Positions 1 through 63,611 of a stretch of DNA of 63,611 nt are shown one piece after another; the first letter of the stretch is position 1, and every line of letters starts with the position of its first letter. Below the pieces are notes generated by a model. The model saw nothing but the letters and a program-made list of their open reading frames with translations, did no database searches and had not been told where the DNA came from. A program made the translations under genes and the position numbers. This stretch comes from Syntrophomonas sp. DTU018 (GTDB lineage Bacteria; Bacillota; Syntrophomonadia; Syntrophomonadales; Syntrophomonadaceae). The stretch is taken from assembly GCA_001513155.1 (NCBI GenBank), contig LFSR01000007.1, forward strand, positions 1 through 63,611. Direction: 5' to 3'.

Positions 1-1284
1 ATGCGGAACGTATACGTTGTGGAGGCTGCACGTACGCCAGTAGCTCGTGCAGGAAAACAGTCTTGGTTCACCAACATCCGTGCAGAGGAACTGTCTGCCT
101 TTGTCTTCAAAGAGCTGAGAGAGAGAATCGGCCTGCAAGACAAATCCAAGCAAGGTATAATCGATGACGTTGTATGGGCAACCTGTGCTAACGCCTTTAT
201 GGAGCAGGGTCTCAATATAGGCCGTCTGGCTTGGATCCTCTCCGATGGTTCTTATGATGTTCCTGCCTGTACGGTGGACCGGTTCTGCGCTTCTGGATTG
301 AACTCCATTCAGTTCGCCATCGCCACCATGATGGTAGGCTGGGGCGGAGACGTTCAGATTGCCGGCGGTGTTCAGCACATGACCCACATTCCTATGGGTG
401 CTGGCGCTGACCTCCATCCCGATCTGGGTAACTACATGAACTTAGCAGCCATCAACATGGGTTACACCGCTGAGATCGTAGCCCGCCGCTTCAACGTTAC
501 CCGTGAACAGCAAGACCAGTTTGCTTATGAGTCACACATGAAGTGTGCCGCTGCCCAGGCTAAGAACAAGTGGAAGGATGTTATCATCCCCATCCAGGTA
601 AAAGTTCCGGCTAAGGGCGCCAAGGATCCCAACCCGTTCAACATGCCTGCTAAGTATGTAGCCAGCGAGCATCTAGCCAAGGCTGCTGCCGAGAAGGGTG
701 AAGAGCTGGTAGAAGTCGTTGTAGCCCGCGACCAGGGTGTACGTCCTGATACCACTGTGGAAACTCTGGCCAAGATGCCGACTGTTTTCATGCAGGACGA
801 AGCTGCCACCGTTACCGCTGGTAACTCCTCTCAGATCAACGATGCTGCCGCCGGTGTGGTATTAGCCACCGACGAAGGCTGCAAGGCTCTGGACAAGAAG
901 CCGCTCATGAAGATGGTCAGCTGGGCAGTAGTTGGTCTGGAACCCGACATCATGGGAATTGGTCCTGCTCTGGCTATTCCGAAAGTTCTCAAGAGAGCTG
1001 GAATGACCATGGATCAGATCGATCTGTGGGAGGTCAACGAAGCTTTCGCTTCCCAGGCATACTACTGCTGCGAAAAAGCCCTGAAGCTCCCGAAAGACCG
1101 TTTAAATGTATGGGGTTCTGGTATTTCCATCGGCCATCCTCTGGCCTGCACCGGTGCCCGCATTGCATGCGACATCACCCAGATGCTCAGAGACCCCGAC
1201 TTTGCCGATGTAGAATATGTAGTCGAATCCATGTGCATCGGTCACGGTCATGGTGCTGCTGCTATCTGGCAGAGAGTAAAATAA
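1..1284 (+). CDS. Acetyl-CoA acetyltransferase (thiolase)
   Basis: This is a thiolase that cleaves 3-ketoacyl-CoA with CoA, or runs in reverse, as the last step of a beta-oxidation round. The acyl-accepting cysteine is C96 in VDRFCASGLNS. The late signatures are GISIGHPLACTGAR, which holds the catalytic His, and CIGHGHGAA, which holds the second catalytic Cys (C412). The 427-aa length is slightly above the usual 390-400. The ATG is the first base of the window, so its ribosome site and any upstream extension cannot be seen. It is followed by its own terminator. In a syntrophic fatty-acid oxidiser this would serve butyrate or longer acid breakdown; that role is inferred. The family call is firm, the chain-length specificity is not. 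Confidence 0.93.
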   Translation: MRNVYVVEAARTPVARAGKQSWFTNIRAEELSAFVFKELRERIGLQDKSKQGIIDDVVWATCANAFMEQGLNIGRLAWILSDGSYDVPACTVDRFCASGLNSIQFAIATMMVGWGGDVQIAGGVQHMTHIPMGAGADLHPDLGNYMNLAAINMGYTAEIVARRFNVTREQQDQFAYESHMKCAAAQAKNKWKDVIIPIQVKVPAKGAKDPNPFNMPAKYVASEHLAKAAAEKGEELVEVVVARDQGVRPDTTVETLAKMPTVFMQDEAATVTAGNSSQINDAAAGVVLATDEGCKALDKKPLMKMVSWAVVGLEPDIMGIGPALAIPKVLKRAGMTMDQIDLWEVNEAFASQAYYCCEKALKLPKDRLNVWGSGISIGHPLACTGARIACDITQMLRDPDFADVEYVVESMCIGHGHGAAAIWQRVK

Positions 1285-1315
1285 TTCAGGCAAGTAAACA
1301 TAACAAGCTTATCAC

Positions 1316-1346
1316 GCGGGAAACCCTAATGGTTTCCCGCTTTTTT
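1316..1346 (+). terminator. Rho-independent terminator after thiolase
   Basis: A perfect 10-bp stem, GCGGGAAACC paired with GGTTTCCCGC around a CTAAT loop, is followed directly by six T. It lies about 30 bases after the thiolase stop. Confidence 0.92.
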
Positions 1347-1496
1347 ACGGCTATTTTAAAAAACCAGCTATAATGCCCCGCTGGGAAAATAGCTCTCACG
1401 TCAAGTAAAAAGACAACTATAGTGTCATCGTGGGGCGCAGCGCGTGGCGATTTCAACACTGAATTACGCCAACGACAGCCTGCAGCATCCTGGAGG

Positions 1497-1705
1497 CAGG
1501 GGTATTAGGCCGGCTCGCTCCGAGACTCCTCGCCTGCAACCCATCGGCTTACCTCGGTGCGAAGCGGACCGCTCGTAATCCGGCATCCATGCACTCGGTA
1601 ATCGCTGCTCGAACCATCCTGTTCTCGCTCCCCTTCGCAGCCCTCTGTTTCGCCGTGAGTTGCAACGACTGGTCGTACGTCGCTCCCCCGGCTAATACTT
1701 TTCCT
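1497..1705 (-). repeat. 207-bp folded dispersed element, copy 1
   Basis: This is copy 1 of four (others at 4929, 18758 and 45283), lying in the opposite orientation to the rest. Ends are inverted copies of CAGGAGTATTAGCC, here diverged to CAGGGGTATTAGGCC on the left. Inside are the paired blocks GCAACTCA/TGGGTTGC (containing a G-U pair if RNA) and TGCGAAGGGG/CCGCTTCGCA. No credible protein is encoded. The spacer from the thiolase terminator to ku (1347-2005) otherwise holds only repeat 1812-1910 and its flanking mosaic. Confidence 0.8.
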
Positions 1706-1811
1706 TTAGTCGTACATCTACGTCAGAGCAACAGATATTTTCACAGCCTGAATAACAGGCCACGATAAACGAAAACTTAAGCCTGTCATCGCTATGAAAG
1801 GAATTCTTAAT

Positions 1812-1910
1812 TGTCATTGCGAGCCCCGACGGGGCGTGGCAATCTCATTCATAATCAGCCGGGCTTACCGGTTGAGATCGCCACGTCGCTTCGCTCCTCG
1901 CGATGACACA
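1812..1910. repeat. REP-like ~95-bp palindromic element, copy 1
   Basis: The left end TGTCATTGCGAG and the right end CTCGCGATGACA are near-inverted copies and bracket a 60-70 bp middle. The same ends recur at 4739, 20009, 27487, 27615, 31343 and 31532. The preceding bases (about 1745-1811) belong to a shared flanking module containing AACAGGCCACGATAAACG. Confidence 0.75.
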
Positions 1911-2005
1911 GCGCAGTCATTTTCACAGCAATCACTTTAATATCTTTTCCTGCATAAAAGCCGATCTCCCTAGCTAAGCTACTAAAAACAGCGGGGGTAA
2001 ATGAT

Positions 2006-2854
2006 ATGCGAACCTTATGGAAAGGTGCAGTCAGCTTCGGACTGGTTAATATACCGGTAAAGATGTATGTGGCTACCGAACGGAAGGATATCAAGTTCCA
2101 CTACCTGCATAAAGAGTGCATGTCCCCTATCCAGTACCGCAAGTACTGCCCCAACTGTGACCGGGAAATAGCCAGTGAAGAAATTGTACGGGGCTATGAA
2201 TATCAAAAAGGCAATTTTGTGGTCATCAATGAGGAGGATCTGGAGCGGATTCCTTTGGAATCAACCAAAACCATTGATATCCTGGACTTTGTGGATTTAG
2301 CCCAGGTTGATCCCATTTACTTTGACAAGACTTATTACCTGGAACCCTCCCAGGGGGGCGAAAAAGCTTACACTCTTCTCATTGAAGCCATGTCCCAAAC
2401 CGGCAAGGTAGCCATCGCCAAGGTTATAATCCGCTCCAAAGAGAGTCTGGCGGCTCTAAGGGTCAAGGATCAGGTTCTAATAATGGAAACCATTTTCTGG
2501 CCGGATGAAATCCGTTCTCCTTCTTCCTTGGACCTGGGGGTGGACCGGGCAAAACTCCATGATAATGAAATAAAAATGGCCGTCAGTCTCATCGAAAACC
2601 TGTCTACCGACTTCGAGCCAGCCAAGTATCAGGATGAGCATCGCCAGGCCTTGTGGGAACTGATTGAAAGCAAGATCGTAGGAAAAGAAGTGGTAGCTGC
2701 GGCGCCGGCAGTGGATCGGGGCAATGTGGTGGATCTTATGGAAGCTTTAAAAGCCAGTGTCAAACTGGCCGAGGAAACTCGTAATGCCCAGCAGGCTGAT
2801 TCCAAGTCACGCCAGGCTGCCCGGGGCCGCGGCAAAACTAAAACCGGGAGTTAG
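2006..2854 (+). CDS. ku: Ku, DNA end-binding protein of bacterial NHEJ
   Basis: Prokaryotic Ku forms a homodimeric ring that binds double-strand ends and recruits LigD. The 282-aa protein begins with the family N-terminus RTLWKGAVSFGLVNIPVKMY and has the expected core around KYCPNCDREI. The basic tail (about residues 250-282, rich in Lys and Arg: KSRQAARGRGKTKTG) is the usual DNA-binding C-terminal extension. The start is an ATG after a purine-rich GCGGGGGTAAATGAT. It lies 5 bp upstream of the LigD-type ligase gene, so the two are co-transcribed. Useful to a spore former that must repair breaks on germination; that context is inference. Confidence 0.95.
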   Translation: MRTLWKGAVSFGLVNIPVKMYVATERKDIKFHYLHKECMSPIQYRKYCPNCDREIASEEIVRGYEYQKGNFVVINEEDLERIPLESTKTIDILDFVDLAQVDPIYFDKTYYLEPSQGGEKAYTLLIEAMSQTGKVAIAKVIIRSKESLAALRVKDQVLIMETIFWPDEIRSPSSLDLGVDRAKLHDNEIKMAVSLIENLSTDFEPAKYQDEHRQALWELIESKIVGKEVVAAAPAVDRGNVVDLMEALKASVKLAEETRNAQQADSKSRQAARGRGKTKTGS

Positions 2855-2859
2855 CAGCG

Positions 2860-3795
2860 GTGATAACATTCCCTGAATCGAATCTGGTGGAACCGATGAT
2901 GCCCGTGCTGGTCAAAGAAATAATAGAAAGCCCCGAATATGTTTACCAGGTTAAATGGGATGGGGTGCGGATGCTAGCTTACCTGTCGGCAGGCCGGGTG
3001 ACCCTGGTTAACAAAAACGGCCACCTGCGCACCGGGCAGTATCCTGAGCTGCAGGAACTGGCTTTCCTGCTGCAAGTGCCCTCTGCAATACTGGATGGAG
3101 AACTGGTGGTCTTAAAAGGCGGCAAACCTAGCTTCCCGTCCATCTTGAAAAGGGATTTAAGCAGTGCCAGCCAGGCTGGGCGCCTCATGAAGCTTTATCC
3201 CCTTCACTATATGGTCTTTGACATCCCCTTTGCCGGCCGGGACTTGCGTAACCTAACCCTGACAGAACGGCAAAGTATACTGGAAAAAAATTTGGTAACC
3301 AATGACTGGGTACATACAGTAGAAAATTTTACCTCCGGCCACAGCCTTTTTTCCGCCATAAAAGCCCAGGATATGGAAGGCATAGTTATCAAACGCTCCG
3401 CTTCCCTATACATAGGCGGGAAAAAACACCGCGACTGGCTGAAGGTTAAAAACCGGCGCATCCAATACTGTGTGGTAGGGGGATATACCTTAAGGGGAAC
3501 TATGATAAACGCTCTTTTGCTGGGGGTTTATCACCAGGAAGATTTGCTCTATGTGGGCAAAGTTGGTACCGGTCTGAAACAAGAAGAATGGAACATGTTA
3601 ACCCGGGAATTGCCCCGCATGTCCATCCCCCATTCCCCTTTTGTCAACAAACCTCCCACCCAGGGATACTATTTTGTGCACCCCCGGCTCACGGTAAAAA
3701 TAGAATTTGCCGAATGGACAGAGAGCCTGACTTTACGCTCCCCGGTTATCGCCGGCTTCAGCAACAAGCCGGCTGATGACTGCACTTTGGAATGA
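2860..3795 (+). CDS. ligD: ATP-dependent DNA ligase, LigD ligase domain as a separate protein
   Basis: This 311-aa protein corresponds to the ligase domain of LigD and seals ends held by Ku. The adenylated lysine is K33 in the motif VKWDG. Later nucleotidyltransferase motifs include ILDGELVVL, the segment DMEGIVIKR and DWLKVK. An OB-fold follows from about residue 205. Translation most likely begins at the GTG at 2860, a few bases after the ku stop. There is no polymerase or phosphoesterase domain on this chain; the polymerase is encoded by the next gene. Split LigD proteins are known outside the mycobacterial/pseudomonad type. Family assignment is firm. Confidence 0.93.
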   Translation: MITFPESNLVEPMMPVLVKEIIESPEYVYQVKWDGVRMLAYLSAGRVTLVNKNGHLRTGQYPELQELAFLLQVPSAILDGELVVLKGGKPSFPSILKRDLSSASQAGRLMKLYPLHYMVFDIPFAGRDLRNLTLTERQSILEKNLVTNDWVHTVENFTSGHSLFSAIKAQDMEGIVIKRSASLYIGGKKHRDWLKVKNRRIQYCVVGGYTLRGTMINALLLGVYHQEDLLYVGKVGTGLKQEEWNMLTRELPRMSIPHSPFVNKPPTQGYYFVHPRLTVKIEFAEWTESLTLRSPVIAGFSNKPADDCTLE

Positions 3796-3812
3796 ATACA
3801 GAGGAGGTACTT

Positions 3813-4724
3813 ATGAAAGAACAGGTCACCATTGCCAGCCGGGAATTCGCCCTTTCCAACCTGGACAAGGTGCTCTGGCCGGAAGATGGTTATACCAAAG
3901 GGGAATTGATAAATCATTATGTCCAGGTAGCTCCCTATCTCCTGCCCCACTTAAGGGGGCGCCCCCTGGTATTGACCCGTTTTCCCGACGGTATCCGCGG
4001 CAAGAGCTTTTATCAGAAAAACGCCCCTGATTACCTGCCGGAATGGATCAGAACCTTCTCCTGGTATTCCACGGATTCCCAGCGGTATATCAACTTCATA
4101 GTGGCAGAAGAACCGGCTGCTCTGGCCTGGCTGGCCAATCAGGCCTGTATAGAAATGCACCCCTGGCTGTCCAGCATCCCTACCCTTGATTACCCTGACT
4201 TTGTGGTGATTGACCTGGACCCTTCCAAGGGAAGCAGTTATCAGGATGTAATCTCCATTGCTCTGCTAGTCAAGGAACTGCTGGACAATCTGGACTTACG
4301 CTCTTATCCTAAGACTTCAGGATCAGAAGGATTGCATATTTACATCCCCATCGTGAATTCCTATACCTATGAGCAGGTCCGCAAATTTGCCCAGGCAGTG
4401 GCATCCCTGGTGGCGGAAGTGCTTCCCAAAATAGCTACTATTGAACGCAGCGTAAAACAGCGAGGCAGCAAAGTATATGTAGACTACCTGCAAAATGCCC
4501 TGGGCAAAACCCTCAGCAGCGTATACAGCGTGCGTCCTCGTCCGGGCGCTCCTGTATCCACTCCCCTGCTGTGGGAGGAAGTACCCCAGGTAATGCCCTC
4601 TCAGTTTACCATCAAGACCATATTCCCCCGCCTGCAGGAAAAGGGCGATTTGTTTGCTCCTGTTTTATACGACCGGCAAAGTCTGGACCACGCCTGCCGG
4701 AAATTGGGAGTGTCTTTGCTGTGA
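3813..4724 (+). CDS. ligD: LigD-type polymerase/primase (PolDom) of NHEJ
   Basis: A stand-alone LigD polymerase domain of 303 aa that extends and trims broken ends before ligation. The archaeo-eukaryotic primase motif with the two metal-binding aspartates is seen as FVVIDLDPS; KTSGSEGLHIYIPI is the second family signature, and the C-terminal YSVRPRPGAPVSTPL matches the family's nucleotide-binding strand. Translation is placed at the ATG at 3813 because a strong GAGGAGG sits 7 bases upstream; an in-frame ATG at 3792 would overlap the ligase stop but lacks such a site. It is the last gene of the ku operon. Confidence 0.93.
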   Translation: MKEQVTIASREFALSNLDKVLWPEDGYTKGELINHYVQVAPYLLPHLRGRPLVLTRFPDGIRGKSFYQKNAPDYLPEWIRTFSWYSTDSQRYINFIVAEEPAALAWLANQACIEMHPWLSSIPTLDYPDFVVIDLDPSKGSSYQDVISIALLVKELLDNLDLRSYPKTSGSEGLHIYIPIVNSYTYEQVRKFAQAVASLVAEVLPKIATIERSVKQRGSKVYVDYLQNALGKTLSSVYSVRPRPGAPVSTPLLWEEVPQVMPSQFTIKTIFPRLQEKGDLFAPVLYDRQSLDHACRKLGVSLL

Positions 4725-4738
4725 AATGGCTCCTTTTG

Positions 4739-4830
4739 TGTCATCGCGAGGAGCGAAGCGACGTGGCGATCCCTTTTTCGCAGCCTGTGTGCCTCCTTTG
4801 AGATTGCTTCGCTGCGCTCGCAATGACACA
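4739..4830. repeat. REP-like ~95-bp palindromic element, copy 2
   Basis: Bounded by TGTCATCGCGAGGAGCG on the left and GCGCTCGCAATGACACA on the right. It starts 15 bases after the polymerase stop and is followed (4831-4880) by the flanking module AAGGGTGACTTTTCGTTCAT seen also near 27.77 and 31.30 kb. It could act as a transcript end or stabiliser for the ku operon. Confidence 0.75.
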
Positions 4831-4928
4831 AAGGGTGACTTTTCGTTCATTATGGTCTGCAATGCAGGTGATAATGTAATAGATGAGCGATTCTGAAAGC
4901 CAAAGGATGCATGCCTCCATCTTGAAAG

Positions 4929-5136
4929 CAGGAGTATTAGCCAGGCGAGGGACGTACGACGAGCCGTTGCAACCCACGGCGCAACTGAGGGCTGCGAAGG
5001 GGAGCGAGAAACAGGACGTTTCGAGTAGCGAGTACTGAGTGCATGGATGCCGAATTACGAGCGGTCCCCTTCGCACCGAAGTAAACCGATGGGTTGCAGG
5101 CGAGGAAGTCCCGGAGCGAGCCGGCTAATACTCCTG
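4929..5136 (+). repeat. 207-bp folded dispersed element, copy 2
   Basis: The best-preserved copy. The 14-base ends CAGGAGTATTAGCC and GGCTAATACTCCTG are perfect inverted repeats. Internal blocks GCAACCCA/TGGGTTGC and TGCGAAGGGGA/TCCCCTTCGCA pair in nested order, giving a single long branched hairpin. The spacer from 4725 to 5190 contains only this element and repeat 4739-4830. Confidence 0.85.
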
Positions 5137-5190
5137 CCAAGTCCAGAAGACGGGGAATAGGAAGACAGGTGTTTAATATGGGGATGAGGG

Positions 5191-6078
5191 CTATCTTGCG
5201 GTATAGGTGATGCCGGCGGGATGGAAATTGGTTTTAATGCGGCGGGTGTCCAGAAGGTAGCTGATCACTGCCGATACACTGGACCAGGCTAGATAGTACT
5301 GAACCGTATTAACCGTCAGTTGTCTCTGTCCGATAACCAGGTTAACCAGCTGCTCCCGGCTCATGTCCTGCCCTCGTACCGCTGCCAATACCTCGTCGAT
5401 CAGCCCCAGCAGCCATGCCCGGTTCTGCTCTATAACCCCTGTGGGGTTGTCAACCACCCCTCCGTGGGCTATACACAGGTAATCATACCGGCTTTCCGCC
5501 AGGGTATCCAGAGTCTTCAGCTGGCTTTCCACATTTGTCACCACCGGACAGGGAAAGGTTTCATATGCCTGGCTGGACAGCAAGCTGTCCCCGGCAAAGA
5601 GAACCCGGTCCGGGGTAAGAACGCCCAATTGCCCCGGACTGTGCCCGGGCAGATCAACAAATTGAAAGTTAAGTCCCTCTATAACTCCATTTTCCGAAGG
5701 AACAACTTCCACATCCGGAGAAAGGGGCGGGACGATGAAACGGTTGGTCAACGGTTTGGGAGGATGGGCGGAATACAGCGTATAGGGAATCAGCCAGGGA
5801 TTCTCCAAAAAGAGTTTCTCTGCAGCCGAAGCATAAATGTCTGCTCCGGTTGCTTCCGCTATCAATTGATTACCTCCGCAGTGGTCCGCATGAGCGTGGG
5901 TATTGATAATAGCTGCAATTCTTAGGCCCCGCTCCTCCAAAAAAGCCAGCACCTGCTGAGCGAAAGCGGCCTCTCCGCTGTCGATTAACAGGCAGTTGTG
6001 CTCATCAATAAGGCAGAGGCCCAGGGTTGCTGCCGGAGTAGTCAAACAGTAGGTTTTCCCCGATATGCATTTGAGCAT
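5191..6078 (-). CDS. MBL-fold metallo-hydrolase
   Basis: A 295-aa metallo-beta-lactamase-fold hydrolase. The metal ligands are visible in THAHADHCGGNQ (about residues 60-71), with further His/Asp ligands at LPGHSPGQLG, LFAGDSLLS and CIAHGG. A C-terminal helical region of about 80 residues (from RAWLLGLIDEVLAAV) follows the fold, an arrangement seen in glyoxalase-II-like and thioesterase-like members. Translation starts at the ATG near GGGAGATG. It is the last gene of the gcv/lipoate operon, 2 bp after lplA, so a role linked to lipoyl or glycine metabolism is possible but unproven. Substrate unknown. Confidence 0.85.
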   Translation of the reverse strand: MLKCISGKTYCLTTPAATLGLCLIDEHNCLLIDSGEAAFAQQVLAFLEERGLRIAAIINTHAHADHCGGNQLIAEATGADIYASAAEKLFLENPWLIPYTLYSAHPPKPLTNRFIVPPLSPDVEVVPSENGVIEGLNFQFVDLPGHSPGQLGVLTPDRVLFAGDSLLSSQAYETFPCPVVTNVESQLKTLDTLAESRYDYLCIAHGGVVDNPTGVIEQNRAWLLGLIDEVLAAVRGQDMSREQLVNLVIGQRQLTVNTVQYYLAWSSVSAVISYLLDTRRIKTNFHPAGITYTAR

Positions 6079-6080
6079 GA

Positions 6081-7073
6081 TTAGTTTTCATCTCCCATTA
6101 TCAGCCCCAGCCATCGCTGACTGTCCATCTCAGGAATAAATCGATGTAATTCCAGGGAATCCAGCAATTTTCCCACTTCTTCCCGGCTGTATTTGATACC
6201 ATGCAGAGCTTGTTCCAAGCCTTCTATATCCTGACCGGTAAAAAAGTCCCCGTATATCCTGCACGAGGTTATACGCCCTTTTTTTATTTCCAGTCTTATG
6301 TCAATCTGGCCCCAGGGATAACGCTGGCTGTGCTGCAGGTTATATTGGGGCGACCGCCCGTAATTCCACTCCCAGCGGCGATATTTGCTGTCGGCCAGCT
6401 GATTGACTGCTGCTATCTCCTCAGAAGTAAGCTCCCGGGCAGGTTCCAAGGGCCAGTACTCGCCTACTGCCTGGATTAAAGCCTCCTGCAGATCCTGAAT
6501 GGTAAGGGGCTGTCCCAGGTGATCAGCTATGTTGGCCACCCGGCTGCTCACTGACTTAACCCCTTTGGAGGCCATTTTCTCAGGATTTACATTGAGAACT
6601 TGCTGCATAATTTCCAAGTCGGTATTAAACAGCAGAGTACCATGATGGAGCATCCGTCTTTTGCCGATAAACTGAGCGTTGCCGGAAAATTTCCGGCCGG
6701 CAATGGTAAGATCATTGCGGCCGCTCAATTCAGCGGCGATACCCAGCTTTTCCAGAGCCGCCAGCACAGGCTGGGCAAACCTGGCAAAACTGTGGTCCCC
6801 GGACAAAGTCACTATGAAAGTAAAATTCAGGTTACCCAGATCGTGATACACTGCTCCGCCCCCGGACATACGCCGCACTACGGCAATGTTCTTTTCCCTG
6901 ACAATTTCCTGGTTCACTTCCTCAGCAGTGTTCTGATGCCGTCCTACGATAACCGCCGGTTGATTCTGCCACAGCATAAACCATTCACTGTCCTCAAGAG
7001 TCCGGGTGGTGAGGTATTCCTCCAAAGCCAAATTAAAATAGGGATCATGGGATGGGTTCAGCAAGTGGTACAC
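6081..7073 (-). CDS. lplA: Lipoate-protein ligase A
   Basis: LplA activates lipoate with ATP and attaches it to the lysine of lipoyl domains, here presumably GcvH encoded in the same operon. Family motifs are present: the RHQNTAEEVN loop, VRRMSGGGAVYHDLGNLNFTF (the conserved RRxSGGGAVYHD lipoate-binding loop), the adenylate loop DLTIAGRKFSGNAQ, and KMASKGVKSVSSRVAN. The C-terminal accessory domain covers about residues 240-330. Length 330 aa is normal. Translation starts at a GTG a few bases after the lpd stop with AAGGGGGAG upstream. Strong call. Confidence 0.93.
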   Translation of the reverse strand: MYHLLNPSHDPYFNLALEEYLTTRTLEDSEWFMLWQNQPAVIVGRHQNTAEEVNQEIVREKNIAVVRRMSGGGAVYHDLGNLNFTFIVTLSGDHSFARFAQPVLAALEKLGIAAELSGRNDLTIAGRKFSGNAQFIGKRRMLHHGTLLFNTDLEIMQQVLNVNPEKMASKGVKSVSSRVANIADHLGQPLTIQDLQEALIQAVGEYWPLEPARELTSEEIAAVNQLADSKYRRWEWNYGRSPQYNLQHSQRYPWGQIDIRLEIKKGRITSCRIYGDFFTGQDIEGLEQALHGIKYSREEVGKLLDSLELHRFIPEMDSQRWLGLIMGDEN

Positions 7074-7076
7074 CGG

Positions 7077-8480
7077 TTACTCCCCCTTGGGCAAGGGTTT
7101 ACGCAGCGGGGCGGTATGTATTGCCTGTCCTTGGGCATCCAGCAGCGCTTCCTGGATGGCTTCTCCCAGGGTAGGATGAGCGTGAATAACGGTTCGCATT
7201 CCGGGCAGGGTTAATTTCTGGCTGACTGCCAGAGTACCTTCGAGGATAAGGTCACTGGCATGAGGCCCGATAACATGCATGCCGATAATCTGTTTATCCT
7301 GGTCGGCAATGACCTTTACAATGCCGTCGGTTTCATCCATAGTCAGGGCTTTGCCGTTGGCAGCAAAATTAAATTTGCCTATCAGGGGGACTATACCCCG
7401 CTGCCGGGCTTCCTCCTCGCTGAGCCCCACGGTGGCAATCTCGGGGAAAGTAAAAATAGTACTGGGTATGGCCTGATAAGCTACTTTGCTCTTATGCCCG
7501 GCCATGGCTTCCACAGCGGCAATGCCTTCCTCGGAGGCCACATGGGCCAGCATGGGGCCGCCGATAACGTCCCCAATGGCGTAAATCCCCGGTATATTGG
7601 TCTGATAGTTTTCATCCACCACAATGAAACCCCGCTGGTCAACTTGGATTCCCAGCTTTTCCAAGTTAAGACCTGCCGTATGGGGCTTACGGCCGGCAGC
7701 CTGCAAAACCAGATCTGCTTCTATGCTCAGCTGCTCTCCCTTGGCAGTCTCAGCGCAAACTGACAGGCCGCTGCCGGTATCGGCCAGTTCTTTCACCTGC
7801 ACGGAAGTGTGAACAGCAATCCCCTGTCTTTTCAGGAAAACCTGGAGGCGCTTCACGATTTCCCGGTCCACCTGGCTGAGAACAGTTGCCTGGGCTTCCA
7901 GGACCGTTACCTGACTGCCGAAAGCATTAAAAATACAGGCAAATTCCAGACCGATAACCCCTCCGCCGATAACCACCAGGCGGTGAGGAACTTCTTTGAT
8001 ATCTAGAATCTGGTCACTGTTTAACAGCCGGGGATCATCGCTGCCGGGTATGGGCAAAACTGCGGGCTGCGAACCGGTAGCTATCAAGATGTTTTGAGCC
8101 GAATACTGCTCATCCCCTGCCTTAATGGTGCTGGCATCCACAAAAGTGGCTGGGCCGCGCACAATACTCACTCGATTGGCCTTCAGCAGTTGTTCTACTC
8201 CGGTGACCAGTTTTTTAACCACCTGCTCCTTGCGCTCCCAGGCGGCGTGCATATCAAAGGAGCAGCCCTGCACCTGCACGCCGAACTGCTGGCTGTGCTG
8301 TACCCTGCGCAAGGTAAAAGCGCTTTCATAATAAGCTTTGGTAGGGATGCAGCCCCGGTTTAAGCAGGTCCCTCCTACCTGGTCTTTCTCCACCAGAAGC
8401 ACGGACATACCCAGCTGGGCTGCCCGGATGGCGGCCACATATCCGCCCGGCCCGGCCCCGATGACAATCAGATCATGCAT
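7077..8480 (-). CDS. lpdA: Dihydrolipoamide dehydrogenase (L-protein)
   Basis: This 467-aa FAD enzyme reoxidises the dihydrolipoyl group of GcvH with NAD+, closing the glycine cleavage cycle. N-terminal FAD motif [12 protein letters not shown], redox disulfide [16 protein letters not shown] motif [11 protein letters not shown], second FAD motif YAIGDV, and C-terminal catalytic HAHPTLGEA are all seen. The gene overlaps the gcvPB stop by 8 bp and is followed 3 bp later by lplA. Complete and ordinary in length. Confidence 0.96.
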
Positions 8481-9936
8481 TCTCGGTTTCCTCCCAACGT
8501 ACTAACGGTGTCCGGGCCGCTTTGACTTCGTCCAGTCTTCTCACCACGGTATGATGAGGGGCACTTTTCACCTGTTCAGGGTTTTCCCTGGCTGCCCGGG
8601 CAATTTCTTTCATGACAGCAATAAAATCATCCAGACGTTCGCGGCTCTCGGTTTCGGGAGGCTCAATCATCAGGGCTTCCCGTACAATCAGGGGGAAATA
8701 TATGGTAGGCGGGTGATAGCCATAATCCAGCAGGCTCTTGGCCACATCCAGAGCCGAGACTTTGCTGGCATCCATCTGGTGCCGGGCAGTGGCTACGAAT
8801 TCGTGCTTGCACAGCCGATCAAAGGGAATATGGTACTCATCCCTCAGGTGGTGTTTCACGTAATTGGCATTTAAAACTGCGTGCCGGCTGGCTTCTTTCA
8901 GCCCTTCTCCTCCCAGAGCCCGCATGTAGGTATAGGCTTTCACTATTACCCCGAAGTTACCGTAAAACTCTTTGACTTTACCGATAGAATCAGGATAATC
9001 ATAATCTAAAAGATACTGTTCTCCCCGCTGGACCACCCGGGGTACCGGCAGGAATTCAGCCAGGTGCTTTTTGACCCCTACCGGTCCTGAACCTGGCCCT
9101 CCCCCTCCGTGGGGAGTCCCAAAGGTTTTGTGCAGGTTCACATGGACAACATCAAATCCCATGTCTCCCGGCCGAGCTATGCCCATAATAGCATTGAGGT
9201 TGGCTCCGTCATAATAGAGCAACCCCCCGCTTTCATGAACCAGCCGGGAAATCTCCAGAATGTTTTCCTCAAATAATCCCAGGGTGTTGGGGTTGGTCAG
9301 CATTAAACCGGCCACATGAGGGCCCAGTTTGCTCTTCAAGTCTTCCAGGTCCACCAGGCCTCGTTCATCCGACTTTACTTCTACTACCTTATAGCCCACC
9401 ACATTGGCTGTAGCCGGGTTGGTTCCGTGGGCAGAATCGGGGACCAGCATGGTATTGCGGCCCTCGTCTCCCCGTTTTCTATGGTAGGCCTTGATCATCA
9501 TTACGCCTGTCATTTCTCCATGGGCTCCAGCGGCTGGCTGCAGGGTAAATTCATCCATACCAGTGATCTCACACAGCCACTGGCCGGTTTCATGCATTAT
9601 CTGCAGAGCACCCTGAACCGTCTCCACCGGCTGGTAGGGATGCAGTCCGGCCAGGCCTGGCAAGCGGGCAGTCCATTCATCAATTTTGGGATTGTATTTC
9701 ATGGTACAGGAACCCAAGGGATAAAAACCGTCGTCCACTCCATAGGCTCGTTTGGAAAGGGCCGTGTAGTGGCGAACTGCTTCTACTTCATTTACATCGG
9801 GCAGGGGCAATTCTCCGGCACGGAGGTATTCCTCCCCAATGGTTTGGGTTATATCTACCGGATCTACGTCAGCCGGGGGTATATTCATTTTATTGCTGTC
9901 CCTGCGGCTCTTTTCAAAGATCAACAACATGCTCAC
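8473..9936 (-). CDS. gcvPB: Glycine dehydrogenase (decarboxylating) subunit 2
   Basis: The PLP-carrying subunit of the split P-protein; with GcvPA it decarboxylates glycine and passes the aminomethyl group to lipoyl-GcvH. The protein is 487 aa, the usual size. The PLP-lysine region is [25 protein letters not shown], and the preceding DSAHGTNPA and [10 protein letters not shown] segments are typical. The GTG at 9936 is chosen because AAGGGGG lies 8 bases upstream; an ATG six bases later is possible. It is the intact counterpart of the truncated copy at 61164-61664. Confidence 0.95.
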
Positions 9937-9939
9937 CTG

Positions 9940-11250
9940 CTATTCCCCCTTAAATGCAGCTACCAGCTGATCGATTTCCTGCCGGCTGCGTTTTTCCGTA
10001 AAAGCCAGTAACATTCCGCCCTCTATTTCCAGTCCGCCGATGATTCCCTTTTCCAGCAAACGGCGGTTAATTTCTCCGGCATCAGGAGTTTTAACGGCAA
10101 ACTCACGGAAGAAGGGCTGGTTGTACAACAGAGGGAAACCGGCTTCCTCCAGCCGTTTCTGGGCATATACCGCCAGTTGATGGCAGCGCAGGGCAATTTG
10201 TTTCAGTCCCCGGGGACCCATTAGAGTCAGGTAAATGGCTGCTGCCAGAGCATTCAATGCCTGATTGGAACATATGTTGGAACCTGCTTTCTCCCGGCGG
10301 ATATGCTGTTCTCTGGCCTGCAGGGTGAGAACAAATCCCCGCCGGCCCTCCAGATCATTAGTTTGTCCTACAATTCTTCCGGGAATCTTGCGCATCAAAG
10401 GCCGGGTAACCGCCATGAATCCCAGATAAGGTCCTCCGAAGCTCAAGGGGTTTCCCAAAGCTTGACCTTCGCCCACTGCTATATCCGCACCCCAGGATCC
10501 CGGAGGTTTGAGAAGAGCCAGGGAGAGAGGATCCACGGCCATTATCAACAGACCCCCCGCTTGATGGATCAATTGGGAGGCGGCCCCCACCGGTTCCAGA
10601 TGGCCAAAGAAATTGGGGTGCTGTACTGCCAGGGCTGCGGTCTGGTCATTCACCAGATCAGACGCTGCCTTTAAGTCCAGAACTCCGTCAGGACAGGGTA
10701 CAAAAACCGGCTCGAAATACCCGGACAGAGCATAAGTTTCTATTACTTTCTTATATTCAGGGTGAACTGTCTCCGGGATCACCACCCGCTTTTTACGGGT
10801 ATGCACCGCAGCCAGGGTGCATGCTTCCGCCAGGGCAGTGGCACCATCATACAAGGAAGCATTGGAGACATCCAGCTCAGTCAGCTGGCAGATCATGGTC
10901 TGGTATTCGAATATGGCCTGTAAAATCCCCTGACTGATCTCCGGTTGATAGGGGGTATAGGAAGTGTAAAACTCTGACCTGAGCAGCAATTGCTCCAGAG
11001 CTGCCGGTATGTAACTGTCATAAGCTCCGGCCCCTAAAAAGCAAGGATGATCAGCGGCAGGCAAGTTCTTGGCTGCCAGACCTGCCAGAAGTGCCTTGAG
11101 CTCCATCTCGCTCATTTCCGGCGGCAGGTTCAGGGGGCGGTCCATTTTTACTTCATCAGGGATATCCGCAAAAAGTTCTTCTATATGCTGCAGTCCCATG
11201 CTTTCCAGCATTTCCTGAACTACCGCATCCGTATTGGGCGTAAACCTCAT
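9940..11250 (-). CDS. gcvPA: Glycine dehydrogenase (decarboxylating) subunit 1
   Basis: The 436-aa partner of GcvPB in the heterotetrameric P-protein. The N-terminus MRFTPNTDAVVQEMLESMGL, the segment FYTSYTPYQPEISQGILQAIFEYQ and the glycine-rich GNPLSFGGPYLGFMA are diagnostic. It has no PLP lysine of its own, as expected for this subunit. Translation starts at an ATG with AGGGGG upstream, next to gcvH. This complete sequence is the reference for the interrupted paralogue at 61661-63055, where the same LTAY-type position carries a stop codon. Confidence 0.95.
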   Translation of the reverse strand: MRFTPNTDAVVQEMLESMGLQHIEELFADIPDEVKMDRPLNLPPEMSEMELKALLAGLAAKNLPAADHPCFLGAGAYDSYIPAALEQLLLRSEFYTSYTPYQPEISQGILQAIFEYQTMICQLTELDVSNASLYDGATALAEACTLAAVHTRKKRVVIPETVHPEYKKVIETYALSGYFEPVFVPCPDGVLDLKAASDLVNDQTAALAVQHPNFFGHLEPVGAASQLIHQAGGLLIMAVDPLSLALLKPPGSWGADIAVGEGQALGNPLSFGGPYLGFMAVTRPLMRKIPGRIVGQTNDLEGRRGFVLTLQAREQHIRREKAGSNICSNQALNALAAAIYLTLMGPRGLKQIALRCHQLAVYAQKRLEEAGFPLLYNQPFFREFAVKTPDAGEINRRLLEKGIIGGLEIEGGMLLAFTEKRSRQEIDQLVAAFKGE

Positions 11251-11253
11251 TGG

Positions 11254-11655
11254 TTACCGTCCCCCTAACTCTTTTTCCTGTTCACGGCAGAATTGCTCAT
11301 ACTCTTCAGGAGACATCAGATCCTCCACTTCACTGGGATCATCCATTTCGATTATGGCAATGAAATTATCATAGGGTTCCTGGTTCAGCAGTTCCGGGTT
11401 ATCTTCCAGGGCATCGTTGATTTCAACAACCGTTCCGCTGACCGGCGTATATACCGACGCTACCGCTTTGACCGACTCAATAACGGCAACACCTTCGCCG
11501 CTGGCTACCTGGGCATCCAGCTCAGGCAATTCTACAAATACTATATCCCCCAGATGCTCCTGGGCGAAGTCAGTAATACCTAAAATAGCCCGGTCTCCTT
11601 CAATCTTTATCCATTCATGTTCATTGGTGTACAGCAAATCTGTTGGCACCTTCAT
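11254..11655 (-). CDS. gcvH: Glycine cleavage H-protein
   Basis: The lipoyl carrier of the glycine cleavage system, 133 aa. The lipoylated lysine is in VIESVKAVASVYTPVSG, with the conserved upstream block LGDIVFVELPELDA. AGGAGG lies 6 bases before the ATG. It sits between gcvT and gcvPA, and lplA in the same operon can supply its lipoyl group. Length and motifs are normal. Confidence 0.96.
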   Translation of the reverse strand: MKVPTDLLYTNEHEWIKIEGDRAILGITDFAQEHLGDIVFVELPELDAQVASGEGVAVIESVKAVASVYTPVSGTVVEINDALEDNPELLNQEPYDNFIAIIEMDDPSEVEDLMSPEEYEQFCREQEKELGGR

Positions 11656-11672
11656 TGTTATCCCTCCTAGCT

Positions 11673-12776
11673 TTATTTCTGGGGCCGCTTGTAAAAAGCT
11701 CCCCGGGTGACTCTGGCTGGTATCAACTTGGAACGAATCATTATGTCTATATCTTCCCCTGGCTCACTCCAGCGGCTCTCTATTAAAGCTAAACCCATAG
11801 GCTTACCTAAAGTGGGAGCATAAGCTCCGGAGGTAACGTAACCTATTTTCTCTCCATTCTTGTAAACTTCATAATGGGAGCGGGGAATTCCCCGGCCAAT
11901 CATTTCGAATTCCGCTAGTGAGCGCTTAATCCCTTCATCCCGCTGTTTCAGCAGGGCATCCCGGCCGATAAAATCGCCGCTGTCCAGCTTGACAAAGTGA
12001 CCCAGAACGGCTTCCAGGGGGGTTATATCCGGTCCCAGTTCCTGACCGTACAGAGGCAGTTTGGCTTCAAAGCGCAGAGTATCCCGGGCTCCCAGCCCGG
12101 CCGGACCTATGTCCTCCCCGCCGGCTTCCATAATTCTCTCCCATAATTCAGCTGCCTCAGCTGCGGGCAGGTATATTTCGAATCCGTCCTCACCGGTGTA
12201 ACCGGTTCGGGATACCATACACTGGATTCCTGCCAGTTTAACCTGGGGCTCAAACCAGAAAAACCTGATCTGGGACAAATCCGTATCGCTGATTTTCTGA
12301 AGGATCTCCTGGGCTTTAGGTCCCTGCACCGCTATTTGCGCGTATTGATCGGAAACATTGGCAACCTGAATCCCCTCCGGTGCATGGCTGAGTATCCACT
12401 GGTAGTCTTTCTCGGTATTGCTGGCATTAACCACCAGCAGGTAATGCTGCTGCGAAAAACGGTAAACCAGCAAATCATCCACCACGCCCCCGTCGGGATA
12501 GCACATTAGAGTATACTGGACCTGCTTGTCCTTGAGCCTGGTAACATCATTGGTCATAAGATAGCGGACAAATCCTTCCGCCTTTTCCCCGGTGACTTCA
12601 ATTTCTCCCATATGGGATACATCGAAAATCCCGGCTTTTTCCCTTACCATGTGGTGTTCCTGAATAATACTGGCGTACTGGACCGGCAGTTCCCACCCGC
12701 CGAAATCAATCATTTTGCCTCCGTACCGCTGGTGTATTTCATACAAAGGCGTCCTTTTCAGCGAATCGCTCACCAT
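11673..12776 (-). CDS. gcvT: Aminomethyltransferase (T-protein)
   Basis: GcvT takes the aminomethyl group from GcvH and releases ammonia, making methylene-tetrahydrofolate. The 367-aa protein shows the family N-terminus LKRTPLYEIHQRYGGKMIDFGGWELPVQY, the folate-site Asp region FDVSHMGEIEVTG and the signature GYTGEDGFEIY. A GGGAGG lies 7 bases upstream of the ATG. It is first in the operon gcvT-H-PA-PB-lpd-lplA-MBL. Unlike the grd region of this window, no glycine riboswitch is visible upstream (12777-12899). Confidence 0.96.
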   Translation of the reverse strand: MVSDSLKRTPLYEIHQRYGGKMIDFGGWELPVQYASIIQEHHMVREKAGIFDVSHMGEIEVTGEKAEGFVRYLMTNDVTRLKDKQVQYTLMCYPDGGVVDDLLVYRFSQQHYLLVVNASNTEKDYQWILSHAPEGIQVANVSDQYAQIAVQGPKAQEILQKISDTDLSQIRFFWFEPQVKLAGIQCMVSRTGYTGEDGFEIYLPAAEAAELWERIMEAGGEDIGPAGLGARDTLRFEAKLPLYGQELGPDITPLEAVLGHFVKLDSGDFIGRDALLKQRDEGIKRSLAEFEMIGRGIPRSHYEVYKNGEKIGYVTSGAYAPTLGKPMGLALIESRWSEPGEDIDIMIRSKLIPARVTRGAFYKRPQK

Positions 12777-12850
12777 TAATCCTCCCTTCAGGTATGGGCA
12801 AATCTATCTACATTAACAGTATTGAGCCAGCCGCCCTTGACTTATTCTCA

Positions 12851-12879
12851 TCTATATCAAGGGAATCATAGCGAAGCAA
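12851..12879 (-). promoter_or_regulatory. Possible sigma-A promoter of the gcv operon
   Basis: On the minus strand TTGCTT and TATAGA are separated by 17 bases, about 75 bp upstream of the gcvT start. The -35 is a weak match, so this is tentative. Confidence 0.35.
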
Positions 12880-12899
12880 TGGGGTTTGCTAATTCATCA

Positions 12900-13373
12900 C
12901 TAAAGCTTCAGTATTTCCGGATGAAGATTGTTATCCTCGATCCTTACAATAGCGTAGGTTCCCCGGTGGGAAATGCCCCGCGGATAAGCAGGACTGCCTG
13001 GATTGATCATCCATATGTCATCTATCTTCTGGCAAAAGGGAACATGGGTATGGCCAAAAACAGCCACCTGGGCCCCTACTTCCTGGGTCCGGTAAAACAG
13101 CGACTGCAGTCCTCTTTTTACTCCCCAATGATGGCCGTGAGTGAGGAAAAACTTAAAGCCGTTAAATTCGATCACCTGTTCTTTCTCTCCTGCTCCGCTG
13201 GGATCGCAGTTACCAGCCACACCATATACCGGCAGGCTAAGCAGTTTGGCCAGCAGCAGTCCATCCCGGATATAATCCCCGGTAAACAAGATTAAATCCG
13301 CAGCCTGTTTTTTTATGGCCTCCCTGACTTTACTCACCTGACCGTGGGTATCGCCGGTAATCGCAATCTTCAG
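12900..13373 (-). CDS. YfcE/MJ0936-type phosphodiesterase, CTG start
   Basis: A small calcineurin-like metallophosphoesterase of 157 aa. Metal ligands are in the N-terminal ITGDTHG, in the segments LFTGDYI and VAGNCD, and in LTHGHHWG and FGHTHVP near the C-terminus. The first GTG in frame (13337) would remove the ITGDTHG motif, while the open frame extends to a CTG at 13373 with GGGAGG seven bases upstream and a stop codon (TAA) just before it, so CTG is very probably the true start. It ends the operon that starts with the 2-hydroxyacyl-CoA dehydratase gene. Physiological substrate unknown. Confidence 0.88.
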   Translation of the reverse strand: MKIAITGDTHGQVSKVREAIKKQAADLILFTGDYIRDGLLLAKLLSLPVYGVAGNCDPSGAGEKEQVIEFNGFKFFLTHGHHWGVKRGLQSLFYRTQEVGAQVAVFGHTHVPFCQKIDDIWMINPGSPAYPRGISHRGTYAIVRIEDNNLHPEILKL

Positions 13374-13391
13374 TGTTTATCCCTCCCGTAT

Positions 13392-14003
13392 TTATGACTG
13401 TCTGGCGGCAAAATACGCCTTCAGCACCGGCACGGCTTTAGCCAAAGCAACTCCCCGGTGACTGATACGGTTTTTTTCTTCCGCGGACAGCTGGGCATAG
13501 GTTTGCTCATACCCCTGGGGAATAAACAAAGGGTCATAACCGAACCCGCCGTTTCCTGCCGGAATCCTGGCAATGGTACCTTTACACTCGCCCCGTACAG
13601 TCTCAACATGGCCCTGGGGATCACAAATAGCTATTACCGATACAAAGCGGGCAGTACGTTTTTCATCAGGTACGGACTCCATCAATTTTAACAGTTTGGC
13701 ATTATTCTCCTCATCGGTGGCATGCTCCCCGGCAAAGCGAGCGGAGTACACACCCGGCTTGCCCTGCAGGGCGTCCACTTCCAGCCCGGAATCATCAGCC
13801 AGGCTCAGTATACCGGCAGCCATCGCTGTTGCCCGGGCCTTTTTCACTGCATTGGCCTCGAAAGTCTCCCCGTCTTCCACTACTTCGGGGATGGGGTCCA
13901 CATCTTCCAGGGTAAGAATCTCTACCTCCATATCAGCCAGCAGTTCCTGCAGTTCTCTTTTCTTATGCCGGTTGCGAGTAGCCAGTAGCAGTTGTTTTCT
14001 CAT
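13392..14003 (-). CDS. rdgB: XTP/dITP diphosphatase (RdgB/HAM1)
   Basis: House-cleaning enzyme that hydrolyses dITP, ITP and XTP to monophosphates and keeps deaminated purines out of nucleic acids. Motifs include the N-terminal [17 protein letters not shown], the acidic [24 protein letters not shown] and the C-terminal [12 protein letters not shown]...SHRGVAL. The 203-aa length is normal. Its start overlaps the rph stop by 4 bp (ATGA), the common Firmicute rph-rdgB-yfcE order. Confidence 0.95.
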
Positions 14004-14722
14004 GCTTCCCCCACAACCTGCTTTTGTTTCTCAATCAGCTGCATGATGCCTTTTTCCGCCAGTGCCAGCAGGGTATCCAGTTCCTGGCGGTCAAAGGGCT
14101 TACCTTCGGCTGTTCCCTGTATTTCCACAAAAGCTCTTTGGCCGGTCATAACCACATTCATATCCACCTCGGCCACAGAGTCCTCGGCGTACTCCAAGTC
14201 CAGAACCGGCTGTCCCTCTACGATGCCCACGCTTACTGCAGCTACAAAATCTTTTATGGGGAAGGTTTCGATCAGCCCTTCCGCCTGGAGCTTTTTAAGA
14301 GCTAAATACAAAGCCACAAAGCTGCCGGTAATGGAAGCAGTACGGGTGCCTCCGTCAGCCTGCAGCACATCACAATCGATCCATATGGTGCGCTCTCCTA
14401 AAAGCTGCAAATCCACTACCGCCCTCAAAGACCGGCCAATAAGCCGTTGAATCTCGGAAGTCCTCCCGCTGATTTTGCCCCGGGCAGCTTCCCGGGCAGT
14501 ACGGGTTTCGGTAGAAGCCGGCAGCATTGAATATTCAGCGGTTATCCAACCGCTGCCGGTTCCCTTCAAAAAGGGCGGCACTTTATCCTCTACCGTAGCC
14601 GAGCACAATACCCTGGTATCCCCAGCTTCAATCAGAACCGATCCCGGGGGGTATTTTATAAACCCGGGTGTCATCTGCACCGGTCGCATCTCGTCATATT
14701 TACGGTCATTCGGTCTGCCCAT
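14000..14722 (-). CDS. rph: Ribonuclease PH
   Basis: A phosphate-dependent 3'-5' exonuclease that trims tRNA 3' ends. The 240-aa protein starts [15 protein letters not shown], matching the family; the reading frame is open 35 codons further upstream, but GGAGGTGGGTT is directly before this ATG at 14722. Typical blocks are [14 protein letters not shown], the [24 protein letters not shown] phosphate-site region and [17 protein letters not shown]. It overlaps rdgB by 4 bp. Confidence 0.95.
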
Positions 14723-14777
14723 AACCCACCTCCGCCATAATATGTTTACTTTAATTTCACCTGTCTTAAAACAGGGC

Positions 14778-15338
14778 TTATCCAGTCCAAGTTCTATACA
14801 CTGAATTGCCCCGCATATCAATGGCAACTATACAGGGAAAATCTTCCAGTTCCATTTTCAGCAAAGCCTCCGGTCCCAATTCCGGATAAGCAATGGTCTC
14901 TACGGATATAATCCTTCGTGCAAGGTAGACCCCGGCCCCTCCCACGGCTGCCAGGTAAACTGCCCCGTATTTAACCATGGCGTCTTTAACCACCTGGCTG
15001 CGGTCACCCTTGCCAATCATGGCTTTCAGTCCCCGGGCCAGCAAAGGGGGGGTATAAACATCCATACGGCTGCTGGTGGTGGGTCCGGCTGATCCGATTA
15101 CATGCCCGGGCGGTGCCGGACAGGGTCCCACATAGTAAATAATCTGCCCGTTGATATCAAAGGGCAGCTGCTCCCCCGCCTCCAGGGCGGCGGCCATTCT
15201 CTGGTGGGCAGCGTCCCGGGCTGCATACACAGTTCCCTGTACCAGGACTTCATCGCCGGCACTCAGCTGCTCCAATATATGGTTGTCCAAAGGCGCCCGG
15301 AGTATATGGGTCACCTGCTTGCTCCTCCCTCTGTTCAT
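14778..15338 (-). CDS. Class I fumarate hydratase, beta (C-terminal) subunit
   Basis: The 186-aa beta subunit of the oxygen-labile [4Fe-4S] fumarase/tartrate-dehydratase family, which interconverts fumarate and malate. Typical segments are [36 protein letters not shown] and [19 protein letters not shown]. The ATG overlaps the alpha-subunit stop by 4 bp, so the two are translationally coupled. Fumarate is the likely substrate, but members acting on tartrate or other 2-hydroxyacids cannot be excluded by sequence reading. Confidence 0.9.
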
Positions 15339-16177
15339 ATTCTTACTACCGCCCTCCGGGCGGAGTGACAGTTGAGACTAACGGCTACCGGAAGGCTGGC
15401 AATGTGGGTTGGGTACACTTCCATATTCACTGCCAGGGCAGTAATGTCTCCCCCCAGTCCCTGGGGTCCAATGCCCAACTGGTTAATGACCTGCAGGAGT
15501 TCGGCTTCTTTTGCGGCGATAGCCGAATCAGGATGGGCCTGGTTTATAGGCCGCAAAAGGGCCTTTTTCGCCAGAAGACAGGCTTTTTCCAGGTTACCGC
15601 CTAATCCTACACCTACGATAATAGGCGGGCAGGGATTGGCATTGGCTATCTTTACCGTTTCAATCACAAACCGGCGGACACCTTCCCAGCCCTCGGCAGG
15701 TTTCAGCATGGCAGTACGGCTCATATTCTCACTGCCTGCTCCTTTGGGAAAAACGGTAATTACTAATTCTTCTCCGGGAGTAAACTCCACATGTACCACT
15801 GCTGGGGTATTATCCCCGGTATTTATCCGGTTTAAAGGATCTTTTACCATAGAAGCCCGGAAATATCCCTTTTTATATCCTTCCCGCACTCCCTGATTAA
15901 CGGCAGCATATAGATCGCCACCGGTTAAATGCACGTCCTGTCCCAGAGCGATATGCACCGTTACCAGACCGGTATCCTGGCATAAGGGCATGCTCTCCTC
16001 CTGGGCCAGGCGAGCATTTTCCAGCATAATCTCCAGGAGATACCGGGCCCGGGGCACGGTTTCCCGGTCCCGTGCCTGCTGCAATCCCTCCAAAATGTCA
16101 GCGGGCAGCCGGGTATTGGCAGTAATTACTGCTTCGCAAACCGCTTCCTTTATCTGCTCCACATTTACTACGCGCAT
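15335..16177 (-). CDS. Class I fumarate hydratase, alpha (N-terminal) subunit
   Basis: The 280-aa Fe-S subunit of the two-subunit fumarase. Cluster-region cysteines are in EESMPLCQDTGLVTVH, in the segment NANPCPPIIVGVGLGGN and at the C-terminal LNCHSARRA; GSENMSRTAMLKPAEG is another signature. It lies 22 bp after the MBL gene and is coupled to the beta subunit. In an anaerobe the enzyme can serve biosynthesis of C4 acids or fumarate metabolism. Confidence 0.91.
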   Translation of the reverse strand: MRVVNVEQIKEAVCEAVITANTRLPADILEGLQQARDRETVPRARYLLEIMLENARLAQEESMPLCQDTGLVTVHIALGQDVHLTGGDLYAAVNQGVREGYKKGYFRASMVKDPLNRINTGDNTPAVVHVEFTPGEELVITVFPKGAGSENMSRTAMLKPAEGWEGVRRFVIETVKIANANPCPPIIVGVGLGGNLEKACLLAKKALLRPINQAHPDSAIAAKEAELLQVINQLGIGPQGLGGDITALAVNMEVYPTHIASLPVAVSLNCHSARRAVVRI

Positions 16178-16199
16178 AGTTTCTTCCGCCTAATTATTG

Positions 16200-16943
16200 T
16201 TATATTGATACCACCACTGTATTAGCGGCCATAATCAGTTTGCCCTGGTATTCCTGTTCAATCTCCCTCTGCAGCATACCTACATTATACCCCGGCCAAA
16301 AATGGGTGGCCAGCAGCATCCCCACGCCGCCTTCCCGGGCTATTCTCCCCACCTGAAGGGTGCTCAAATGGCCTAACTGCTGGGAGAGTTCATCTTCAGC
16401 AGCAATCAGGGTACATTCACAGAGCAGCAAATCCGTTCCTTTTCTGACTTCATCCAGCAATGACTTGCTATAGCTGGTATCGGCAGTATAGACTATGGAC
16501 TGATTGTTATTTTCTACCCTGAACCCAAAAGAAGGCAGGGAATGGTGAACTGCAAAAGGCCGGATCTCTACATCCCCCACCATAAAAGAACTGCCGGCGG
16601 TAATGGCATTGACCTGCAGTTCAGGCATAGCGGCAAATTCTTCAAAAAGGTGAGCCGGCTCTTGAGGCAGGTAAACAGCAAGGGGCTGCTGCCGGGTTTT
16701 CAGGAATATAGCTCCCCGGATCATGTGCCGGATCGCATACAGATCAGCATAATGATCGGGATGAAAATGACTGATTATTACCGCATCCAGTTTTTCGGCC
16801 GGCAGCCAGCGGGTCAGCTGGGCAGAGATCCCGTGGCCGCAATCCAGCAGCAGATTGGCAGCAGCGGTAGATACCAGATAGCCGGAACAAGCTTCCAGAG
16901 GGCGCGGGTAAGGTGTCCAGCATCCCAGGATTCTCAACAGCAT
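16200..16943 (-). CDS. MBL-fold hydrolase, RNase Z-like
   Basis: A 247-aa metallo-beta-lactamase-fold protein of the RNase Z/phosphodiesterase-like branch. The metal site is seen in ISHFHPDHYADL, with later ligands in YTADTSYSK and LLATHFWPG. Translation is placed at the ATG at 16943 preceded by GGAGG; nine extra codons upstream overlap the neighbouring activase stop. It lies between the activase and fumarase genes in one operon. The substrate is not evident; full tRNase Z activity is doubtful because the flexible exosite arm is not recognisable. Confidence 0.8.
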   Translation of the reverse strand: MLLRILGCWTPYPRPLEACSGYLVSTAAANLLLDCGHGISAQLTRWLPAEKLDAVIISHFHPDHYADLYAIRHMIRGAIFLKTRQQPLAVYLPQEPAHLFEEFAAMPELQVNAITAGSSFMVGDVEIRPFAVHHSLPSFGFRVENNNQSIVYTADTSYSKSLLDEVRKGTDLLLCECTLIAAEDELSQQLGHLSTLQVGRIAREGGVGMLLATHFWPGYNVGMLQREIEQEYQGKLIMAANTVVVSI

Positions 16944-16945
16944 GG

Positions 16946-17695
16946 CTACATACCTCCATAAACACAGCATCCAATGGCACCATTGAACTGGGGATCCGGC
17001 AGAGCTAAAACTCTGCGCCCGGTCTCCCGGGCTATTATGGTTCCCAGGGCCTGGTTCAAGGCAACTCCGCCGGATAAAATCAAGAGCTCGCTGTCCAGTC
17101 GTTTCAGCAAAGGAGCCAGACGGTGATACAGAGCATAATTAACTCCTGCCGCCAGTTGGGGCAGGGTATAACCTTCCACGATACGGGCTACCAGTTCGGT
17201 TTCCCCGAAGATGGCACAGGTGGCATTGATCTCCGCAGGATCCTGGTCATAGCGGGCTAATTCCTCCAGGCTGATATCCAGTACCGCCGCCATGTTTTCC
17301 AGGTAACGGCCGGAACTGGCCGCACAGCGGTCATTGGTCAGGAAATCTATAACTTTGCCCTCCCGGACCAGTATGACTTTTGAGTCCTGGCCGCCGATGT
17401 CCACCAGGGTAAAGGAAGAATGACCGCTTTGAAAAACGGCTCCCAGGGCATGGGCCTGAATCTCCGGTATCTGCCGGGCACCGGCAACGGGAACAGCCAA
17501 TTTGCCGTAACCGGTAGCAATTACCAGCTCACCTTTCCAGCCGGCTTCTTCCAGATTGATCTGCAGCTGACCGGATTGAACCCGTCCGTACTGACGGTAG
17601 AAAGCAATGGTATCATATATCTCCCGGCGGATTACTTTCCCCTGCTCCATTTCCACCAATTTAACATGGCGGGAGCCTAAATCGATACCGATCAT
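16946..17695 (-). CDS. BcrAD/BadFG-type ATPase (2-hydroxyacyl-CoA dehydratase activase)
   Basis: An ASKHA-fold ATPase that uses ATP hydrolysis to inject one high-potential electron into a 2-hydroxyacyl-CoA dehydratase. The 249-aa sequence has the phosphate motif GIDLGSRHVKLVE, the second phosphate motif VDIGGQDSKVI, and the two cysteines that hold the dimer-bridging [4Fe-4S] cluster in NDRCAASSGRYLENMA and NATCAIFGETE. The adjacent upstream gene encodes an HgdB-like dehydratase subunit, its expected partner. Confidence 0.9.
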   Translation of the reverse strand: MIGIDLGSRHVKLVEMEQGKVIRREIYDTIAFYRQYGRVQSGQLQINLEEAGWKGELVIATGYGKLAVPVAGARQIPEIQAHALGAVFQSGHSSFTLVDIGGQDSKVILVREGKVIDFLTNDRCAASSGRYLENMAAVLDISLEELARYDQDPAEINATCAIFGETELVARIVEGYTLPQLAAGVNYALYHRLAPLLKRLDSELLILSGGVALNQALGTIIARETGRRVLALPDPQFNGAIGCCVYGGM

Positions 17696-17708
17696 CAGCA
17701 GACCTCCG

Positions 17709-18683
17709 CTATTTTAACATATTGATGAAAGCTTCCAGGCGCAGGCGGGTGCGGGCATCCACCCTCCCCGGCTTGTCCCCCTCCAGGGTAAGAAAGGGCA
17801 AGCCCAGCCTTTGCCGGTAAATTAAATCCTCTATCTGGCGATAGCAAAAACTCTGGGTATAATGAATCACACCCTGTACCCGGCGCTTTTCAATCTCCTC
17901 CTTCATATCCTCCAGCCTGGCAAAGGCTCCGTAAGGATAAGTATAGCGTATATATTGCTCTACAATATCATCAGTGGCATAGGGCATGGAAAACTGGCGC
18001 TGAACTTCATTAAACACTACCCGAGCACCCAGGGATTCCAGCACCTGATAAAGATCGGTGAAAATAGGCGGTACCCCGATATAAGCCAGGCGTACCTGCT
18101 CCGTAAAAGGCTGCCGCTCCCTGGCCTGGCTGATGAGCCTTTCCATTTCTGCGGCGAAACGGTCCGGGTTGCCTTCAAAATCACTGGTTGATACCAGCTT
18201 ATTATGGTTCTCATAACCGGACACCTGGTTGTCTTTCCAGGTCATTTCATCCCAGGTCCAGCACAGGCGGCGCACCTGGTCCAGGCGCTGCTTTTCCTTT
18301 TGCACCCGGTTCTCACTGACACCAAAGTAATCCATTAATTTATAGAGGTTCAGCCGCATAGCCTGCGGGTCACGGTCATAGGGAAAGGCAAAGGGGATTA
18401 CCTTAATTCCCTGCAATTCCAGGGTTTCCATGAGAGCCTGAGTATTGGAGCAGTCTCCCTGCATAACAGCGATAACTGCTTCCAGATCAGCGGTCAGGGC
18501 TGCCGTATACAGTCCTTTGATCCATCCGCAGGTGGTACGGGGATAGCCTGCTTCCTCTGCCTGCTCCACCATAGCCTGGGGGTGATCCGAGCCTATGAAT
18601 AAATTATTCAAATCCACTGGCTCTTTTCCTGCCGCCAGCAATACTTCCACTGGTATGGTAGTGGTAAATCCAACTCTCCCCAT
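17709..18683 (-). CDS. 2-hydroxyacyl-CoA dehydratase (HgdB-like) subunit
   Basis: A 324-aa member of the HgdB/FldC dehydratase family. Candidate [4Fe-4S] ligands are cysteines in TTCGWIKGLY, GDCSNTQAL and QSFCYRQIED. Classical enzymes are heterodimers of two related subunits; only one is encoded here next to its activase, so this may be a one-subunit member or a benzoyl-CoA-reductase-like reductase. Translation starts at an ATG with GAGGTG 11 bases upstream. It heads a long minus-strand operon ending with the yfcE-like gene. Substrate unknown. Confidence 0.85.
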   Translation of the reverse strand: MGRVGFTTTIPVEVLLAAGKEPVDLNNLFIGSDHPQAMVEQAEEAGYPRTTCGWIKGLYTAALTADLEAVIAVMQGDCSNTQALMETLELQGIKVIPFAFPYDRDPQAMRLNLYKLMDYFGVSENRVQKEKQRLDQVRRLCWTWDEMTWKDNQVSGYENHNKLVSTSDFEGNPDRFAAEMERLISQARERQPFTEQVRLAYIGVPPIFTDLYQVLESLGARVVFNEVQRQFSMPYATDDIVEQYIRYTYPYGAFARLEDMKEEIEKRRVQGVIHYTQSFCYRQIEDLIYRQRLGLPFLTLEGDKPGRVDARTRLRLEAFINMLK

Positions 18684-18757
18684 CTTATTTGCAACACCTC
18701 ATAATCATCACATAATGAACAAACACGATGAATAAAAATATTCGTGCACGTCTTGAG

Positions 18758-18962
18758 CAGGAGTATTAGCCGGGCGAGTGACTTACGACAAGCCGCTGCA
18801 ACACACGGCGAAACTGAGGGCTGCGAAGGGTCGCTCGAAACAGAGTTTTATGCAGCGAGTACTGAGGGCATGGATGCCGAATTGCGAGCGATCCGCTTCA
18901 CACCGGAGTAAGCCGATGTGTTGCAGGCGAGGAGTACCGGAGCGAGCCGGCTAATACCCCTG
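18758..18962 (+). repeat. 207-bp folded dispersed element, copy 3
   Basis: The most diverged plus-orientation copy, 205 bp. The pair GCAACACA/TGTGTTGC replaces GCAACCCA/TGGGTTGC of copy 2, a compensatory C-G to A-T change. The spacer 18684-19058 holds this and a short fragment of the REP-like family. Confidence 0.82.
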
Positions 18963-18990
18963 ACAAACCGTGGTTAGTGTAAATCTGCAT

Positions 18991-19026
18991 GGAGATCGCC
19001 ACATGGCTTGCTCCTTGCGATGACAC
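18991..19026. repeat. Fragment of the REP-like element
   Basis: Only the right end is preserved: GGAGATCGCCACATGGCTTG followed by CTCCTTGCGATGACACA. It lies 33 bp before the murI stop. Confidence 0.55.
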
Positions 19027-19058
19027 AGCATAGATTTTTCACAGCAATAACTGATACT

Positions 19059-19859
19059 TTAATCTAGACACACCTGTTCCACCTTTTGGATAACATCCCC
19101 AATCAGCAATTTTCCCACGGTGAAAAAGGATTCCTGGTTGCCGCTGACATAAAACTGCCGCTGGGGGTTCTCATTAACTTCCCTAGCCAAAGCCCGGTTA
19201 AGCAAAACCTGTTTCAGCTCATCCACTGTGGCATGGGAAGGATCCACCAGGGTAACCTGACTGCCTGTAAATTCAGCAATAACCGGGGCCAAAAAAGGAT
19301 AGTGGGTACAACCCAGAACCAGGGTATCTATACCCTGATCCATTAAAGGCCCAATGTATTCCTTGACTGCTCCCCTGGTATCACTGTCATCCAGTTTTCC
19401 CGCTTCAACCAGAGGCACGAACTTGGGGCAGGCCATCTCCACCACGGTGCAATCAGAGCACAGAGCTTTTATCTCCCGGGTGAATGTCCCGCTATTTACC
19501 GTAGCCTGGGTAGCTACTACGCCAATGCGTCCATTGGAAGTTGCTGCCACAGCGCTGCGCGCTGCTCCTTTAACCACCCCTAACATGGGAACGGGATAAT
19601 CATTTATTATATGCTGCAGGGTAACCGAAGAGTGAGTCCCGCAGGCAACTACTACCGCTTTCACCGGAAACCGGCCAAAAAAAGCCATAATACTCCGGGC
19701 GTAGGTCATCAGCTGTTCAGGAGTCTTGTTGCCATAGGGCAAATGAGCTGTATCGCCAAAATAGATAAAATCTTCATTAGGGAGTTCTGCCAGCATGGTT
19801 TTTACGACGGTTAGGCCTCCCACGCCCGAGTCCAGTACCCCGACGGGTTGTTTGTTCAT
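19059..19859 (-). CDS. murI: Glutamate racemase
   Basis: Makes D-glutamate for peptidoglycan. The 266-aa protein has the N-terminal VGVLDSGVGGLTVVK, the first catalytic cysteine in VVACGTHSSVT and the second in LVLGCTHYPFL. The family usually has ACNTAS at the first cysteine; here the sequence is ACGTHSS, a conservative variation of the anion loop. Length is normal. It stands alone between repeat-rich spacers. Confidence 0.93.
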   Translation of the reverse strand: MNKQPVGVLDSGVGGLTVVKTMLAELPNEDFIYFGDTAHLPYGNKTPEQLMTYARSIMAFFGRFPVKAVVVACGTHSSVTLQHIINDYPVPMLGVVKGAARSAVAATSNGRIGVVATQATVNSGTFTREIKALCSDCTVVEMACPKFVPLVEAGKLDDSDTRGAVKEYIGPLMDQGIDTLVLGCTHYPFLAPVIAEFTGSQVTLVDPSHATVDELKQVLLNRALAREVNENPQRQFYVSGNQESFFTVGKLLIGDVIQKVEQVCLD

Positions 19860-20008
19860 TCAACCAACACCTCATTATTTGGGTTCGGCAGCCTATTTTA
19901 CCGTTCCCCAACATACACTAAATAATGTATCACTTTTAGGATAATAAAACCAAGTATTTCGCAATTATCACCTGCAGAACAGACCACGATGAACGAAAAA
20001 CTCCAGGG

Positions 20009-20110
20009 TGTCATCGCCAGGAGCGAAGCGACGTGGTGATCTCTTTTCAATATTGCCCATTTATCCTCGTTTGGGATTGCCACGCCCCTATCGGGGCTCG
20101 CAATGACACA
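20009..20110. repeat. REP-like ~95-bp palindromic element, copy 3
   Basis: Bounded by TGTCATCGCCAGGAGCG and GGCTCGCAATGACACA. The left flank (19963-20008) carries the shared module ATTATCACCTGCAGAACAG. The spacer 19860-20219 contains this element and the terminator at 20164 and nothing else recognisable. Confidence 0.75.
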
Positions 20111-20163
20111 TTAGGAAGTCGCTCCGGGACTGGAAGCGAAATCTATTTTCCCAGCCAGAAATA

Positions 20164-20199
20164 ATAAAATTAAGGAGAGACAGCCCGGCTATCTCTCCC
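20164..20199 (-). terminator. Terminator after the GerMN lipoprotein gene
   Basis: On the minus strand GGAGAGA pairs with TCTCTCC, extended inward by AGCC/GGCT, and is followed by TTAATTTTATT. It begins about 20 bases past the stop codon. Confidence 0.85.
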
Positions 20200-20219
20200 A
20201 GAAACAAAACTTGCCCCGA

Positions 20220-20828
20220 TTAGTTGGCTGGCTTTATGGGTTGGCTTAAATCCATAAATCCTCCTATCTCCTGGACAGGTTCCCCATTGATTCTGAAAGT
20301 GACTTCTTTAACCGTGGGAAATTGGCCGATGGTATTGACTATGGCCATTACCATCATTTCTTCCTGCTGCTTATTGGCTACCTGGCGGGCTTCATGGCTC
20401 ATATCCACAATACATAATCCATCCGGCTTCACATTAATATCCAAGAGTCGGGTGCCTTCGGGAACAACACTTAAGTATCCGGGAGTTTCTGGTCCTTTGA
20501 ACAATTCGTTGATAGTGCTGCGGGCTATGCCCACCTCTTTGGGAATAACCCGGCTCTCCGGAACCAGTGTGCTGCCATCCTGTCCGCCAAAATAAAGCAT
20601 GACTTCAATGGTCTCCTGGCCGGTTTCCATATTGGGCTCAGGATCCCCGGTAGACACCGGCTCCGGCGGTTCTTCCTGGCTTTGTCCCTCTGGTTCCGGC
20701 AGCAGATTCACCAGATCCCGCCAGCTTTTAATGGATGATGATTGTTCCGCAGATGGCTGGCATCCCCCGCTGAGCAAGCATACCGCCAGGACCACAACCG
20801 TTAGAATTATGAAAAATCGCTGGTTCAT
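20220..20828 (-). CDS. GerMN-domain lipoprotein (GerM-like)
   Basis: A 202-aa exported lipoprotein. Residues 1-22 are a signal peptide and LSGGC provides the lipobox with Cys23 as the lipidated residue. A low-complexity acidic linker rich in Glu, Pro and Gln follows (about 45-70). The GerMN domain begins near TIEVMLYFGGQDG and includes the typical FKGPETPGYLSVVPEGTRLLDI segment. GerM in Bacillus is needed for sporulation and the SpoIIQ-SpoIIIAH complex; a sporulation or envelope role is therefore likely here but inferred. Monocistronic, with its own terminator. Confidence 0.87.
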   Translation of the reverse strand: MNQRFFIILTVVVLAVCLLSGGCQPSAEQSSSIKSWRDLVNLLPEPEGQSQEEPPEPVSTGDPEPNMETGQETIEVMLYFGGQDGSTLVPESRVIPKEVGIARSTINELFKGPETPGYLSVVPEGTRLLDINVKPDGLCIVDMSHEARQVANKQQEEMMVMAIVNTIGQFPTVKEVTFRINGEPVQEIGGFMDLSQPIKPAN

Positions 20829-20887
20829 GTTTTCGGCCTCCTTACGATTGCTTGTACATCATACGAGGCAAGCCTGCAGATTATACC

Positions 20888-20917
20888 AAAAAAAAGCGAG
20901 CACCCTGGTGGTGCTCG
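20888..20917 (-). terminator. Terminator after the VWA gene
   Basis: CGAGCACC/GGTGCTCG forms an 8-bp stem on the minus strand, followed by a run of eight T. It lies about 140 bp after the VWA stop and ends the VWA/AAA transcript. Confidence 0.88.
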
Positions 20918-21053
20918 TGTATGAAGGAGGAGTTATTAAAGCAAACTACGGGTTTGCGATAGTCCGAACCAATAATATCCGCTAGATTGATTTTATCGGA
21001 CTTTCGGTAATAGTGTCAATATTTGTTTATAAAGCATGTCTCTTGTCGTTTGT

Positions 21054-22832
21054 TCAAGCCGGACTGCGTTTGGCAGCCAGCATGGCCTTCTTTTCCGCTT
21101 TTACTATATTGATAAGATTGTCTTTATTCAGGTCATCTACCAGATAAAGGACCCCATCGGCCTTTTCCGCTACTTTCTCCAAGTAATAGCGGTTGGATTC
21201 CACTCCGATACAGATAAACCTTACCTTGCTCTGAGCAATGCGGGATGCCGCCTCCAGTCCATCCGCCTTGGCATCCAGAGTCCACAGGGGAGCGTTGGGC
21301 ACGCCATCAGTAATCAATACCAGCAGGGGATTGCGTACCCGGCTGTTCTTTATCAGGTCCAGGGCGGTCATGATTCCATCAGCTAAAGGAGTCAGTCCCG
21401 CCGGATTTATGGTGGACAAGCCCTTCCTGAGCTGGCGTTCATTGCGGGTAAAAGGCACCACCACTTTGCTGCTGCGTTCCTGGAAAGTTACTACAGCTAC
21501 CTTTTCCTTGCCGGTCAGCAGCAGGTGTTCAGCCAGATAACAGGCTGCCTGGCGCTTATCACCGGCCATACTGCCGCTGGCATCAATTAAAAGGCATACA
21601 TCGATGGGAATGTAGGTTTTCTTTTCATAGTAATGAAGATCATCCTTGGTTATCCGCAAGCCAAGATCTCCCCGCAGGAAGGAATTCTTTTTGGCCTGGA
21701 CAATGGTCTCGGGAACCGCCAGATCCCCTGACCAGTTTTTCTCCGGGTTATTCTTGGTCTTGTTGCGGTTGGTGAATTCCACCTGGCTGGCCTTCTTTTC
21801 CGCTTTGCCCAGCTTGCGGAACCGGCTGGAGCCTCCTGAAGGGGCTCGCCGCATGTTACGCCGGATTTCCGTTTCCAGTTCACATTTGTGATTAATCACG
21901 AACTCTTTAAGATTGAGCCCTTTCTTGGTTAAAACCTTTCCTACTATGGTATCTTTAAGAAGCCCCAGTTCCTCCAGTTGCTCGATGTAATGTTCCACAT
22001 CTCCCCATTTTTTTTTCTGCTGGTCGATCCCCTTGCGTTTGAAAATGTTGGTGGAATAGCTGTCCAGGAACTCCTCGATTTCATCAACCCCGCCGAATTT
22101 TTCAGCCAGTTTGATAATCAACTGGTTAACATTCTCCTTGGCGGGAAGTTGCCGGGCCTGTTGCCCTTTAAACTTCTTCCAGGGCAGTTTTATATAGCCG
22201 GCAAAGCTTTCTTCAGCTTGTTTTTGATTGCCATGAATGATATTGCGCACCTTGGCCAGTTTGACATCTGACTGCAGTATCACTTCTTCTATCGCTTCAG
22301 CAATTACATATACCAGGTAGTATTCTTCCCGGTTAAGCCGGGCCAGAATATGCACGTGATCAGAACCTTCTTCTCCTTCGATAAAAGGACGGATAATGCC
22401 TTGAAACAAATCATAAACCGTGCCCTTGCCCCCGCTGGTGGTAACAAAGATTTTATTGGCATAGTCAGTTACCAGGCGAAAACGCTCATCTTCGGCGTAC
22501 TGAAGCTGGGGGTCTTTCTCCAGGAAATAACTGTCAAAGGCATAGAAAATAGCCCGGGCGGCATCGCGGGGATCAATGTACCCGGGTTTGTGATAAACAT
22601 CGATATGCACTATTTGATCAGCATCCACATAATCCAGATAGGTTTTACCTGCATCCCGGTTAAGGAGAATCTTAATCTGACCCTTGATCCGTTTCTCCGG
22701 CAAACGGGCATGGGCTTTGCGGCTGACTACCGTACTTTCCCCTAAACGCACACCCTGATTCTGACCGAAATACAAGCTTAAATAATTACCCACTGAGGCA
22801 GCTTTATCTATATTTGTCTTTTCACCAAGCAT
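21054..22832 (-). CDS. VWA-domain protein (Mg-chelatase ChlD/CoxE-like)
   Basis: A 592-aa protein whose C-terminal third is a von Willebrand A domain. The MIDAS motif is DVCLLIDASGSMAGDKRQAA, with the Thr ligand near GLTPLADGI and the Asp in LLVLITDGVPN. The N-terminal ~380 residues are mostly charged and helical and are not recognised. Its partner, 22 bp upstream, is a ChlI/MoxR-like AAA ATPase; such pairs act as metal-insertion or protein-remodelling machines. No tetrapyrrole genes are nearby, so a magnesium chelatase role is not supported. Confidence 0.85.
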   Translation of the reverse strand: MLGEKTNIDKAASVGNYLSLYFGQNQGVRLGESTVVSRKAHARLPEKRIKGQIKILLNRDAGKTYLDYVDADQIVHIDVYHKPGYIDPRDAARAIFYAFDSYFLEKDPQLQYAEDERFRLVTDYANKIFVTTSGGKGTVYDLFQGIIRPFIEGEEGSDHVHILARLNREEYYLVYVIAEAIEEVILQSDVKLAKVRNIIHGNQKQAEESFAGYIKLPWKKFKGQQARQLPAKENVNQLIIKLAEKFGGVDEIEEFLDSYSTNIFKRKGIDQQKKKWGDVEHYIEQLEELGLLKDTIVGKVLTKKGLNLKEFVINHKCELETEIRRNMRRAPSGGSSRFRKLGKAEKKASQVEFTNRNKTKNNPEKNWSGDLAVPETIVQAKKNSFLRGDLGLRITKDDLHYYEKKTYIPIDVCLLIDASGSMAGDKRQAACYLAEHLLLTGKEKVAVVTFQERSSKVVVPFTRNERQLRKGLSTINPAGLTPLADGIMTALDLIKNSRVRNPLLVLITDGVPNAPLWTLDAKADGLEAASRIAQSKVRFICIGVESNRYYLEKVAEKADGVLYLVDDLNKDNLINIVKAEKKAMLAAKRSPA

Positions 22833-22854
22833 GGTAGTCCCCCCTTAACCAGGT

Positions 22855-24063
22855 CTACTTAAAATCAGTAGGGGTTAAGGTCTTCTCGGTATTAATAAGT
22901 TCACTCCGGCTCATATCCTTGAGAGGGCGGGCATTCTGGGAAAAGTATTCCTGCTCGCTGTCTTTTTTGTCAGCTTTATTCCTTCGGCCGCGGAAAGTCA
23001 GGATCCCGTCCTTGGCAGATCTGGAATCAACATCGTTGATCATCTTCACCAGGGTATCGCCATCTACCCGGTGTTTCAAGACCAGGGGTATCATATCCGT
23101 CACATCGGTGATCAAAACCTTGTCCCGGCCGCGGATTATGCTGTGCAGGACTGCTCCCTGCTGCATAGCTTCTATCGCCCGGATACTTTCCAGGTTATGC
23201 TTAATATACAAACGAGCAATGAAGTTCCGCAGGAAGTCGGGCAGATCAGCTTGTTCGTACTGTTTGGCCCACTTGATTATGTTCTGGCGATATACTTCAT
23301 TGCCCTGGTCGTCATGAATATCATTCTTATGCTTTTGTCTAAAGGCATGGGAATTTTCTTTCAACATCTGGGCCAGGATATCCACCGAATCAGGCCGCCC
23401 CATGTAACACACCATATCAAAACGATCTGATAGCTGGCGCCTGATTTCCTCCAGGGGTCCGGGCTCCTCATCGGGGTTGGAAGCCGCCCAAACCGAAACA
23501 GTAACAGGTATTTCCACCACCGGCAGTCCGGCTTCTTCGATTTGAATATGTCCGGGCTTGTTACCCATCACATCCAGAAGTATGTCGGTAATCTCCGGGG
23601 AGGTGTCCGCCAGCCGGTTAATCTCATCGATAAACAGGATTCCCCGGTTAGCTTGGGGAATTAGTCCTGGCAGCAAGCGGGCTTCCGGTTCATCCTTGTC
23701 AGTCAGACGGCTCAGATCTATGCTGCCAGCCACCGTACCCACTTTGGCTGAATGGGAAATCTCCAGGAATGGCATAGGAATTTCCTCAGTACCCAATGCA
23801 GCCAATTCCTCGGCGGTCATGTTTTTATGCTGTGGACAGTGGGGCTGTTCCGGATCACAGTTATAAATACACCCCTTAACCCTGGTGATATTGGGAAGTA
23901 TACCCCGCGCCGCCCGCATAATGGTGGTCTTACCCGTTCCTCTTAATCCTTCGGCATGAATATGCAGCGGTTCGCCTACCAGAGTGGATACCACTGACAT
24001 CAGCACTAGTTCAAATAGAGCTTCATTTCCTTCGTACCGTTCCAGTTTACTGAAAGGTATCAT
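22855..24063 (-). CDS. AAA ATPase of the ChlI/MoxR type
   Basis: A 402-aa AAA protein. Walker A is GLRGTGKTTIM, Walker B is ILFIDEINRL, and sensor 1 lies in TVSVWAASNPDEEPGPL. An unusual insertion between Walker A and B contains CIYNCDPEQPHCPQH, four closely spaced Cys plus His that could bind metal, as in BchI-like relatives. The start is set at the ATG at 24063 because GAGGGGAG lies 7 bases upstream; the frame stays open for 35 more codons, but no good ribosome site precedes them. It is co-transcribed with the VWA gene. Confidence 0.87.
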   Translation of the reverse strand: MIPFSKLERYEGNEALFELVLMSVVSTLVGEPLHIHAEGLRGTGKTTIMRAARGILPNITRVKGCIYNCDPEQPHCPQHKNMTAEELAALGTEEIPMPFLEISHSAKVGTVAGSIDLSRLTDKDEPEARLLPGLIPQANRGILFIDEINRLADTSPEITDILLDVMGNKPGHIQIEEAGLPVVEIPVTVSVWAASNPDEEPGPLEEIRRQLSDRFDMVCYMGRPDSVDILAQMLKENSHAFRQKHKNDIHDDQGNEVYRQNIIKWAKQYEQADLPDFLRNFIARLYIKHNLESIRAIEAMQQGAVLHSIIRGRDKVLITDVTDMIPLVLKHRVDGDTLVKMINDVDSRSAKDGILTFRGRRNKADKKDSEQEYFSQNARPLKDMSRSELINTEKTLTPTDFK

Positions 24064-24513
24064 ATTATCACTCCCCTCAGGCAAAGGTAAGTTCCGTCCT
24101 ACTAATAACTCTCCAAATCCCCCAGCTTTGCTAGGATCTGCAAATTTCCCGGAGTTCATACCGTCCAATTATGTTCCGGGAAACTACTTTTAGTATAAAG
24201 GCCTCCTTTCCTTCTTCCTCACCGTTCCATTCTCCCTAGTTAAACCATACACTATTTTGTGATTTTTTTCTCTATGGTAACTAAGGTTGGTTGTATTCAG
24301 CGGATATTTGGCCGTAGCTTGCGACTTTAGTAACAAATTTATGGGGTCCATTAAAGATTTTTATAAAAAAGAAGGTGCCTATCTGAAAAGGCCATCCCTC
24401 CGTCGATTTACAGGTAACTAAAATGTTATTTTTTTATCATGCTAGGCTACTCACGCTAGGTATAACAGGTACTATTTTAGGGTTATTTTGTCGCTTTTGC
24501 TGCTTGTATGAGC
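24064..24513. other. 450-bp spacer without a recognised gene
   Basis: AT-rich DNA between the AAA gene and the end of the LytTR regulator gene. It should carry the promoter of the minus-strand AAA/VWA pair. I see no convincing hairpin, repeat family member or protein frame in it. Confidence 0.6.
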
Positions 24514-25305
24514 TTATTGTATGCCCATTTTCTGCCTCAGCTGCTTAGCCCGGGAGCGACTGAGAATAATATTCTTGGCCCCGTTGTTAAGGTGCAGGAT
24601 GTATGATCCTTCTCCAAAGTTAACTATTTCTTTAATGTAGTTAAGATTGACAATAAAGGCCTGATGAGCTCTGAAGAAATTGGTATGGTCCAAACGGCTT
24701 TCCAATTCATTAAGAGTATAATTGCTCAAATATCCGGTTCCGTCCTTGGTGCATATGAAAACCTTCTTGCCTTGGCTCTCGCAGTAAACTATATCATCTT
24801 GGTTCAGCAAAACTATCTTGCCTTTTTCCCTGATAGGCAGTTTATTGGAGAACACCTCGTAATTCTTGTAGCGCTGCACCATAAAATCAATACGTTCTTT
24901 GAGGCGGTCCCGCACTATCTCTTCCACATAAGACTTGTGCACAATACGCTCTTTGGCTCTTTCAATGGTTTTTTCCAGCCTTTGCTGCTCGATGGGCTTC
25001 ACAATGAAGTCCAAAGCTCCTAAATCGTACGCATCTACCGCCATCTCCCGGCGGGCAGTTACAAAGGCAAACAATGGCGGCTCTTTCATTTCCTTCAGCT
25101 TACGGGCGGTTTCCAAGCCGCCCATCTCCGGCATAGCAATATCCAGCAATACCAGGTCCACCTTTTTTTCCTGGCAGAACATCAGAGCTTCTAACCCATG
25201 TACTGCTTCTCCTACTATAGTGACGTCTTTGATCTGCTCAACTACATAACGGAGCACGATCCGTTCCCGTTCATCATCATCTACAATTAAAACCTTTACC
25301 GACAT
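24514..25305 (-). CDS. LytTR-family response regulator
   Basis: A 263-aa two-component regulator. The receiver domain (about 1-120) has the acidic pair in VDDDERER, the phospho-acceptor Asp in VDLVLLDIAMPEMGG and the conserved Lys in FIVKPIEQQRL. The LytTR DNA-binding domain occupies about residues 160-260, ending NGAKNIILSRSRAKQL. A short helical linker of about 40 residues joins them. No sensor kinase is adjacent, so its input is unknown. LytTR regulators usually control exopolysaccharide, peptide signalling or, as LytS/LytT, wall-related genes. Confidence 0.92.
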   Translation of the reverse strand: MSVKVLIVDDDERERIVLRYVVEQIKDVTIVGEAVHGLEALMFCQEKKVDLVLLDIAMPEMGGLETARKLKEMKEPPLFAFVTARREMAVDAYDLGALDFIVKPIEQQRLEKTIERAKERIVHKSYVEEIVRDRLKERIDFMVQRYKNYEVFSNKLPIREKGKIVLLNQDDIVYCESQGKKVFICTKDGTGYLSNYTLNELESRLDHTNFFRAHQAFIVNLNYIKEIVNFGEGSYILHLNNGAKNIILSRSRAKQLRQKMGIQ

Positions 25306-25473
25306 TAATTCCCAACCTTTACAGTTTGGTGTTAAACGCTCTTGTTTTTAACTATATATTTTTTATGCCTATAAAACAACAGGTAAATCCCTCTTATTCC
25401 TATCGTTCTGCAATAAATGACGACTTTCACCCAGACAGAAAATCTGCTAGGCTTTAAATAAGGAGGATGATAA

Positions 25474-26349
25474 ATGCGCTACGAAGGAGTCATATACAGG
25501 CCGCCCAGTGAAGCAAGCAGTCTGCTGATCCAAGCTACTATTGGGTGTCCTCATAACAAATGCACTTTTTGCCAAATGTACAAAGGTACTCGTTTTCGCC
25601 TGCGTCCGGTTCAGGAGATAAAAGAAGATCTTGCCATGGCCAGGGAGTATTATGGTGATCGCATATATTCGATCTTTTTCCCGGATGGCAATACCATCAT
25701 TATGAAAACTGAACAACTGGAAGAAATCTTTCTCTATGCCCGGGAGCTGTTTCCCCACCTGCAGCGTATTACTGTTTACGGCTCAGCCAGGTTTGTCAAT
25801 AAGAAAAGCCTCCAGGATCTGCAGCGCTTGAAAGAAGCCGGCTTGCGCCGGGTTCATACCGGCATGGAAAGCGGGGATGATGTTACCCTGGCAAGGATAA
25901 ATAAAGGGGTTACCTCGGCGGAGATAATCGAAGCCGGGCTCAAACTTAAAGAAGCCGGTCTGGAAGTCAGCGAGTATTACCTGGTAGGCATCGGGGGATT
26001 GGATAGAACCCGTGAACACGCCCTGGAAAGCGCCCGGGTTTTAAGTGCCATCAGCCCTGATTATATTCGCCTGCGTACCTTTGTACCGGTTCCTAATACT
26101 CCTCTGTATGAGGACTACCGTCAGGGCAAGTTTAAGCTGTTGTCACCCCATCAGGCCTTGCAGGAGGTACGCCTGCTGGTGGAAAACCTGCAGTGCAACA
26201 ACAGCATGGTATTAAGCGATCATGTATCTAATTACTGGGATGTTCATGGTCTTATTCCCCAGGATCGCGAAGAAATGCTGGCTGATCTGGATCAAGCTTT
26301 TGCGATAGATGAAAGCAGGTTCCGCCCCCCGGAAATCAGCCGCTTATAA
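25474..26349 (+). CDS. Radical SAM protein
   Basis: A 291-aa radical SAM enzyme. The cluster cysteines are in IGCPHNKCTFCQMYKG, a CxxxxCxxC spacing (C, then C five residues later, then C three later) near residue 29. The SAM-binding region around FFPDGNTIIM and GSARFVN and the segment LRRVHTGMESGDD are typical of the COG1032-like group. There is no additional Fe-S domain and no B12-binding domain. AGGAGG lies 8 bases before the ATG. The reaction is unknown. It is followed by the sigma-54 control region described next. Confidence 0.88.
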   Translation: MRYEGVIYRPPSEASSLLIQATIGCPHNKCTFCQMYKGTRFRLRPVQEIKEDLAMAREYYGDRIYSIFFPDGNTIIMKTEQLEEIFLYARELFPHLQRITVYGSARFVNKKSLQDLQRLKEAGLRRVHTGMESGDDVTLARINKGVTSAEIIEAGLKLKEAGLEVSEYYLVGIGGLDRTREHALESARVLSAISPDYIRLRTFVPVPNTPLYEDYRQGKFKLLSPHQALQEVRLLVENLQCNNSMVLSDHVSNYWDVHGLIPQDREEMLADLDQAFAIDESRFRPPEISRL

Positions 26350-26351
26350 TA

Positions 26352-26412
26352 TGTCTCAAATCAGATAATAGTGTCTCCATTTAGAGATATTAGATGTCTC
26401 TAAATGGAGACA
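26352..26412 (+). promoter_or_regulatory. Three TGTCTC operator repeats, likely enhancer-binding sites
   Basis: TGTCTC occurs at 26352, 26372 and 26395. The third forms a perfect TGTCTC-N6-GAGACA palindrome, the second is TGTCTC-N6-GAGATA, the first TGTCTC-N6-GATAAT. The two palindromes also pair with each other over 15 bases. They lie 60-120 bp upstream of a sigma-54 promoter, where activator sites normally sit. Confidence 0.7.
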
Positions 26413-26473
26413 ATTAATTTTATGGACTTGTAAAAAGCAGTTTATATTCACTGTAGATAAAGATCCAGTTCCT

Positions 26474-26488
26474 TGGCATACAACTTGC
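26474..26488 (+). promoter_or_regulatory. Sigma-54 (RpoN) promoter
   Basis: TGGCAT-N5-TTGC with the exact -24/-12 spacing and the preceding T of TTGGCAY. Transcription should begin near 26500. No protein gene follows on this strand before a terminator at 26542-26578. Confidence 0.72.
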
Positions 26489-26499
26489 ATATCTAATAG

Positions 26500-26578
26500 G
26501 CAGGGGGGGACATACACATAGGGGTGTATTACCAAAACTGTAGGGGGCTGGTCGGCGATTAGGGCCCCCTCTTTTTTT
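26500..26578 (+). ncRNA. Candidate sigma-54-dependent small RNA (~80 nt)
   Basis: The predicted transcript runs from about 12 bases after the -12 element to a strong terminator. Its 5' part has a small hairpin, ATACAC/GTGTAT with loop ATAGGG, then an unpaired ACCAAAACTGT stretch, then the terminator stem. A GTG-initiated 12-codon frame (26524-26562) is present, but it runs into the terminator stem and its ribosome-like purine run is 14 bases away, so RNA function is favoured. The start point is inferred from the promoter match only. Confidence 0.55.
26542..26578 (+). terminator. Terminator of the short sigma-54 transcript
   Basis: AGGGGGC pairs with GCCCCCT and is followed by CTTTTTTT. The T run is only on the plus strand, so it belongs to this transcript and not to degV, whose stop codon it touches. 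Confidence 0.9.
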
Positions 26579-27423
26579 TATATGTTAACCATTAAGCCGC
26601 CTTCACCAGCGTAAGTCCCGATGGTAGCGCTCATATCACTTATCCACAGGGTACCCGGATTATACCGTTCCGTAATCAGTTGGGCCAGCTGGCGGGCATC
26701 GGACAGGCAATGAACGTGAGTGATCCCCACTATACGGTTTTCCCAATCGGAACCAATCTTCTCTCCCAGTATTTCCACCATCCGTTTGATGGCTTTGCCG
26801 CGCCCGCGAACTTTCTCAAACAGTTCCGGTTTACCATTGTCATTATTGCCCAGGAATATAGGCTTAATATGCAGCAGATCTCCTGCCAGTCCTTCTATTT
26901 TTCTTAATCTGCCCCCCTTAACCACATTTTCCAGGGTATTAAGGGTGAAAATAGTAAGCTTGGATTTTAAAATGCTTTCCAGCCTTTTGACTATTTCATC
27001 CATGCTCAACCCAGCTGCCGCCATCTGAGCAGCTCGAACCGCAATAATGCCGGTTCCCAAGGAGGCAGATAGAGTATCAAATACTCTTACCTTGGTGTTA
27101 CCCAGCATTCTCCGGGCCATCTGAGCAATCTCGTAAGTACTGCTTAGGCCGGAAGACAGGCTGATAAACAACACTTCTCCTGCTTCCCGCAGTCCTTTCT
27201 CAAAGTGTTCTATAAACGTGCTGGGGTCAGGAGCAGAGGTTTTGGGCAGGGTTTTAGATGCTGCCATTTTCTTGACAAAAAGCTCCGGGGACAATTCCCA
27301 ACGATCCAGATAAGTCTCTCCATTGGCAAAAGTTACTCTCAGGGGAATTATTTCAATCTGATACTGGTCCAGAATCTCATCAGGAAGATCACAGGAAGTA
27401 TCAGTCAAAATTTTGATTGCCAT
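26578..27423 (-). CDS. DegV family fatty-acid-binding protein
   Basis: A 281-aa DegV/FakB-like protein. Members bind a single fatty acid and in many Firmicutes present it to the kinase FakA. Typical parts are the N-terminal KILTDTSCDLPDEIL, the segment PKTSAPDPSTF, FISLSSGLSSTYE and the C-terminal IGTYAGEGGLMVNI. Length is normal. It is monocistronic and convergent with the short sigma-54 transcript. Ligand specificity and whether a FakA kinase exists elsewhere cannot be told from the window. Confidence 0.92.
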   Translation of the reverse strand: MAIKILTDTSCDLPDEILDQYQIEIIPLRVTFANGETYLDRWELSPELFVKKMAASKTLPKTSAPDPSTFIEHFEKGLREAGEVLFISLSSGLSSTYEIAQMARRMLGNTKVRVFDTLSASLGTGIIAVRAAQMAAAGLSMDEIVKRLESILKSKLTIFTLNTLENVVKGGRLRKIEGLAGDLLHIKPIFLGNNDNGKPELFEKVRGRGKAIKRMVEILGEKIGSDWENRIVGITHVHCLSDARQLAQLITERYNPGTLWISDMSATIGTYAGEGGLMVNI

Positions 27424-27486
27424 AAATCTGCCTCCTTAATCATGCGTTACTGCCTGCTGGGGCATTTCTGGGAAAACAACTGCGCT

Positions 27487-27575
27487 GTGTCTTTGCGAGG
27501 AGCGAAGGGACGTGGCGATCTATTTTCGCAGCCTGCGAGCCTCTTTTGAGATCGCTTCGCTGCCCTCGCAATTAT
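27487..27575. repeat. REP-like ~95-bp palindromic element, copy 4
   Basis: Bounded by TGTCTTTGCGAGGAGCG and CTGCCCTCGCAATTA. It is immediately followed by the shared flanking module (27570-27614) leading into copy 5. Confidence 0.7.
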
Positions 27576-27614
27576 CACCTGAATAACAGGCCACGATAAA
27601 TGAAAACTTAAGCC

Positions 27615-27707
27615 TGTCATCGCGAGGAGCGCAGCGACGTGGCGATCTGTTAACTCACACCGTTAGTTGCCATAGAGATTGCCACGCGCTACGCGCTCGC
27701 AATGACA
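27615..27707. repeat. REP-like ~95-bp palindromic element, copy 5
   Basis: Bounded by TGTCATCGCGAGGAGCG and CGCTCGCAATGACA. Its interior (GATCTGTTAACTCACACCG onward) is virtually identical to the copy at 31343, suggesting recent duplication. The region 27424-27896 holds two copies and flanking modules, with no gene. Confidence 0.78.
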
Positions 27708-27896
27708 ATGGGGAGCTATTATCCCAGCCATGACATACTAGGGAAGCCGTTTTCACAGCAATGACACAAAAGGTGACTTTTCATTTATGGTGCCCTGCGC
27801 CGCAGGTGATAATTGCTTTCATAACAGCCCGCGCCAAAGCAGCGTGGGCCATGACAGGCTCATGATTTACATGTATCGTGACCTGTTCCCGGGTTT

Positions 27897-28307
27897 TTAC
27901 TGCGATCTTCTGTGAGGAACTATGTACACCTCGTCACCCCGAAAGTCAAAATAATCGCTGAGTTTCCAGTAAATACCCCGGCTGAGGCGGGTATCAGCCG
28001 GCCATCGATAGCTTATGTAGGGCACATCTCCTTTGAAATACACGCGGGTTTCCTCTTTTATCTCGTATTCCTGCAGGTCATGAAATACCAGCTTTATGGT
28101 ACCGTCTTCGGTTTCCTGTATGCCGGTGGCGTAAAAAGGTACATCCTCTACATCAATATCGGTGGTTTCATTGCCTAATACTATCCTGTAGGTGCCATCT
28201 TCTTTCCGGTCTATATTAACCGCCAGCAGATGAACGATATTGCGGCGGAACATCTCCGCATTTTTATAATACCATTTGCCATCCCTGCGAATTACTATGT
28301 CATTCAA
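27897..28307 (-). CDS. DUF1285-like small protein
   Basis: A 136-aa all-beta-looking protein. The N-terminal IRRDGKWYYKNAEMFRRNIVHLLA and the following DGTYRIVLGNETTDIDVEDVPF resemble the DUF1285 family, whose members have the same DGxWYY and VEVEDAPF blocks. Translation is placed at a TTG with AGGAGG nine bases upstream. It stands alone downstream of the large fusion gene, separated by a terminator. Family resemblance is from memory of motifs, function unknown. Confidence 0.7.
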   Translation of the reverse strand: MNDIVIRRDGKWYYKNAEMFRRNIVHLLAVNIDRKEDGTYRIVLGNETTDIDVEDVPFYATGIQETEDGTIKLVFHDLQEYEIKEETRVYFKGDVPYISYRWPADTRLSRGIYWKLSDYFDFRGDEVYIVPHRRSQ

Positions 28308-28403
28308 TGCGACTAACCTCCTTTCCTGTTCTCGTGCTCTTTATTTGTCTTCTATTGTATTAAGGTTTTTCAGCCAGGGCAAATTTTCCTGCCCAGCTAT
28401 CAA

Positions 28404-28439
28404 CAAAAGAGGCCAGGTCCGCTGCTCAGACCTGGCCTT
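28404..28439 (-). terminator. Terminator after the aminotransferase-reductase fusion gene
   Basis: AAGGCCAGGTC pairs with GACCTGGCCT on the minus strand and is followed by CTTTTG. It begins about 27 bases past the stop. Confidence 0.85.
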
Positions 28440-28465
28440 ACTGCCTGAATCGCTGATTTTTACCC

Positions 28466-31141
28466 TTACATATTCTGGGCTTGTTTTAACTGGCGGGAGC
28501 GGTTATAGATCTGTTCTATATCCTCATGGGTAATCTCTCGTCCATTCATCACCAGTCCCGCCAGGCTAAATCCGTGTTTTTCCCCTAAGCTGCGCAAGTA
28601 AGCCACTGTTTCCAGGGGCAGTTTGGTACCGATGCTGAAATGCTGGTAGTCTCCTTCCAAAGCCAACAGCACCGTTTCCGCCAGGCAAGCCAGGCTGACT
28701 CCTTCCCGGTAACCAAAATTAGGGCCAAAAGATATGTTGTCCGGATATTGTACCAGTCCGCCTTCCAGGACCAGTACATCATCCCGCATCTGGTAAACTT
28801 CCGGAGAAACATCGGCCGGCCGGGCCACATCACAGACCACGCAACCGGGACGTAAATGCCGGGAGAAGATCAAATAATCCGGAGCGTTACTGGCTGCCAC
28901 AATCAGATCACAGAGAGGCAAGGATTCATCCAGGCTGAGGCTGGTGGTAACCGGTACCTGCAAGTTTAAGTGCTCGGTAGTTTTCTGCAACCAGTCGGGA
29001 GTTAAATTGCCCTCCTGATAAGCCTTTATCAGTTGCTGGGATACCGGATCATGGCGATTGGCCAGATTGTCCAGGACATCTTTCAGCCAACCTGCCAGCC
29101 CGCTTTCTTCCCCTTTCTCCAATCTCTCTTTAGCATATGCCAACAGATCACTCTGCAAGGAGCGCAAACGGTTGCGGCTGCTGGTAGGATGCTGGGGATT
29201 GCCCAACAGCACTATGTTGGTCACCTGTTCGGAAAGCATCAGAGCACAAGCCCGGCCTATGGATCCGGTAGCACCTACTACCGCCCCTTGAGCCTGAGCA
29301 ACATCAATGTGCATTTTCTCTGCTCCCAGGTACAGGGCTTCCATGGCCATGAGGACGGTAAAGCTGTTGCCGCTGGTAATGGCTACATCCCGGTCGGTCA
29401 CAGAACGCCCGCCCCGGGTGACTACCGAGGTCAAAGCCCCCAGGCCTACTATCCCGGCCCCCAGGTCACGCCCCATGTCTACCGCCTCTCCTATGACTTT
29501 GACCACTTCTTCCCGGGGCAGGGACATGATCTGCCGGGCTCCATAGGGTACTCCGATCAGCCAGCCTTCAGCGATATCTCCATTACGGGAACGAATAGCC
29601 GGCATATGGCAGACCATCCCCGCTTCCCCTGTCTGGCACTGCCACTCCAGAAGCTGGTTCAGTTCATCCCTGTTATAGCTTACAAAGGAAGGATTGTTGG
29701 CAATAACGTCTTCCGGGCCAGGGTAATGGATTATAAAAGCAAACTTTTGGGTGGGTTTTTCCCCGGCTTCCAGAGAAGAAGCTTTGATTTTGCGGCTGGA
29801 AGACCGGTAATCAATTATATTTTTCGGCCGGGAATAGTCCCCGATCAGGAAGCGATACAACAGGGCATAATCCCGGCAGGATAAAATCCGGCAAACCATC
29901 TCCAGGGCATCCATAACCCGGTCAATTTCCTCTGTGGTAATCGTAAGGGTGGGCTGCAGCCGCAAGGTCATGGGATTGTTAAGGAAAGGAGCCAGGCGAA
30001 TCTGGCAGACATTCAGCAAAAATCCGGCAATCAAAGCAGTGAAGGCTCCCCGGTCACAGAGGTAAGCCATATTGAAGTCCCCGCAGTCATCCAGGTCATA
30101 GAACTCCATGCCTACCATTAAGCCTTTGCCGCGGACTTCCTTAATTATATCAGGGTAGGACTCTCCCAGACGACGGGCCCGTTCCAGCAAATACTCACCT
30201 TTGGCAGCAACTTCCCGGATGAGTTGCTGGTCATCTTTCAGCAGTTCATCCAGCATCGCACAGCCTACCGCACAGGAAAGCTGGTTGTTGGCAAAGGTGG
30301 AACTGTGCAGGGAACCAAAATCATCGTTATAAACCCGGGGCGAACTTATACATACCCCTATGGGAATAAGTCCTCCTCCCAGAGCTTTGGCCAGCAGCAG
30401 CACATCTGGTTCTATACCTTCATGCTCACAGGCAAACATTTTGCCGGTACGGCCTAATCCTGTCTGTATCTCATCCACGATAAAGACTACTCCATGCTGC
30501 CGGCATAGGTCCTGTACCTCCCGCAGATATCCCGGGCGGGCAGGCACTATTCCTCCTTCTCCCTGCACCGGTTCTACGATAAAAGCAGCTATATCGGAAT
30601 TATTCTCCAAAATTTCCGCCAAAGCAGCGGAATCATTGTAAGGAATACGCATAAAACCGGGTACGGGTGCTCCAAAGGGGGTTTGATAGACCTCCCTTCC
30701 CGTAGCCGACAATGCACCCAGGGTCTTGCCATGGAAACTGCGTTCAGTAGATACAATGGTCATCTTCCCGGTGGCAGACCGAGCCAGCTTAATAGCCGCC
30801 TCCACCGCTTCCGCTCCGCTCTGGCAAAAAGTGCAGTAGCATAGATCTCCCGGGGTAATTTCCGCCAGTTTGTTGGCCAGGCGCAGGGCTTCACCGGGTA
30901 AAGAGGGCTGCACCAAACTAGGGATCTGCCGGGTTCTTACCCGGTCCAGAGCCTGCCAGATCACCTCAGGGTTATAACCAAAAGGAACCGCTCCATACTG
31001 GGCAATAAAGTCCAGGTAACGATTGCCTTTTTCGTCAAATAGATAACTGCCTTGGCCCGCTACATAGTCTTTGTCCAGGTGAAAAGTCTGCAAGAGTTTG
31101 GCCAGGGTTGGATTTAACAGATCTTTACGCAATGTAGTCAT
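28466..31141 (-). CDS. Class III aminotransferase fused to an acyl-ACP-reductase-like dehydrogenase
   Basis: An 891-aa two-domain protein. Residues about 1-420 are a class III PLP aminotransferase: CQSGAEAVEAAIKLAR, RSFHGKTLGALSATG, the PLP Asp in VFIVDEIQTGLGRTG and the PLP lysine in LLAKALGGGLIPIG. Residues about 470-870 resemble the cyanobacterial long-chain acyl-ACP reductase family: GLGALTSVVTRGGRSVTDRD, ITSGNSFTV, the nucleotide motif GAVVGATGSIGRACALM and a C-terminal RDDVLVLEGGLVQYPD...ACLAETVLLALEGDYQ. A thioester-to-aldehyde-to-amine sequence is an attractive inference, not shown. AGGAGG precedes the ATG. Monocistronic. Confidence 0.83.
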   Translation of the reverse strand: MTTLRKDLLNPTLAKLLQTFHLDKDYVAGQGSYLFDEKGNRYLDFIAQYGAVPFGYNPEVIWQALDRVRTRQIPSLVQPSLPGEALRLANKLAEITPGDLCYCTFCQSGAEAVEAAIKLARSATGKMTIVSTERSFHGKTLGALSATGREVYQTPFGAPVPGFMRIPYNDSAALAEILENNSDIAAFIVEPVQGEGGIVPARPGYLREVQDLCRQHGVVFIVDEIQTGLGRTGKMFACEHEGIEPDVLLLAKALGGGLIPIGVCISSPRVYNDDFGSLHSSTFANNQLSCAVGCAMLDELLKDDQQLIREVAAKGEYLLERARRLGESYPDIIKEVRGKGLMVGMEFYDLDDCGDFNMAYLCDRGAFTALIAGFLLNVCQIRLAPFLNNPMTLRLQPTLTITTEEIDRVMDALEMVCRILSCRDYALLYRFLIGDYSRPKNIIDYRSSSRKIKASSLEAGEKPTQKFAFIIHYPGPEDVIANNPSFVSYNRDELNQLLEWQCQTGEAGMVCHMPAIRSRNGDIAEGWLIGVPYGARQIMSLPREEVVKVIGEAVDMGRDLGAGIVGLGALTSVVTRGGRSVTDRDVAITSGNSFTVLMAMEALYLGAEKMHIDVAQAQGAVVGATGSIGRACALMLSEQVTNIVLLGNPQHPTSSRNRLRSLQSDLLAYAKERLEKGEESGLAGWLKDVLDNLANRHDPVSQQLIKAYQEGNLTPDWLQKTTEHLNLQVPVTTSLSLDESLPLCDLIVAASNAPDYLIFSRHLRPGCVVCDVARPADVSPEVYQMRDDVLVLEGGLVQYPDNISFGPNFGYREGVSLACLAETVLLALEGDYQHFSIGTKLPLETVAYLRSLGEKHGFSLAGLVMNGREITHEDIEQIYNRSRQLKQAQNM

Positions 31142-31342
31142 TTATATCCTCCTTGTTGTGCACATGTTTGTGCAACGTCCCAAGCTATAAACATTGTATA
31201 GATAATTGCCTGCTTGTCAATGCAGCATACCCCGTTTGCATAATAAAATTCTCAGCTTCTGAGCAATTGTCACCTGGTACGCAGACCACGATGAATGAAA
31301 AGTCACCATTTGTGTCATTGCTGTGAAAATGGCTTCCTTTTA

Positions 31343-31437
31343 TGTCATCACGAGGAGCGAAGCGACGTGGTGATCTGTTAACTCACACCGTTAGTTGCCA
31401 TAGAGATTGCCACGCGCTACGCGCTCGCAATGACACA
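31343..31437. repeat. REP-like ~95-bp palindromic element, copy 6
   Basis: Bounded by TGTCATCACGAGGAGCG and CGCTCGCAATGACACA. It shares about 75 near-identical bases with copy 5 at 27615. Confidence 0.78.
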
Positions 31438-31531
31438 ATTGGGAGCTATTTTCACAGCAATGACAATTAAGAATTCCTTTCATAGCGATGACAGGCTTAA
31501 GTTTTCGTTTATCGTGGCCAGTTCTGCTGGT

Positions 31532-31623
31532 GATAATTGCGAGCCCAGCGAAGCAATCTCAAACGAAGCATACAGGCTGTAAAAAAGATAGCGCCACGTC
31601 GCTTCGCTCCTCGCGATGACACG
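31532..31623. repeat. REP-like ~95-bp palindromic element, copy 7
   Basis: Inverted relative to copy 6: ATTGCGAGCCCAGCG at the left, CGCTCCTCGCGATGACAC at the right. The region between copies 6 and 7 (31463-31531) is the flanking module, inverted relative to that at 1745-1811. The whole spacer 31142-31697 is repeat mosaic without a gene. Confidence 0.75.
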
Positions 31624-31697
31624 AAAGGAAGCTTTTTCCCCAGCAATGAGCAGGTATACATAGTTATAACCCACCCGGGAAAAACTAGGATAATACC

Positions 31698-31874
31698 ATG
31701 GGCATAATGGATGAAGGAGGTGCTCAGGGATTGGCGGACAATGAACTGAAAACGCAAGATGGTTATGATATCGGTACCTTTCACTTCTTAAAGACAGGCT
31801 GGTGGATATTCCACGTTATTGTGATTGCCCTCGTCTTTTATCTGGGCTACTTATTCGGCGACAGTATTTTTTAG
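31698..31874 (+). CDS. Small single-span membrane protein
   Basis: A short frame of 58 codons ending in a clear transmembrane segment, WWIFHVIVIALVFYLGYLF, followed by GDSIF and a stop. If translation begins at the ATG at 31698 a weak CTAGGA lies upstream; alternatively AAGGAGG at 31714-31720 points to a TTG at 31731, giving a 47-residue protein MADNELKTQDG.... The frame is followed at once by a hairpin terminator, which supports a real transcript. Function unknown; it lies convergent to floxA. Confidence 0.6.
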   Translation: MGIMDEGGAQGLADNELKTQDGYDIGTFHFLKTGWWIFHVIVIALVFYLGYLFGDSIF

Positions 31875-31882
31875 AAATTTAT

Positions 31883-31916
31883 AAGGGGCCCCGCAGGTGA
31901 GCCCCTTAATATTTTT
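31883..31916 (+). terminator. Terminator between the small membrane protein and floxA
   Basis: AAGGGGC pairs with GCCCCTT and is followed by AATATTTTT on the plus strand. On the other strand only ATAAATTTCT follows, so it may work weakly for the flox operon as well. Confidence 0.8.
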
Positions 31917-32751
31917 ACCATTCCGGCGGTAATTGTTTCAGTTGGGCCAGGTTAAACACCGGTCCATCCAAACATATATACTCATGGCCGATATTGCAGC
32001 GGCCGCATTTGCCAATACCGCATTTCATCCGCATTTCCAGAGTGGTTATTACCTGTTCATCATTAAAGCCCATCTTTTCCAATGACTGCAAGCAGAACTT
32101 TATCATAATGGGCGGACCGCAAATTACAGCTATAGTACCCTCGGGATTGGGCTTGAGTTCCTCCAGGTAAGCCGGAACAAACCCCACATGACCGTCCCAT
32201 CCTTCTTCCGGGTTATCTATAGTCACATACACCTGGGTGTCCTTTTCCTTCGGCCATTTATCAAACAACTCATCCTTGAAGCACAAGTCTGCCGACGTGC
32301 GGCTTCCGTATAGGATAGTTATTTTGCCATAGTCCTCCCGGTGCTTGAAGCAATACTTGATAAATGAACGTAAGGGTGCCAGCCCTATACCGCCGCCGAT
32401 AAACAGCATATCCTTGCCCTTGCAGGCTTCTACCGGGAAGCCATTGCCGTAAGGGCCGCGCACACCCAGCTTCTGGCCTACTTCAATCCGGTGAAGTTCA
32501 TCGGTCATTAACCCGACCCGTTTGATAGCAAATTCCAAATGATCATTCTCTTCCTGCCAGGAAACTGAAAACATAGCTTCCCCCACGGGAACCAGAGAAA
32601 CCATGGCCAGCTGTCCCGGCATAACATTGAATGGTACACCGCCATCTACACAGCGGACGTAAAAATTCTTTACGTCAGGGGTCTCATCAATGATTTTTAC
32701 AACTTCGACGATTCCCGGTACCAGTGGGTTTTGAGTATTGCTGCTATGCAC
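31915..32751 (-). CDS. floxA: FloxA-like FAD/NAD(P)H oxidoreductase subunit
   Basis: A 278-aa ferredoxin-NAD(P) reductase-type flavoprotein of the sulfhydrogenase-gamma/sulfite-reductase-B group. It would bind NADH and pass electrons through flavin into the Flox/Hdr complex. FAD site: MPGQLAMVSLVPVGEAMFS; NAD site: LFIGGGIGLAPLRSFI; a C-terminal [2Fe-2S] site with four Cys in RMKCGIGKCGRCNIGHEYICLDGP. It overlaps the floxB stop by 8 bp and is the last gene of the operon. Confidence 0.88.
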   Translation of the reverse strand: MHSSNTQNPLVPGIVEVVKIIDETPDVKNFYVRCVDGGVPFNVMPGQLAMVSLVPVGEAMFSVSWQEENDHLEFAIKRVGLMTDELHRIEVGQKLGVRGPYGNGFPVEACKGKDMLFIGGGIGLAPLRSFIKYCFKHREDYGKITILYGSRTSADLCFKDELFDKWPKEKDTQVYVTIDNPEEGWDGHVGFVPAYLEELKPNPEGTIAVICGPPIMIKFCLQSLEKMGFNDEQVITTLEMRMKCGIGKCGRCNIGHEYICLDGPVFNLAQLKQLPPEW

Positions 32752-33760
32752 CGGTTTTCGCCTCCTTTACCGTATCAATTATCTTGATAATGTTTACCCC
32801 GCCTGGGCAGACTACTACGCAGCGCCCGCATCCCGTGCATAGAGGCTGGCCGTACCGTTCCGTAAAGAACTGGAGTTTATGCAGGAAGCGGTTGCGGAAC
32901 CTTTCCTTAGCTGCTTCCCGGGGATTATGGCCTCCGGCCATCTGGGTGTATTCTCGGTACATGCAGGAATCCCAGCAACGGAAGCGATAACCTTCCTCAC
33001 CCCAGGTTTTTACCTGGATGTCAAAACAGTAACAGGTGGGACACAGATAAGTGCATATCCCGCAAGTCTGGCAGGGTTCCGAATATTTTTCCCACATGGG
33101 ATCATCAAACATGTCCTTAAGCTTTTCCGCTACTCCTTCGTAATCCACTTTACGCAGGAACCGCTTCAAGGGGAACAGTTCCACTTCTTCCTCTTCCAAT
33201 AAGTCTTCAATCTGTTTGGTTACTGCTTGCCCTTTTTCCGTTTTAACATCCCAAACATAGCCCACTTCTACTTCCCGCATAATAATGTCCGCTGCTTCCG
33301 GATCAGTAGGATTTACTCCCATGGAGGCACAGAAGCAGTTGGTTCCGGGATTATAGCAAGCATTGGCTATTATGGTGATTTTATCCCGCCGCGCTTTATA
33401 GAACTCGTCTACATAGCCTTTGGTAAGAAATACAGCGTCCAAATGTTCAATACCCCTCACATCACAGGAACGAATGCCCATGATGATCTTGGGAGTTATC
33501 TCCTGAGCTTCCGCATCTATTATTACATCCTGTCCTTCCTGGCGGAAACGGTACATCATTTCTGTCTGAGGCAGAATCACATGCTTAGGAGACTGATAAA
33601 CATTTAAAATATCGAACATAAGGTCGTCATAACCTTCATCGTAGGTATTCCATGAGTAGAAACCGGTCTGCTGTCCCCGCAGCATGGGTACGTATACCTC
33701 GGCTTGCTGAGCCAGACGGTCCAGAACCTGTTCTATTTTGCCAAACTTAAGCACCTTCAT
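32744..33760 (-). CDS. floxB: FloxB-like 4Fe-4S subunit (sulfite-reductase-A type)
   Basis: A 338-aa iron-sulfur protein. Two ferredoxin-type clusters are predicted from CQTCGICTYLCPTCYCF (about residues 230-246) and CTGCGRCVVVCPG (about 310-322). The upstream region with IMGIRSCDVRGIEHLD and the Cys-bearing NACYNPGTNCFCASMG is common to the anaerobic sulfite reductase A / hydrogenase beta-like family. It should carry electrons between FloxA and the Hdr part of the complex. Position between floxC and floxA supports the name. Confidence 0.87.
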   Translation of the reverse strand: MKVLKFGKIEQVLDRLAQQAEVYVPMLRGQQTGFYSWNTYDEGYDDLMFDILNVYQSPKHVILPQTEMMYRFRQEGQDVIIDAEAQEITPKIIMGIRSCDVRGIEHLDAVFLTKGYVDEFYKARRDKITIIANACYNPGTNCFCASMGVNPTDPEAADIIMREVEVGYVWDVKTEKGQAVTKQIEDLLEEEEVELFPLKRFLRKVDYEGVAEKLKDMFDDPMWEKYSEPCQTCGICTYLCPTCYCFDIQVKTWGEEGYRFRCWDSCMYREYTQMAGGHNPREAAKERFRNRFLHKLQFFTERYGQPLCTGCGRCVVVCPGGVNIIKIIDTVKEAKTGA

Positions 33761-33771
33761 AATCTCACCCC

Positions 33772-34677
33772 TTACAGGAAATCATCCGGATCATTTTCTC
33801 GGTAAACGCTTAGCGGCGGTTTTCTTCCCTCAACGTATTCCATGCCCGCTTCATAAGGACCAAAGAATTCATTTACATCTTTGATCAGCTTACGATTCAC
33901 CAGCATTAACGGGATATTAACCGGACACACCCGTTCACATTCGCCGCATTCAACACATCTTCCTGCCATATGGGAAGCACGCACCAGGTGATACATAAAG
34001 TTATCACTGATACTGGTTTCTCGTCCTACCCACTGGGGGCGGGTTTCATCAAAGATACAGGTCCGGCAGTTGCAGGCTACGCACGCCTGGCGGCAGGCGT
34101 AGCAGCGAATGCAAGTGGAGAACAGGCTTTCAAAGAACTTATAGCGTTCATCCGCTGACATCTGCTCGATTTCTGCAATGCGGGCAAAGCGGTCCTCTCC
34201 TCCCCGCGGAGTCTGTTCTTCTCCCAGGAGTTCATCATATATAACCGGATTGGGCTGGCGGCAGTCCAGGCACTTGGCAGCCAGACCATCCTCCGGCTTC
34301 TCCACCTTTTCAAAACCGGAGTGCTGCCGCATGGCTCGCAGCGGATCTTTCACTCCGTCGCAGGTAATTCCGATTATATATAAACGGTCCCTTGCAATCT
34401 GATTATCTTCCAGGAGTCTTACTATCCCCCGGGAATCGCACCCTTTGACCACAATGGCTATTTTCTCTTTACCATCCCGGTAACGCAGCAGGTAGTTGGA
34501 CAGGTTGTGGATGGAGTATTCGTCACAGACTATGCGACTGACTTCATCAACCGTCCGGGCAATAAAGGGGATAGTCTGATATTCCAGATCGCCTTTTTCC
34601 CAGGCCATAACCATATCTACTTGGCCATTTTCCAACAGCCTGGCGGCAATTTCCCTAATTTTTTCCGTATAGTTCAT
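33772..34677 (-). CDS. floxC: FloxC-like 4Fe-4S subunit
   Basis: A 301-aa iron-sulfur subunit. The N-terminal half has the GCDSRGIVRLLEDNQI block seen in coenzyme-F420-reductase-beta-like proteins. Cluster motifs are CIRCYACRQACVACNCRTC and the C-terminal CVECGECERVCPVNI. The ATG directly abuts the floxD stop codon with no spacer, so translation is probably coupled. Electron transfer role by analogy with the Desulfovibrio Hdr-Flox complex. Confidence 0.86.
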   Translation of the reverse strand: MNYTEKIREIAARLLENGQVDMVMAWEKGDLEYQTIPFIARTVDEVSRIVCDEYSIHNLSNYLLRYRDGKEKIAIVVKGCDSRGIVRLLEDNQIARDRLYIIGITCDGVKDPLRAMRQHSGFEKVEKPEDGLAAKCLDCRQPNPVIYDELLGEEQTPRGGEDRFARIAEIEQMSADERYKFFESLFSTCIRCYACRQACVACNCRTCIFDETRPQWVGRETSISDNFMYHLVRASHMAGRCVECGECERVCPVNIPLMLVNRKLIKDVNEFFGPYEAGMEYVEGRKPPLSVYRENDPDDFL

Positions 34678-35112
34678 TTACTTTGCCCCCTTCAGCTTAT
34701 GGTTGGGACCAAGTTTTTTCACATCAGCCACCAGTTTCTCCATTACTTCCTGGAACTTGATTCCTTCTGAACCGGAAATCCAGGCAGTCTGATATCTTTC
34801 TGGCTCAATGCCTACATACTCCAGCAGACTCTTCATAACCGTATGACGGCGCCGGTTATAGTAATTGCCACTACCATAGTGGCACTCGCCCGGGTGTCAT
34901 CCCGACAGCAAAACGCCGTCTGCCCCCCGGTTAAAAGCCCTTAAAACCAACAGGGGATCCATGCGCCCGGAACAAGGAGTACGAATAATGCGAACATCGG
35001 CCGGATAGTGCAAGTGGTTCGATCCCGCCAGGTCCGCAGCGGCGTACGTGCACCAGTTGCAGGCGAAAACTAGGACTTTTGGCTTCCAGGCCTTTTCCTG
35101 TTCTATAGACAC
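34678..35112 (-). CDS. floxD: FloxD/MvhD-like selenoprotein (in-frame UGA = Sec72)
   Basis: An MvhD-type [2Fe-2S] protein of 144 aa that links an electron donor module to HdrA. The frame is interrupted once by TGA at 34897-34899. Reading it as Sec gives LLSG-U-HPGECHYGSGNYYNRRR, which matches the conserved GCHPGDCHY motif of MvhD with Sec for Cys. Other cysteines are FACNWCTY and RTPCSGR. A hairpin directly follows the UGA. Translation starts at a GTG with GGAGGTG eight bases upstream, overlapping the hdrA stop; the end touches floxC. Sec forms of this family are known in Methanococcus (VhuD). Confidence 0.92.
34866..34884 (-). promoter_or_regulatory. SECIS hairpin of floxD
   Basis: Starting 12 bases after the UGA, TGCCACTA and TAGTGGCA form a perfect 8-bp stem around TGG (or 7 bp around ATGGT), at the position expected for a bacterial SECIS. 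Confidence 0.75.
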
Positions 35113-37088
35113 AGTGCATCCACCTCCGCTACCAGTTGTTCATTGGTAAATCCCCTCAGGCTCAAGGCCGTGGTGCGGCAGGCCGGCAAGCAGGCTCCGC
35201 ATCCCTGGCACAAGCTGCTGTTTACTTCTACAACCTGACGGGTAAAGGGTCCATGATGACCGCGGTCTTTGATTTCCACCAGGGAAAGGGCATGGTAAGG
35301 ACAGATGGGAACACAGAAACCGCATCCGGAACACTTGCTGATATCAACCTCGGTTATCATGGGTTCGGTAGCCAGCCTATCTTTGGAGAACAGACCGCAA
35401 ACCTTGACAGCAGCGGCACTAGCCTGGGCTACTGTATCAGGAATATCCTTGGGGCCCTGACAGGCTCCGGCTACATATACTCCAGCGGTAAAAGTCTCTA
35501 CCGGCTGCAGTTTGGGATGGGCTTCCTGGAAGAAGCCATCCTTGTCAGTGGAAAACCCGATGATTTTAGCCAGTTCCTGGGCACCCTGAGCAGGTACCAT
35601 AGCGGTAGCCAAAACCACCATATCCACTTCTACTTCCATAGGCATACCCAAAAGGGTATCTTCCGTTTTCAAAACCAGTTTGTCGCCCCGGGGATATATC
35701 TTGCTTACCCGTCCCCGGATGTATTTGGCTCCAGCGTTCAGAGAACGCTGGTAGAATTCCTCGTAGTTCTTGCCGGCAGTGCGCACATCCATATAGAATA
35801 CATAGGCTTCACTGTCGGGCAGTTTATCTTTTACCTGGTAAGCATGTTTGGCGGTATACATACAGCAAGCCCGTGAACAGTAGCTCTTGCCCTTGGTATC
35901 ATCCCGGGAACCAACGCACTTGATGAAAGCTACGCTGTCCGGTACTTTCCCATCGGAAGGCCGTTGGATCTTGCCCCCGGTGGGTCCCTGGGAACTGACC
36001 AGGCGCTCAAAGTGCAGGCTGGTAATAACATCCGGGTATTTGCCGTAGCCATATTCACCATAGGCTTCTTCCCAGGGGAAGAGATCATAGCCGGTAGCCA
36101 TAACAATGGCACCTACTTCTTCATCCACATACTGATCCTTGTCATCATAGCGAATGGCCTGGGTAGGACATACCTTTTCGCAAATACCGCACTTGCCTTT
36201 GGTCAGTTTGGTACAGGTTGCGGCATCGATAATGGGTTTACCGGGAACTGCCTGGGGGAAGAGCTTGTGAATGGAAGTCCTCATACCCATGCCCAGCTCA
36301 AACTCATCCTTGATCTTCTTGCTGGGGCATTTCTCCCAGCAGGTGCCACAGCCGGTACACAAATTCCAGTCCACATACTTGGCCTTTTTCTTGATAGTTA
36401 CGGTGAAATTGCCAATATAGCCTGATACTTTTACTACTTCCGCATAAGTTACCAGTTCGATGTTAGGGTGCTGCGCCACAGCAACCATCTTGGGAGTGCC
36501 TATTCAAGCGGCACAGTCCATAGTGGGGAAGGTTTTGTCCAACTGGGTCATCTTGCCCCCGATGCTGGCCTGCTTTTCTACCAGTATTACCTTATGTCCG
36601 GCTTCGGCAATGTCCAGAGCGGCCTGCATACCGGCTATGCCGCCGCCGATCACCATGGCCTTCTTGGTAATGGGAATTGTAGATACCTGCAGAGGTGCAT
36701 TCCTTAAAACCTTGCTGACTCCCATGCGTACCAGATCCATGGCTTTTCGCGTAGCTTCCTCCGGGTCGGGATGTACCCAGGAGTCCTGCTCACGAATATT
36801 GACCATTTCGAACATATATCCGTTTATGCCCCCGGCTTCCACTGCCTTCCGGAAAGTTTTTTCATGCATACGCGGTGAACAGGAAGCAATAACTACCTGT
36901 TCCAGCCCATGTTCCTGGATGGCGTTTCTCACCAGCTCCTGACCCGGGTCAGAGCACATATATTTGTAGGTGGTGGCAAAAACCACTCCGGGGAGCTGTC
37001 TGGCATATTCGGCGACTTTTTCGGTGTTGACTACGGAGGCAATATTGGTACCGCAATCACACACAAAAACGCCTACCCGTTTTTTCAT
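35103..37088 (-). CDS. hdrA: HdrA selenoprotein, flavin/iron-sulfur electron-bifurcating subunit (Sec195)
   Basis: A 661-aa HdrA once the TGA at 36504-36506 is read as Sec. The join reads FPTMDCAA-U-IGTPKMVAVAQHPNIE, matching the HdrA DCAxC segment with Sec for a cluster-region Cys. FAD motif AMVIGGGIAGMQAALDIAEAG lies before it. Ferredoxin motifs follow: CTGCGTCWEKCP, CGICEKVCP, CSGCGFCVPICP and CQGCGACLPAC. HdrA is the bifurcation centre of heterodisulfide-reductase complexes; Sec-HdrA is known in Methanococcus. AGGAGG precedes the ATG. A SECIS-like hairpin with a bulged U follows the UGA. Without Sec insertion the gene would seem split. Confidence 0.94.
36467..36486 (-). promoter_or_regulatory. 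SECIS hairpin of hdrA
   Basis: GGTTGCTG and CAGCACC pair over 7 bp with one bulged T around a TGGCG loop, 17 bases after the UGA. A bulged U and a G-containing apical loop are hallmarks of the bacterial SECIS. Confidence 0.78.
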
Positions 37089-37127
37089 CTCCGTCTCCCT
37101 CCTTGTGGAACTTCCAAGCAGTGTTAT

Positions 37128-38327
37128 CTATTTCGCTCGCTTCTTTAATTCAGCGGTTACATAGGCTTCGGCAGCCTTGGAAGCTTTCTCGGCATCGTCT
37201 ACCATAAGCTCGGCCAAGCGAGCCGTTTTCTTACTGTCTTCCCTGATTACTTCCAGTAAAATAGCCGCCCGTTCTTCGTCTTCAATGAGTCTTTTGACCA
37301 TCTTGTCCGGGTTTTTCTCAAAAGCTTTCACCATTGCATCTATCTTTTTCTGACGGGCTTCCGGATCTTCATCTGCCTGGTCACCGGCTTTTTTAGCCTG
37401 GGCTGCAGCCTTGGCCTTAGCCTGGGCTTGCGCTTCTTTTTCTGCTTTGATCTTCTCCGCCCGCACCGCTACCTCATCCAGGTAGCGCCCGGCTTCTACA
37501 AAATGGCGATCTATACCAACGGCTTGGCGGGACTCACCCGCTGCCCATGCTACCAATTCAGTCACATAGTAAACCGGCAGATCAAACTTGGTGTTGAACT
37601 CTTTCTCCACTTGTCCCTGCCGCATATCCAGATTCATGCCGCACAGGGGGCAGGCAGTTACAATACATTCGGCCCCTGCTTCCTTGGCATTGCGCAGGAT
37701 TTGATACAGCATGCGATTGCCCACTTCCGGCCGGGAAGTTACCAGAGAAGCCCCGCAGCACTCGGTTTTATGAGACCAATCCAGTGTTTCAGCGCCCAAG
37801 GCTCTGACTATCCGGTCCATGGTTTGGGGGTCTTCAGGATCGTCAAATCCGGTATGTTCCACCGGCCGTACCAAAAGGCATCCATAATAACATACCGCCT
37901 TCATTCCCAGCAGCGGGCGGGTGACTTTGCTGGCAATCTGCTCGATCCCAACCTGATTGGCCAGTACCTCCAGGATGGAGACCGTTTCCGCAGTGCCCTG
38001 AAGTTCCATTTCAATTAGCTGGGCAATGGTCTCCCGCATTTCCGGATCATTTTTGATTACATGTTCCGTATTCCTGTGCCGGTTATAACAAGCTGCACAA
38101 GGGGCCAACATGGGCAAACCCATCTGCTCGGCGATGGCCAGGTTTCGGGCCGGCAATGCCAGGGACAGGAGTTTATTAGTGTTATGTCCGGAGGTAGCAC
38201 CGCAGCAGTTCCAATCATCCAGTTCCACCAGTTCAATTCCCAGGATATCTGCAGTGCGTTCCGTGGACATCCCGTATTCGATACCGCTTCCTTCCAATGA
38301 GCATCCAGGATAGTAAGCCAATTTCAT
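37128..38327 (-). CDS. hdrB: HdrB, heterodisulfide reductase subunit with a long helical tail
   Basis: HdrB carries two non-cubane [4Fe-4S] clusters that reduce disulfides. Both CCG domains are present: C9, C41-C42, C77-C80 and then C146/C150, C190-C191, C226-C229. The core ends near residue 290, the usual family length. A further ~110 residues follow, rich in Ala, Lys and Glu (KAKAAAQAKKAG, then ARQKKIDAMVKAFEKNPDKM...), predicted helical and coiled. This extension is not typical of HdrB. The gene is 3 bp after hdrC. Confidence 0.93.
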   Translation of the reverse strand: MKLAYYPGCSLEGSGIEYGMSTERTADILGIELVELDDWNCCGATSGHNTNKLLSLALPARNLAIAEQMGLPMLAPCAACYNRHRNTEHVIKNDPEMRETIAQLIEMELQGTAETVSILEVLANQVGIEQIASKVTRPLLGMKAVCYYGCLLVRPVEHTGFDDPEDPQTMDRIVRALGAETLDWSHKTECCGASLVTSRPEVGNRMLYQILRNAKEAGAECIVTACPLCGMNLDMRQGQVEKEFNTKFDLPVYYVTELVAWAAGESRQAVGIDRHFVEAGRYLDEVAVRAEKIKAEKEAQAQAKAKAAAQAKKAGDQADEDPEARQKKIDAMVKAFEKNPDKMVKRLIEDEERAAILLEVIREDSKKTARLAELMVDDAEKASKAAEAYVTAELKKRAK

Positions 38328-38330
38328 ACC

Positions 38331-38900
38331 TTATTCACCTCCCAGCTGCTGCACTTTGTCAAAAATCTTTTTAACCTGATCCCGGTTTTTTATCTTAGCA
38401 GGAAGAATACTGATTTTACCGCGTTTCATCATGGGCAGTCCATACTGAGCATCTTTAAAGGGCTGCATGGTTTTCAGATTGTGCTGCAGCAGCAATCCGG
38501 CTTCGTAGGTACGCCCGAACAGCCTGACTCCGTTTAAGAAAGCCTGGTTGAATGCGGCCACTTTCTTGTCGGTAATCAGTCCCTGGCGCAGAGCTTCACG
38601 GCGCAGGGTATCCATCAGAGAAGCAATGTCCACCCCTCGCGGGCAGCGGGTGGAACAGGTCTCACAACTGGCACAGATCCATATGCTCTCAGCTTTTAAG
38701 GCTTGTTTAACCATGCCCAATTGCAGCAGGCGGATTACCTGCCGCGGCGGATAGTCCATGGCGAAGGCAGCCGGACACCCTGCCGAACATTTTCCGCATT
38801 GATAGCAAAGGTTCACATTCGTTCCGGCTTCCGCTTCCAGCCTGCGGAGCAGTTGCTGGTCTTCTTCGCAAGCGGGAATCAGTTTCACAGATTTTTCCAC
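38331..38900 (-). CDS. hdrC: HdrC, 4Fe-4S electron-transfer subunit
   Basis: A 189-aa ferredoxin-type protein that passes electrons between HdrA and HdrB. Two CxxCxxCxxxC motifs are present: CYQCGKCSAGCP and CASCETCSTRCPRG. The C-terminal helical part (DTLRREALRQGL and after) is as in HdrC. Translation starts at a GTG with AAAGGGG about 12 bases upstream. It is the first gene of hdrCBA-floxDCBA. Confidence 0.93.
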   Translation of the reverse strand: MEKSVKLIPACEEDQQLLRRLEAEAGTNVNLCYQCGKCSAGCPAAFAMDYPPRQVIRLLQLGMVKQALKAESIWICASCETCSTRCPRGVDIASLMDTLRREALRQGLITDKKVAAFNQAFLNGVRLFGRTYEAGLLLQHNLKTMQPFKDAQYGLPMMKRGKISILPAKIKNRDQVKKIFDKVQQLGGE

Positions 38901-39350
38901 GATACTAAGCCCCTTTCCTGAAACGGAATATATAAATAATCAGCCCAGACATACCCTAGACTGCTATAATCGGCCTATATGCGTTTATATTCGACATTTT
39001 TCTTACACATTCATAATAAGTCAGTCTGAAATATTTGACAATAAAAGTTTCTCACCTGGGAACCTTTTCCCCCGGATCCCCTATAAGGAAACACTTATGC
39101 ATGTGTATTTCCAATAAAATCCTAAGAGGGGGAAATACTCTAAGTCAAATGTTATTTCATTATAAAATAAATGTGCTACACTTTAGTGTTAAAATTTTGT
39201 TAACAATGGTTGTTTTTCCCTAATTCAGCATAGTATTTTTTTATGGTTATACTCGAGATGCTTTATAACGATTAATATCGATAAGACGGTAGAACTTTTT
39301 GGTCAATTTTGGTAAGCTGAATAACAAAGATGGAAGTCGGAGGAAAACTA
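38901..39350. other. 450-bp divergent spacer, presumed promoters only
   Basis: AT-rich divergent region between hdrC (minus) and the HD-GYP gene (plus). It contains a TTGACA at about 39036 and an imperfect hairpin GGAAACAC/GTGTATTTCC near 39085-39110, but no clean -35/-10 pair was found. A 62-codon frame here looks spurious. Confidence 0.5.
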
Positions 39351-40619
39351 ATGCTGGTTATTTCAACAGCATACGAGTTTTTGTCTCTAATTACCTTTAC
39401 ATTAGGGCTATGTATCGCTACCCTGGCTGCATTAAAGTCGTTTACCCGGATTTCTCCCCTGAGCAATCGAGTTGAGCCTATATATATTGCCATTCTTGCT
39501 TTAACCGTGTCCCTTTGGTCCTTTATGCCTATATTTCGCAACAACATGGCATTATCCTCTCTTTGGCAGTGGATATCACTTCTTGTCCTAGTTATAAGCA
39601 TTAGCTGGTATACCATCTTTGTCTGCAACAGAATTATGCCTCTGGAAAGCAAATATCACCGTATATTGTGGGTTGCAGTTATATTGCTGGTGATTGCCTA
39701 TGGGGGATTATTAATTACATCCGGAGACAATCTTTTTTGGAACCTGAGTGCATTACTAGCGGCAGGATTGATATTGGCTGTTGATGCAGCTTTGCTGCTG
39801 ATAACCGCTTACCGGATAAAAAATACCTTGTATAAACTAGCGGCCTTTTCCCTGGCAGCTTTAGCGGTTAGTTATACCGGAGGGCTATGGCAACCCAGCA
39901 CTTACTGGCACATAATTAGCCTGGCAGGTTTAATTATTTACGTTATCATGATGAGCTTGGCTGCTTTAAACAATTCTTATATGCGATCCATGGAGTATAT
40001 GAATCAGAAGGTGGAAGAAGTACGTCAGGAACTGGCAGCGCAGAATGAAAACATCGAAGATGTGGTTATTACCCTGGCTCGTACCATAGATGCCAAAGAC
40101 AAATATACCGAAGGCCATATTGAGAGGGTAAGCCAATATGCAGTCTTTTTGGGAGAACGACTGGGACTCAGCGACCGCAGTCTGGAGACCCTGCGTATTG
40201 GAGCGCTCATTCATGATCTGGGCAAAGTGGGTATAGATTTGAACATATTGAATAAGCCCGGTGAACTAACCGCGGAAGAGTTCGAGCAAATCCGCCTCCA
40301 TCCCATTTTGGGGCAGCAGATCTGCTCCCCTTTAAAATCCCTGCAGGAAGTCAGCGACATTATCCGCTATCACCACGAAAAACTAGACGGGTCAGGATAT
40401 CCTGACGGATTGAAGGGTGACCAGATATCCCTGCATGTCCGCATTGTTGCCATAGCAGATATTTTCGATGCCCTGACTACGGAAAGGGCTTACCGCCGTG
40501 CTTTAACAGTGGAGGAAGCGTTGAATATAATGAAAGCAGAAGCTGCCCAGGGCAAACTGGACAGCTATTTGTTAACGGAATTTGAAGCCTTGCTATATGA
40601 TTTGGGAGTCGCCAGTTAA
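39351..40619 (+). CDS. Membrane-anchored HD-GYP phosphodiesterase
   Basis: A 422-aa protein. The first ~215 residues form seven or so hydrophobic spans resembling a 7TM/histidine-kinase-type N-terminal sensor. An HD-GYP domain follows: the HD pair in LIHDLGKVG, upstream TIDAKDKYTEGHIERVSQYA, then YHHEKLDGSGYPDGLKGDQI with the GYP signature and ADIFDALTTERAYR. Such domains hydrolyse cyclic di-GMP. The ATG at 39351 is chosen because CGGAGG lies 7 bases before it. The gene faces away from the hdr operon. Confidence 0.9.
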   Translation: MLVISTAYEFLSLITFTLGLCIATLAALKSFTRISPLSNRVEPIYIAILALTVSLWSFMPIFRNNMALSSLWQWISLLVLVISISWYTIFVCNRIMPLESKYHRILWVAVILLVIAYGGLLITSGDNLFWNLSALLAAGLILAVDAALLLITAYRIKNTLYKLAAFSLAALAVSYTGGLWQPSTYWHIISLAGLIIYVIMMSLAALNNSYMRSMEYMNQKVEEVRQELAAQNENIEDVVITLARTIDAKDKYTEGHIERVSQYAVFLGERLGLSDRSLETLRIGALIHDLGKVGIDLNILNKPGELTAEEFEQIRLHPILGQQICSPLKSLQEVSDIIRYHHEKLDGSGYPDGLKGDQISLHVRIVAIADIFDALTTERAYRRALTVEEALNIMKAEAAQGKLDSYLLTEFEALLYDLGVAS

Positions 40620-40632
40620 ATAACCTGATCCT

Positions 40633-42561
40633 TTAACATCTGCTCAACCGGTAAGGGAGCATCTGGGCCTCAAAGAAAGCCTGACTGAACCCCCGGGGCT
40701 GTTGGGCATCGCCGATAACGAATACCTGATCGGGCAAAGTGTCAGGATCCAACTCCGGCAGAACGGGACGGTTGCCTACAGCAAACAATACATGGTCATA
40801 AGGCAATTCTATGGTTTCATTTCTATCTGCGGACCGCAGGACAACTTTGGTATCATCAGCCCCTTCTAATACGGTCATCTTCAGAATTTTTACCTGCTTC
40901 TGCTTCAACCGGGCCAACAATTCCAGACGAGACATGTTCTCCATATCAGCGGCAAGAACCTTGGTTTTTTCCACTATGGTTACCTGATTTTTTTCCGCAA
41001 GAAAATCAGCGGCTTCACAGCCAGTGCTTCCTCCCCCAACAATAATTACCTGCTGGTTTTCCCATCCCGGATCATTAGCTAATATTTCCGCCGCACTATA
41101 AATACTTTTTATTCCCGGATAATCTGGTATAAACGGTTTTGATCCGGCAGCTATCACCAGTACATCAGGTTTAATCTCCGCCAGCAGTTGGCTGGTAACC
41201 GGGGTATTAAGGCGTACCTGGATAGAGGAAGATTCAACTTCCGTGATCAGGTATTGCTGCAGCCTGGCTATAGCCGATTTGCCCGGTGGTTTTTGCGCAG
41301 CTGTCATCTGACCTCCCAGGAAACTGCCAGCTTCCGCCAGTACAACGTTGCTGCCGGCCCTGGCTAAGGAAAGAGCCGCCTGCATACCAGCAGGTCCTCC
41401 TCCGGCGACTAAAACAGTCTTGCTATATGTCTCGGTGGGCCGGAGCAATCTCTCCTCCCGGCCGGTCACCGGGTTCACAGCACAGCGAATATGATGGCCC
41501 TGGATTATGGAAGCAAAACAGGTATTGCAGGTAATGCAAGGACGGATCTTTTCCCCCTGTCCCCGCAAAGCTTTGTTGGCCCAATCGGGATCGGCCAGCA
41601 TTCCCCTCCCAACCCAGACCAGGTCTATGTATCCCTCTTCGATAAAACGGGCAGCCATCTCCGGTCGGCGAACCACTCCCCCACCCATTACAGGAATGCT
41701 GACCCGACCTTTAGCCTGTCTGATCATATCCATTCTCCACCCTTCCGGGAAAGAGCCTGTCTCTATGGAGGTTTGTCCGGATTCATAGATACCGCAGGAG
41801 GCATTCAGCAAATCTGCCCCGCTTTCTTCAATCAACCGGGCCATTTCCAGCCCTTCCTCCAGTTCAATCCCGCCCTTTACAAAATCGGCCAGATTAAAAC
41901 GCACCCCCAGAATTAAACGGGAAGTATAGGTTTTTATCCCCTCCATAATTTCCTTTAACAGGCGAAAGCGGTTTTCTAAACTGCCGCCGTACTCATCTTC
42001 ACGTAAATTGGTATAGGGGGATAAAAACTGGTTTAACAGGTATCCATGGGCAGCATGCAGCTCTACCCCGTCAAAGCCAGCTTGTTCCGCTATCACGGCT
42101 GCCTGAATAAAGCGATTGCGAATGGCGGCAATCTCTTCCCGGCTCAACTGGCGGGGTTCAGCCCGCATAAAACGGCAGGCTTTCGGGGAAGGTGCCACTG
42201 GCTGCCGCCCCGTCACTAACGGTGAGGTCTGCCGTCCAGCGTGATGCAGCTGGATCATAGCCAGGCAGTCATAGGCTTTGATGGTCTCTGCCAGCTCGGC
42301 CAAACCAGGCAGCAACTCCTGGCGATCAATACACAGCTGGGTCAGGCTGCCCTTGCCTTCCGGACTGTCCACACAGGCAATTTCCACCACTATCGCCCCG
42401 GCTCCGCCCCGGGCTCGTTCCTCATAATAGCGCAGCAAAGCTGGAGTTACTTCTCCCTGAGCCGATGCCAGGCCCGTACCCATAGCCGGCATAACGATCC
42501 TATTCTTGATCCTCTTGGCTCCCAGGAAAAGCGGTTTTCCTAAAACATTGGCATAGCTCAC
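40633..42561 (-). CDS. NADH:flavin oxidoreductase / 2-enoate (2,4-dienoyl-CoA) reductase family
   Basis: A 642-aa three-part flavoenzyme. The N-terminal FMN TIM barrel has AMGTGLAS and the catalytic-site block HAAHGYLLNQFLSPYTNLREDEYGGSLENR. A [4Fe-4S] site follows in CITCNTCFASIIQGHHIRCAVNP. The C-terminal FAD/NAD domains show VLVAGGGPAGMQAALSLARAG, IIVGGGSTGCEAADFL and VFVIGDAQQPRG. Such enzymes reduce C=C bonds of enoates or dienoyl-CoA with NADH. Translation starts at a GTG with AAGGGGG upstream. In a fatty-acid oxidiser a role with unsaturated acids is plausible. Confidence 0.9.
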   Translation of the reverse strand: MSYANVLGKPLFLGAKRIKNRIVMPAMGTGLASAQGEVTPALLRYYEERARGGAGAIVVEIACVDSPEGKGSLTQLCIDRQELLPGLAELAETIKAYDCLAMIQLHHAGRQTSPLVTGRQPVAPSPKACRFMRAEPRQLSREEIAAIRNRFIQAAVIAEQAGFDGVELHAAHGYLLNQFLSPYTNLREDEYGGSLENRFRLLKEIMEGIKTYTSRLILGVRFNLADFVKGGIELEEGLEMARLIEESGADLLNASCGIYESGQTSIETGSFPEGWRMDMIRQAKGRVSIPVMGGGVVRRPEMAARFIEEGYIDLVWVGRGMLADPDWANKALRGQGEKIRPCITCNTCFASIIQGHHIRCAVNPVTGREERLLRPTETYSKTVLVAGGGPAGMQAALSLARAGSNVVLAEAGSFLGGQMTAAQKPPGKSAIARLQQYLITEVESSSIQVRLNTPVTSQLLAEIKPDVLVIAAGSKPFIPDYPGIKSIYSAAEILANDPGWENQQVIIVGGGSTGCEAADFLAEKNQVTIVEKTKVLAADMENMSRLELLARLKQKQVKILKMTVLEGADDTKVVLRSADRNETIELPYDHVLFAVGNRPVLPELDPDTLPDQVFVIGDAQQPRGFSQAFFEAQMLPYRLSRC

Positions 42562-42631
42562 AATTTTTCCCCCTTTTAATTACCATTATTTACCGGAATA
42601 ACTGTCCGGATTCTCTCTCATACTAGGATCA

Positions 42632-42734
42632 GAAACCAGTGATACGCAGGTTCAAAAAGACTAAGTCCCTTCTCAGAAGGATAAATCTTAGTCCTGTCTT
42701 GTAACCGCCCAATCGGGTTTGTATCACTGGTTTC
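42632..42734. repeat. Branched inverted-repeat element of unknown type
   Basis: GAAACCAGTGATAC and GTATCACTGGTTTC are perfect 14-base inverted repeats 75 bases apart. Inside, GACTAAG/CTTAGTC (7 bp) encloses CCTTC-TCA-GAAGG, GGTT pairs with AACC around it, and CCC-AAT-CGGG forms another small stem. It lies 71 bp upstream of the flavin reductase start and so could be in its 5' leader. No other copy was noticed in the window. Confidence 0.65.
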
Positions 42735-42790
42735 ACTTCTTTACTCAGAACATTTTTCAGCCAGTCTGAGGTGAAGGTTTTCGCTGTATT

Positions 42791-43243
42791 TTAGGGAGGA
42801 CAGCGAATTCTGCTGGAGCTGAAGGCTGGCTGTTTTCTATGGGTGAAGACGAAGATTATGAACAGCAATCCGTATATCAGGGGCATAGCCAGCAAAAGGA
42901 AATAATAAAGGGGATAGCCGGCTATCACCCATTGTAACAGGGACAGCAGCGGGACCACCGGAGTATACCAGAACATCAGCAGGAAAAAAGCATATTCCTT
43001 AAGTCCCCAAAACGACCAGGGAAGCAAACTTAAAACAGAAAAAACAATACCAGGAGCCTGCCAGGCAAGAAATACTGCAGCAGCCCTCCCTCCGGATTCA
43101 TCACCCAGGGAACGGATTTGCAGGAAGATAATCAGCAGGTAGGCAAACGCCAGAACTACGTCCAGGCCGGGATAATAGGTAGCAAGCCAGATGGCCAGCC
43201 AGGCAAAGATATGGATAAAATAAAGCCGCCCAACAATTTTCAT
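42791..43243 (-). CDS. Polytopic membrane protein, unknown
   Basis: A 150-aa very hydrophobic protein with about four predicted spans (for example LYFIHIFAWLAIWLATYY and YPLYYFLLLAMPLIYGLLFIIFVF) and a short basic C-terminus. No family is recognised. Its ATG overlaps the stop of the preceding YycO-like gene by 4 bp, so the two are coupled and may act together at the membrane. Confidence 0.75.
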   Translation of the reverse strand: MKIVGRLYFIHIFAWLAIWLATYYPGLDVVLAFAYLLIIFLQIRSLGDESGGRAAAVFLAWQAPGIVFSVLSLLPWSFWGLKEYAFFLLMFWYTPVVPLLSLLQWVIAGYPLYYFLLLAMPLIYGLLFIIFVFTHRKQPAFSSSRIRCPP

Positions 43244-43851
43244 AAAACACTTTTCTCCCGTATGACCTGCACCCAGGGACTGTCGTAAAAATCATCCGGT
43301 GCGATCCAGATATCTCCGTTGCTTTCCAGGTTGATACCCTGCTGGCCGTAAGCTTCCCAAATAATTTTGGTGCAATTCCAGATCCGCTCCCCCGGCCGGA
43401 AAGCTACCGGGTAAAACAGCTCTCCCAGATGACTGCGGGCATAATCCACAGCCGCCTGTTTTTGGGCAGGGTCAGCCTTCACCTTAAGCAGGCAGATTTC
43501 GCTGTAGGTCCAGAAATGCTCCACCGGCTGCTGGGTTATTCCCAGGTCTACATAGCCTTCTATAACCTGTCCTTCACCCACATAAATGCTGGCATGGGAG
43601 AACCTGCCGTAAGCACACCCGGGATAACCCCCCAAGAGAATATCACCCGGCTCTAAGTCGTGGAAGCTGATCATGTTGCCGTAGTTCCCTACCGCTCCAT
43701 AGCCCAGTCTTCCCTGCACAGCCTGCCTCAGGTATGTATAGGTAAGGGATTCTTTATTGCTTAGTGCTGCCTGGTTCTGAAAACATATGGAAACCAAAAG
43801 CACCAGGGTCAGCAACGGAAACAGCCACAATTGCCAGTCTATTCTTTTCAT
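43240..43851 (-). CDS. YiiX/YycO-like permuted papain-fold enzyme, membrane-anchored
   Basis: A 203-aa protein with an N-terminal hydrophobic anchor (LWLFPLLTLVLLVSICF). The soluble part is a permuted NlpC/P60-like cysteine hydrolase: LEPGDILLGGYPG and FSHASIYVGEGQVIEG supply the His, and RIWNCTKIIWEAY supplies the Cys, in His-before-Cys order. Such enzymes cleave peptide or amide bonds, often in cell wall or lipids. The ATG at 43851 is preferred; ten codons upstream lack a ribosome site. Confidence 0.82.
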   Translation of the reverse strand: MKRIDWQLWLFPLLTLVLLVSICFQNQAALSNKESLTYTYLRQAVQGRLGYGAVGNYGNMISFHDLEPGDILLGGYPGCAYGRFSHASIYVGEGQVIEGYVDLGITQQPVEHFWTYSEICLLKVKADPAQKQAAVDYARSHLGELFYPVAFRPGERIWNCTKIIWEAYGQQGINLESNGDIWIAPDDFYDSPWVQVIREKSVL

Positions 43852-44138
43852 CCTTGTGCCAGCACCTTTCCAGAACGTCAAAAAAAGGAGATGAATTTAA
43901 CATTGTAATCGCCAGGCTCCGCCCGCTGCCGCGGAAGTCCCTTGCAATAATCAGCAAGCTTGATTTTAAGCTTAAAATTTCAGCTTCAGCTCAATTGGTG
44001 TCAGCTTTTCAGAGTTCTTACCGTATTGTATCATAATCAAACTCATCCTACGAAATCCAGTAATGCTAATAATTAATGGGACCAAAACCGAACCAACCCG
44101 GCCAAACTTAATATAATAGTAGATGAGGTGAAAAAAAG

Positions 44139-44330
44139 ATGCTGACACCGCGCGTTTCCAATCAGCTCTGGGATGATTTCCGGCTTCTAGCCGATCACCT
44201 GGAAGGGCAAACCATCCGCCAGGTCATAACTTTCACCGAGAATTCGGTAGCCTTGCTGCTGGAAAATAACCTGGTAGTGGTATTCTCCAACCTGGAAGAC
44301 GAGATAATCGTGGATTTGGAATCATTATAA
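44139..44330 (+). CDS. Small conserved-looking protein, unknown
   Basis: A 63-aa acidic protein starting MLTPRVSNQLWDDFRLLADHLEGQ and ending EDEIIVDLESL. GAGGTG lies 8 bases before the ATG, supporting translation. The pattern suggests alternating beta strands after one helix. No family recognised. It precedes the pdaA-like gene by 26 bp and is probably in the same operon. Confidence 0.65.
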   Translation: MLTPRVSNQLWDDFRLLADHLEGQTIRQVITFTENSVALLLENNLVVVFSNLEDEIIVDLESL

Positions 44331-44356
44331 CGATCATTCAAGGAGATGTATTTATC

Positions 44357-45253
44357 ATGAAGAAAACTGCTTGCCTGCTTGTCCTGGTAATGATAATCGC
44401 CAGCGGCTGTTTAAACTTCAGCCAGGCCAATTCAGTACCCGATGAAAATCCCCCTGATAAAACCATAGAAGAGCCTTCCGTTGCTGAAGAACCCTCTTCC
44501 CAGCCAGTACCGCCTGATTCCGTCGATGAGGAATCCGTTGACCCTTCCGCCAGTCACCCGGATCCAGTGCCTGCGGTTTCTAAATCCTGGTATTTTATGC
44601 CCAATAATAACCATACTACCCCTCAGGTTGACCCGGAAGTTCAACGCCTGGCTCAGGAAGGGTCAGTATATTATGCCTTACCCCAGAACGCACCTCACAT
44701 TTACTTGACCTTTGACGAAGGATATGAACAGGGTTACACTCCTCAGATTCTCGATACTCTTAAAGAGTACCAGGTCCCGGCAGTTTTCTTCATTACCGGC
44801 CATTATCTAAAAAGCCAGCCTGATCTGGTCAAACGCATGGTAGCCGAAGGCCACCAGGTGGCCAACCATACCTACAATCATCCTGACTTGTCCCAGGTAT
44901 CCAAAGAGCGTTTTAATCAGGAGCTGGATCAACTGGCACAGGAATTCCAGCAGCTGACCGGTTCAACCATGGCCCCATTTTTACGTCCGCCTATGGGCAA
45001 TTATTCCCTTACCACCCTGCAGTGGGCCAAAGAGCGCAATTACAAGACCGTATTCTGGAGCATGGCTTTTCGCGACTGGGATCCCAATGATCAACCCGGG
45101 GCTGACTTTTCCCACCAGTATGTGATTGAACACATTCATCCCGGCGCCGTTATCCTGCTCCATGCGGTCTCCGAGAGCAACACCCAGGCCCTGCCCCGCA
45201 TAATCGAAGACCTGCGCGCCGCCGGTTATGTATTCGCACCCCTGCCGGAATAA
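44357..45253 (+). CDS. pdaA: Polysaccharide deacetylase, PdaA-like lipoprotein
   Basis: A 298-aa exported NodB-fold deacetylase. The N-terminus is a lipoprotein signal (VMIIASGC), then a Pro/Ser/Glu-rich linker to about residue 75. Metal and catalytic motifs: LTFDEGYEQGY, FFITGHYL, the His pair in HTYNHPD and RPPMGNYS. The closest pattern is PdaA, which removes acetyl from muramic acid for spore-cortex muramic delta-lactam. The FDEGYE motif with Glu in place of the second Asp/Asn is a small variation. Spore-cortex function is inferred. Confidence 0.88.
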   Translation: MKKTACLLVLVMIIASGCLNFSQANSVPDENPPDKTIEEPSVAEEPSSQPVPPDSVDEESVDPSASHPDPVPAVSKSWYFMPNNNHTTPQVDPEVQRLAQEGSVYYALPQNAPHIYLTFDEGYEQGYTPQILDTLKEYQVPAVFFITGHYLKSQPDLVKRMVAEGHQVANHTYNHPDLSQVSKERFNQELDQLAQEFQQLTGSTMAPFLRPPMGNYSLTTLQWAKERNYKTVFWSMAFRDWDPNDQPGADFSHQYVIEHIHPGAVILLHAVSESNTQALPRIIEDLRAAGYVFAPLPE

Positions 45254-45282
45254 GGATATGCTCTCATTCAACATATAGCATG

Positions 45283-45489
45283 CAGGAGTGTTAGCCGGCG
45301 AGCGACTTACGACGAGCCGTTGCAACCCGCGGCGAAACTGAGGGCTGCGAAGGGGAGCGAGAAACAGGATTTTTCGAGCAGCGAATACTGAGTGCATGGA
45401 TGCCGAATTACGAGCGGTCCCCTTCGCACTTAAAGTTTGCCTATGGGTTGCAGGCGAGGGAGTCACGGGCGAGCCGGCTATCACTCCTG
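45283..45489 (+). repeat. 207-bp folded dispersed element, copy 4
   Basis: Ends CAGGAGTGTTAGCC and GGCTATCACTCCTG. Relative to copy 2 the eighth pair is changed from A-T to G-C on both sides, a compensatory change. Inner stem TGCGAAGGGGA/TCCCCTTCGCA-type pairing is intact. It lies between pdaA and the unknown operon; the remainder of 45254-45577 shows nothing else. Confidence 0.83.
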
Positions 45490-45577
45490 TTTTCTTGATC
45501 GTACCGTACCTTTTGGGACAATTGCGGGGCAGCCGCATTTTAGCTACAATTATTGTAACTATGGTGGGGCTGGGGCT

Positions 45578-46276
45578 ATGAGGAAAATACTGCGCAAACT
45601 GGAGTACAATCATCCTTTATCAACGGAAGAATATGACCAGTTAATGGATTACGTAGACTGGCTGCGGCAAAAGGCGCCTGAGTCCTATTTTTTGTTTTGC
45701 CAGCAGTACGGCGGAATTCTCTATAAACAGTATTCCCTGTATCTGCCCCCCTTTCCCGCCGGCATGGATCAACTGATTGAATACCTGGTGCGCAATCCCC
45801 TGGCCTGTAAAGATCTTGGGGGTCTGCCGGGAACCCTGGCTTCTTTTCCGCCCGTTCTGCATCCCTATTTGCTTCACCTGCTGCATCATGATCCCCGTTT
45901 GCTGCAGTCTATTAATCTGCCGGATATTGCAGGGGTTGATAACAAGGGCTCCCTGCCCGAACCTCGAAAACAACCGGCAGTACTCAAATTTGAAGCAGCC
46001 AACAGCAACAAGGAACCGGGACTGAAAGCCCATTTTGAAAGACTAAGCCGCTTCACCTTTGTTTCCCGCCTGCAGAGTTACCGTTACCTGACCAGGCACA
46101 AGGCAGCTCAAGATCGCATTGAAGTGGTGGACGGACAGCGCCTGGCAGGTATTTTTACCAATAAAGAGAAATCCATTTACTATTACATTTTCCTCACTGA
46201 GGATAATTTGGACAAAGCCCGATTGGCCTGCGAAACCTTAAATACTGCTTTGTACAGCAGCCGTAAAAGGAGCTGA
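45578..46276 (+). CDS. Unknown protein, first gene of the Hsp70-like operon
   Basis: A 232-aa soluble protein, not recognised. It begins MRKILRKLEYNHPLSTEEYDQ; the middle is rich in His, Leu and Pro, and the C-terminal half (from KAHFERLSRFTFVSRLQSYRYL) ends in a compact alpha/beta-looking IFTNKEKSIYYYIFLTEDNLDKA. The ATG at 45578 is preferred; the frame is open further upstream only into the dispersed repeat. Four genes follow in the same direction with overlaps, so a shared function is likely. Confidence 0.75.
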   Translation: MRKILRKLEYNHPLSTEEYDQLMDYVDWLRQKAPESYFLFCQQYGGILYKQYSLYLPPFPAGMDQLIEYLVRNPLACKDLGGLPGTLASFPPVLHPYLLHLLHHDPRLLQSINLPDIAGVDNKGSLPEPRKQPAVLKFEAANSNKEPGLKAHFERLSRFTFVSRLQSYRYLTRHKAAQDRIEVVDGQRLAGIFTNKEKSIYYYIFLTEDNLDKARLACETLNTALYSSRKRS

Positions 46277-46419
46277 TTCCCATCGATATCCTGCATTCAT
46301 ATCGCCTGGCCCGATCATCTGCCAACCTGTTCGACTTTTGGCAGCAGGAAGCGGAGCTGCGTATCAAGCTGCGGGAGCAAACAGATATTGACCTGGCCAC
46401 AGCTCAGGATGGAGATGAA

Positions 46420-47742
46420 ATGGATTTTCTTTTGCGGGCGCTCTATTTTGGCCATCGCCGGGGCGAGTTTTTCCTGCAGTTAATGAAGGGGTTAAATTCG
46501 GCTCCCGTTTTGCAATGGTGGAAATCCAGCCCCCTGGGGCTGAAAAGTGAGTTTTTCCTTTTCCTGGCTGACCACTTGGATGAGGCTGATATAGACCGCA
46601 GAAATTTGCAGTTCCTGGTTCACCTCTGGGAACCAGAATTGGCCGGTTCCTACCGGCAGTTGCTGGCCCGGTTGAATCTCAATCAATGTCGTTACCTTTT
46701 GTCCAAAACCGCCAATCGTGAACTGCGCACTCTATTGAAGTCCCGGGAGGAAGAAATCCTGTCTGCCCAGGAAAACCGCTATTATGGTTTGTTAAGCCCC
46801 CAGGAACTTCCTAACCGGCCTTTAACCGTCAGATCGGGCAAAGGGGAACTGATAAAAGCAGCCCTGTTCCAACTGGAAAAAGTCACCCTCAAGCCCTCCG
46901 CTGATGCCGGTGATCCTCAAGGGTTACGGTCTTTGCTGGATGCCGCGGAGCGCATATACCAGTGCGGGCTTATCCTGGATGCCTGGTTTTTGCTGGAGCT
47001 AATATATCAGGAATATCATAGCCAGCCAGGCCCGGAAGATTCCCGGCCATCTTCTTCCCAGAACCAGCGCCTGAGCCGTTTGGTGGGTAAAACGGCAAGT
47101 GCTCTGGTCATACTGAAAGGAGAACTGCGCCTGGCTGAACAGGCGGCTCAGCTGTGCCGGCAGTACTTCCCGGCTTTGGAAACGGACCAGCGCCTGTACC
47201 CCATGCTGCGGTTGTACGAAGCTGTCCTTTCCTCCACAGGTAAGGCAGCCTCACTGCCCTGGGAAATCCTCTCCTGCTACGAAGGAGTGCAGCAGGTGTT
47301 TCCCGAAGACAGTCTCCCCGAACTGAGGGCACTGGAGGACCTGCAGGCTGCCGGGAGAAAGCTGTTGGAGGTAGGTCATCACTGGTTGAATTCTTCACCG
47401 GCAGAGGCTTTTATACTCATGGAATTGGTCCGTATTCTGCGGGAACACTCTCTCCTGGTCCTGTCCAAGAAGGAGCGGGAGATGCTGCTGGAAGATTATA
47501 TAGCCCTTTGGAAATGGGTGCCTTGCCATCGTTTTATCAATAGTGAAATAGTAGATCAGCTGGCTCAGGGAATACAGCCACAGGTAAGACAGGAAGCTGA
47601 GCAAATATTGAGCTGGTCCCAGCCGGGCATACCGGCAAGCCTGCTGACAGACATACAGAAACGTCCTGAGCTATACCGGGGCGGAACTGATCCAATACGG
47701 AACCTGGCTCTATGGGGATTTTTGTGGGGGGTGCTGGAGTGA
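46420..47742 (+). CDS. Unknown helical protein, second gene of the Hsp70-like operon
   Basis: A 440-aa leucine-rich, mostly helical protein with a TPR-like or HEAT-like look (repeated LLEAIYQ/LARLNL-type helices), not recognised. The ATG at 46420 has GGAG five bases upstream. However, the frame stays open back to 46267 with convincing coding sequence (IDILHSYRLARSSANLFDF...) and AAGGAG sits at 46267-46272, so the real start may be a non-standard codon near 46282. The C-terminus overlaps the next gene by a GTGA junction. Confidence 0.75.
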   Translation: MDFLLRALYFGHRRGEFFLQLMKGLNSAPVLQWWKSSPLGLKSEFFLFLADHLDEADIDRRNLQFLVHLWEPELAGSYRQLLARLNLNQCRYLLSKTANRELRTLLKSREEEILSAQENRYYGLLSPQELPNRPLTVRSGKGELIKAALFQLEKVTLKPSADAGDPQGLRSLLDAAERIYQCGLILDAWFLLELIYQEYHSQPGPEDSRPSSSQNQRLSRLVGKTASALVILKGELRLAEQAAQLCRQYFPALETDQRLYPMLRLYEAVLSSTGKAASLPWEILSCYEGVQQVFPEDSLPELRALEDLQAAGRKLLEVGHHWLNSSPAEAFILMELVRILREHSLLVLSKKEREMLLEDYIALWKWVPCHRFINSEIVDQLAQGIQPQVRQEAEQILSWSQPGIPASLLTDIQKRPELYRGGTDPIRNLALWGFLWGVLE

Positions 47743-49340
47743 CACTTACCGAACAGCAGTTAAGCAACATTATCAGTCAACAGTTAAGTGACATACTGAA
47801 AGAACTGAACCAATCGGTTACCCAGTTTATCAGCCGGGATAATCCCGGGCTGTACTCCTCTGACGACCAGTACCTGCTGGCGGTCAACCGTTTCTACTAC
47901 CAGACTTTCACTGATCGCTTTTTTCCGGTTTTCCGCCAATCCCTGCAGGAGGATATTGCCCGTCTGCTCAGCCTGGCCCATGATGAAGCTTCCCTCAGCC
48001 AGGACATATTGAAGACAATACAGCGCTATGCCCGCATGTACAACCAGGTGAAAAGCATCCATACCAGACTGATGGCTACCCGTGAAGAGAACCAGCTGAA
48101 AATCCTGGAAGTCACTCGCCAGCGCAGCCAGCACCTGTCTGACTTGCTGTACCCCTTGAAAACCCTCCTGGACCGGATCGAGCAATTCCAGGGTATGCTG
48201 GAAACCATCCAGGAATTCATGCAGGATGAAGAATTGCTGCGCCTGGCCAGGATTTACCCCGATCATATTATCCTGCTGGAGCAGGTTATTGCTTTGGATC
48301 TCAGCCATCCTGCGGTTTCCCAGGGTTTGAACCACCTGCTGTCTCACCTGCACCATAGCCTTAACACCCTGGGGAATATGGCGGCAAATCCCTGGAACCA
48401 GGGAGATGCCAAAAATATAATCGTAAATATGGTAGCGGCTACGGAAAAGGTCCTGCAACGCCATGCTCCACCGGCATTGCGGTCTTTCTATGAAGCTCAG
48501 TTCAAGCGCCAGTACTTGATGTACACTTCCCTTATGGAAGCTGGTATTGACCGTAACCAAATTAAACAGGTTCAGGAAATGGCCCGCCAGTTTCGAGCCT
48601 GGCTGGAACGGTTGGTAGTAGTACTGGACCGGGGGGTGCGCTTTGCCAGCCGCCATGGTACCGAATTGCTGCACAGCGCTCACTATTTGACCGGTATTTC
48701 CTCTACGCAAATTGCCCGCCTCCATAAAGAAGTGGAGGATATCCGCCAGGACATTCAGCAATTGGTTGCGGATTTGTCGGTCAGCCAGGATGCTGACACC
48801 GATTATTTCCTGAATCGTGCTGGGGAAACAGCGAAGAAGGCCATGGAGCACTTAGAGCCCTTTAAGAATTCTCCCGCTTTAAGGCTGCCTCCCCTGGCCC
48901 TGCATATAGAAAGGGTTCTGCTGGAGCTGTCCTTTTTGGCCGCTCGCATCGAACTGCTGAAGGACAAACATAACCATTCCAGTGAAGTTCTGGACCAGCA
49001 CCTGCAGGTCTACCATATGATTCAGGCCTACCTGGACCTGCTGGCCAATATCCGGGTTGACCTGGAGCGTATTTTAGCTCCCCGCAATATCAGCAGAGCC
49101 TGGAAAAACCATGAGGTCCGTGTGGAAAGAATACCCCTGGAGAAGGGACATCCCTTCCCCGATGAATACAGCTTTTTGCTGGAACAGTACCAGGTGGAAA
49201 CTCGTCCGGGAGATTACGAACACCCGGTGGTTCTGTACGAAGAAGGTGATCTGTTCGTTATCCGGGTGGATCAAAATGTTGAATATGAACTGCCCCTATT
49301 AATAATCGGCAGGAGAGAACAGCATGCTAGTGGGTATTGA
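47739..49340 (+). CDS. Unknown long helical protein, third gene of the Hsp70-like operon
   Basis: A 533-aa protein, almost entirely amphipathic helix with coiled-coil-like stretches (for example ILKELNQSVTQFISR, KILEVTRQRSQHLSDLL, EVEDIRQDIQQLVADL). No motif is recognised. The GTG at 47739 overlaps the previous stop as GTGA, and MTLTEQQLSN is a sensible N-terminus; an ATG 27 bases upstream is less likely. The last ~70 residues become beta-rich (HPVVLYEEGDLFVIRVDQN). It overlaps the Hsp70-like gene by 17 bp. Confidence 0.78.
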   Translation: MTLTEQQLSNIISQQLSDILKELNQSVTQFISRDNPGLYSSDDQYLLAVNRFYYQTFTDRFFPVFRQSLQEDIARLLSLAHDEASLSQDILKTIQRYARMYNQVKSIHTRLMATREENQLKILEVTRQRSQHLSDLLYPLKTLLDRIEQFQGMLETIQEFMQDEELLRLARIYPDHIILLEQVIALDLSHPAVSQGLNHLLSHLHHSLNTLGNMAANPWNQGDAKNIIVNMVAATEKVLQRHAPPALRSFYEAQFKRQYLMYTSLMEAGIDRNQIKQVQEMARQFRAWLERLVVVLDRGVRFASRHGTELLHSAHYLTGISSTQIARLHKEVEDIRQDIQQLVADLSVSQDADTDYFLNRAGETAKKAMEHLEPFKNSPALRLPPLALHIERVLLELSFLAARIELLKDKHNHSSEVLDQHLQVYHMIQAYLDLLANIRVDLERILAPRNISRAWKNHEVRVERIPLEKGHPFPDEYSFLLEQYQVETRPGDYEHPVVLYEEGDLFVIRVDQNVEYELPLLIIGRREQHASGY

Positions 49341-50586
49341 TTTAGGTCCGCAAAATGCCAAAATTGCTTGCCGCCAGGAGGAACAATGGCACTACCTCCA
49401 GGCAACGCCTTTTCTATATGAAGCACAAGACGGCAACGGGGATGAGGAAAAAGCCCTGACCAGCTGCCTGAGCAGTCTGGATAAACATATCGATTTCATC
49501 TCCTGTGAATCAGCAGGAATATCCTATCCTAATTACTGGCACCTGTCCTGCCGGCAGAGCCTTTTGGATGCATGCCAGTCTGCCCTGAACAGCCGCACTG
49601 TTTCCCTTTTGCCGGGGCCTATCGCCGCCATGTTAGGCCATGAATCTACCCAGAGATTAGGGGGAGATATTCTGCTGGTGGAACTGTATGAGACCAGGGC
49701 ATCTTTCAGCTTATTAACTGTAGTCCAGCCGGGGCGGGATCTATGCCTGGAAATCCAGCTGCCCCTGGAATACCGCCAGCGGTGGGAGCCAGCCCTGGAA
49801 AACTTTATTGCTGACCATCTGCAGCCCCAGGCCAGGGAGCTGGGATTTTGGGCATCCGGCAGCTGGAGACTGGATGCCGCAGTATTGGTGGGGGAAGAGC
49901 CCTTGTTGCATAAGGCCGCTGCCTTGGTAAACAACATCTTTGCTCCCCGTGAACTGATCATACCTCCCCAAGCTGAATTTCAAATCGCCCGGGGGCTGGC
50001 GGAATGGGCAGCCTGCAGCGACCGCTGCCGGGTGAGAGCCGTTTATCCTTTTGAATTTGCACTGGAAACCTCCACTCATGGTTCAGGAGAAAGCCAGTTT
50101 GCCGCCCTGCCCTTTGACACCCATAATCTGGCCATAGACCTGAAAGCCCGTTACCTGCTTGCTGCCCTGACAGCCAACTCTCCTTTTAACTTAGGGGATG
50201 GCCGCAGGGTACACTACCGATTGTGGGAAAGGCCCAGCAGCAGGGTACAGGATAAAGATGACCGCTGCAGCCGTCTGATCTGGGAATATGAGAGTACACA
50301 AGCATATACCCCTGAACCGTTGGGAGTATATTTGCATATGGGAAAGTTTATTATAGAATCAGAAATGATAGGACAAGCCAGTATTCTTACACCGGCTTCC
50401 TGGGATCTCAACAGCGATTACCTTAATCAGGCCCAGCGCTTACTGGCCATCCCTTTTCTCAATGCTGAACTCAAAAAGGACTTGCAGAAACTGGCCAGCC
50501 CGCCAGAAGGATATGATTTAAATCACCAGCTGGAAGCTGCACGCCTGCGGCTGCTGGCATTCCTGCAGCTGTTTCAGTCCGTTTGA
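49324..50586 (+). CDS. Degenerate Hsp70/ASKHA-like protein
   Basis: A 420-aa protein with traces of the actin-like ATPase fold. The first phosphate loop is VGIDLGPQNAKIA (residues 3-15), the connect segment PGPIAAML (97-104), the second phosphate strand GGDILLVELYETRASF (113-128, lacking the normal D-x-G), and an adenosine-site strand AAVLVGEEPLL (185-195), like LVGGSSR in DnaK. The C-terminal third has a beta-sandwich-like region around RRVHYRLWE and a final helical bundle. Catalytic residues are partly lost. AGGAGAG precedes the ATG. Confidence 0.72.
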   Translation: MLVGIDLGPQNAKIACRQEEQWHYLQATPFLYEAQDGNGDEEKALTSCLSSLDKHIDFISCESAGISYPNYWHLSCRQSLLDACQSALNSRTVSLLPGPIAAMLGHESTQRLGGDILLVELYETRASFSLLTVVQPGRDLCLEIQLPLEYRQRWEPALENFIADHLQPQARELGFWASGSWRLDAAVLVGEEPLLHKAAALVNNIFAPRELIIPPQAEFQIARGLAEWAACSDRCRVRAVYPFEFALETSTHGSGESQFAALPFDTHNLAIDLKARYLLAALTANSPFNLGDGRRVHYRLWERPSSRVQDKDDRCSRLIWEYESTQAYTPEPLGVYLHMGKFIIESEMIGQASILTPASWDLNSDYLNQAQRLLAIPFLNAELKKDLQKLASPPEGYDLNHQLEAARLRLLAFLQLFQSV

Positions 50587-50621
50587 TACTGACCATACTA
50601 TCAGGTGAAAGGAGATTTGAC

Positions 50622-51440
50622 ATGCCCAACGTGGTTTTTGGACTGCATCCGGCAGCATCAAAACGCATCATAGCTCAGGCGGTGTGCCGCCTTCCTCAGG
50701 TACAGGAAGCCTTCGCCCATGGCAAAATTATTATCGGCAGCGGTACCACCAATGTGCTGGTAGCGGAAGAACTGCTGCAGACTAAATTCGAAACCTTCGA
50801 TCCCTATGTGGCCGGGGTTATAACCCAGCGCTCGGTGTGTGTTACCGATCCCAGCCAGCGCAAAGGGAACTGGTGCATAGAAAAAGGCCAGCTGGTAGAC
50901 GAGCCCTGGGTAGATTTCCTGAACAGCTTCCAGCCGGGAGATATTTTCATAAAGGGAGCCAATGCCATTGATCCCTTTGGCAATGCAGCTATTCTCCTGG
51001 CAGACTCCCGGGGAGGTACTATAGGCAATGCCATTGGAGTTATTAAAGCCCGGGGTGTTGAACTGATAATGCCGGTGGGATTGGAAAAGCTGATACCATC
51101 CTGCCTGGCAGGAGAGTCCAAGATGGGCCAGTTCCGTACCTCTATGCGCCTGGGAATGAATATGGGATACATGGTGGTAACCGGAGCCAATATTATCACC
51201 GAAGTGGAGAGTTTCAAGATCCTGTTCAACGCAGAGGCGGTTCCTGTCGCCGCTGGGGGTGTAGGAGGGATGGAAGGAGCGGTAGTTCTGGCGGTGGACT
51301 GCCCGGACGATAAAACCGCGGAACAGGTTATAGAGTTGGCTCGCACAGCCAACCGGCAGTCACCTATCAAAGTAAAACGGAAAAGGTGTTCCCAGTGTGA
51401 AGATCCCTGCCAGATGTTTAAATTTGGCGAGGAGGAATAA
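50622..51440 (+). CDS. Conserved hypothetical protein with C-terminal cysteine cluster
   Basis: A 272-aa protein, not recognised. It has nucleotide- or CoA-binding-like segments (IIIGSGTTNVLVAEELL, DSRGGTIGNAIGVIKARG, AAGGVGGMEGAVVLAVD) and ends with RCSQCEDPCQMF, where three cysteines could bind metal. AAAGGAG lies 9 bases before the ATG at 50622. It starts 35 bp after the Hsp70-like gene and 2 bp before the aminotransferase, so it may belong to the same transcript. Confidence 0.7.
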   Translation: MPNVVFGLHPAASKRIIAQAVCRLPQVQEAFAHGKIIIGSGTTNVLVAEELLQTKFETFDPYVAGVITQRSVCVTDPSQRKGNWCIEKGQLVDEPWVDFLNSFQPGDIFIKGANAIDPFGNAAILLADSRGGTIGNAIGVIKARGVELIMPVGLEKLIPSCLAGESKMGQFRTSMRLGMNMGYMVVTGANIITEVESFKILFNAEAVPVAAGGVGGMEGAVVLAVDCPDDKTAEQVIELARTANRQSPIKVKRKRCSQCEDPCQMFKFGEEE

Positions 51441-51442
51441 GA

Positions 51443-52279
51443 GTGGAAATAAGCACGGAGAAGTTCTGGCTGAAGAATGAAGAGTTTTTTCCCCGGGAGG
51501 AACTGCCCGGCGACTTTATCGAACAAGGTACCTCCCTTTACGAAGTAATCAGAGTAATGCAGGGAGTACCTCTTTTTTTTGAACAGCATATGGCAAGACT
51601 ACATAATACCTCGCAATTAACCGGATTGAAACTGCCAGTAGACGACGAAACCATTAAAAAAAGGCTTTTTAATTTAATTACTCGTAACGAGGTGGATGCT
51701 GGCAATATTAAAATCGTCCTTAATTACCGGCAGCCTAATGAACCTGCAGTCTTCTATGCTTATTTTACACCGAGTTTTTACCCTTCACCGGCTGATTATG
51801 AAAAAGGTGTTAAAACCGTTTTGGTTAACATTGAAAGACCAAATCCCAATGCTAAAGTAGACCGTGCAGAGTATCGCCATGTTATTGATACTGCCAAGGA
51901 AAAAACTCATTCTTATGAAGCAATACTGGTAGATCATAATGGATTTGTAACAGAAGGTGGAAGGTCGAATGTATTTATGATTAAAGATAACTTGGTTTTA
52001 ACTCCTCCACCAGATCAAGTATTAAAAGGCATTAACCGCCAGATGGTAATGGTTGCTTGCAATAACATAGGCCAGCCGGTAATTGAAAGGAAAATTAGCC
52101 TTCAGGAAATGTTGACTATGGATGCGGTGTTTATTACTGGTACCTCCCCTCACGTGCTGCCTGTAAGTCAAGTGGATGAGTATCACTTCGATTCAGCCAA
52201 TAACCAAATCCTCAAAAACATTATGTCCGAGTTTGACAATATCGTAGATAACTATATTAAGTCCCATCGACCGGATTAG
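51443..52279 (+). CDS. Class IV PLP aminotransferase (PabC/BCAT/DAAT family)
   Basis: A 278-aa fold-type IV PLP enzyme. The likely Schiff-base lysine is K138 in NPNAKVDRAE, located from its spacing of 20 residues before EAILVD. The signature EAILVDHNGFVTEGGRSNVFMI is clear, followed by TPPPDQVLKGINRQMV. It could be a branched-chain or D-amino-acid aminotransferase or aminodeoxychorismate lyase; the sequence alone does not decide. It immediately follows the hypothetical gene and precedes a convergent grd operon. Codon use becomes more AT-rich toward the 3' end. Confidence 0.88.
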   Translation: MEISTEKFWLKNEEFFPREELPGDFIEQGTSLYEVIRVMQGVPLFFEQHMARLHNTSQLTGLKLPVDDETIKKRLFNLITRNEVDAGNIKIVLNYRQPNEPAVFYAYFTPSFYPSPADYEKGVKTVLVNIERPNPNAKVDRAEYRHVIDTAKEKTHSYEAILVDHNGFVTEGGRSNVFMIKDNLVLTPPPDQVLKGINRQMVMVACNNIGQPVIERKISLQEMLTMDAVFITGTSPHVLPVSQVDEYHFDSANNQILKNIMSEFDNIVDNYIKSHRPD

Positions 52280-52399
52280 TAATCAAATTAGCTGCGGAAA
52301 GGATATTTGCTATGCTACCCATTGAGTAGACACCTGAAATAACAAAAATCAGGACTACACAAAGGGGAGCTTTTTATATGTCTTCTTATACTTTTCCTT

Positions 52400-52442
52400 C
52401 AAAAAAACAGGCAGGACAAAATTATGCCTTTATCCCACCTGT
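52400..52442 (-). terminator. Terminator of the glycine reductase operon
   Basis: On the minus strand ACAGGTGGGA pairs with TCCTGCCTGT (10 bp, two G-U) and is followed by seven T. It lies about 35 bases after the grdCD stop. Confidence 0.8.
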
Positions 52443-52476
52443 TACTTAAATAAATTTAACTATCGATGACTAATGT

Positions 52477-55023
52477 CTATTTTATTTTTAATAGCTGGCA
52501 GGCTTTTTCATAATCACTGCTGGCCACCATAATTACTGGACCGGTGCAGCCCATGCCTGTACTGGCATATATGCCTGCTTTCCATAGTACCTTTATAGCA
52601 TCATCCAATTCTAAAATGTCAATACCGTGGATTTCGCAATCAACGGTTTTGGCCGGCGGGCAGACTATTTCCGACTCCAGATTGCTGGTATCTTCTTCAC
52701 GGCTGACAATCCAGCCACATTGTTTAGCCCTTTCAATCTCCCTTTTTACGTGTTCTTGCCATTTGTTTCTGACTAGATTGGCACAATAATTTATTGCCGA
52801 GCTAATTACTGGTGCGCCTGAAGCCCGGGAAATGATGCAGATGAGCCGGTTAAAATCTTCGCCAATTCCAGGTCCGTAACCGTAGCCAACTGTCTCATAG
52901 AAGCCTCCACTGTTAAAAGCACTAAAGAACTTCATAAGGACATTACCAGTCAGGGAATCAGTAACACATATATCAACGCTGCCAGTGATCAAATCATTAC
53001 CTCTTAACACTGGTCCACCATCTTTTCGAAGTGAGCTCCCCCACGTAAATTGATAACCTGCTGATTGCATCTGCTTCAGATGCCTTTCTACCTGTCGAGC
53101 TCCTTCTACATTTAAAATCCCTACAGTGGGATTGGTTTTACCTTCAGCCCGAGCTACAGCAATACCAAATACAGCATTTTTTACCATGGCTTGTACCCGG
53201 TCAGTATCTGCTGTACCAGTGGTAGAAGCAATATACATTTCTTTACCCTGAGCAGGGGTTATAACTTTACCTATGGTGGTGACACCAATCGGAAACGGAT
53301 AATGCATGGTCACCAGCCCATCAATTGTACCGTTCTGTAATAATTGCTCACTGGTTTGCCTGATAGCTTCTTCATTATCGGCAGCATAAACAGTAAATTC
53401 TTCGCTGTTACATTGACCAATTATGACTACGTTCAAGTCCCTATTAGCTTGAACCGCCTGCCTGGCTCCTGAGAGCATGTCCTCGAAACCAATTTCACCG
53501 CCACCGATGGTCAAACCGATGGTTATACCCTTCTTTTCCTCTTTCACATCCTGTTGAGCTACTGTAACCGTGTCTTTCAGCTCACCTGGGTTTTTCTCAA
53601 TTACGATACTCAAGCCATCAAATAAGTCGGTCATACGTCCTAAGAATAGACTGCCTTTGCCAATAATCATAGCCCGTTGAATTTTATTGGCCCTAATGCT
53701 GTCTACAATATGACCTATTGCCGGTATGCCAGAGGGAATGTGTCCCTGTGTTGGAGCAAAACCAAGCATCCCATGTTTTTGGCAGAAATCCAGGAGCTGA
53801 TTCTTTTCTATTTCTCCCCGTTTAACCGCCATTGCACCTATCATTTTGTAATTGGCCAGAGGCACATCACCGGCACCAGCTGGTATGGTGATTTCAGGGT
53901 TCTGCAGTTCTGGGGCATACATGTCTATATCGGTAATCCGTAAATTGTTCTTAATCAGCGGATCTACCACAATGGCTTGAATGACGGCTTGCGGAGAAGA
54001 GCCAGAAGCAATTTTATGTTTGCCGATAATACCAGTCCTTAAAACCGGGCTGACACCATCATTTCTACTGATAAGTACTGCAAAGCTGCCCAGCATGTCT
54101 TCTAAAACCGGACAACCCTTGGCGATATGATCTTTGCTATTCATGCCAAGTTTTGCTGATGAACCGCCACCTACCAAAACTACGTTATTAAATATGCCTG
54201 ATTGCACCAGCGAAGCAGCATTTACCAACCCATGGACAGGGCCGGCACAAAAGCCCCGCATATCAACTCCCGTGGCATTTGCCAATCCAACAGCCTCTCC
54301 TATGGCTTTAGCTAAATTGCCGCCTCCCCGTTGGTTCATGTCTCCAATAGCTTCTTCGGATGTTTCGATTATATAGTCGATGTCAGTTGGGTTAACTTTA
54401 TAGATTGCCAGCAGATTCTTTAAGGCTAAAACTGCTGAGGCTTTACTGATCAAATTCTCCATTACCACGTGGGCTTTCAAATTCTGATCATATTCGTGAG
54501 CTTCCCGCACACAGCCGACCAGCTTACCCTGTTGATAGAGTCCCTCTGCATGACCGGACTCCACTAACTTTTTAATATCATCCAGAACGGCTCCATGCTC
54601 CAATATTGCCAATTCGCCAGCAGAAAAGATAGCTTGGCCTTCTAGTTTCTTCTTCTGCTCCAATGAGAATTGCTCTTCCAGTTCCACCAGATTAAAGCGG
54701 TCTACTAATTTCATCAAAACATAAAGCTCATCCTGATCCACAATTTGACCATATTTACCCTGGGAACTAGAGGTAATCTCCTGTTTAAACCAGGGCTGGG
54801 GCAATGCCCGTAATTGTTCGGGGCTCAAGTTGCCAATATATACTTGATTCGGTGGATACTTTACTGCGTCGGCATAAGAACGCAAATATTGCGGCAAAGT
54901 TTTCAGAAACTGCGAATCTGGATTGGTTATTCTTTCCATAGAAGGTGTGGTACCTTGCCAGTACAATATATCGGGAGCATGTACCAACACATAAGATGCA
55001 GCTTTTATTACCGGAAATTCCAT
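52477..55023 (-). CDS. grdCD: Glycine reductase protein C, GrdC-GrdD fusion
   Basis: Protein C takes the Se-carboxymethyl/acyl group from selenoprotein A and forms acetyl phosphate. Here its two chains are one 848-aa polypeptide. Residues 1 to about 480 match GrdC (beta-ketoacyl-synthase-III-like, with RGFCAGPVHGLVNAAS, C259). A charged linker (about 480-499) leads to a GrdD-like half starting GITIGLTIGGGEIGFEDM and ending ASTGMGCTGPVIMV, where the late Cys matches the acetyl-carrying residue of GrdD. No stop or start codon separates them. It is last in the operon. Confidence 0.93.
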   Translation of the reverse strand: MEFPVIKAASYVLVHAPDILYWQGTTPSMERITNPDSQFLKTLPQYLRSYADAVKYPPNQVYIGNLSPEQLRALPQPWFKQEITSSSQGKYGQIVDQDELYVLMKLVDRFNLVELEEQFSLEQKKKLEGQAIFSAGELAILEHGAVLDDIKKLVESGHAEGLYQQGKLVGCVREAHEYDQNLKAHVVMENLISKASAVLALKNLLAIYKVNPTDIDYIIETSEEAIGDMNQRGGGNLAKAIGEAVGLANATGVDMRGFCAGPVHGLVNAASLVQSGIFNNVVLVGGGSSAKLGMNSKDHIAKGCPVLEDMLGSFAVLISRNDGVSPVLRTGIIGKHKIASGSSPQAVIQAIVVDPLIKNNLRITDIDMYAPELQNPEITIPAGAGDVPLANYKMIGAMAVKRGEIEKNQLLDFCQKHGMLGFAPTQGHIPSGIPAIGHIVDSIRANKIQRAMIIGKGSLFLGRMTDLFDGLSIVIEKNPGELKDTVTVAQQDVKEEKKGITIGLTIGGGEIGFEDMLSGARQAVQANRDLNVVIIGQCNSEEFTVYAADNEEAIRQTSEQLLQNGTIDGLVTMHYPFPIGVTTIGKVITPAQGKEMYIASTTGTADTDRVQAMVKNAVFGIAVARAEGKTNPTVGILNVEGARQVERHLKQMQSAGYQFTWGSSLRKDGGPVLRGNDLITGSVDICVTDSLTGNVLMKFFSAFNSGGFYETVGYGYGPGIGEDFNRLICIISRASGAPVISSAINYCANLVRNKWQEHVKREIERAKQCGWIVSREEDTSNLESEIVCPPAKTVDCEIHGIDILELDDAIKVLWKAGIYASTGMGCTGPVIMVASSDYEKACQLLKIK

Positions 55024-55067
55024 CAGAATTCGCGGCCTCCTCTCCCAAATAAGGTAAAAAGCTTAAT

Positions 55068-56375
55068 TCAGAACAAAGTCTGCTCCGTTATCTCCGTAGT
55101 AAGTGCTTTTAGGGCTCTTTCCACTAAACTCCTGCGCAGTGCTCTTTCTTCTTTAATGTCCAAGCTTGGATTTCCTAGCGGGTGAGGTATAGCCACTGCC
55201 GGAACGATGCGATTTGCTCCTACCGTTAAAGATATAGGAACAATAGTACAAATATGAACCACGGGCACATTTACCGTTTCTTCCAATTCTTTCACCATTG
55301 TTGCACCGCAACGAGTACAAGTCCCTCAGGTAGAGGTAAGTATTATTCCGTCAATGTTTTCTTTGGCTAACTCCAGGCCAATAGCATGGGCATATTTTTG
55401 TGCATTGGCTACAGAAGTGCCATTACCTACCGTTGCATAGTAAATGTTGTGAAGGCTGCCAATGATCCCTTCTTTCTCCAGCTGGCGCATAACATCAACA
55501 GGTAATACCCTATCAGGATCCTGATTGGCATAAACTGGATCATAGCCCCCATGGGCAGTCTGGAAAGTTTCCGGAGTCAGATCCTCAATTCCCGTTATAT
55601 CATAGCGTCCAAAGTGGGTGGCACTGGAAGCCTCAATACGGTCAGGATTACCTTTAGGAACAATTCCACCAGAAGTAACCAGGGCAATTTTAGCATGTTT
55701 GAGATCTTTTATGGGCGGACGAGGTGTTACCCGGCTGAAACTGGGCATAGGATATTCGGTCTGGTAAGGTTCTCCCTTTAGCTTCTTTATTAACATTTCT
55801 ACGGCACGGGCGGATCCCCGTTCCTTATGCACGATGTTTACCCTTATTCCTTTTTCGAGATAACCTTCTTCCTCGGGAGTTCCCAATTCCTCTCCCCGTG
55901 CTAATTTCAGAGCCAATTTACTCATCGCAGAAATAGCTTCCCGCATTTTAGCCGCAGAATTTCCGGTTTTGACTATATATACTTGTTTGCGGTAAAGATC
56001 AGCACCTGGATTTTCTTCATACATACCTGTTATGACAGGAATAGAAAATCTTTCCGCTACAGCCGCGCATACAGCACCACATGCCATACCATATCTGCCG
56101 GCATTAAAAGCAGGTCCGGCAATTAAAATCTGTGGCTTGTACCCAGATATCAGATCCAAAATTTCCTGGGTAGCTTTCTCAATATTCTCATTGAAGTAAG
56201 TATCACCGCATATTATAGTACCCACTATTTCAATCTCGGAGCCAAAAGCTTTTTGCAAAGCGGTACCTGGTCCTACCGGTCCATCCTGCTTAAAGGGTTT
56301 GATATCAGCTTTTTCTTCTCCGCCAATTTGCCCGAAGAATTGATTTATATAATGAACAGCTTTCACCGTTGCCAT
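55068..56375 (-). CDS. grdB: Glycine reductase component B selenoprotein (Sec350)
   Basis: GrdB is the substrate-specific large subunit that, with pyruvoyl-containing GrdE products, binds glycine as a Schiff base. The frame contains one TGA at 55326-55328. Read as Sec it gives ILTST-U-GTCTRCGATM, the GrdB active site with UxxCxxC, at residue 350. The 435-aa total is the usual length. The ATG at 56375 is chosen because GGGGAG lies 8 bases upstream; the frame is open nine codons further. A hairpin follows the UGA. Confidence 0.95.
55300..55312 (-). promoter_or_regulatory. SECIS hairpin of grdB (core)
   Basis: GTTGC-GGT-GCAAC forms a perfect stem 13 bases downstream of the UGA; TGT and ACA can extend it across an internal loop. 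The short core makes this less certain than the hdrA and floxD hairpins. Confidence 0.55.
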
Positions 56376-56394
56376 AATAACTGCTCCCCTTTCA

Positions 56395-56871
56395 TTAATC
56401 ATCCATCAGCTCGTCTCTGATATTACGCATTTCGGCAATTATTGCATCGACGTCTAAAACCATTTCCATCATGCTGATTTGATCTTCATAAATCTCGGGA
56501 TCGATTATATCTTTTAACTCAAATATGTGATATACTGATAGTTTTAAGGCAATATTTGTCAGTGGTCCAGCATAAGTAGGATCTCCAGCGATAACCGTTT
56601 CTGCGGTTAGTCCAGCTGATTCTGCCTCCGCTCCGCCTAATACTACTACCACATTTTCTCTCCCATATTTTTCCGCTATCTCTTTAATACGGGCTTGATT
56701 GGCCATGTCCATGGCCCCAGCTGCAGTTCAAACGAAACATTCTGTACTGGTAAACACTATTTCTCCACCAATGGTTTTCATACACTCAGCTATAGCTGGT
56801 CCAGGAATTCCATCACGGTCTCCTAACACACAAATCTTTTTATCAGCAAAAAAGCTTTTATCAATAGTCAT
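56395..56871 (-). CDS. grdA: Glycine reductase selenoprotein A (Sec48)
   Basis: The small acidic carrier that receives the carboxymethyl group on selenium and hands it to protein C. The frame contains one TGA at 56728-56730; read as Sec it gives TECFV-U-TAAGAMD, the invariant CxxU active site. The full protein is 158 aa, as in the family, starting [21 protein letters not shown] with AGGAGG upstream. Calling only the part after the UGA as a gene would miss the active site. It is 20 bp upstream of grdB. Confidence 0.97.
56701..56716 (-). promoter_or_regulatory. SECIS hairpin of grdA
   Basis: GGCCAT-GGAC-ATGGCC forms a perfect 6-bp stem 11 bases after the UGA, in the expected window. Confidence 0.65.
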
Positions 56872-56908
56872 TTTTATTCATCCTCCTTGTTTTACTAAAA
56901 TTTATTAA

Positions 56909-58192
56909 TTACTTTCCAATCGCACCCATACGGTTAAAGCCTAGTTCATTGGTAGCACCAATAATAGATTGTATCTCCACTTCCACTGAACCATCCTCTT
57001 TTTTCGAGTTGGCAAATCCACCGGCAATAACATTAGCTGCCTCATCAAAGCCGATGACCTTGTCCATCGGCGGCAAGACAATCAGCTGATTAGCATTTCC
57101 TACGCTGACTACTGCGTCAGCCAGTTTGTCTGCATCGGCCAGTGATTGTGAAGCCCCGTCTCTTCCAGCATATTCGTCGGTTATAAGGACAGTTTTGATC
57201 CCCAAATTCTCGATTTTTTTGCAGTTCATGATTAAATCGGTATCAGGGTTGCCAAACCCTTCTTCGTTGATAATTACCCCGTCTACTCCCAGATACTGAA
57301 CCAATTTGGCACAAAAATCCGAACTGCGCACTTTATCAGCTAAAGTAACGTTTTCATTGGTTATAACTACCCCGATAAAGTTGAGGTCTTTACCGTGATG
57401 CTCATAGAGATCATGAATTATAGGATTATTTAAATGGTGGTAGGTTGTATTTTTGTCACAGGCAGAAACACAGTTGCCGCTTACAATTGCTCCATCCATG
57501 ACCTCTGTGGGGAACATAAAGGTAGGCAATATCTTTTTGGCATCTACCCCATAAACATAGGTATCATGCAATAATCCCTGGGATTGCAGCATATACACAT
57601 AAGCAACCTTGGGTAAATCCGGATACTCGTCAAACTGCTGGGGAATGGGCTTGGTTTCATAGGTTATTATTTCATCGGGAACTACATCTCGGGCCGCTTC
57701 AGCTACATAACGGGTGGCCTTAAGGCCGGCCAGGCGGACAGCCTCCTCATGTTCATGCTGGTTTATATCTCCAGCCTTTTCACAATCAATCACCAAATTA
57801 ATTGTCTGGGAAAAAGGTGTGTACTCTGCTCCCGGGCCGGTCATATCTATGATGCCCTCCTGAAAGCCTACAATATGTCCCACGGTAATAACCGCCATAC
57901 CTTTTAATACATGGGTACGTCCCTGGCCGACTATGGTGGAGGCGCCAAGAATTCCCGGGAATACATTCCCAGGACCTTCTACCTTGACCCGCGGTTCCAG
58001 GACATCTTTAACCGGACATAAGCGGACTGATTCACCCGGCCTGACAATATGGATATCGCGGTAGTGCAGACGCTTATCAGCTATAGCATCTAACAGCTCA
58101 GCTTTATTTATATAAACGATGTTGTCCTTAACTTCAGTACGTTCGCCAAATCTGACATCTTTGACAAATATATTGCCTATTTCCAGCTTCAC
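56909..58192 (-). CDS. grdE: Glycine reductase component B, GrdE proprotein
   Basis: GrdE is cleaved into two subunits of component B; the new N-terminus becomes a pyruvoyl group that binds glycine. The cleavage site is VSGN-CVSACDKNTT, between N240 and C241. The 427-aa length and start MKLEIGNIFVKDVRFG fit the family. It follows trxA by 15 bp and precedes grdA by 37 bp. The order trxB-trxA-grdE-A-B-C/D is the common clostridial one. Confidence 0.96.
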   Translation of the reverse strand: MKLEIGNIFVKDVRFGERTEVKDNIVYINKAELLDAIADKRLHYRDIHIVRPGESVRLCPVKDVLEPRVKVEGPGNVFPGILGASTIVGQGRTHVLKGMAVITVGHIVGFQEGIIDMTGPGAEYTPFSQTINLVIDCEKAGDINQHEHEEAVRLAGLKATRYVAEAARDVVPDEIITYETKPIPQQFDEYPDLPKVAYVYMLQSQGLLHDTYVYGVDAKKILPTFMFPTEVMDGAIVSGNCVSACDKNTTYHHLNNPIIHDLYEHHGKDLNFIGVVITNENVTLADKVRSSDFCAKLVQYLGVDGVIINEEGFGNPDTDLIMNCKKIENLGIKTVLITDEYAGRDGASQSLADADKLADAVVSVGNANQLIVLPPMDKVIGFDEAANVIAGGFANSKKEDGSVEVEIQSIIGATNELGFNRMGAIGK

Positions 58193-58207
58193 AGTAATAC
58201 CTCCCGT

Positions 58208-58531
58208 CTATTTCTCAAGGTATTGTTGTATCTTAGATTCGATATCTTCAATAGTAATATCCTGACCTGATAGCTCATCAATCTTTTCCCCGTTCCTGAA
58301 AAATAGTATGGCCGGTAGTCCTAAGACTTTATAGCTGATGGCTAACCGACGATTCCCCGACACGTTAACAGAGCAAAATTTCATCTTATCTTTGTACTTT
58401 TCAGCTAGTTTTTCTATGTCGGGCATCAGTTCCAAACAGTGTTCACATTTGGGTCCCCACCAGTCAACCATAACTACTTGATCAGACTCCAACACTTCTT
58501 GGGCAAAATTCTCTTTGGTGACCTCCAACAT
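58208..58531 (-). CDS. trxA: Thioredoxin of the glycine reductase system (CEHC motif)
   Basis: A 107-aa thioredoxin that should reduce the oxidised selenoprotein A. The redox motif reads WWGPKCEHC (C29-E-H-C32) in place of WCGPC. The conserved cis-proline is in VLGLPAILFF. Non-standard active sites are known for thioredoxins of glycine-reducing clostridia, probably tuning redox potential and partner choice. It lies 15 bp after trxB in the same operon. Confidence 0.94.
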   Translation of the reverse strand: MLEVTKENFAQEVLESDQVVMVDWWGPKCEHCLELMPDIEKLAEKYKDKMKFCSVNVSGNRRLAISYKVLGLPAILFFRNGEKIDELSGQDITIEDIESKIQQYLEK

Positions 58532-58546
58532 AATTTACCCTCCTTT

Positions 58547-59761
58547 TTATTTAAGTATTTCCCTTAAGCAATCTTCACTGATTTCATTAATAGTGGCAGC
58601 TATTTCCCCACCTATAAAAACATGTATAAAGGGTAAATCTTCCTCTGAAATGTTATAACGGGCTTTTACCAGCTCGTTTCGGGTTGCATCAACCTTTACC
58701 AGGTTAAATTTTTCTGGATATTTCTTGACAAACTGATCAACCATGCCTGTCTTTTCAGTACCTTGCATATCAATGGGATTATAGTAGACCACTACAACTG
58801 GTTTGGGGGAATTTATGACTTCCTTCTCCCATAATTCTCGTTCTTGAATATATTTTTGAGCAGCTACAGCAGCAATACTGCCATCGGCCACGGCTGTAAC
58901 CACCTGGCGTAAATACTTGTCCCGCACATCACCAGCAGCATAGACTCCTTCAATATTAGTGCGCATTTTATCATCTGTTAAAATGTAGCCTTGAGGATTA
59001 AGCTCTAAAATGCCTCTAACCAAATCGGTTTTTGGAACCGTTCCAACGTAAATAAAAACTCCATCAACGGCAAGATCACTTTCTTCCCCGGTTTTTATAT
59101 TTTTTACAGTAATTGAATCTACTATCTCATCACCGTTAATAGTTTTTACTGTGCTGTTCCAGACCCATTTGATTTTTTCCGATTTGAAAGCACGTTCTGC
59201 CGATACTGGGTTGGCATCCACATGTCCCTCATCATGAATGACTATCATTGTTACTGAGTTAGCAAATCTTGTCAGGTATTCTGCTTCTTCCACTGCTGCA
59301 TCTCCGCTACCTACTACTGCCACATCTAATTCTTCAAAAAGATCAGCGTCACAGGTAGCACAGTAACTAACCCCCTTGCCTCGTAGTTTACCTTCACCAG
59401 GAACATTTAGCAGGCGAGGTTCAGCCCCCAGGGCGATGATTACCGCTTTTGCGTAATACTCACCCTTCTTGCCGCTGATGATCTTTATATTTCCATCTAG
59501 CTTTAATCCAATTACTGTATCCTTAATAAATTCCACACCAAATGCTTTAGCATGTTCAGCCATGGCCTGTGTAAGTTCCGGACCAGTAGTTCCCGGTCCA
59601 AATCCAGGATAATTAATCAGCTCTCCAGTGGTAGCTGCCTGTCCACCAGGCCTGCCCTTTTCAATGATGGCGGTCTTCAATTTGGCCCTGGCGCCATAAA
59701 TTCCTGCTGCCAGTCCGGCTGGACCTCCGCCAAGAACCAGTAAATCATAATTTTCAGCCAA
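58547..59761 (-). CDS. trxB: Thioredoxin reductase with an extra C-terminal thioredoxin-like domain
   Basis: NAD(P)H-dependent flavoenzyme that reduces the CEHC thioredoxin. Core motifs: VLGGGPAGLAAGIYGARA (FAD), the redox pair C134-A-T-C137, VAVVGSGDAAVEEAEYL (NAD(P)H) and VYAAGDVRDKYLRQV. The core ends near residue 310, the normal enzyme length. A further ~90 residues, from PKPVVVVYYNPIDMQG to the end, look like a thioredoxin fold lacking the CxxC (YNPID at its place). Translation starts at a TTG with GAGGTG upstream. First gene of the riboswitch-controlled grd operon. Confidence 0.93.
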   Translation of the reverse strand: MAENYDLLVLGGGPAGLAAGIYGARAKLKTAIIEKGRPGGQAATTGELINYPGFGPGTTGPELTQAMAEHAKAFGVEFIKDTVIGLKLDGNIKIISGKKGEYYAKAVIIALGAEPRLLNVPGEGKLRGKGVSYCATCDADLFEELDVAVVGSGDAAVEEAEYLTRFANSVTMIVIHDEGHVDANPVSAERAFKSEKIKWVWNSTVKTINGDEIVDSITVKNIKTGEESDLAVDGVFIYVGTVPKTDLVRGILELNPQGYILTDDKMRTNIEGVYAAGDVRDKYLRQVVTAVADGSIAAVAAQKYIQERELWEKEVINSPKPVVVVYYNPIDMQGTEKTGMVDQFVKKYPEKFNLVKVDATRNELVKARYNISEEDLPFIHVFIGGEIAATINEISEDCLREILK

Positions 59762-59787
59762 CGAGATTCACCACCTCATTACAGTCA

Positions 59788-59832
59788 TAATAAAACAAAC
59801 AGAGAACAAGTGATCCTTGTTCTCTGTTTGTT
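59788..59832 (-). terminator. Riboswitch-linked intrinsic terminator (grd leader)
   Basis: AACAAACAGAGAACAAG and its complement form a 17-bp perfect stem with loop GATCA on the minus strand, then TTTTATTA. It lies between the glycine aptamers and trxB and is the likely expression platform. Confidence 0.9.
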
Positions 59833-60003
59833 AACCTGAGAGTTTCGCTTGCGCTTGCCCCTTTGGTGTCATCCGACTCTCCAGAGACTGGTCCGAGCTC
59901 GATCCGTTAACCTGAGAGTTTCACATTTTCCAGCGGATCACTGGAAAAGTTTGCTCCTTCGGTGTGAGTATTATACTCAGCTCTCTCGAGCCCATCATCC
60001 CTC
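59833..60003 (-). promoter_or_regulatory. Tandem glycine riboswitch of the grd operon
   Basis: Two successive gcvT-motif aptamers on the minus strand. Each carries the conserved GGAGAGAGC-type start, the CACCGAAGGAGCAA or CACCAAAGGGGCAAGC core, and GAAACTCTCAGGTTAAC end. Two aptamers in a row followed by one terminator is the classical cooperative glycine switch. Glycine should permit transcription into trxB-grdCD. Confidence 0.95.
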
Positions 60004-60063
60004 TATTCGATTGTTACCCAGTAGTTGACTGGTGTACATAATCAGCATCTTAATAGAGTATTA

Positions 60064-61182
60064 CTAACTGCGTACCGGTAATACCATACTGTCATGTTCC
60101 CCAATAATCACCTGAATATAACCACTGAGTTCCTGATCTAACTGGCTGTCGCCAGTATCTACCAGTAGCGGAGCGGGCTGTAAATCTATCAGCTTTTCTT
60201 GGGCTGCTATAACAATTATATTCTCCTTTCCCACTTTTCTAATAATACGCGGACTTATCTGCTGATTACCACGCCCCAAGAAATGCCCCTGTCCGCCAAT
60301 AACCGTGACTATTATCTTGGCTCGTTTACCGTCAATCAATTCATATAATTGTTTTTCATTTACATCAGCAGCAACCAGCTGCTTATTTAACACTACATCA
60401 ACGCCCAGTAGAGTATTAGGAAGGTTAAGCTCTTCCATGATCACTCTAGTAGTTGTTCCCGGACCGATTATATATAGTACGTCATCCTCCATGGATTTAA
60501 CTATTCTTCTGCCTATTCCGCTCAGATCCGAACTGCTGGATCGGGACCCGGCTTTAGTATTTTGCATATAGCGCTTATTTTCGGGTATAAGCATATATCC
60601 ATAAAGGCTTGCCCGCACTGTTCCCTTACGGAAAGCTTCTTCGTCAATATCCATCACTTCAGCTTCTTTTAGGCTTGTAGACTTACCTTGCAGGTATAAC
60701 AAGGCAGCCTGTCCTGCACTGCGCGGGTTGACCGCATAAACACCAGAATGAATCTTTACTCCAGCTGGAATCCCTAATACTGGTATCCGCGTATCAACCA
60801 CTTCGTACACATCGCGGGCAGTACCATCACCTCCGGCAAAAAGAAGAAGATCAATATCCATTATTACCATCTGTTCTACTGCTTTTAAGGTATCCTCTCT
60901 ACTTGTATGACCGGATTTAATACTCCCAATTACCACGGGCTCATACCCTGCTTCCCGAGCTTCATATTCTCCCATCTCAGCAGGATAGGTTATTATTTGT
61001 AGGTCGTCATTAATTGGCAGCAAAATTTTAAGAGCTTCCACAGCCCGACGTGGTGATTCTGGCTCTATCCCTAATTCACGGGCTTTTTCAACAGTTTCAA
61101 TTCCATCACTGCCTTTTAATCCTGCCTTGCCACCCATTCCGGCAATTGGGTTTACTATAAACCCTAAGCCCTGATTATACAT
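60064..61182 (-). CDS. ATP-NAD kinase / AcoX-like protein
   Basis: A 372-aa member of the diacylglycerol/NAD-kinase-like fold. The N-terminal GLGFIVNPIAGMGGKAGLKGSDG and the nucleotide motif LLFAGGDGTARDVYEV are diagnostic, with GIPAGVKIHSGVYAVNP typical of the COG3199 group. Activity on NAD is likely but some members are of unknown function (AcoX). The present ATG at 61182 lies inside the end of the truncated gcvPB copy and lacks a ribosome site, suggesting the original start was lost in a deletion. Distal gene of the second riboswitch unit. Confidence 0.87.
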   Translation of the reverse strand: MYNQGLGFIVNPIAGMGGKAGLKGSDGIETVEKARELGIEPESPRRAVEALKILLPINDDLQIITYPAEMGEYEAREAGYEPVVIGSIKSGHTSREDTLKAVEQMVIMDIDLLLFAGGDGTARDVYEVVDTRIPVLGIPAGVKIHSGVYAVNPRSAGQAALLYLQGKSTSLKEAEVMDIDEEAFRKGTVRASLYGYMLIPENKRYMQNTKAGSRSSSSDLSGIGRRIVKSMEDDVLYIIGPGTTTRVIMEELNLPNTLLGVDVVLNKQLVAADVNEKQLYELIDGKRAKIIVTVIGGQGHFLGRGNQQISPRIIRKVGKENIIVIAAQEKLIDLQPAPLLVDTGDSQLDQELSGYIQVIIGEHDSMVLPVRS

Positions 61183-61664
61183 GCATTTGTATATATAGCT
61201 TGGGAGCCACCACCTGGCTGGAAGGAAAAATCATCCATCCCGGAAATTTCACAGAGGAATAATTTTAGTTTATAAATTATTTCTAATATACCTTGAACGG
61301 TTTCTTCGTCCTGATAAGGATGGAGCTGACGGAGCTTGGGTGAGTTACAGAAAACTTCATTAATCTTGGGGCTGTATTTCATAGTGCAGGTGCCTTCACT
61401 TATGTCGGGGGTTACATCAAATCCCATGGTCATTTGTGATAATCTTATGAAATGTCGAACCACCCGAGGCTGTGAAACCTCTGGCAATTCCGGCGGTGTT
61501 TGTCTTAACAGATGAGCTGGCAGCATACTAGCAAGATCTTCTGTTTCTTCTAATATTGGTTTTTCGCAGGCTGGTAAAAGAATTCCCCGTTCACCGGGTG
61601 TTCCTAATTGCATTATGAGGGGTTCGTCCCAGCGAGCTGCATGGTAGTCTATATTCTTTCTCAT
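61164..61664 (-). pseudogene. Truncated gcvPB paralogue
   Basis: 166 codons matching the first third of glycine dehydrogenase subunit 2 (compare intact GcvPB at 8473-9936: MGFDVTPDISEGTCTMKYSPKINE, RQLHPYQDEETVQG, ISGMDDFSFQPGGGSQAIYTNA). The match stops at IIRA, where a TAG falls inside the start of the NAD-kinase-like gene. The PLP lysine and the remaining ~320 residues are absent, so it cannot be active. An internal deletion joining gcvPB to the next gene best explains this; a conserved short form is the alternative. Confidence 0.8.
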
Positions 61665-63055
61665 GCCAAGACCTCCTTTAACGCGCTAACTAATTGGTTG
61701 ATATCATCCAGGGTATGGACTTCTGTTACACAATACTGAGCGCTTTGGCCTAATTCAGGATAATCCCGGCTAAGATCTTTGCCGCCGAATATGCCATAAC
61801 TCAAAAGTTTTTTATTGATTTCAGCAACCGTTTTGCCGGTTGCATCAAAGTTGACTATGAATTCTTTGAAGTGGGGACCCGAAAATACAGGAACACGTAG
61901 CCCTTCGATGCTGGCTAATTTTTTGATGGTGTAAGCAGTTCTCCTTAAAATACCTTCACCAAGTTCTTTCATACCAGCGGGGCCCATAAGAGATAGGTAA
62001 ACAGCTGAGGTTATGGCATTAAGCCACGAAGAAGTGCCGATGAAGTCCGGCGATTCTCCTCGTTTTACATAGGAGGTTCGTTCATGAGTACACTCGCCGA
62101 AAGCCCAATGTTCATCATTCTCACCTTTAACTATACTAACTAAAAGGGTAGGGTACTCTGATACAAACCTTTCTTCATCCTGGCTAGCGATAAAGCCGCA
62201 GGCTCCACCGCCATAATTCATAGCATTCCCTAATGGCTGAGCATCGCCGCAGACTATATCAGCGCCGTATTCTATAGGTGGTTTAACAATACCCAAGCTG
62301 CTAGGATCTACGCCTACTACCACCAGTGCTCCTGCTTTATGGGCAATATCTGCGATTTCTTTTCCTTGGGTTTCAAAGCATCCGAAAAATGTGGGGTTTT
62401 CAAAATACACAGCAGCTGTATCAGACGAGATTTTATTCTGAAGATCTTCTAGAGAAAGGGTTCCGTCGGGGTTGTATTTTAGGGTTTTTAGGGAAGCTCT
62501 GCCTTTGGTGAAATTTTTCATATGGCTGAGCCGCTCACGGCTAATGTTACTTGATATCAGCACCTCATTCCGGCCGGTTATTCTGACAGCCATCATTATT
62601 GCACTGCTGGCTGCTGAACTCCAATCATAAGTGGGACTACTGACTACTTCCATATTCAGTAATTCGCCCATCATGGATTGATATTCAAACATAGCCTGCC
62701 ATTTGCCAAAGTCTGAATATGTATCACCCCAATAGGCTGTTTAAAACTCGGCACGGTTGGCTATTTCACTGCAAACAGCAGGTACATAGTGATTCCAGTA
62801 ACCCGAGCCCAAAAAACTTATATATTCATCACAGGTTTTGTTTTTAGCTAGTATTTTCTCAACATGCCGTTTCAGCTCATATTCAGAAAGCAACGGCTCC
62901 GGGAGGTTAAGTTTCCTGTGTAGTTTTAAATCATCGGGAATAACTCTGTAAAGATTTTCTGCCGCCGTTTCACCAAGTTCATTCAACATTTCCTGCTCAA
63001 CGGCTGGTGCTGAATTAGGTATGTACGGGTGCACAAAACAATTCTTATCGGCCAA
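61661..63055 (-). pseudogene. gcvPA paralogue interrupted by one TAA codon
   Basis: 464 codons that align along the length with glycine dehydrogenase subunit 1, but codon 105 (62741-62743) is TAA. The surrounding sequence reads NRAEF-stop-TAYWGDTYSDFGKWQAMFEYQ, where intact homologues have Leu, so a single T-to-A change of TTA is the likely event. TAA is not a selenocysteine codon. Translation would start at a TTG with AGGAGG upstream. The remainder of the frame is undamaged, so the mutation is recent or a sequencing error. Confidence 0.82.
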
Positions 63056-63234
63056 TTTTAATCCCTCCTATCTTTTTATTAAAAAGATTTAAAGCAGTGT
63101 TTTCTCCCCTTTCTTTTCAAAAATCCACCTGATCTATGCAATATATCTACGATAACTGAATATAAATAAGGCTTAAGTCTTTATCGAATTTTGGAGTGCT
63201 TGAATTTACATATATTAATATTCAGTTGTATTTT

Positions 63235-63276
63235 TGAAAAAAAAACAGAGTAAAGTTAGTTCCCTAACACTCTGTT
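63235..63276 (-). terminator. Riboswitch-linked terminator (second glycine unit)
   Basis: AACAGAGT/ACTCTGTT with inner GTTAG/CTAAC on the minus strand, then a run of about ten T. It follows the aptamer pair directly. Confidence 0.9.
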
Positions 63277-63279
63277 CAT

Positions 63280-63446
63280 TAACCTGAGAGTTTCACCACG
63301 CGGTTTGCCCCTTCGGTGTCGAATGACTTCCCAGAGGATGGTCGGGGTACGATCCTTTTACCTGAGAGTTTCGCATTTTTCAGGGACAAAAAATGCTTGC
63401 TCCTTCGGTGTGAGCTCGCGCTCCCTCTCTCGATACCCTTCATCCC
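63280..63446 (-). promoter_or_regulatory. Second tandem glycine riboswitch
   Basis: Again two gcvT-type aptamers: the minus strand shows CGAGAGAGGGAGC, CACCGAAGGAGCAAGC, GAAACTCTCAGGTAAAAG, then a second CACCGAAGGGGCAAACC and GAAACTCTCAGGTTAATG. The downstream gcvPA/gcvPB copies are broken. The switch itself looks intact. Confidence 0.94.
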
Positions 63447-63506
63447 AGTATTTAATTGTCCTTAAGGAATGCACCTAATTTCACGATCGATCTTTCATTA
63501 TAAATA

Positions 63507-63535
63507 AGTATAAAATAAATCCAATATTTTGTCGA
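63507..63535 (-). promoter_or_regulatory. Possible sigma-A promoter of the second glycine riboswitch
   Basis: TCGACA and TATACT are separated by exactly 17 bases on the minus strand, about 60 bp before the first aptamer. A TTGACA farther upstream (near 63560) lacks a matching -10. Confidence 0.5.
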
Positions 63536-63611
63536 GACTCTTAATTCCCTGTGTCTGTGTCAAGATTTAGTAGGGGGAACTCCTGGTCTTAGAAAAATAA
63601 TATTTATCTTA

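What the first reader, a model, noticed from the sequence alone, without database searches (positions are those of the whole stretch)
4929..5136. Four-copy 207-bp element with compensatory base changes: a structured RNA or MITE-like family
Copies lie at 1497-1705 (inverted), 4929-5136, 18758-18962 and 45283-45489. Each has inverted ends around CAGGAGTATTAGCC and nested inner complementary blocks. Substitutions preserve pairing: GCAACCCA/TGGGTTGC in copy 2 is GCAACACA/TGTGTTGC in copy 3 and GCAACTCA/TGGGTTGC (G-U) in copy 1; the eighth end pair is A-T in copy 2 and G-C in copy 4. Such changes suggest selection on a folded transcript or on cruciform DNA. No transposase is nearby, and I cannot match it to a named RNA class.
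Basis: partly seen in the sequence, partly recalled or inferred. Interest (0 to 1): 0.76.

Follow-up and report, generated by a model that had tools for sequence, protein, structure and literature searches.

The report
Mobile hairpin repeat carrying TwoAYGGAY RNA
The repeated 208-base element is a many-copy, hairpin-shaped genomic repeat whose core is a known but uncharacterised RNA motif (TwoAYGGAY) thought to bind the regulator CsrA, which suggests that this RNA family spreads through bacterial genomes as a mobile element rather than sitting as an ordinary single-copy small RNA.

Summary
In detail: all four copies lie where stated, and the genome carries 40 full copies (85-100% identical) plus halves and 54-bp deletion derivatives. 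The element does match a named RNA class. Its core scores as Rfam TwoAYGGAY (RF01731): four copies pass the curated cut-off (43.9-46.1 vs 43); the window's copy 4929-5136 scores 34.5, below it. Two hairpins with GGA loops match the earlier prediction that TwoAYGGAY binds CsrA. In 398 Bacillota genomes, 50 of 51 with TwoAYGGAY encode CsrA, against 235 of 347 without it. TwoAYGGAY is also a dispersed repeat elsewhere (55, 29, 14 and 9 copies per genome). Two of the four sites are empty in two relatives. In one genome 24 of 27 copies sit between 17-31 bp direct repeats that are complete terminator-like stem-loops, i.e. apparent target duplications. The 'compensatory' changes are real (26 vs 8 in shuffles) but show no G-U over A-C bias (56:61), so they do not prove selection on a transcript. 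Best reading: a non-autonomous, MITE-like mobile hairpin that carries a probable CsrA-binding RNA module. The mobilising enzyme, transcription and CsrA binding are untested.

The parts
4929..5136 (+). Copy 2, full-length element (the finding)
4928..4942 (+). Left terminal inverted repeat GCAGGAGTATTAGCC
5123..5137 (-). Right terminal inverted repeat (same 15-mer on the minus strand)
5000..5068 (+). TwoAYGGAY (RF01731) core match, 34.5 bits, model positions 45-113; below the cut-off of 43 for this copy
   Evidence: L001:1601-1669
5008..5022 (+). GGA hairpin 1: GAAAC-AGGAC-GTTTC (GGA at 5014-5016), on a tandem G.A step
   Evidence: sequence; consensus fold
5028..5062 (+). GGA hairpin 2 with GCATGGATGC tip (GGA at 5045-5047) and tandem G.A steps
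   Evidence: sequence; Rfam alignments of the sister copies L020 and L022
1495..1705 (-). Copy 1, full-length, GGA strand is minus
18756..18964 (+). Copy 3; GGA hairpin 1 damaged (ACAGA--GTTT)
18700..19045 (.). Stretch with copy 3 and flanking repeats that is absent from the orthologous site in G001, G002 and G003
45281..45491 (+). Copy 4

Best explanation
The 208-bp unit is a non-autonomous, MITE-like mobile hairpin element that carries a TwoAYGGAY RNA core. SHOWN: it is present in 40 full copies plus deletion derivatives, is present/absent at orthologous sites, and belongs by covariance model to RF01731; that family is a multi-copy dispersed repeat in many Bacillota and in one genome is flanked by duplicated stem-loop targets. 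INFERRED: when transcribed on the GGA strand (by read-through, since no promoter match was found) it folds into a long hairpin with two GGA-loop arms that can bind a CsrA dimer; source elements are kept palindromic and keep their GGA loops, while inserted copies mostly decay. The mobilising enzyme is unknown. Whether the host profits (CsrA sponge, or mRNA regulation) or the element is merely tolerated is undecided; I lean to a mostly selfish element whose GGA arms serve its own expression or tolerance.
For: 40 copies in own genome; 54-bp derivatives, half elements and chimeras with a second GGA-hairpin family. Empty orthologous sites at copies 1 and 3. RF01731: 46.1, 44.1, 44.1, 43.9 bits in four copies, 23 copies at E<=1e-3; full 1-168 alignment in L022/L020. 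Published prediction of two CsrA-binding motifs in TwoAYGGAY (PMC4333381). CsrA in 50/51 TwoAYGGAY genomes vs 235/347 others, Fisher 4.5e-7; all 25 positive families have CsrA, p 3e-4. Multi-copy repeats elsewhere: 55, 29, 14, 10, 9, 8 copies. G161: 24/27 copies have flush stem-loop duplications above every mismatched-pair control. In G038 replaced second hairpins still carry ACTCAGGATGAGT in several copies.
Against: No target duplication or transposase with these ends found for the window's own family. No G-U/A-C asymmetry. Most copies, including copy 2, are below the Rfam cut-off. In co-directional gene pairs of G000 the GGA strand is usually antisense to the genes (22:6), so read-through mRNA would mostly carry the complement. 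CsrA co-occurrence may partly follow phylogeny. No expression data.
Confidence: 0.6

Rival explanations
1. Purely selfish palindromic DNA: the GGA loops and tandem G.A steps are recognition features of a transposase acting on folded single-stranded or cruciform DNA; CsrA and transcription are irrelevant.
For: No G-U preference over A-C within copies or across lineages; near-perfect Watson-Crick palindromes; stem-loop targets duplicated in G161, and once each in G296, G152 and G273; stem-loop-directed transposition is known for IS1272, whose authors proposed whole stem-loop duplication as a possible outcome (PMC5678879).
Against: Strong co-occurrence with CsrA; GGA loops are conserved on one strand while stems and ends diverge completely across lineages; prior CsrA-motif match to TwoAYGGAY.
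Confidence: 0.25
2. Host-serving CsrA sponge: dozens of copies together titrate CsrA, like CsrB/RsmZ but dispersed over the genome.
For: CsrA co-occurrence; two GGA hairpins per copy; up to 55 copies; another GGA-bearing palindrome family in the same genus, and different GGA palindromes at the orthologous site of copy 2 in G002 and G003.
Against: No promoter of its own found; GGA strand mostly antisense to neighbouring genes in G000; resident copies decay without sign of constraint; G003 of the same genus has CsrA but no detectable copy of this family.
Confidence: 0.15
3. Transcription-end element: the palindromes act at 3' ends as bidirectional terminators or mRNA 3' stabilisers, like REP/BIME.
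For: Intergenic, 9 convergent and 28 co-directional vs 2 divergent contexts in G000; terminator-like targets in G161.
Against: The element's own ends have no T-run; in G161 the terminator belongs to the target, not to the element; does not explain conserved GGA loops or CsrA co-occurrence.
Confidence: 0.1

Closest known systems
TwoAYGGAY RNA motif (Rfam RF01731; Weinberg 2010, PMC2864571)
   Same: Two GGA-loop hairpins with tandem G.A steps on a long stem; covariance model matches; Clostridia range.
   Different: Here an extended outer stem ends in a 15-bp perfect inverted repeat, 40 similar copies per genome, presence/absence at orthologous sites; the passages read in the papers do not describe the family as a mobile repeat.
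CsrA-sequestering sRNAs (CsrB, CsrC, RsmX/Y/Z)
   Same: GGA in hairpin loops, pairs of sites.
   Different: No promoter found, only two sites per unit, dispersed repeat rather than a dedicated gene; binding untested.
MITEs and small bacterial repeats (RUP, BOX, Correia, ERIC)
   Same: Short, non-coding, terminal inverted repeats, high copy, deletion derivatives.
   Different: No target duplication and no parent insertion sequence found for the window's family.
REP/REPIN elements with RAYT (Y1) transposases
   Same: Intergenic palindromes, mosaic clusters with other repeats.
   Different: No Y1 transposase in G000 or G038.
IS1272 (stem-loop targeting; PMC5678879)
   Same: Stem-loops as targets; tandem duplication of an end sequence is also seen in some G000 copies.
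   Different: IS1272 replaces the stem-loop without duplication and encodes a transposase; G161 copies duplicate the whole stem-loop and are non-coding.

Membership tests
TwoAYGGAY RNA (RF01731) | Covariance-model score at or above the curated cut-off (43 bits) | tested here: met
   46.1, 44.1, 44.1, 43.9 in four G000 copies; other copies lower, copy 2 34.5. Met for the family, not for every copy.
TwoAYGGAY RNA (RF01731) | Two hairpins with AYGGAY-like loops | tested here: met
   AGGAC/T and ATGGAT loops
TwoAYGGAY RNA (RF01731) | Motif on one defined strand | tested here: met
   Matches are on the GGA strand; GGA strand folds more stably in 24 of 25 representatives
CsrA-binding sRNA | Direct binding to CsrA | not testable with these tools
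   Only co-occurrence and motif
CsrA-binding sRNA | Own transcription unit | tested here: inconclusive
   No sigma-70-like match near copy 2; consensus scan only
MITE | Terminal inverted repeats and multiple dispersed copies | tested here: met
MITE | Target-site duplication | tested here: not met
   None above control in G000; clearly present in G161 relatives
MITE | Autonomous parent with the same ends | tested here: not met
   Unpaired ends in G000 are half elements; G161 DUF772 transposases have other ends
REP/REPIN-RAYT | Y1 (RAYT) transposase in the genome | tested here: not met
   No PF01797 match in G000 or G038

The most novel reading that the evidence does not exclude
TwoAYGGAY as a whole is a class of mobile RNA-bearing hairpin elements that move by inserting at terminator stem-loops, duplicating the whole stem-loop, and that carry a CsrA decoy, so that a selfish repeat has spread CsrA-binding sites over many Bacillota genomes.
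Probability: 0.33. Interest if true: 0.82.

Novelty: new variant of a known kind. Interest (0 to 1): 0.62.

Why it matters
It changes how a database RNA family should be read: TwoAYGGAY, proposed as the CsrA-binding sRNA of Clostridia, behaves in the genomes examined as a dispersed, mobile repeat. That makes two questions directly testable: whether mobile elements seed binding sites for a global RNA-binding regulator, and which enzyme inserts DNA at terminator stem-loops and duplicates the entire hairpin.

Tried and rejected
Rfam gathering search on the window gave only glycine riboswitches and SECIS_4; the TwoAYGGAY match appeared only with relaxed thresholds on single loci. First G-U counts on an RNAalifold structure favoured G-U (43:27), but that structure is biased to G-U-compatible columns; the Watson-Crick-only structure removed the effect. 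Exact-pattern scan of IMG/VR found nothing; blastn against phages and plasmids nothing. Target duplications in the window's family: none above mismatched-pair controls, apart from one match between older flanking repeats. RAYT/Y1 and DUF772 transposases as movers: absent from G000, or with other ends. Empty versions of the flanking A-B compound repeat: not found in the loci held. Literature searches for a description of TwoAYGGAY as a repeat: none found.

Full report
WHAT WAS CHECKED. A search of the window's own genome (G000, 2.56 Mb in 59 contigs) with copy 2 gives 40 full copies on many contigs at 85-100% identity. Same-genus genomes G001 and G002 hold many more, G003 none; genomes of another family of the order (G038, G040, G044) hold diverged versions. 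Contig lengths tie G001 and G002 to a Bacillota MAG (JAKPGY) and Syntrophomonas sp. UBA9860 (DLUN), so the window is from a Syntrophomonas-like bacterium (inference). G038 is a single contig of 2,405,559 bp, which I remember as the size of Syntrophothermus lipocalidus (memory only). G113 has exactly the published size of Thermacetogenium phaeum, 2,939,057 bp (PMC3551663).

ANATOMY. Each copy is one long near-perfect hairpin, about -95 to -115 kcal/mol, with outer arms GCAGGAGTATTAGCC/GGCTAATACTCCTGC and two inner hairpins whose loops hold GGA: GAAAC-AGGAY-GTTTC and GCATGGATGC, each next to tandem G.A mismatches. Across genera the outer stem changes on both sides together (GGAGTATTAGCC, GGAGTGTTAGCC, GGAGTGTGTTAACCC with matching partners). 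In G038 inner hairpin tips are replaced by 90-100 nt modules TCCGGCACTCA...TGAGTGCCGGA; several of those that replace the second GGA hairpin contain ACTCAGGATGAGT, again a GGA hairpin (reading of the sequence).

IDENTITY. Relaxed Rfam scans place the core in TwoAYGGAY, RF01731. In whole-genome searches four G000 copies pass the cut-off and 23 have E<=1e-3. TwoAYGGAY was defined from gut, gamma-proteobacterial and clostridial sequences without a function (PMC2864571); Gardner and Eldai reported two CsrA-binding motifs in it and proposed a clostridial CsrA-binding sRNA, unvalidated (PMC4333381). In an even sample of 398 genomes of the phylum, 51 hold RF01731 and 285 hold CsrA; 50 of the 51 have CsrA (the exception is a 75%-complete genome with a borderline match). 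Fisher p 4.5e-7; on the family level all 25 positive families have CsrA, p 3e-4 (family list compiled by hand, with 140 families assumed).

A DISPERSED REPEAT EVERYWHERE LOOKED. Copies of TwoAYGGAY within other genomes are repeats of roughly 200-300 nt, often 90-98% identical. Copy numbers with full scoring: G161 55, G072 29, G102 14, G284 10, T. phaeum 9, G273 8.

MOBILITY. At the orthologous locus of copy 3, 346 bp holding the copy and flanking repeats are missing in G001, G002 and G003; at copy 1 the site is empty in G001 and G003 and holds unrelated sequence in G002; at copy 2 (between the convergent LigD-type primase-polymerase gene and a metallo-beta-lactamase-fold gene) G001 has the same element, while G002 and G003 have different palindromes, each with GGA hairpins. 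The G002 one is a second multi-copy family in the genus, and halves of both families occur fused in G000 (L295-L297, L306). Six to seven 54-bp units keep only the outer hairpin, apparently by deletion between GGCGAG repeats. No target duplication is detectable for this family.

STEM-LOOP DUPLICATION IN A RELATIVE. In G161 the unit is about 265 bp with ends CAGACTGTAGACAAA...TTTGTCGACACTCTG. In 24 of 27 copies the two flanks share a 17-31 bp direct repeat, flush or nearly flush with the ends, scoring above all mismatched-pair controls (median 19 vs 6, control maximum 13), and the direct repeats are themselves complete stem-loops, often with a T-run as in intrinsic terminators. Similar ends and single such duplications occur in G296 and G152; G273 has one such duplication. 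IS1272 is known to target stem-loops, and its authors considered whole stem-loop duplication a possible outcome (PMC5678879). The two DUF772 transposases of G161 do not share the ends, so the mover is unidentified.

IS THE FOLDED STRAND SELECTED AS RNA? On the 40-copy alignment 13 pairs and 26 cells change on both sides, against 4.6 and 8.0 in shuffles, 0/500 as high; related copies can produce this without selection. A sharper test is that folded RNA tolerates G-U but not A-C. With Watson-Crick-only consensus structures the two are about equal in each genome (56:61, 55:47, 12:11, 4:3, 65:53 cells) and in 25 representatives (internal G-U 19 on the GGA strand vs 16 on the other). Thus resident copies look neutral, and the palindrome may be kept by source-element selection or DNA-level correction. 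What is strand-specific is the set of GGA loops and G.A mismatches, which persist across lineages whose stems share no sequence and make the GGA strand the more stable in 24 of 25.

CONTEXT. In G000 copies are intergenic: 28 co-directional, 9 convergent, 2 divergent; the GGA strand opposes co-directional genes 22:6 (15:4 with stricter gene calls). G001, G038 and G161 lean the same way (8:3, 4:0, 11:5), G044 the opposite (2:11). Gene calls here are longest-ORF only. No promoter match lies near copy 2.

VERDICT. A new variant of a known kind: a TwoAYGGAY RNA carried on a MITE-like mobile hairpin. Membership in the RNA family and dispersal are well supported; mobility by transposition is supported by empty sites and by relatives; CsrA binding is supported only by motif and co-occurrence; a host function is open.

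Noticed in passing
L315-L334 and L216-L221 (G161), L365 (G296), L351 (G152), L274 (G273): TwoAYGGAY units flanked by duplicated complete stem-loops (17-31 bp, terminator-like); in G161, G296 and G152 flush with CAGACTG..ACAAA-type ends. Looks like insertion at terminator hairpins with duplication of the whole hairpin.
   Followed up: partly
L060-L067 (G038): 90-100 nt TCCGGCACTCA...TGAGTGCCGGA modules replace hairpin tips of the element at two or three fixed positions, a modular growth of the hairpin; similar modules occur in G040 (L083, L084).
   Followed up: partly
window 1735-1935, 4724-4875, 19959-20047, 27464-27813, 31261-31649: Other dispersed repeats (GTCATTGCGAGGAGCGAAGCGACGTGGCAATC and TTTTCATTCATCGTGGTCTGC types) form mosaics around the element; a comparable AGACC..hairpin..GAATGAAAA repeat flanks TwoAYGGAY units in G038, G044 and T. 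phaeum.
   Followed up: no
L289-L293, L302, L303 (G000): 54-bp outer-hairpin-only derivatives of the element, apparently deletions between GGCGAG direct repeats.
   Followed up: partly
G002:C103:4933-5133 (L248), L296 (G000): Second GGA-hairpin palindrome family (ends CAGTAGGTTTGCC...GGGTAAACCTACTG), multi-copy in the genus and fused with the first family in some places.
   Followed up: partly
window 55288-56402 (-): SECIS_4 hit next to an ORF with an in-frame TGA (..ILTSTUGTCTRCGA..), looks like a glycine reductase selenoprotein B subunit; three glycine riboswitch aptamer hits at 59821-59998 and 63341-63442.
   Followed up: no
G000, G001, G038, G161 vs G044: Orientation bias of the GGA strand against neighbouring co-directional genes (22:6, 8:3, 4:0, 11:5) that is reversed in G044 (2:11); unexplained.
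   Followed up: partly

Follow-up and report, generated by a model that had tools for sequence, protein, structure and literature searches.

Results

Architecture of the locus

The window analyzed here, i.e., the complete stretch of 63,611 nucleotides from Syntrophomonas sp. DTU018 (contig LFSR01000007.1 of assembly GCA_001513155.1), carries a predicted short unit on its forward strand that is flanked by a radical-SAM gene (25474..26349, forward strand, Pfam PF04055), a directly adjacent upstream neighbor outside the unit, and a convergent degV gene (26578..27423, minus strand, Pfam PF02645), both also supported by synteny. Between degV and a DUF1285 gene, positions 27480-27710 harbor REP-like dispersed repeats (GCGAGGAGCG..GACGTGGCGATCT), and similar repeats come after the radical-SAM gene at locus L096. 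Elsewhere in the window, a SECIS_4 element (55288-55325) lies inside or beside a probable selenoprotein gene, a pair of tandem glycine riboswitches is present at 59821-59998 and a single match to a glycine riboswitch aptamer at 63341-63442, near the window end, all on the minus strand.

The unit starts with three 18-bp operators on the forward strand that are all built on TGTCTC-N6-GAGACA, with TGTCTC at 26352, 26372 and 26395. Operator 3 (26395..26412) is a perfect palindrome, the promoter-proximal edge of which is 61 bp away from the -24 element. Operator 2 (26372..26389, TGTCTCCATTTAGAGATA) fits the palindrome in 11 of 12 positions and is part of the conserved array, while operator 1 (26352..26369, TGTCTCAAATCAGATAAT) fits in 9 of 12 and has a counterpart in the three-operator arrays of relatives. 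The operators announced by the original prediction thus stand in number and place, two of them as imperfect copies. Their distances of -79, -102 and -122 relative to the TGG of the -24 element fall, as had been claimed, within the range of about 60-150 bp upstream from which activators work. The -24/-12 promoter for sigma-54 (26473..26489, forward strand) reads TTGGCAT-ACAAC-TTGCA, with its TGGCAT-N5-TTGC core at 26474-26488, and matches the consensus YTGGCAY-N5-TTGCW perfectly.

The predicted small RNA of about 80 nt (26500..26579, forward strand), delimited on the basis of a covariance model and DNA homologues, would start around 26500, 12 nt past the C of the -12 element. It contains a G-run near the inferred 5' end (26503..26509), a hairpin ATACAC-N6-GTGTAT followed by a conserved ACC(A) (26512..26529), and an intrinsic terminator (26542..26579) with a stem at approximately 26542-26570, a run of eight Ts at 26572-26579 and an often conserved loop, resembling TGANCGGC in most genera. 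Two nucleotides of the T-run are shared with the degV stop. Repeats, perfect palindrome, promoter, terminator and overlap with the degV stop are all located where the original prediction had placed them.

Within the window alone, operator and promoter motifs are mildly unusual, and the main support comes from conservation. At up to two mismatches the palindrome is matched three times vs. 1.35 times expected, and at up to one mismatch the promoter consensus is matched twice vs. 1.9 times expected, this site being the only perfect match. Across the entire genome of 2.56 Mb, the palindrome, with up to one mismatch allowed, is found at two sites of this array and in one other place only.

Conservation of the unit among Syntrophomonadaceae

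Homologues were collected by a DNA search of 61 genomes and by a covariance-model search of 54 Syntrophomonadaceae genomes, for which a first model with a poor consensus structure (misaligned arms) served for homologue finding only. RNA homologues occur in 16 of the 54 genomes, the weakest accepted one scoring 43 bits and the best rejected match, taken as chance, 29 bits. All 15 homologous loci whose upstream sequence is readable have the -24/-12 element in the corresponding position (the masked upstream region of G002 was left out of this count), and the distance from the C of the -12 element to the G-run amounts to 12-16 nt in each of them. The three-operator array is kept in ten loci with spacings of 18-20 bp and then 23-24 bp. 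Conservation of promoter, operators and terminator in relatives, which had been named as a check, was thus borne out.

All 16 RNA loci are situated downstream of the same radical-SAM gene, and on the 3' side they are followed by degV in some genera and by the DUF1285 gene in several others. Among 28 control genomes that contain the radical-SAM gene and lack the RNA, none features a sigma-54 promoter within 400 nt after this gene, which indicates that the RNA is a discrete cassette, either present or absent. In two such genomes about 10 nt separate the end of the radical-SAM gene from the degV stop. In a tree of radical-SAM proteins the RNA carriers do not form one clade, most of the deep forks in this tree being weak. 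When 84,980 named species were scanned with a pattern of the core, which would not pick up the divergent forms of g9 and g23, matches came from nine records of the Syntrophomonadaceae type, Syntrophomonas palmitatica among them, and from one unrelated contig of Maribacter that we take as a chance match.

Judged from these 16 homologues and 28 controls, the original proposal of an RNA product made from a sigma-54 promoter that is preceded by an operator array is strongly supported. The same comparison bears on a different view, in which the TGTCTC repeats either are mobile or fold into a hairpin terminating the radical-SAM gene, with the promoter resembling the consensus by chance. Positions 26372-26412 can indeed form a 19-bp stem that is followed by AT-rich sequence; however, the sites of other genera are not mutually complementary and yet keep the operator spacing, the promoter is present in 15 of 15 readable loci, and there is no other high-similarity copy of the repeat in the genome. 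The comparative sequence data contradict this view, to which we assign hardly any probability.

Structure and coding capacity of the RNA

The predicted fold of the RNA is somewhat more stable than folds of shuffled sequence (z = -2.0). Neither an Rfam family at gathering score nor a credible weak match was found for positions 26330-26600. A run of at least five Gs (G5-8) is present in all 16 homologues and begins between about +1 and +5 relative to the inferred start. The arms of the small hairpin are nearly invariant in nine of the twelve hairpin-type homologues and for this reason provide little covariation evidence; the hairpin is shortened in g20, unformed in the predicted fold of g23 and lost in genus g9. 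For the terminator, folds computed for ten sequences revealed that stem pairing is kept while the sequence varies, e.g., GGGGGC/GCCCCC, GAGGGAC/GTCCCTC and GGAGGC/GCCTCC. The loop of the terminator is unusually conserved in most genera (TTGANCGGC-NTAAA), suggesting a second functional element. Genus g9 (L044-L047) deviates in that a single operator palindrome is located farther out upstream, accompanied by a separate conserved block, TACAAATTTACGGAATATTCTTACAGG, and the RNA is devoid of the hairpin.

It had been put forward that a 12-residue peptide might be read from the GTG at 26524 (VYYQNCRGLVGD), in which case the unit would specify a short mRNA. Several homologues in fact exhibit the GTG followed by TAT-TAC/AAC-CAN codons. 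The GTG, however, sits within a hairpin arm, which accounts for its conservation; the start is lost in g20, where it is replaced by GAG, and in g23, both of them genera with hairpin-type RNA, and is absent in g9; the reading frame enters and overlaps the terminator stem; and frames, lengths and sequences differ among the homologues. We consider the existence of such a peptide highly improbable and, judging by these comparisons, regard the locus 26352-26579 as encoding no protein.

Two further ideas were rejected, namely a CsrA-type GGA hairpin, the loop of which is not conserved in the alignment, and cis-antisense action on degV, with which the overlap is 2 nt and which is not the neighbor in several genera. 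Features read from the sequence, i.e., an own promoter, a short non-coding unit, an intrinsic terminator and conservation, are those of a trans-acting small RNA.

Operators shared with genes for beta-oxidation

The original prediction had suggested a scan for the operator at other sigma-54 promoters. A search for the operator combined with a sigma-54 promoter over 54 genomes yielded the window locus, its closest homologue, three homologous sites that precede a thiolase gene (g1, two sites; g10, one site), one site before an acyl-CoA dehydrogenase gene in G024 and one inside a reading frame. The three genomes with operator and promoter at the thiolase site all carry the RNA. In the genome from which the window stems, the thiolase operon continues with genes for a CoA-transferase, a thiolase and an acyl-CoA dehydrogenase and is divergent from a gene for an enhancer-binding protein (EBP), L119; the gene names given in this section were assigned by recognized sequence similarity. 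At G000:C2:80000-92000 (L257), divergent from L119, TGTCTC-type operators and a TGGTAT-N5-TTGC promoter accompany genes for a member of the thiolase family, CoA-transferase, thiolase and acyl-CoA dehydrogenase, and the leader of this beta-oxidation operon contains a conserved AAGAGGCCTCTT palindrome. An operator dedicated to the RNA, as first suggested by the genome scan, was dropped as an idea, degenerate sites having been found at beta-oxidation operons.

As operator and promoter recur at the thiolase operon and at an acyl-CoA dehydrogenase gene, the RNA shares control sites with genes of beta-oxidation and butyryl-CoA metabolism and would thus probably be made when those genes are switched on.

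A candidate activator

The statement that the activator is not encoded in the window turned out to be right, and a strong candidate, L115, is encoded elsewhere in the genome, which specifies 20 strong sigma-54 activators. Nine RNA-positive genomes, among them G025 with no more than five activators, contributed a total of 80 activators to a tree. EBP L124, which initially stood out as the sole reciprocal best match in five RNA-positive genomes, was excluded, being absent from G003, G012, G030 and G074 and present in many RNA-negative genomes.

L115 consists of two CBS domains, a PAS domain, an AAA+ domain and a Fis helix-turn-helix and is encoded in a pfkA-EBP-hbd gene string. In a family-wide search it occurred in exactly 12 genomes, i.e., in all carriers of the hairpin-type RNA, and in none of the 38 RNA-negative ones, counts that are not independent as the genomes are related; at the genus level, a hypergeometric calculation by hand (five of five EBP genera inside six RNA genera, out of 23) gave approximately 2e-4. 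L115 is absent from genus g9, in which four genomes have a divergent RNA and fewer operators. Genomes with TGTCTC operators have an L115 recognition helix that reads HRSLLYKK, while that of G025, with TGTATC/TGTAGC operators, reads HRTHLYKK. Members of a sister EBP clade are encoded immediately before another hbd, from which they are separated by TGTCTC/TGTCGC-N6-GCAACA-type sites and a sigma-54 promoter; this arrangement independently links this group of EBPs with hbd and with operators of this kind. Loci of the sister clade are L202, L140, L144 and L142 (about 700-1100, minus strand), and the hbd leader is long.

On the basis of these comparisons, the CBS-PAS-AAA+-Fis enhancer-binding protein L115 is the best candidate for the activator. 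A sigma-54-dependent small RNA as described could in principle also be under the control of a different EBP, such as L123, L119 next to the thiolase operon in g1, or L142 of the hbd-linked sister clade in g9, or of several EBPs sharing operators. The L123 clade is represented in the same seven of the nine genomes, but its recognition helices vary across genomes with unchanged TGTCTC operators. L119, divergent from the thiolase operon with the same operators, could own the motif in g1; its clade, however, is confined to G000 and G003 among the nine genomes of the tree. The L142 clade is present in g9, which lacks L115, and has TGTCTC/TGTCGC-N6-GCAACA sites before hbd. L115, on the other hand, fits presence and absence of the RNA exactly, and we deem control by another EBP, or by several, rather unlikely.

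Possible modes of action

A 12-nt perfect complement of the small RNA exists in the mRNA of L115 itself in the genome from which the window stems; feedback pairing with the activator mRNA was rejected, the match being absent in all relatives. A duplex scan of translation starts, covering part of the genome, performed no better than shuffled sequence and revealed no conserved target in that part.

Instead of pairing with mRNAs, the RNA might titrate a protein or a ribosome-associated factor via its G-rich 5' end, comparable to sequestration by CrcZ. The run of G5-8 near the inferred 5' end is its most conserved feature, and CbrB-CrcZ sets a precedent for an EBP of carbon metabolism that drives a titrating small RNA. 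Against this, there is one short run and not multiple repeated sites, and the conserved ACCA and terminator loop point to a role beyond that of a simple sponge, so that we judge titration improbable.

Discussion

Members of the Syntrophomonadaceae subsist on fatty acids, which they degrade jointly with microbial partners. Regulation of metabolism in syntrophic fatty-acid oxidizers, through which a major part of carbon flows in methanogenic habitats, is little known (PMC4324140). For S. wolfei, a PAS/sigma-54 regulator has been seen only in butyrate-grown cells (PMC4324140), and butyrate operons controlled by EBPs are known from other Clostridia (PMC6615313).

Sequence comparison, i.e., the conserved promoter, operators and RNA, the presence or absence of the cassette, the common operator motif and the co-occurrence with the EBP, points most likely to a trans-acting small RNA that is induced together with genes for beta-oxidation and butyryl-CoA metabolism. 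We are fairly confident in proposing a stand-alone gene for a small regulatory RNA that would be driven by sigma-54 and an L115-type EBP on three operators, be induced along with beta-oxidation and act by base pairing with mRNAs. Regarding transcription, EBP binding, signal, base pairing and targets, we infer the following course of events. The hbd-linked EBP of the CBS-PAS-AAA+-Fis type would sense a signal, which its CBS and PAS domains suggest to be an intracellular metabolite or a redox cue. It would then bind the three TGTCTC-N6-GAGACA operators, assemble there much like NorR on its three sites and activate sigma-54 RNA polymerase at the -24/-12 promoter, the result being an RNA of about 80 nt that carries a G-run at its 5' end, a terminator and, in most cases, a small hairpin. 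The EBP would switch on this RNA together with the fatty-acid genes, and the RNA would probably adjust other mRNAs by base pairing via exposed conserved segments, namely the 5' G-run and possibly the terminator loop. With the RNA, the promoter with its operators, a candidate activator and metabolic operons with the same operators now defined, the circuit is directly testable.

GlmY and GlmZ are sigma-54-dependent small RNAs of Proteobacteria, and to our knowledge small RNAs controlled by sigma-54 are known only from this phylum. Our literature search, incomplete in coverage, found no published description of the RNA reported here nor of a sigma-54-dependent small RNA in Firmicutes. As far as the assignments quoted from the work on Clostridioides difficile go, most small RNA promoters are attributed to SigA and none to SigL (PMC7438776). 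We tentatively suggest, with slightly less than even confidence, that the RNA is the first one in Firmicutes to be controlled by sigma-54 and an EBP and that it forms part of the butyryl-CoA/beta-oxidation regulon in syntrophic oxidizers of fatty acids, in which case the cell could tie the oxidation of fatty acids to the post-transcriptional regulation of further genes; it would extend sigma-54-controlled small RNAs beyond Proteobacteria to another phylum.

Regulons of the CrbR/AhcR/XcgR type in Clostridiales likewise involve EBPs with palindromic sites and genes of the crt-hbd-thl-bcd-etf type; their reconstruction lists protein-coding operons, mentions no small RNA and does not include Syntrophomonas (PMC6615313). 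The NorR enhancer at norVW shares three palindromic sites upstream of a sigma-54 promoter that serve as scaffold for an EBP oligomer (PMC2941729), but drives protein genes and differs in motif and sensor. Ten of our loci, with spacings of 18-20 and 23-24 bp, have such a triple-enhancer layout, a resemblance in layout and not homology. Qrr1-5 of Vibrio are also small, trans-acting RNAs with EBP-dependent promoters and upstream activator sites (PMC8043402); in contrast, they act in quorum sensing, depend on a two-component activator (LuxO-P) and are unrelated in sequence. CrcZ, CrcY and CrcX of Pseudomonas and Azotobacter, small RNAs of carbon catabolite control activated by CbrB and sigma-54, are likewise stand-alone small RNAs with a sigma-54 promoter and an EBP tied to carbon use (PMC8657755). 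The RNA described here differs from them in phylum, sequence and its length of about 80 nt, no CA-rich Hfq/Crc sites were recognized in it, and positions 26330-26600 gave no Rfam match that would indicate homology to CrcZ in sequence or structure; furthermore, its candidate activator is of a one-component CBS-PAS type, whereas that of CrcZ/CrcY/CrcX is a two-component regulator. It is thus most likely a new family of a known kind of small RNA, exemplified by CrcZ, Qrr and GlmY, in Firmicutes.
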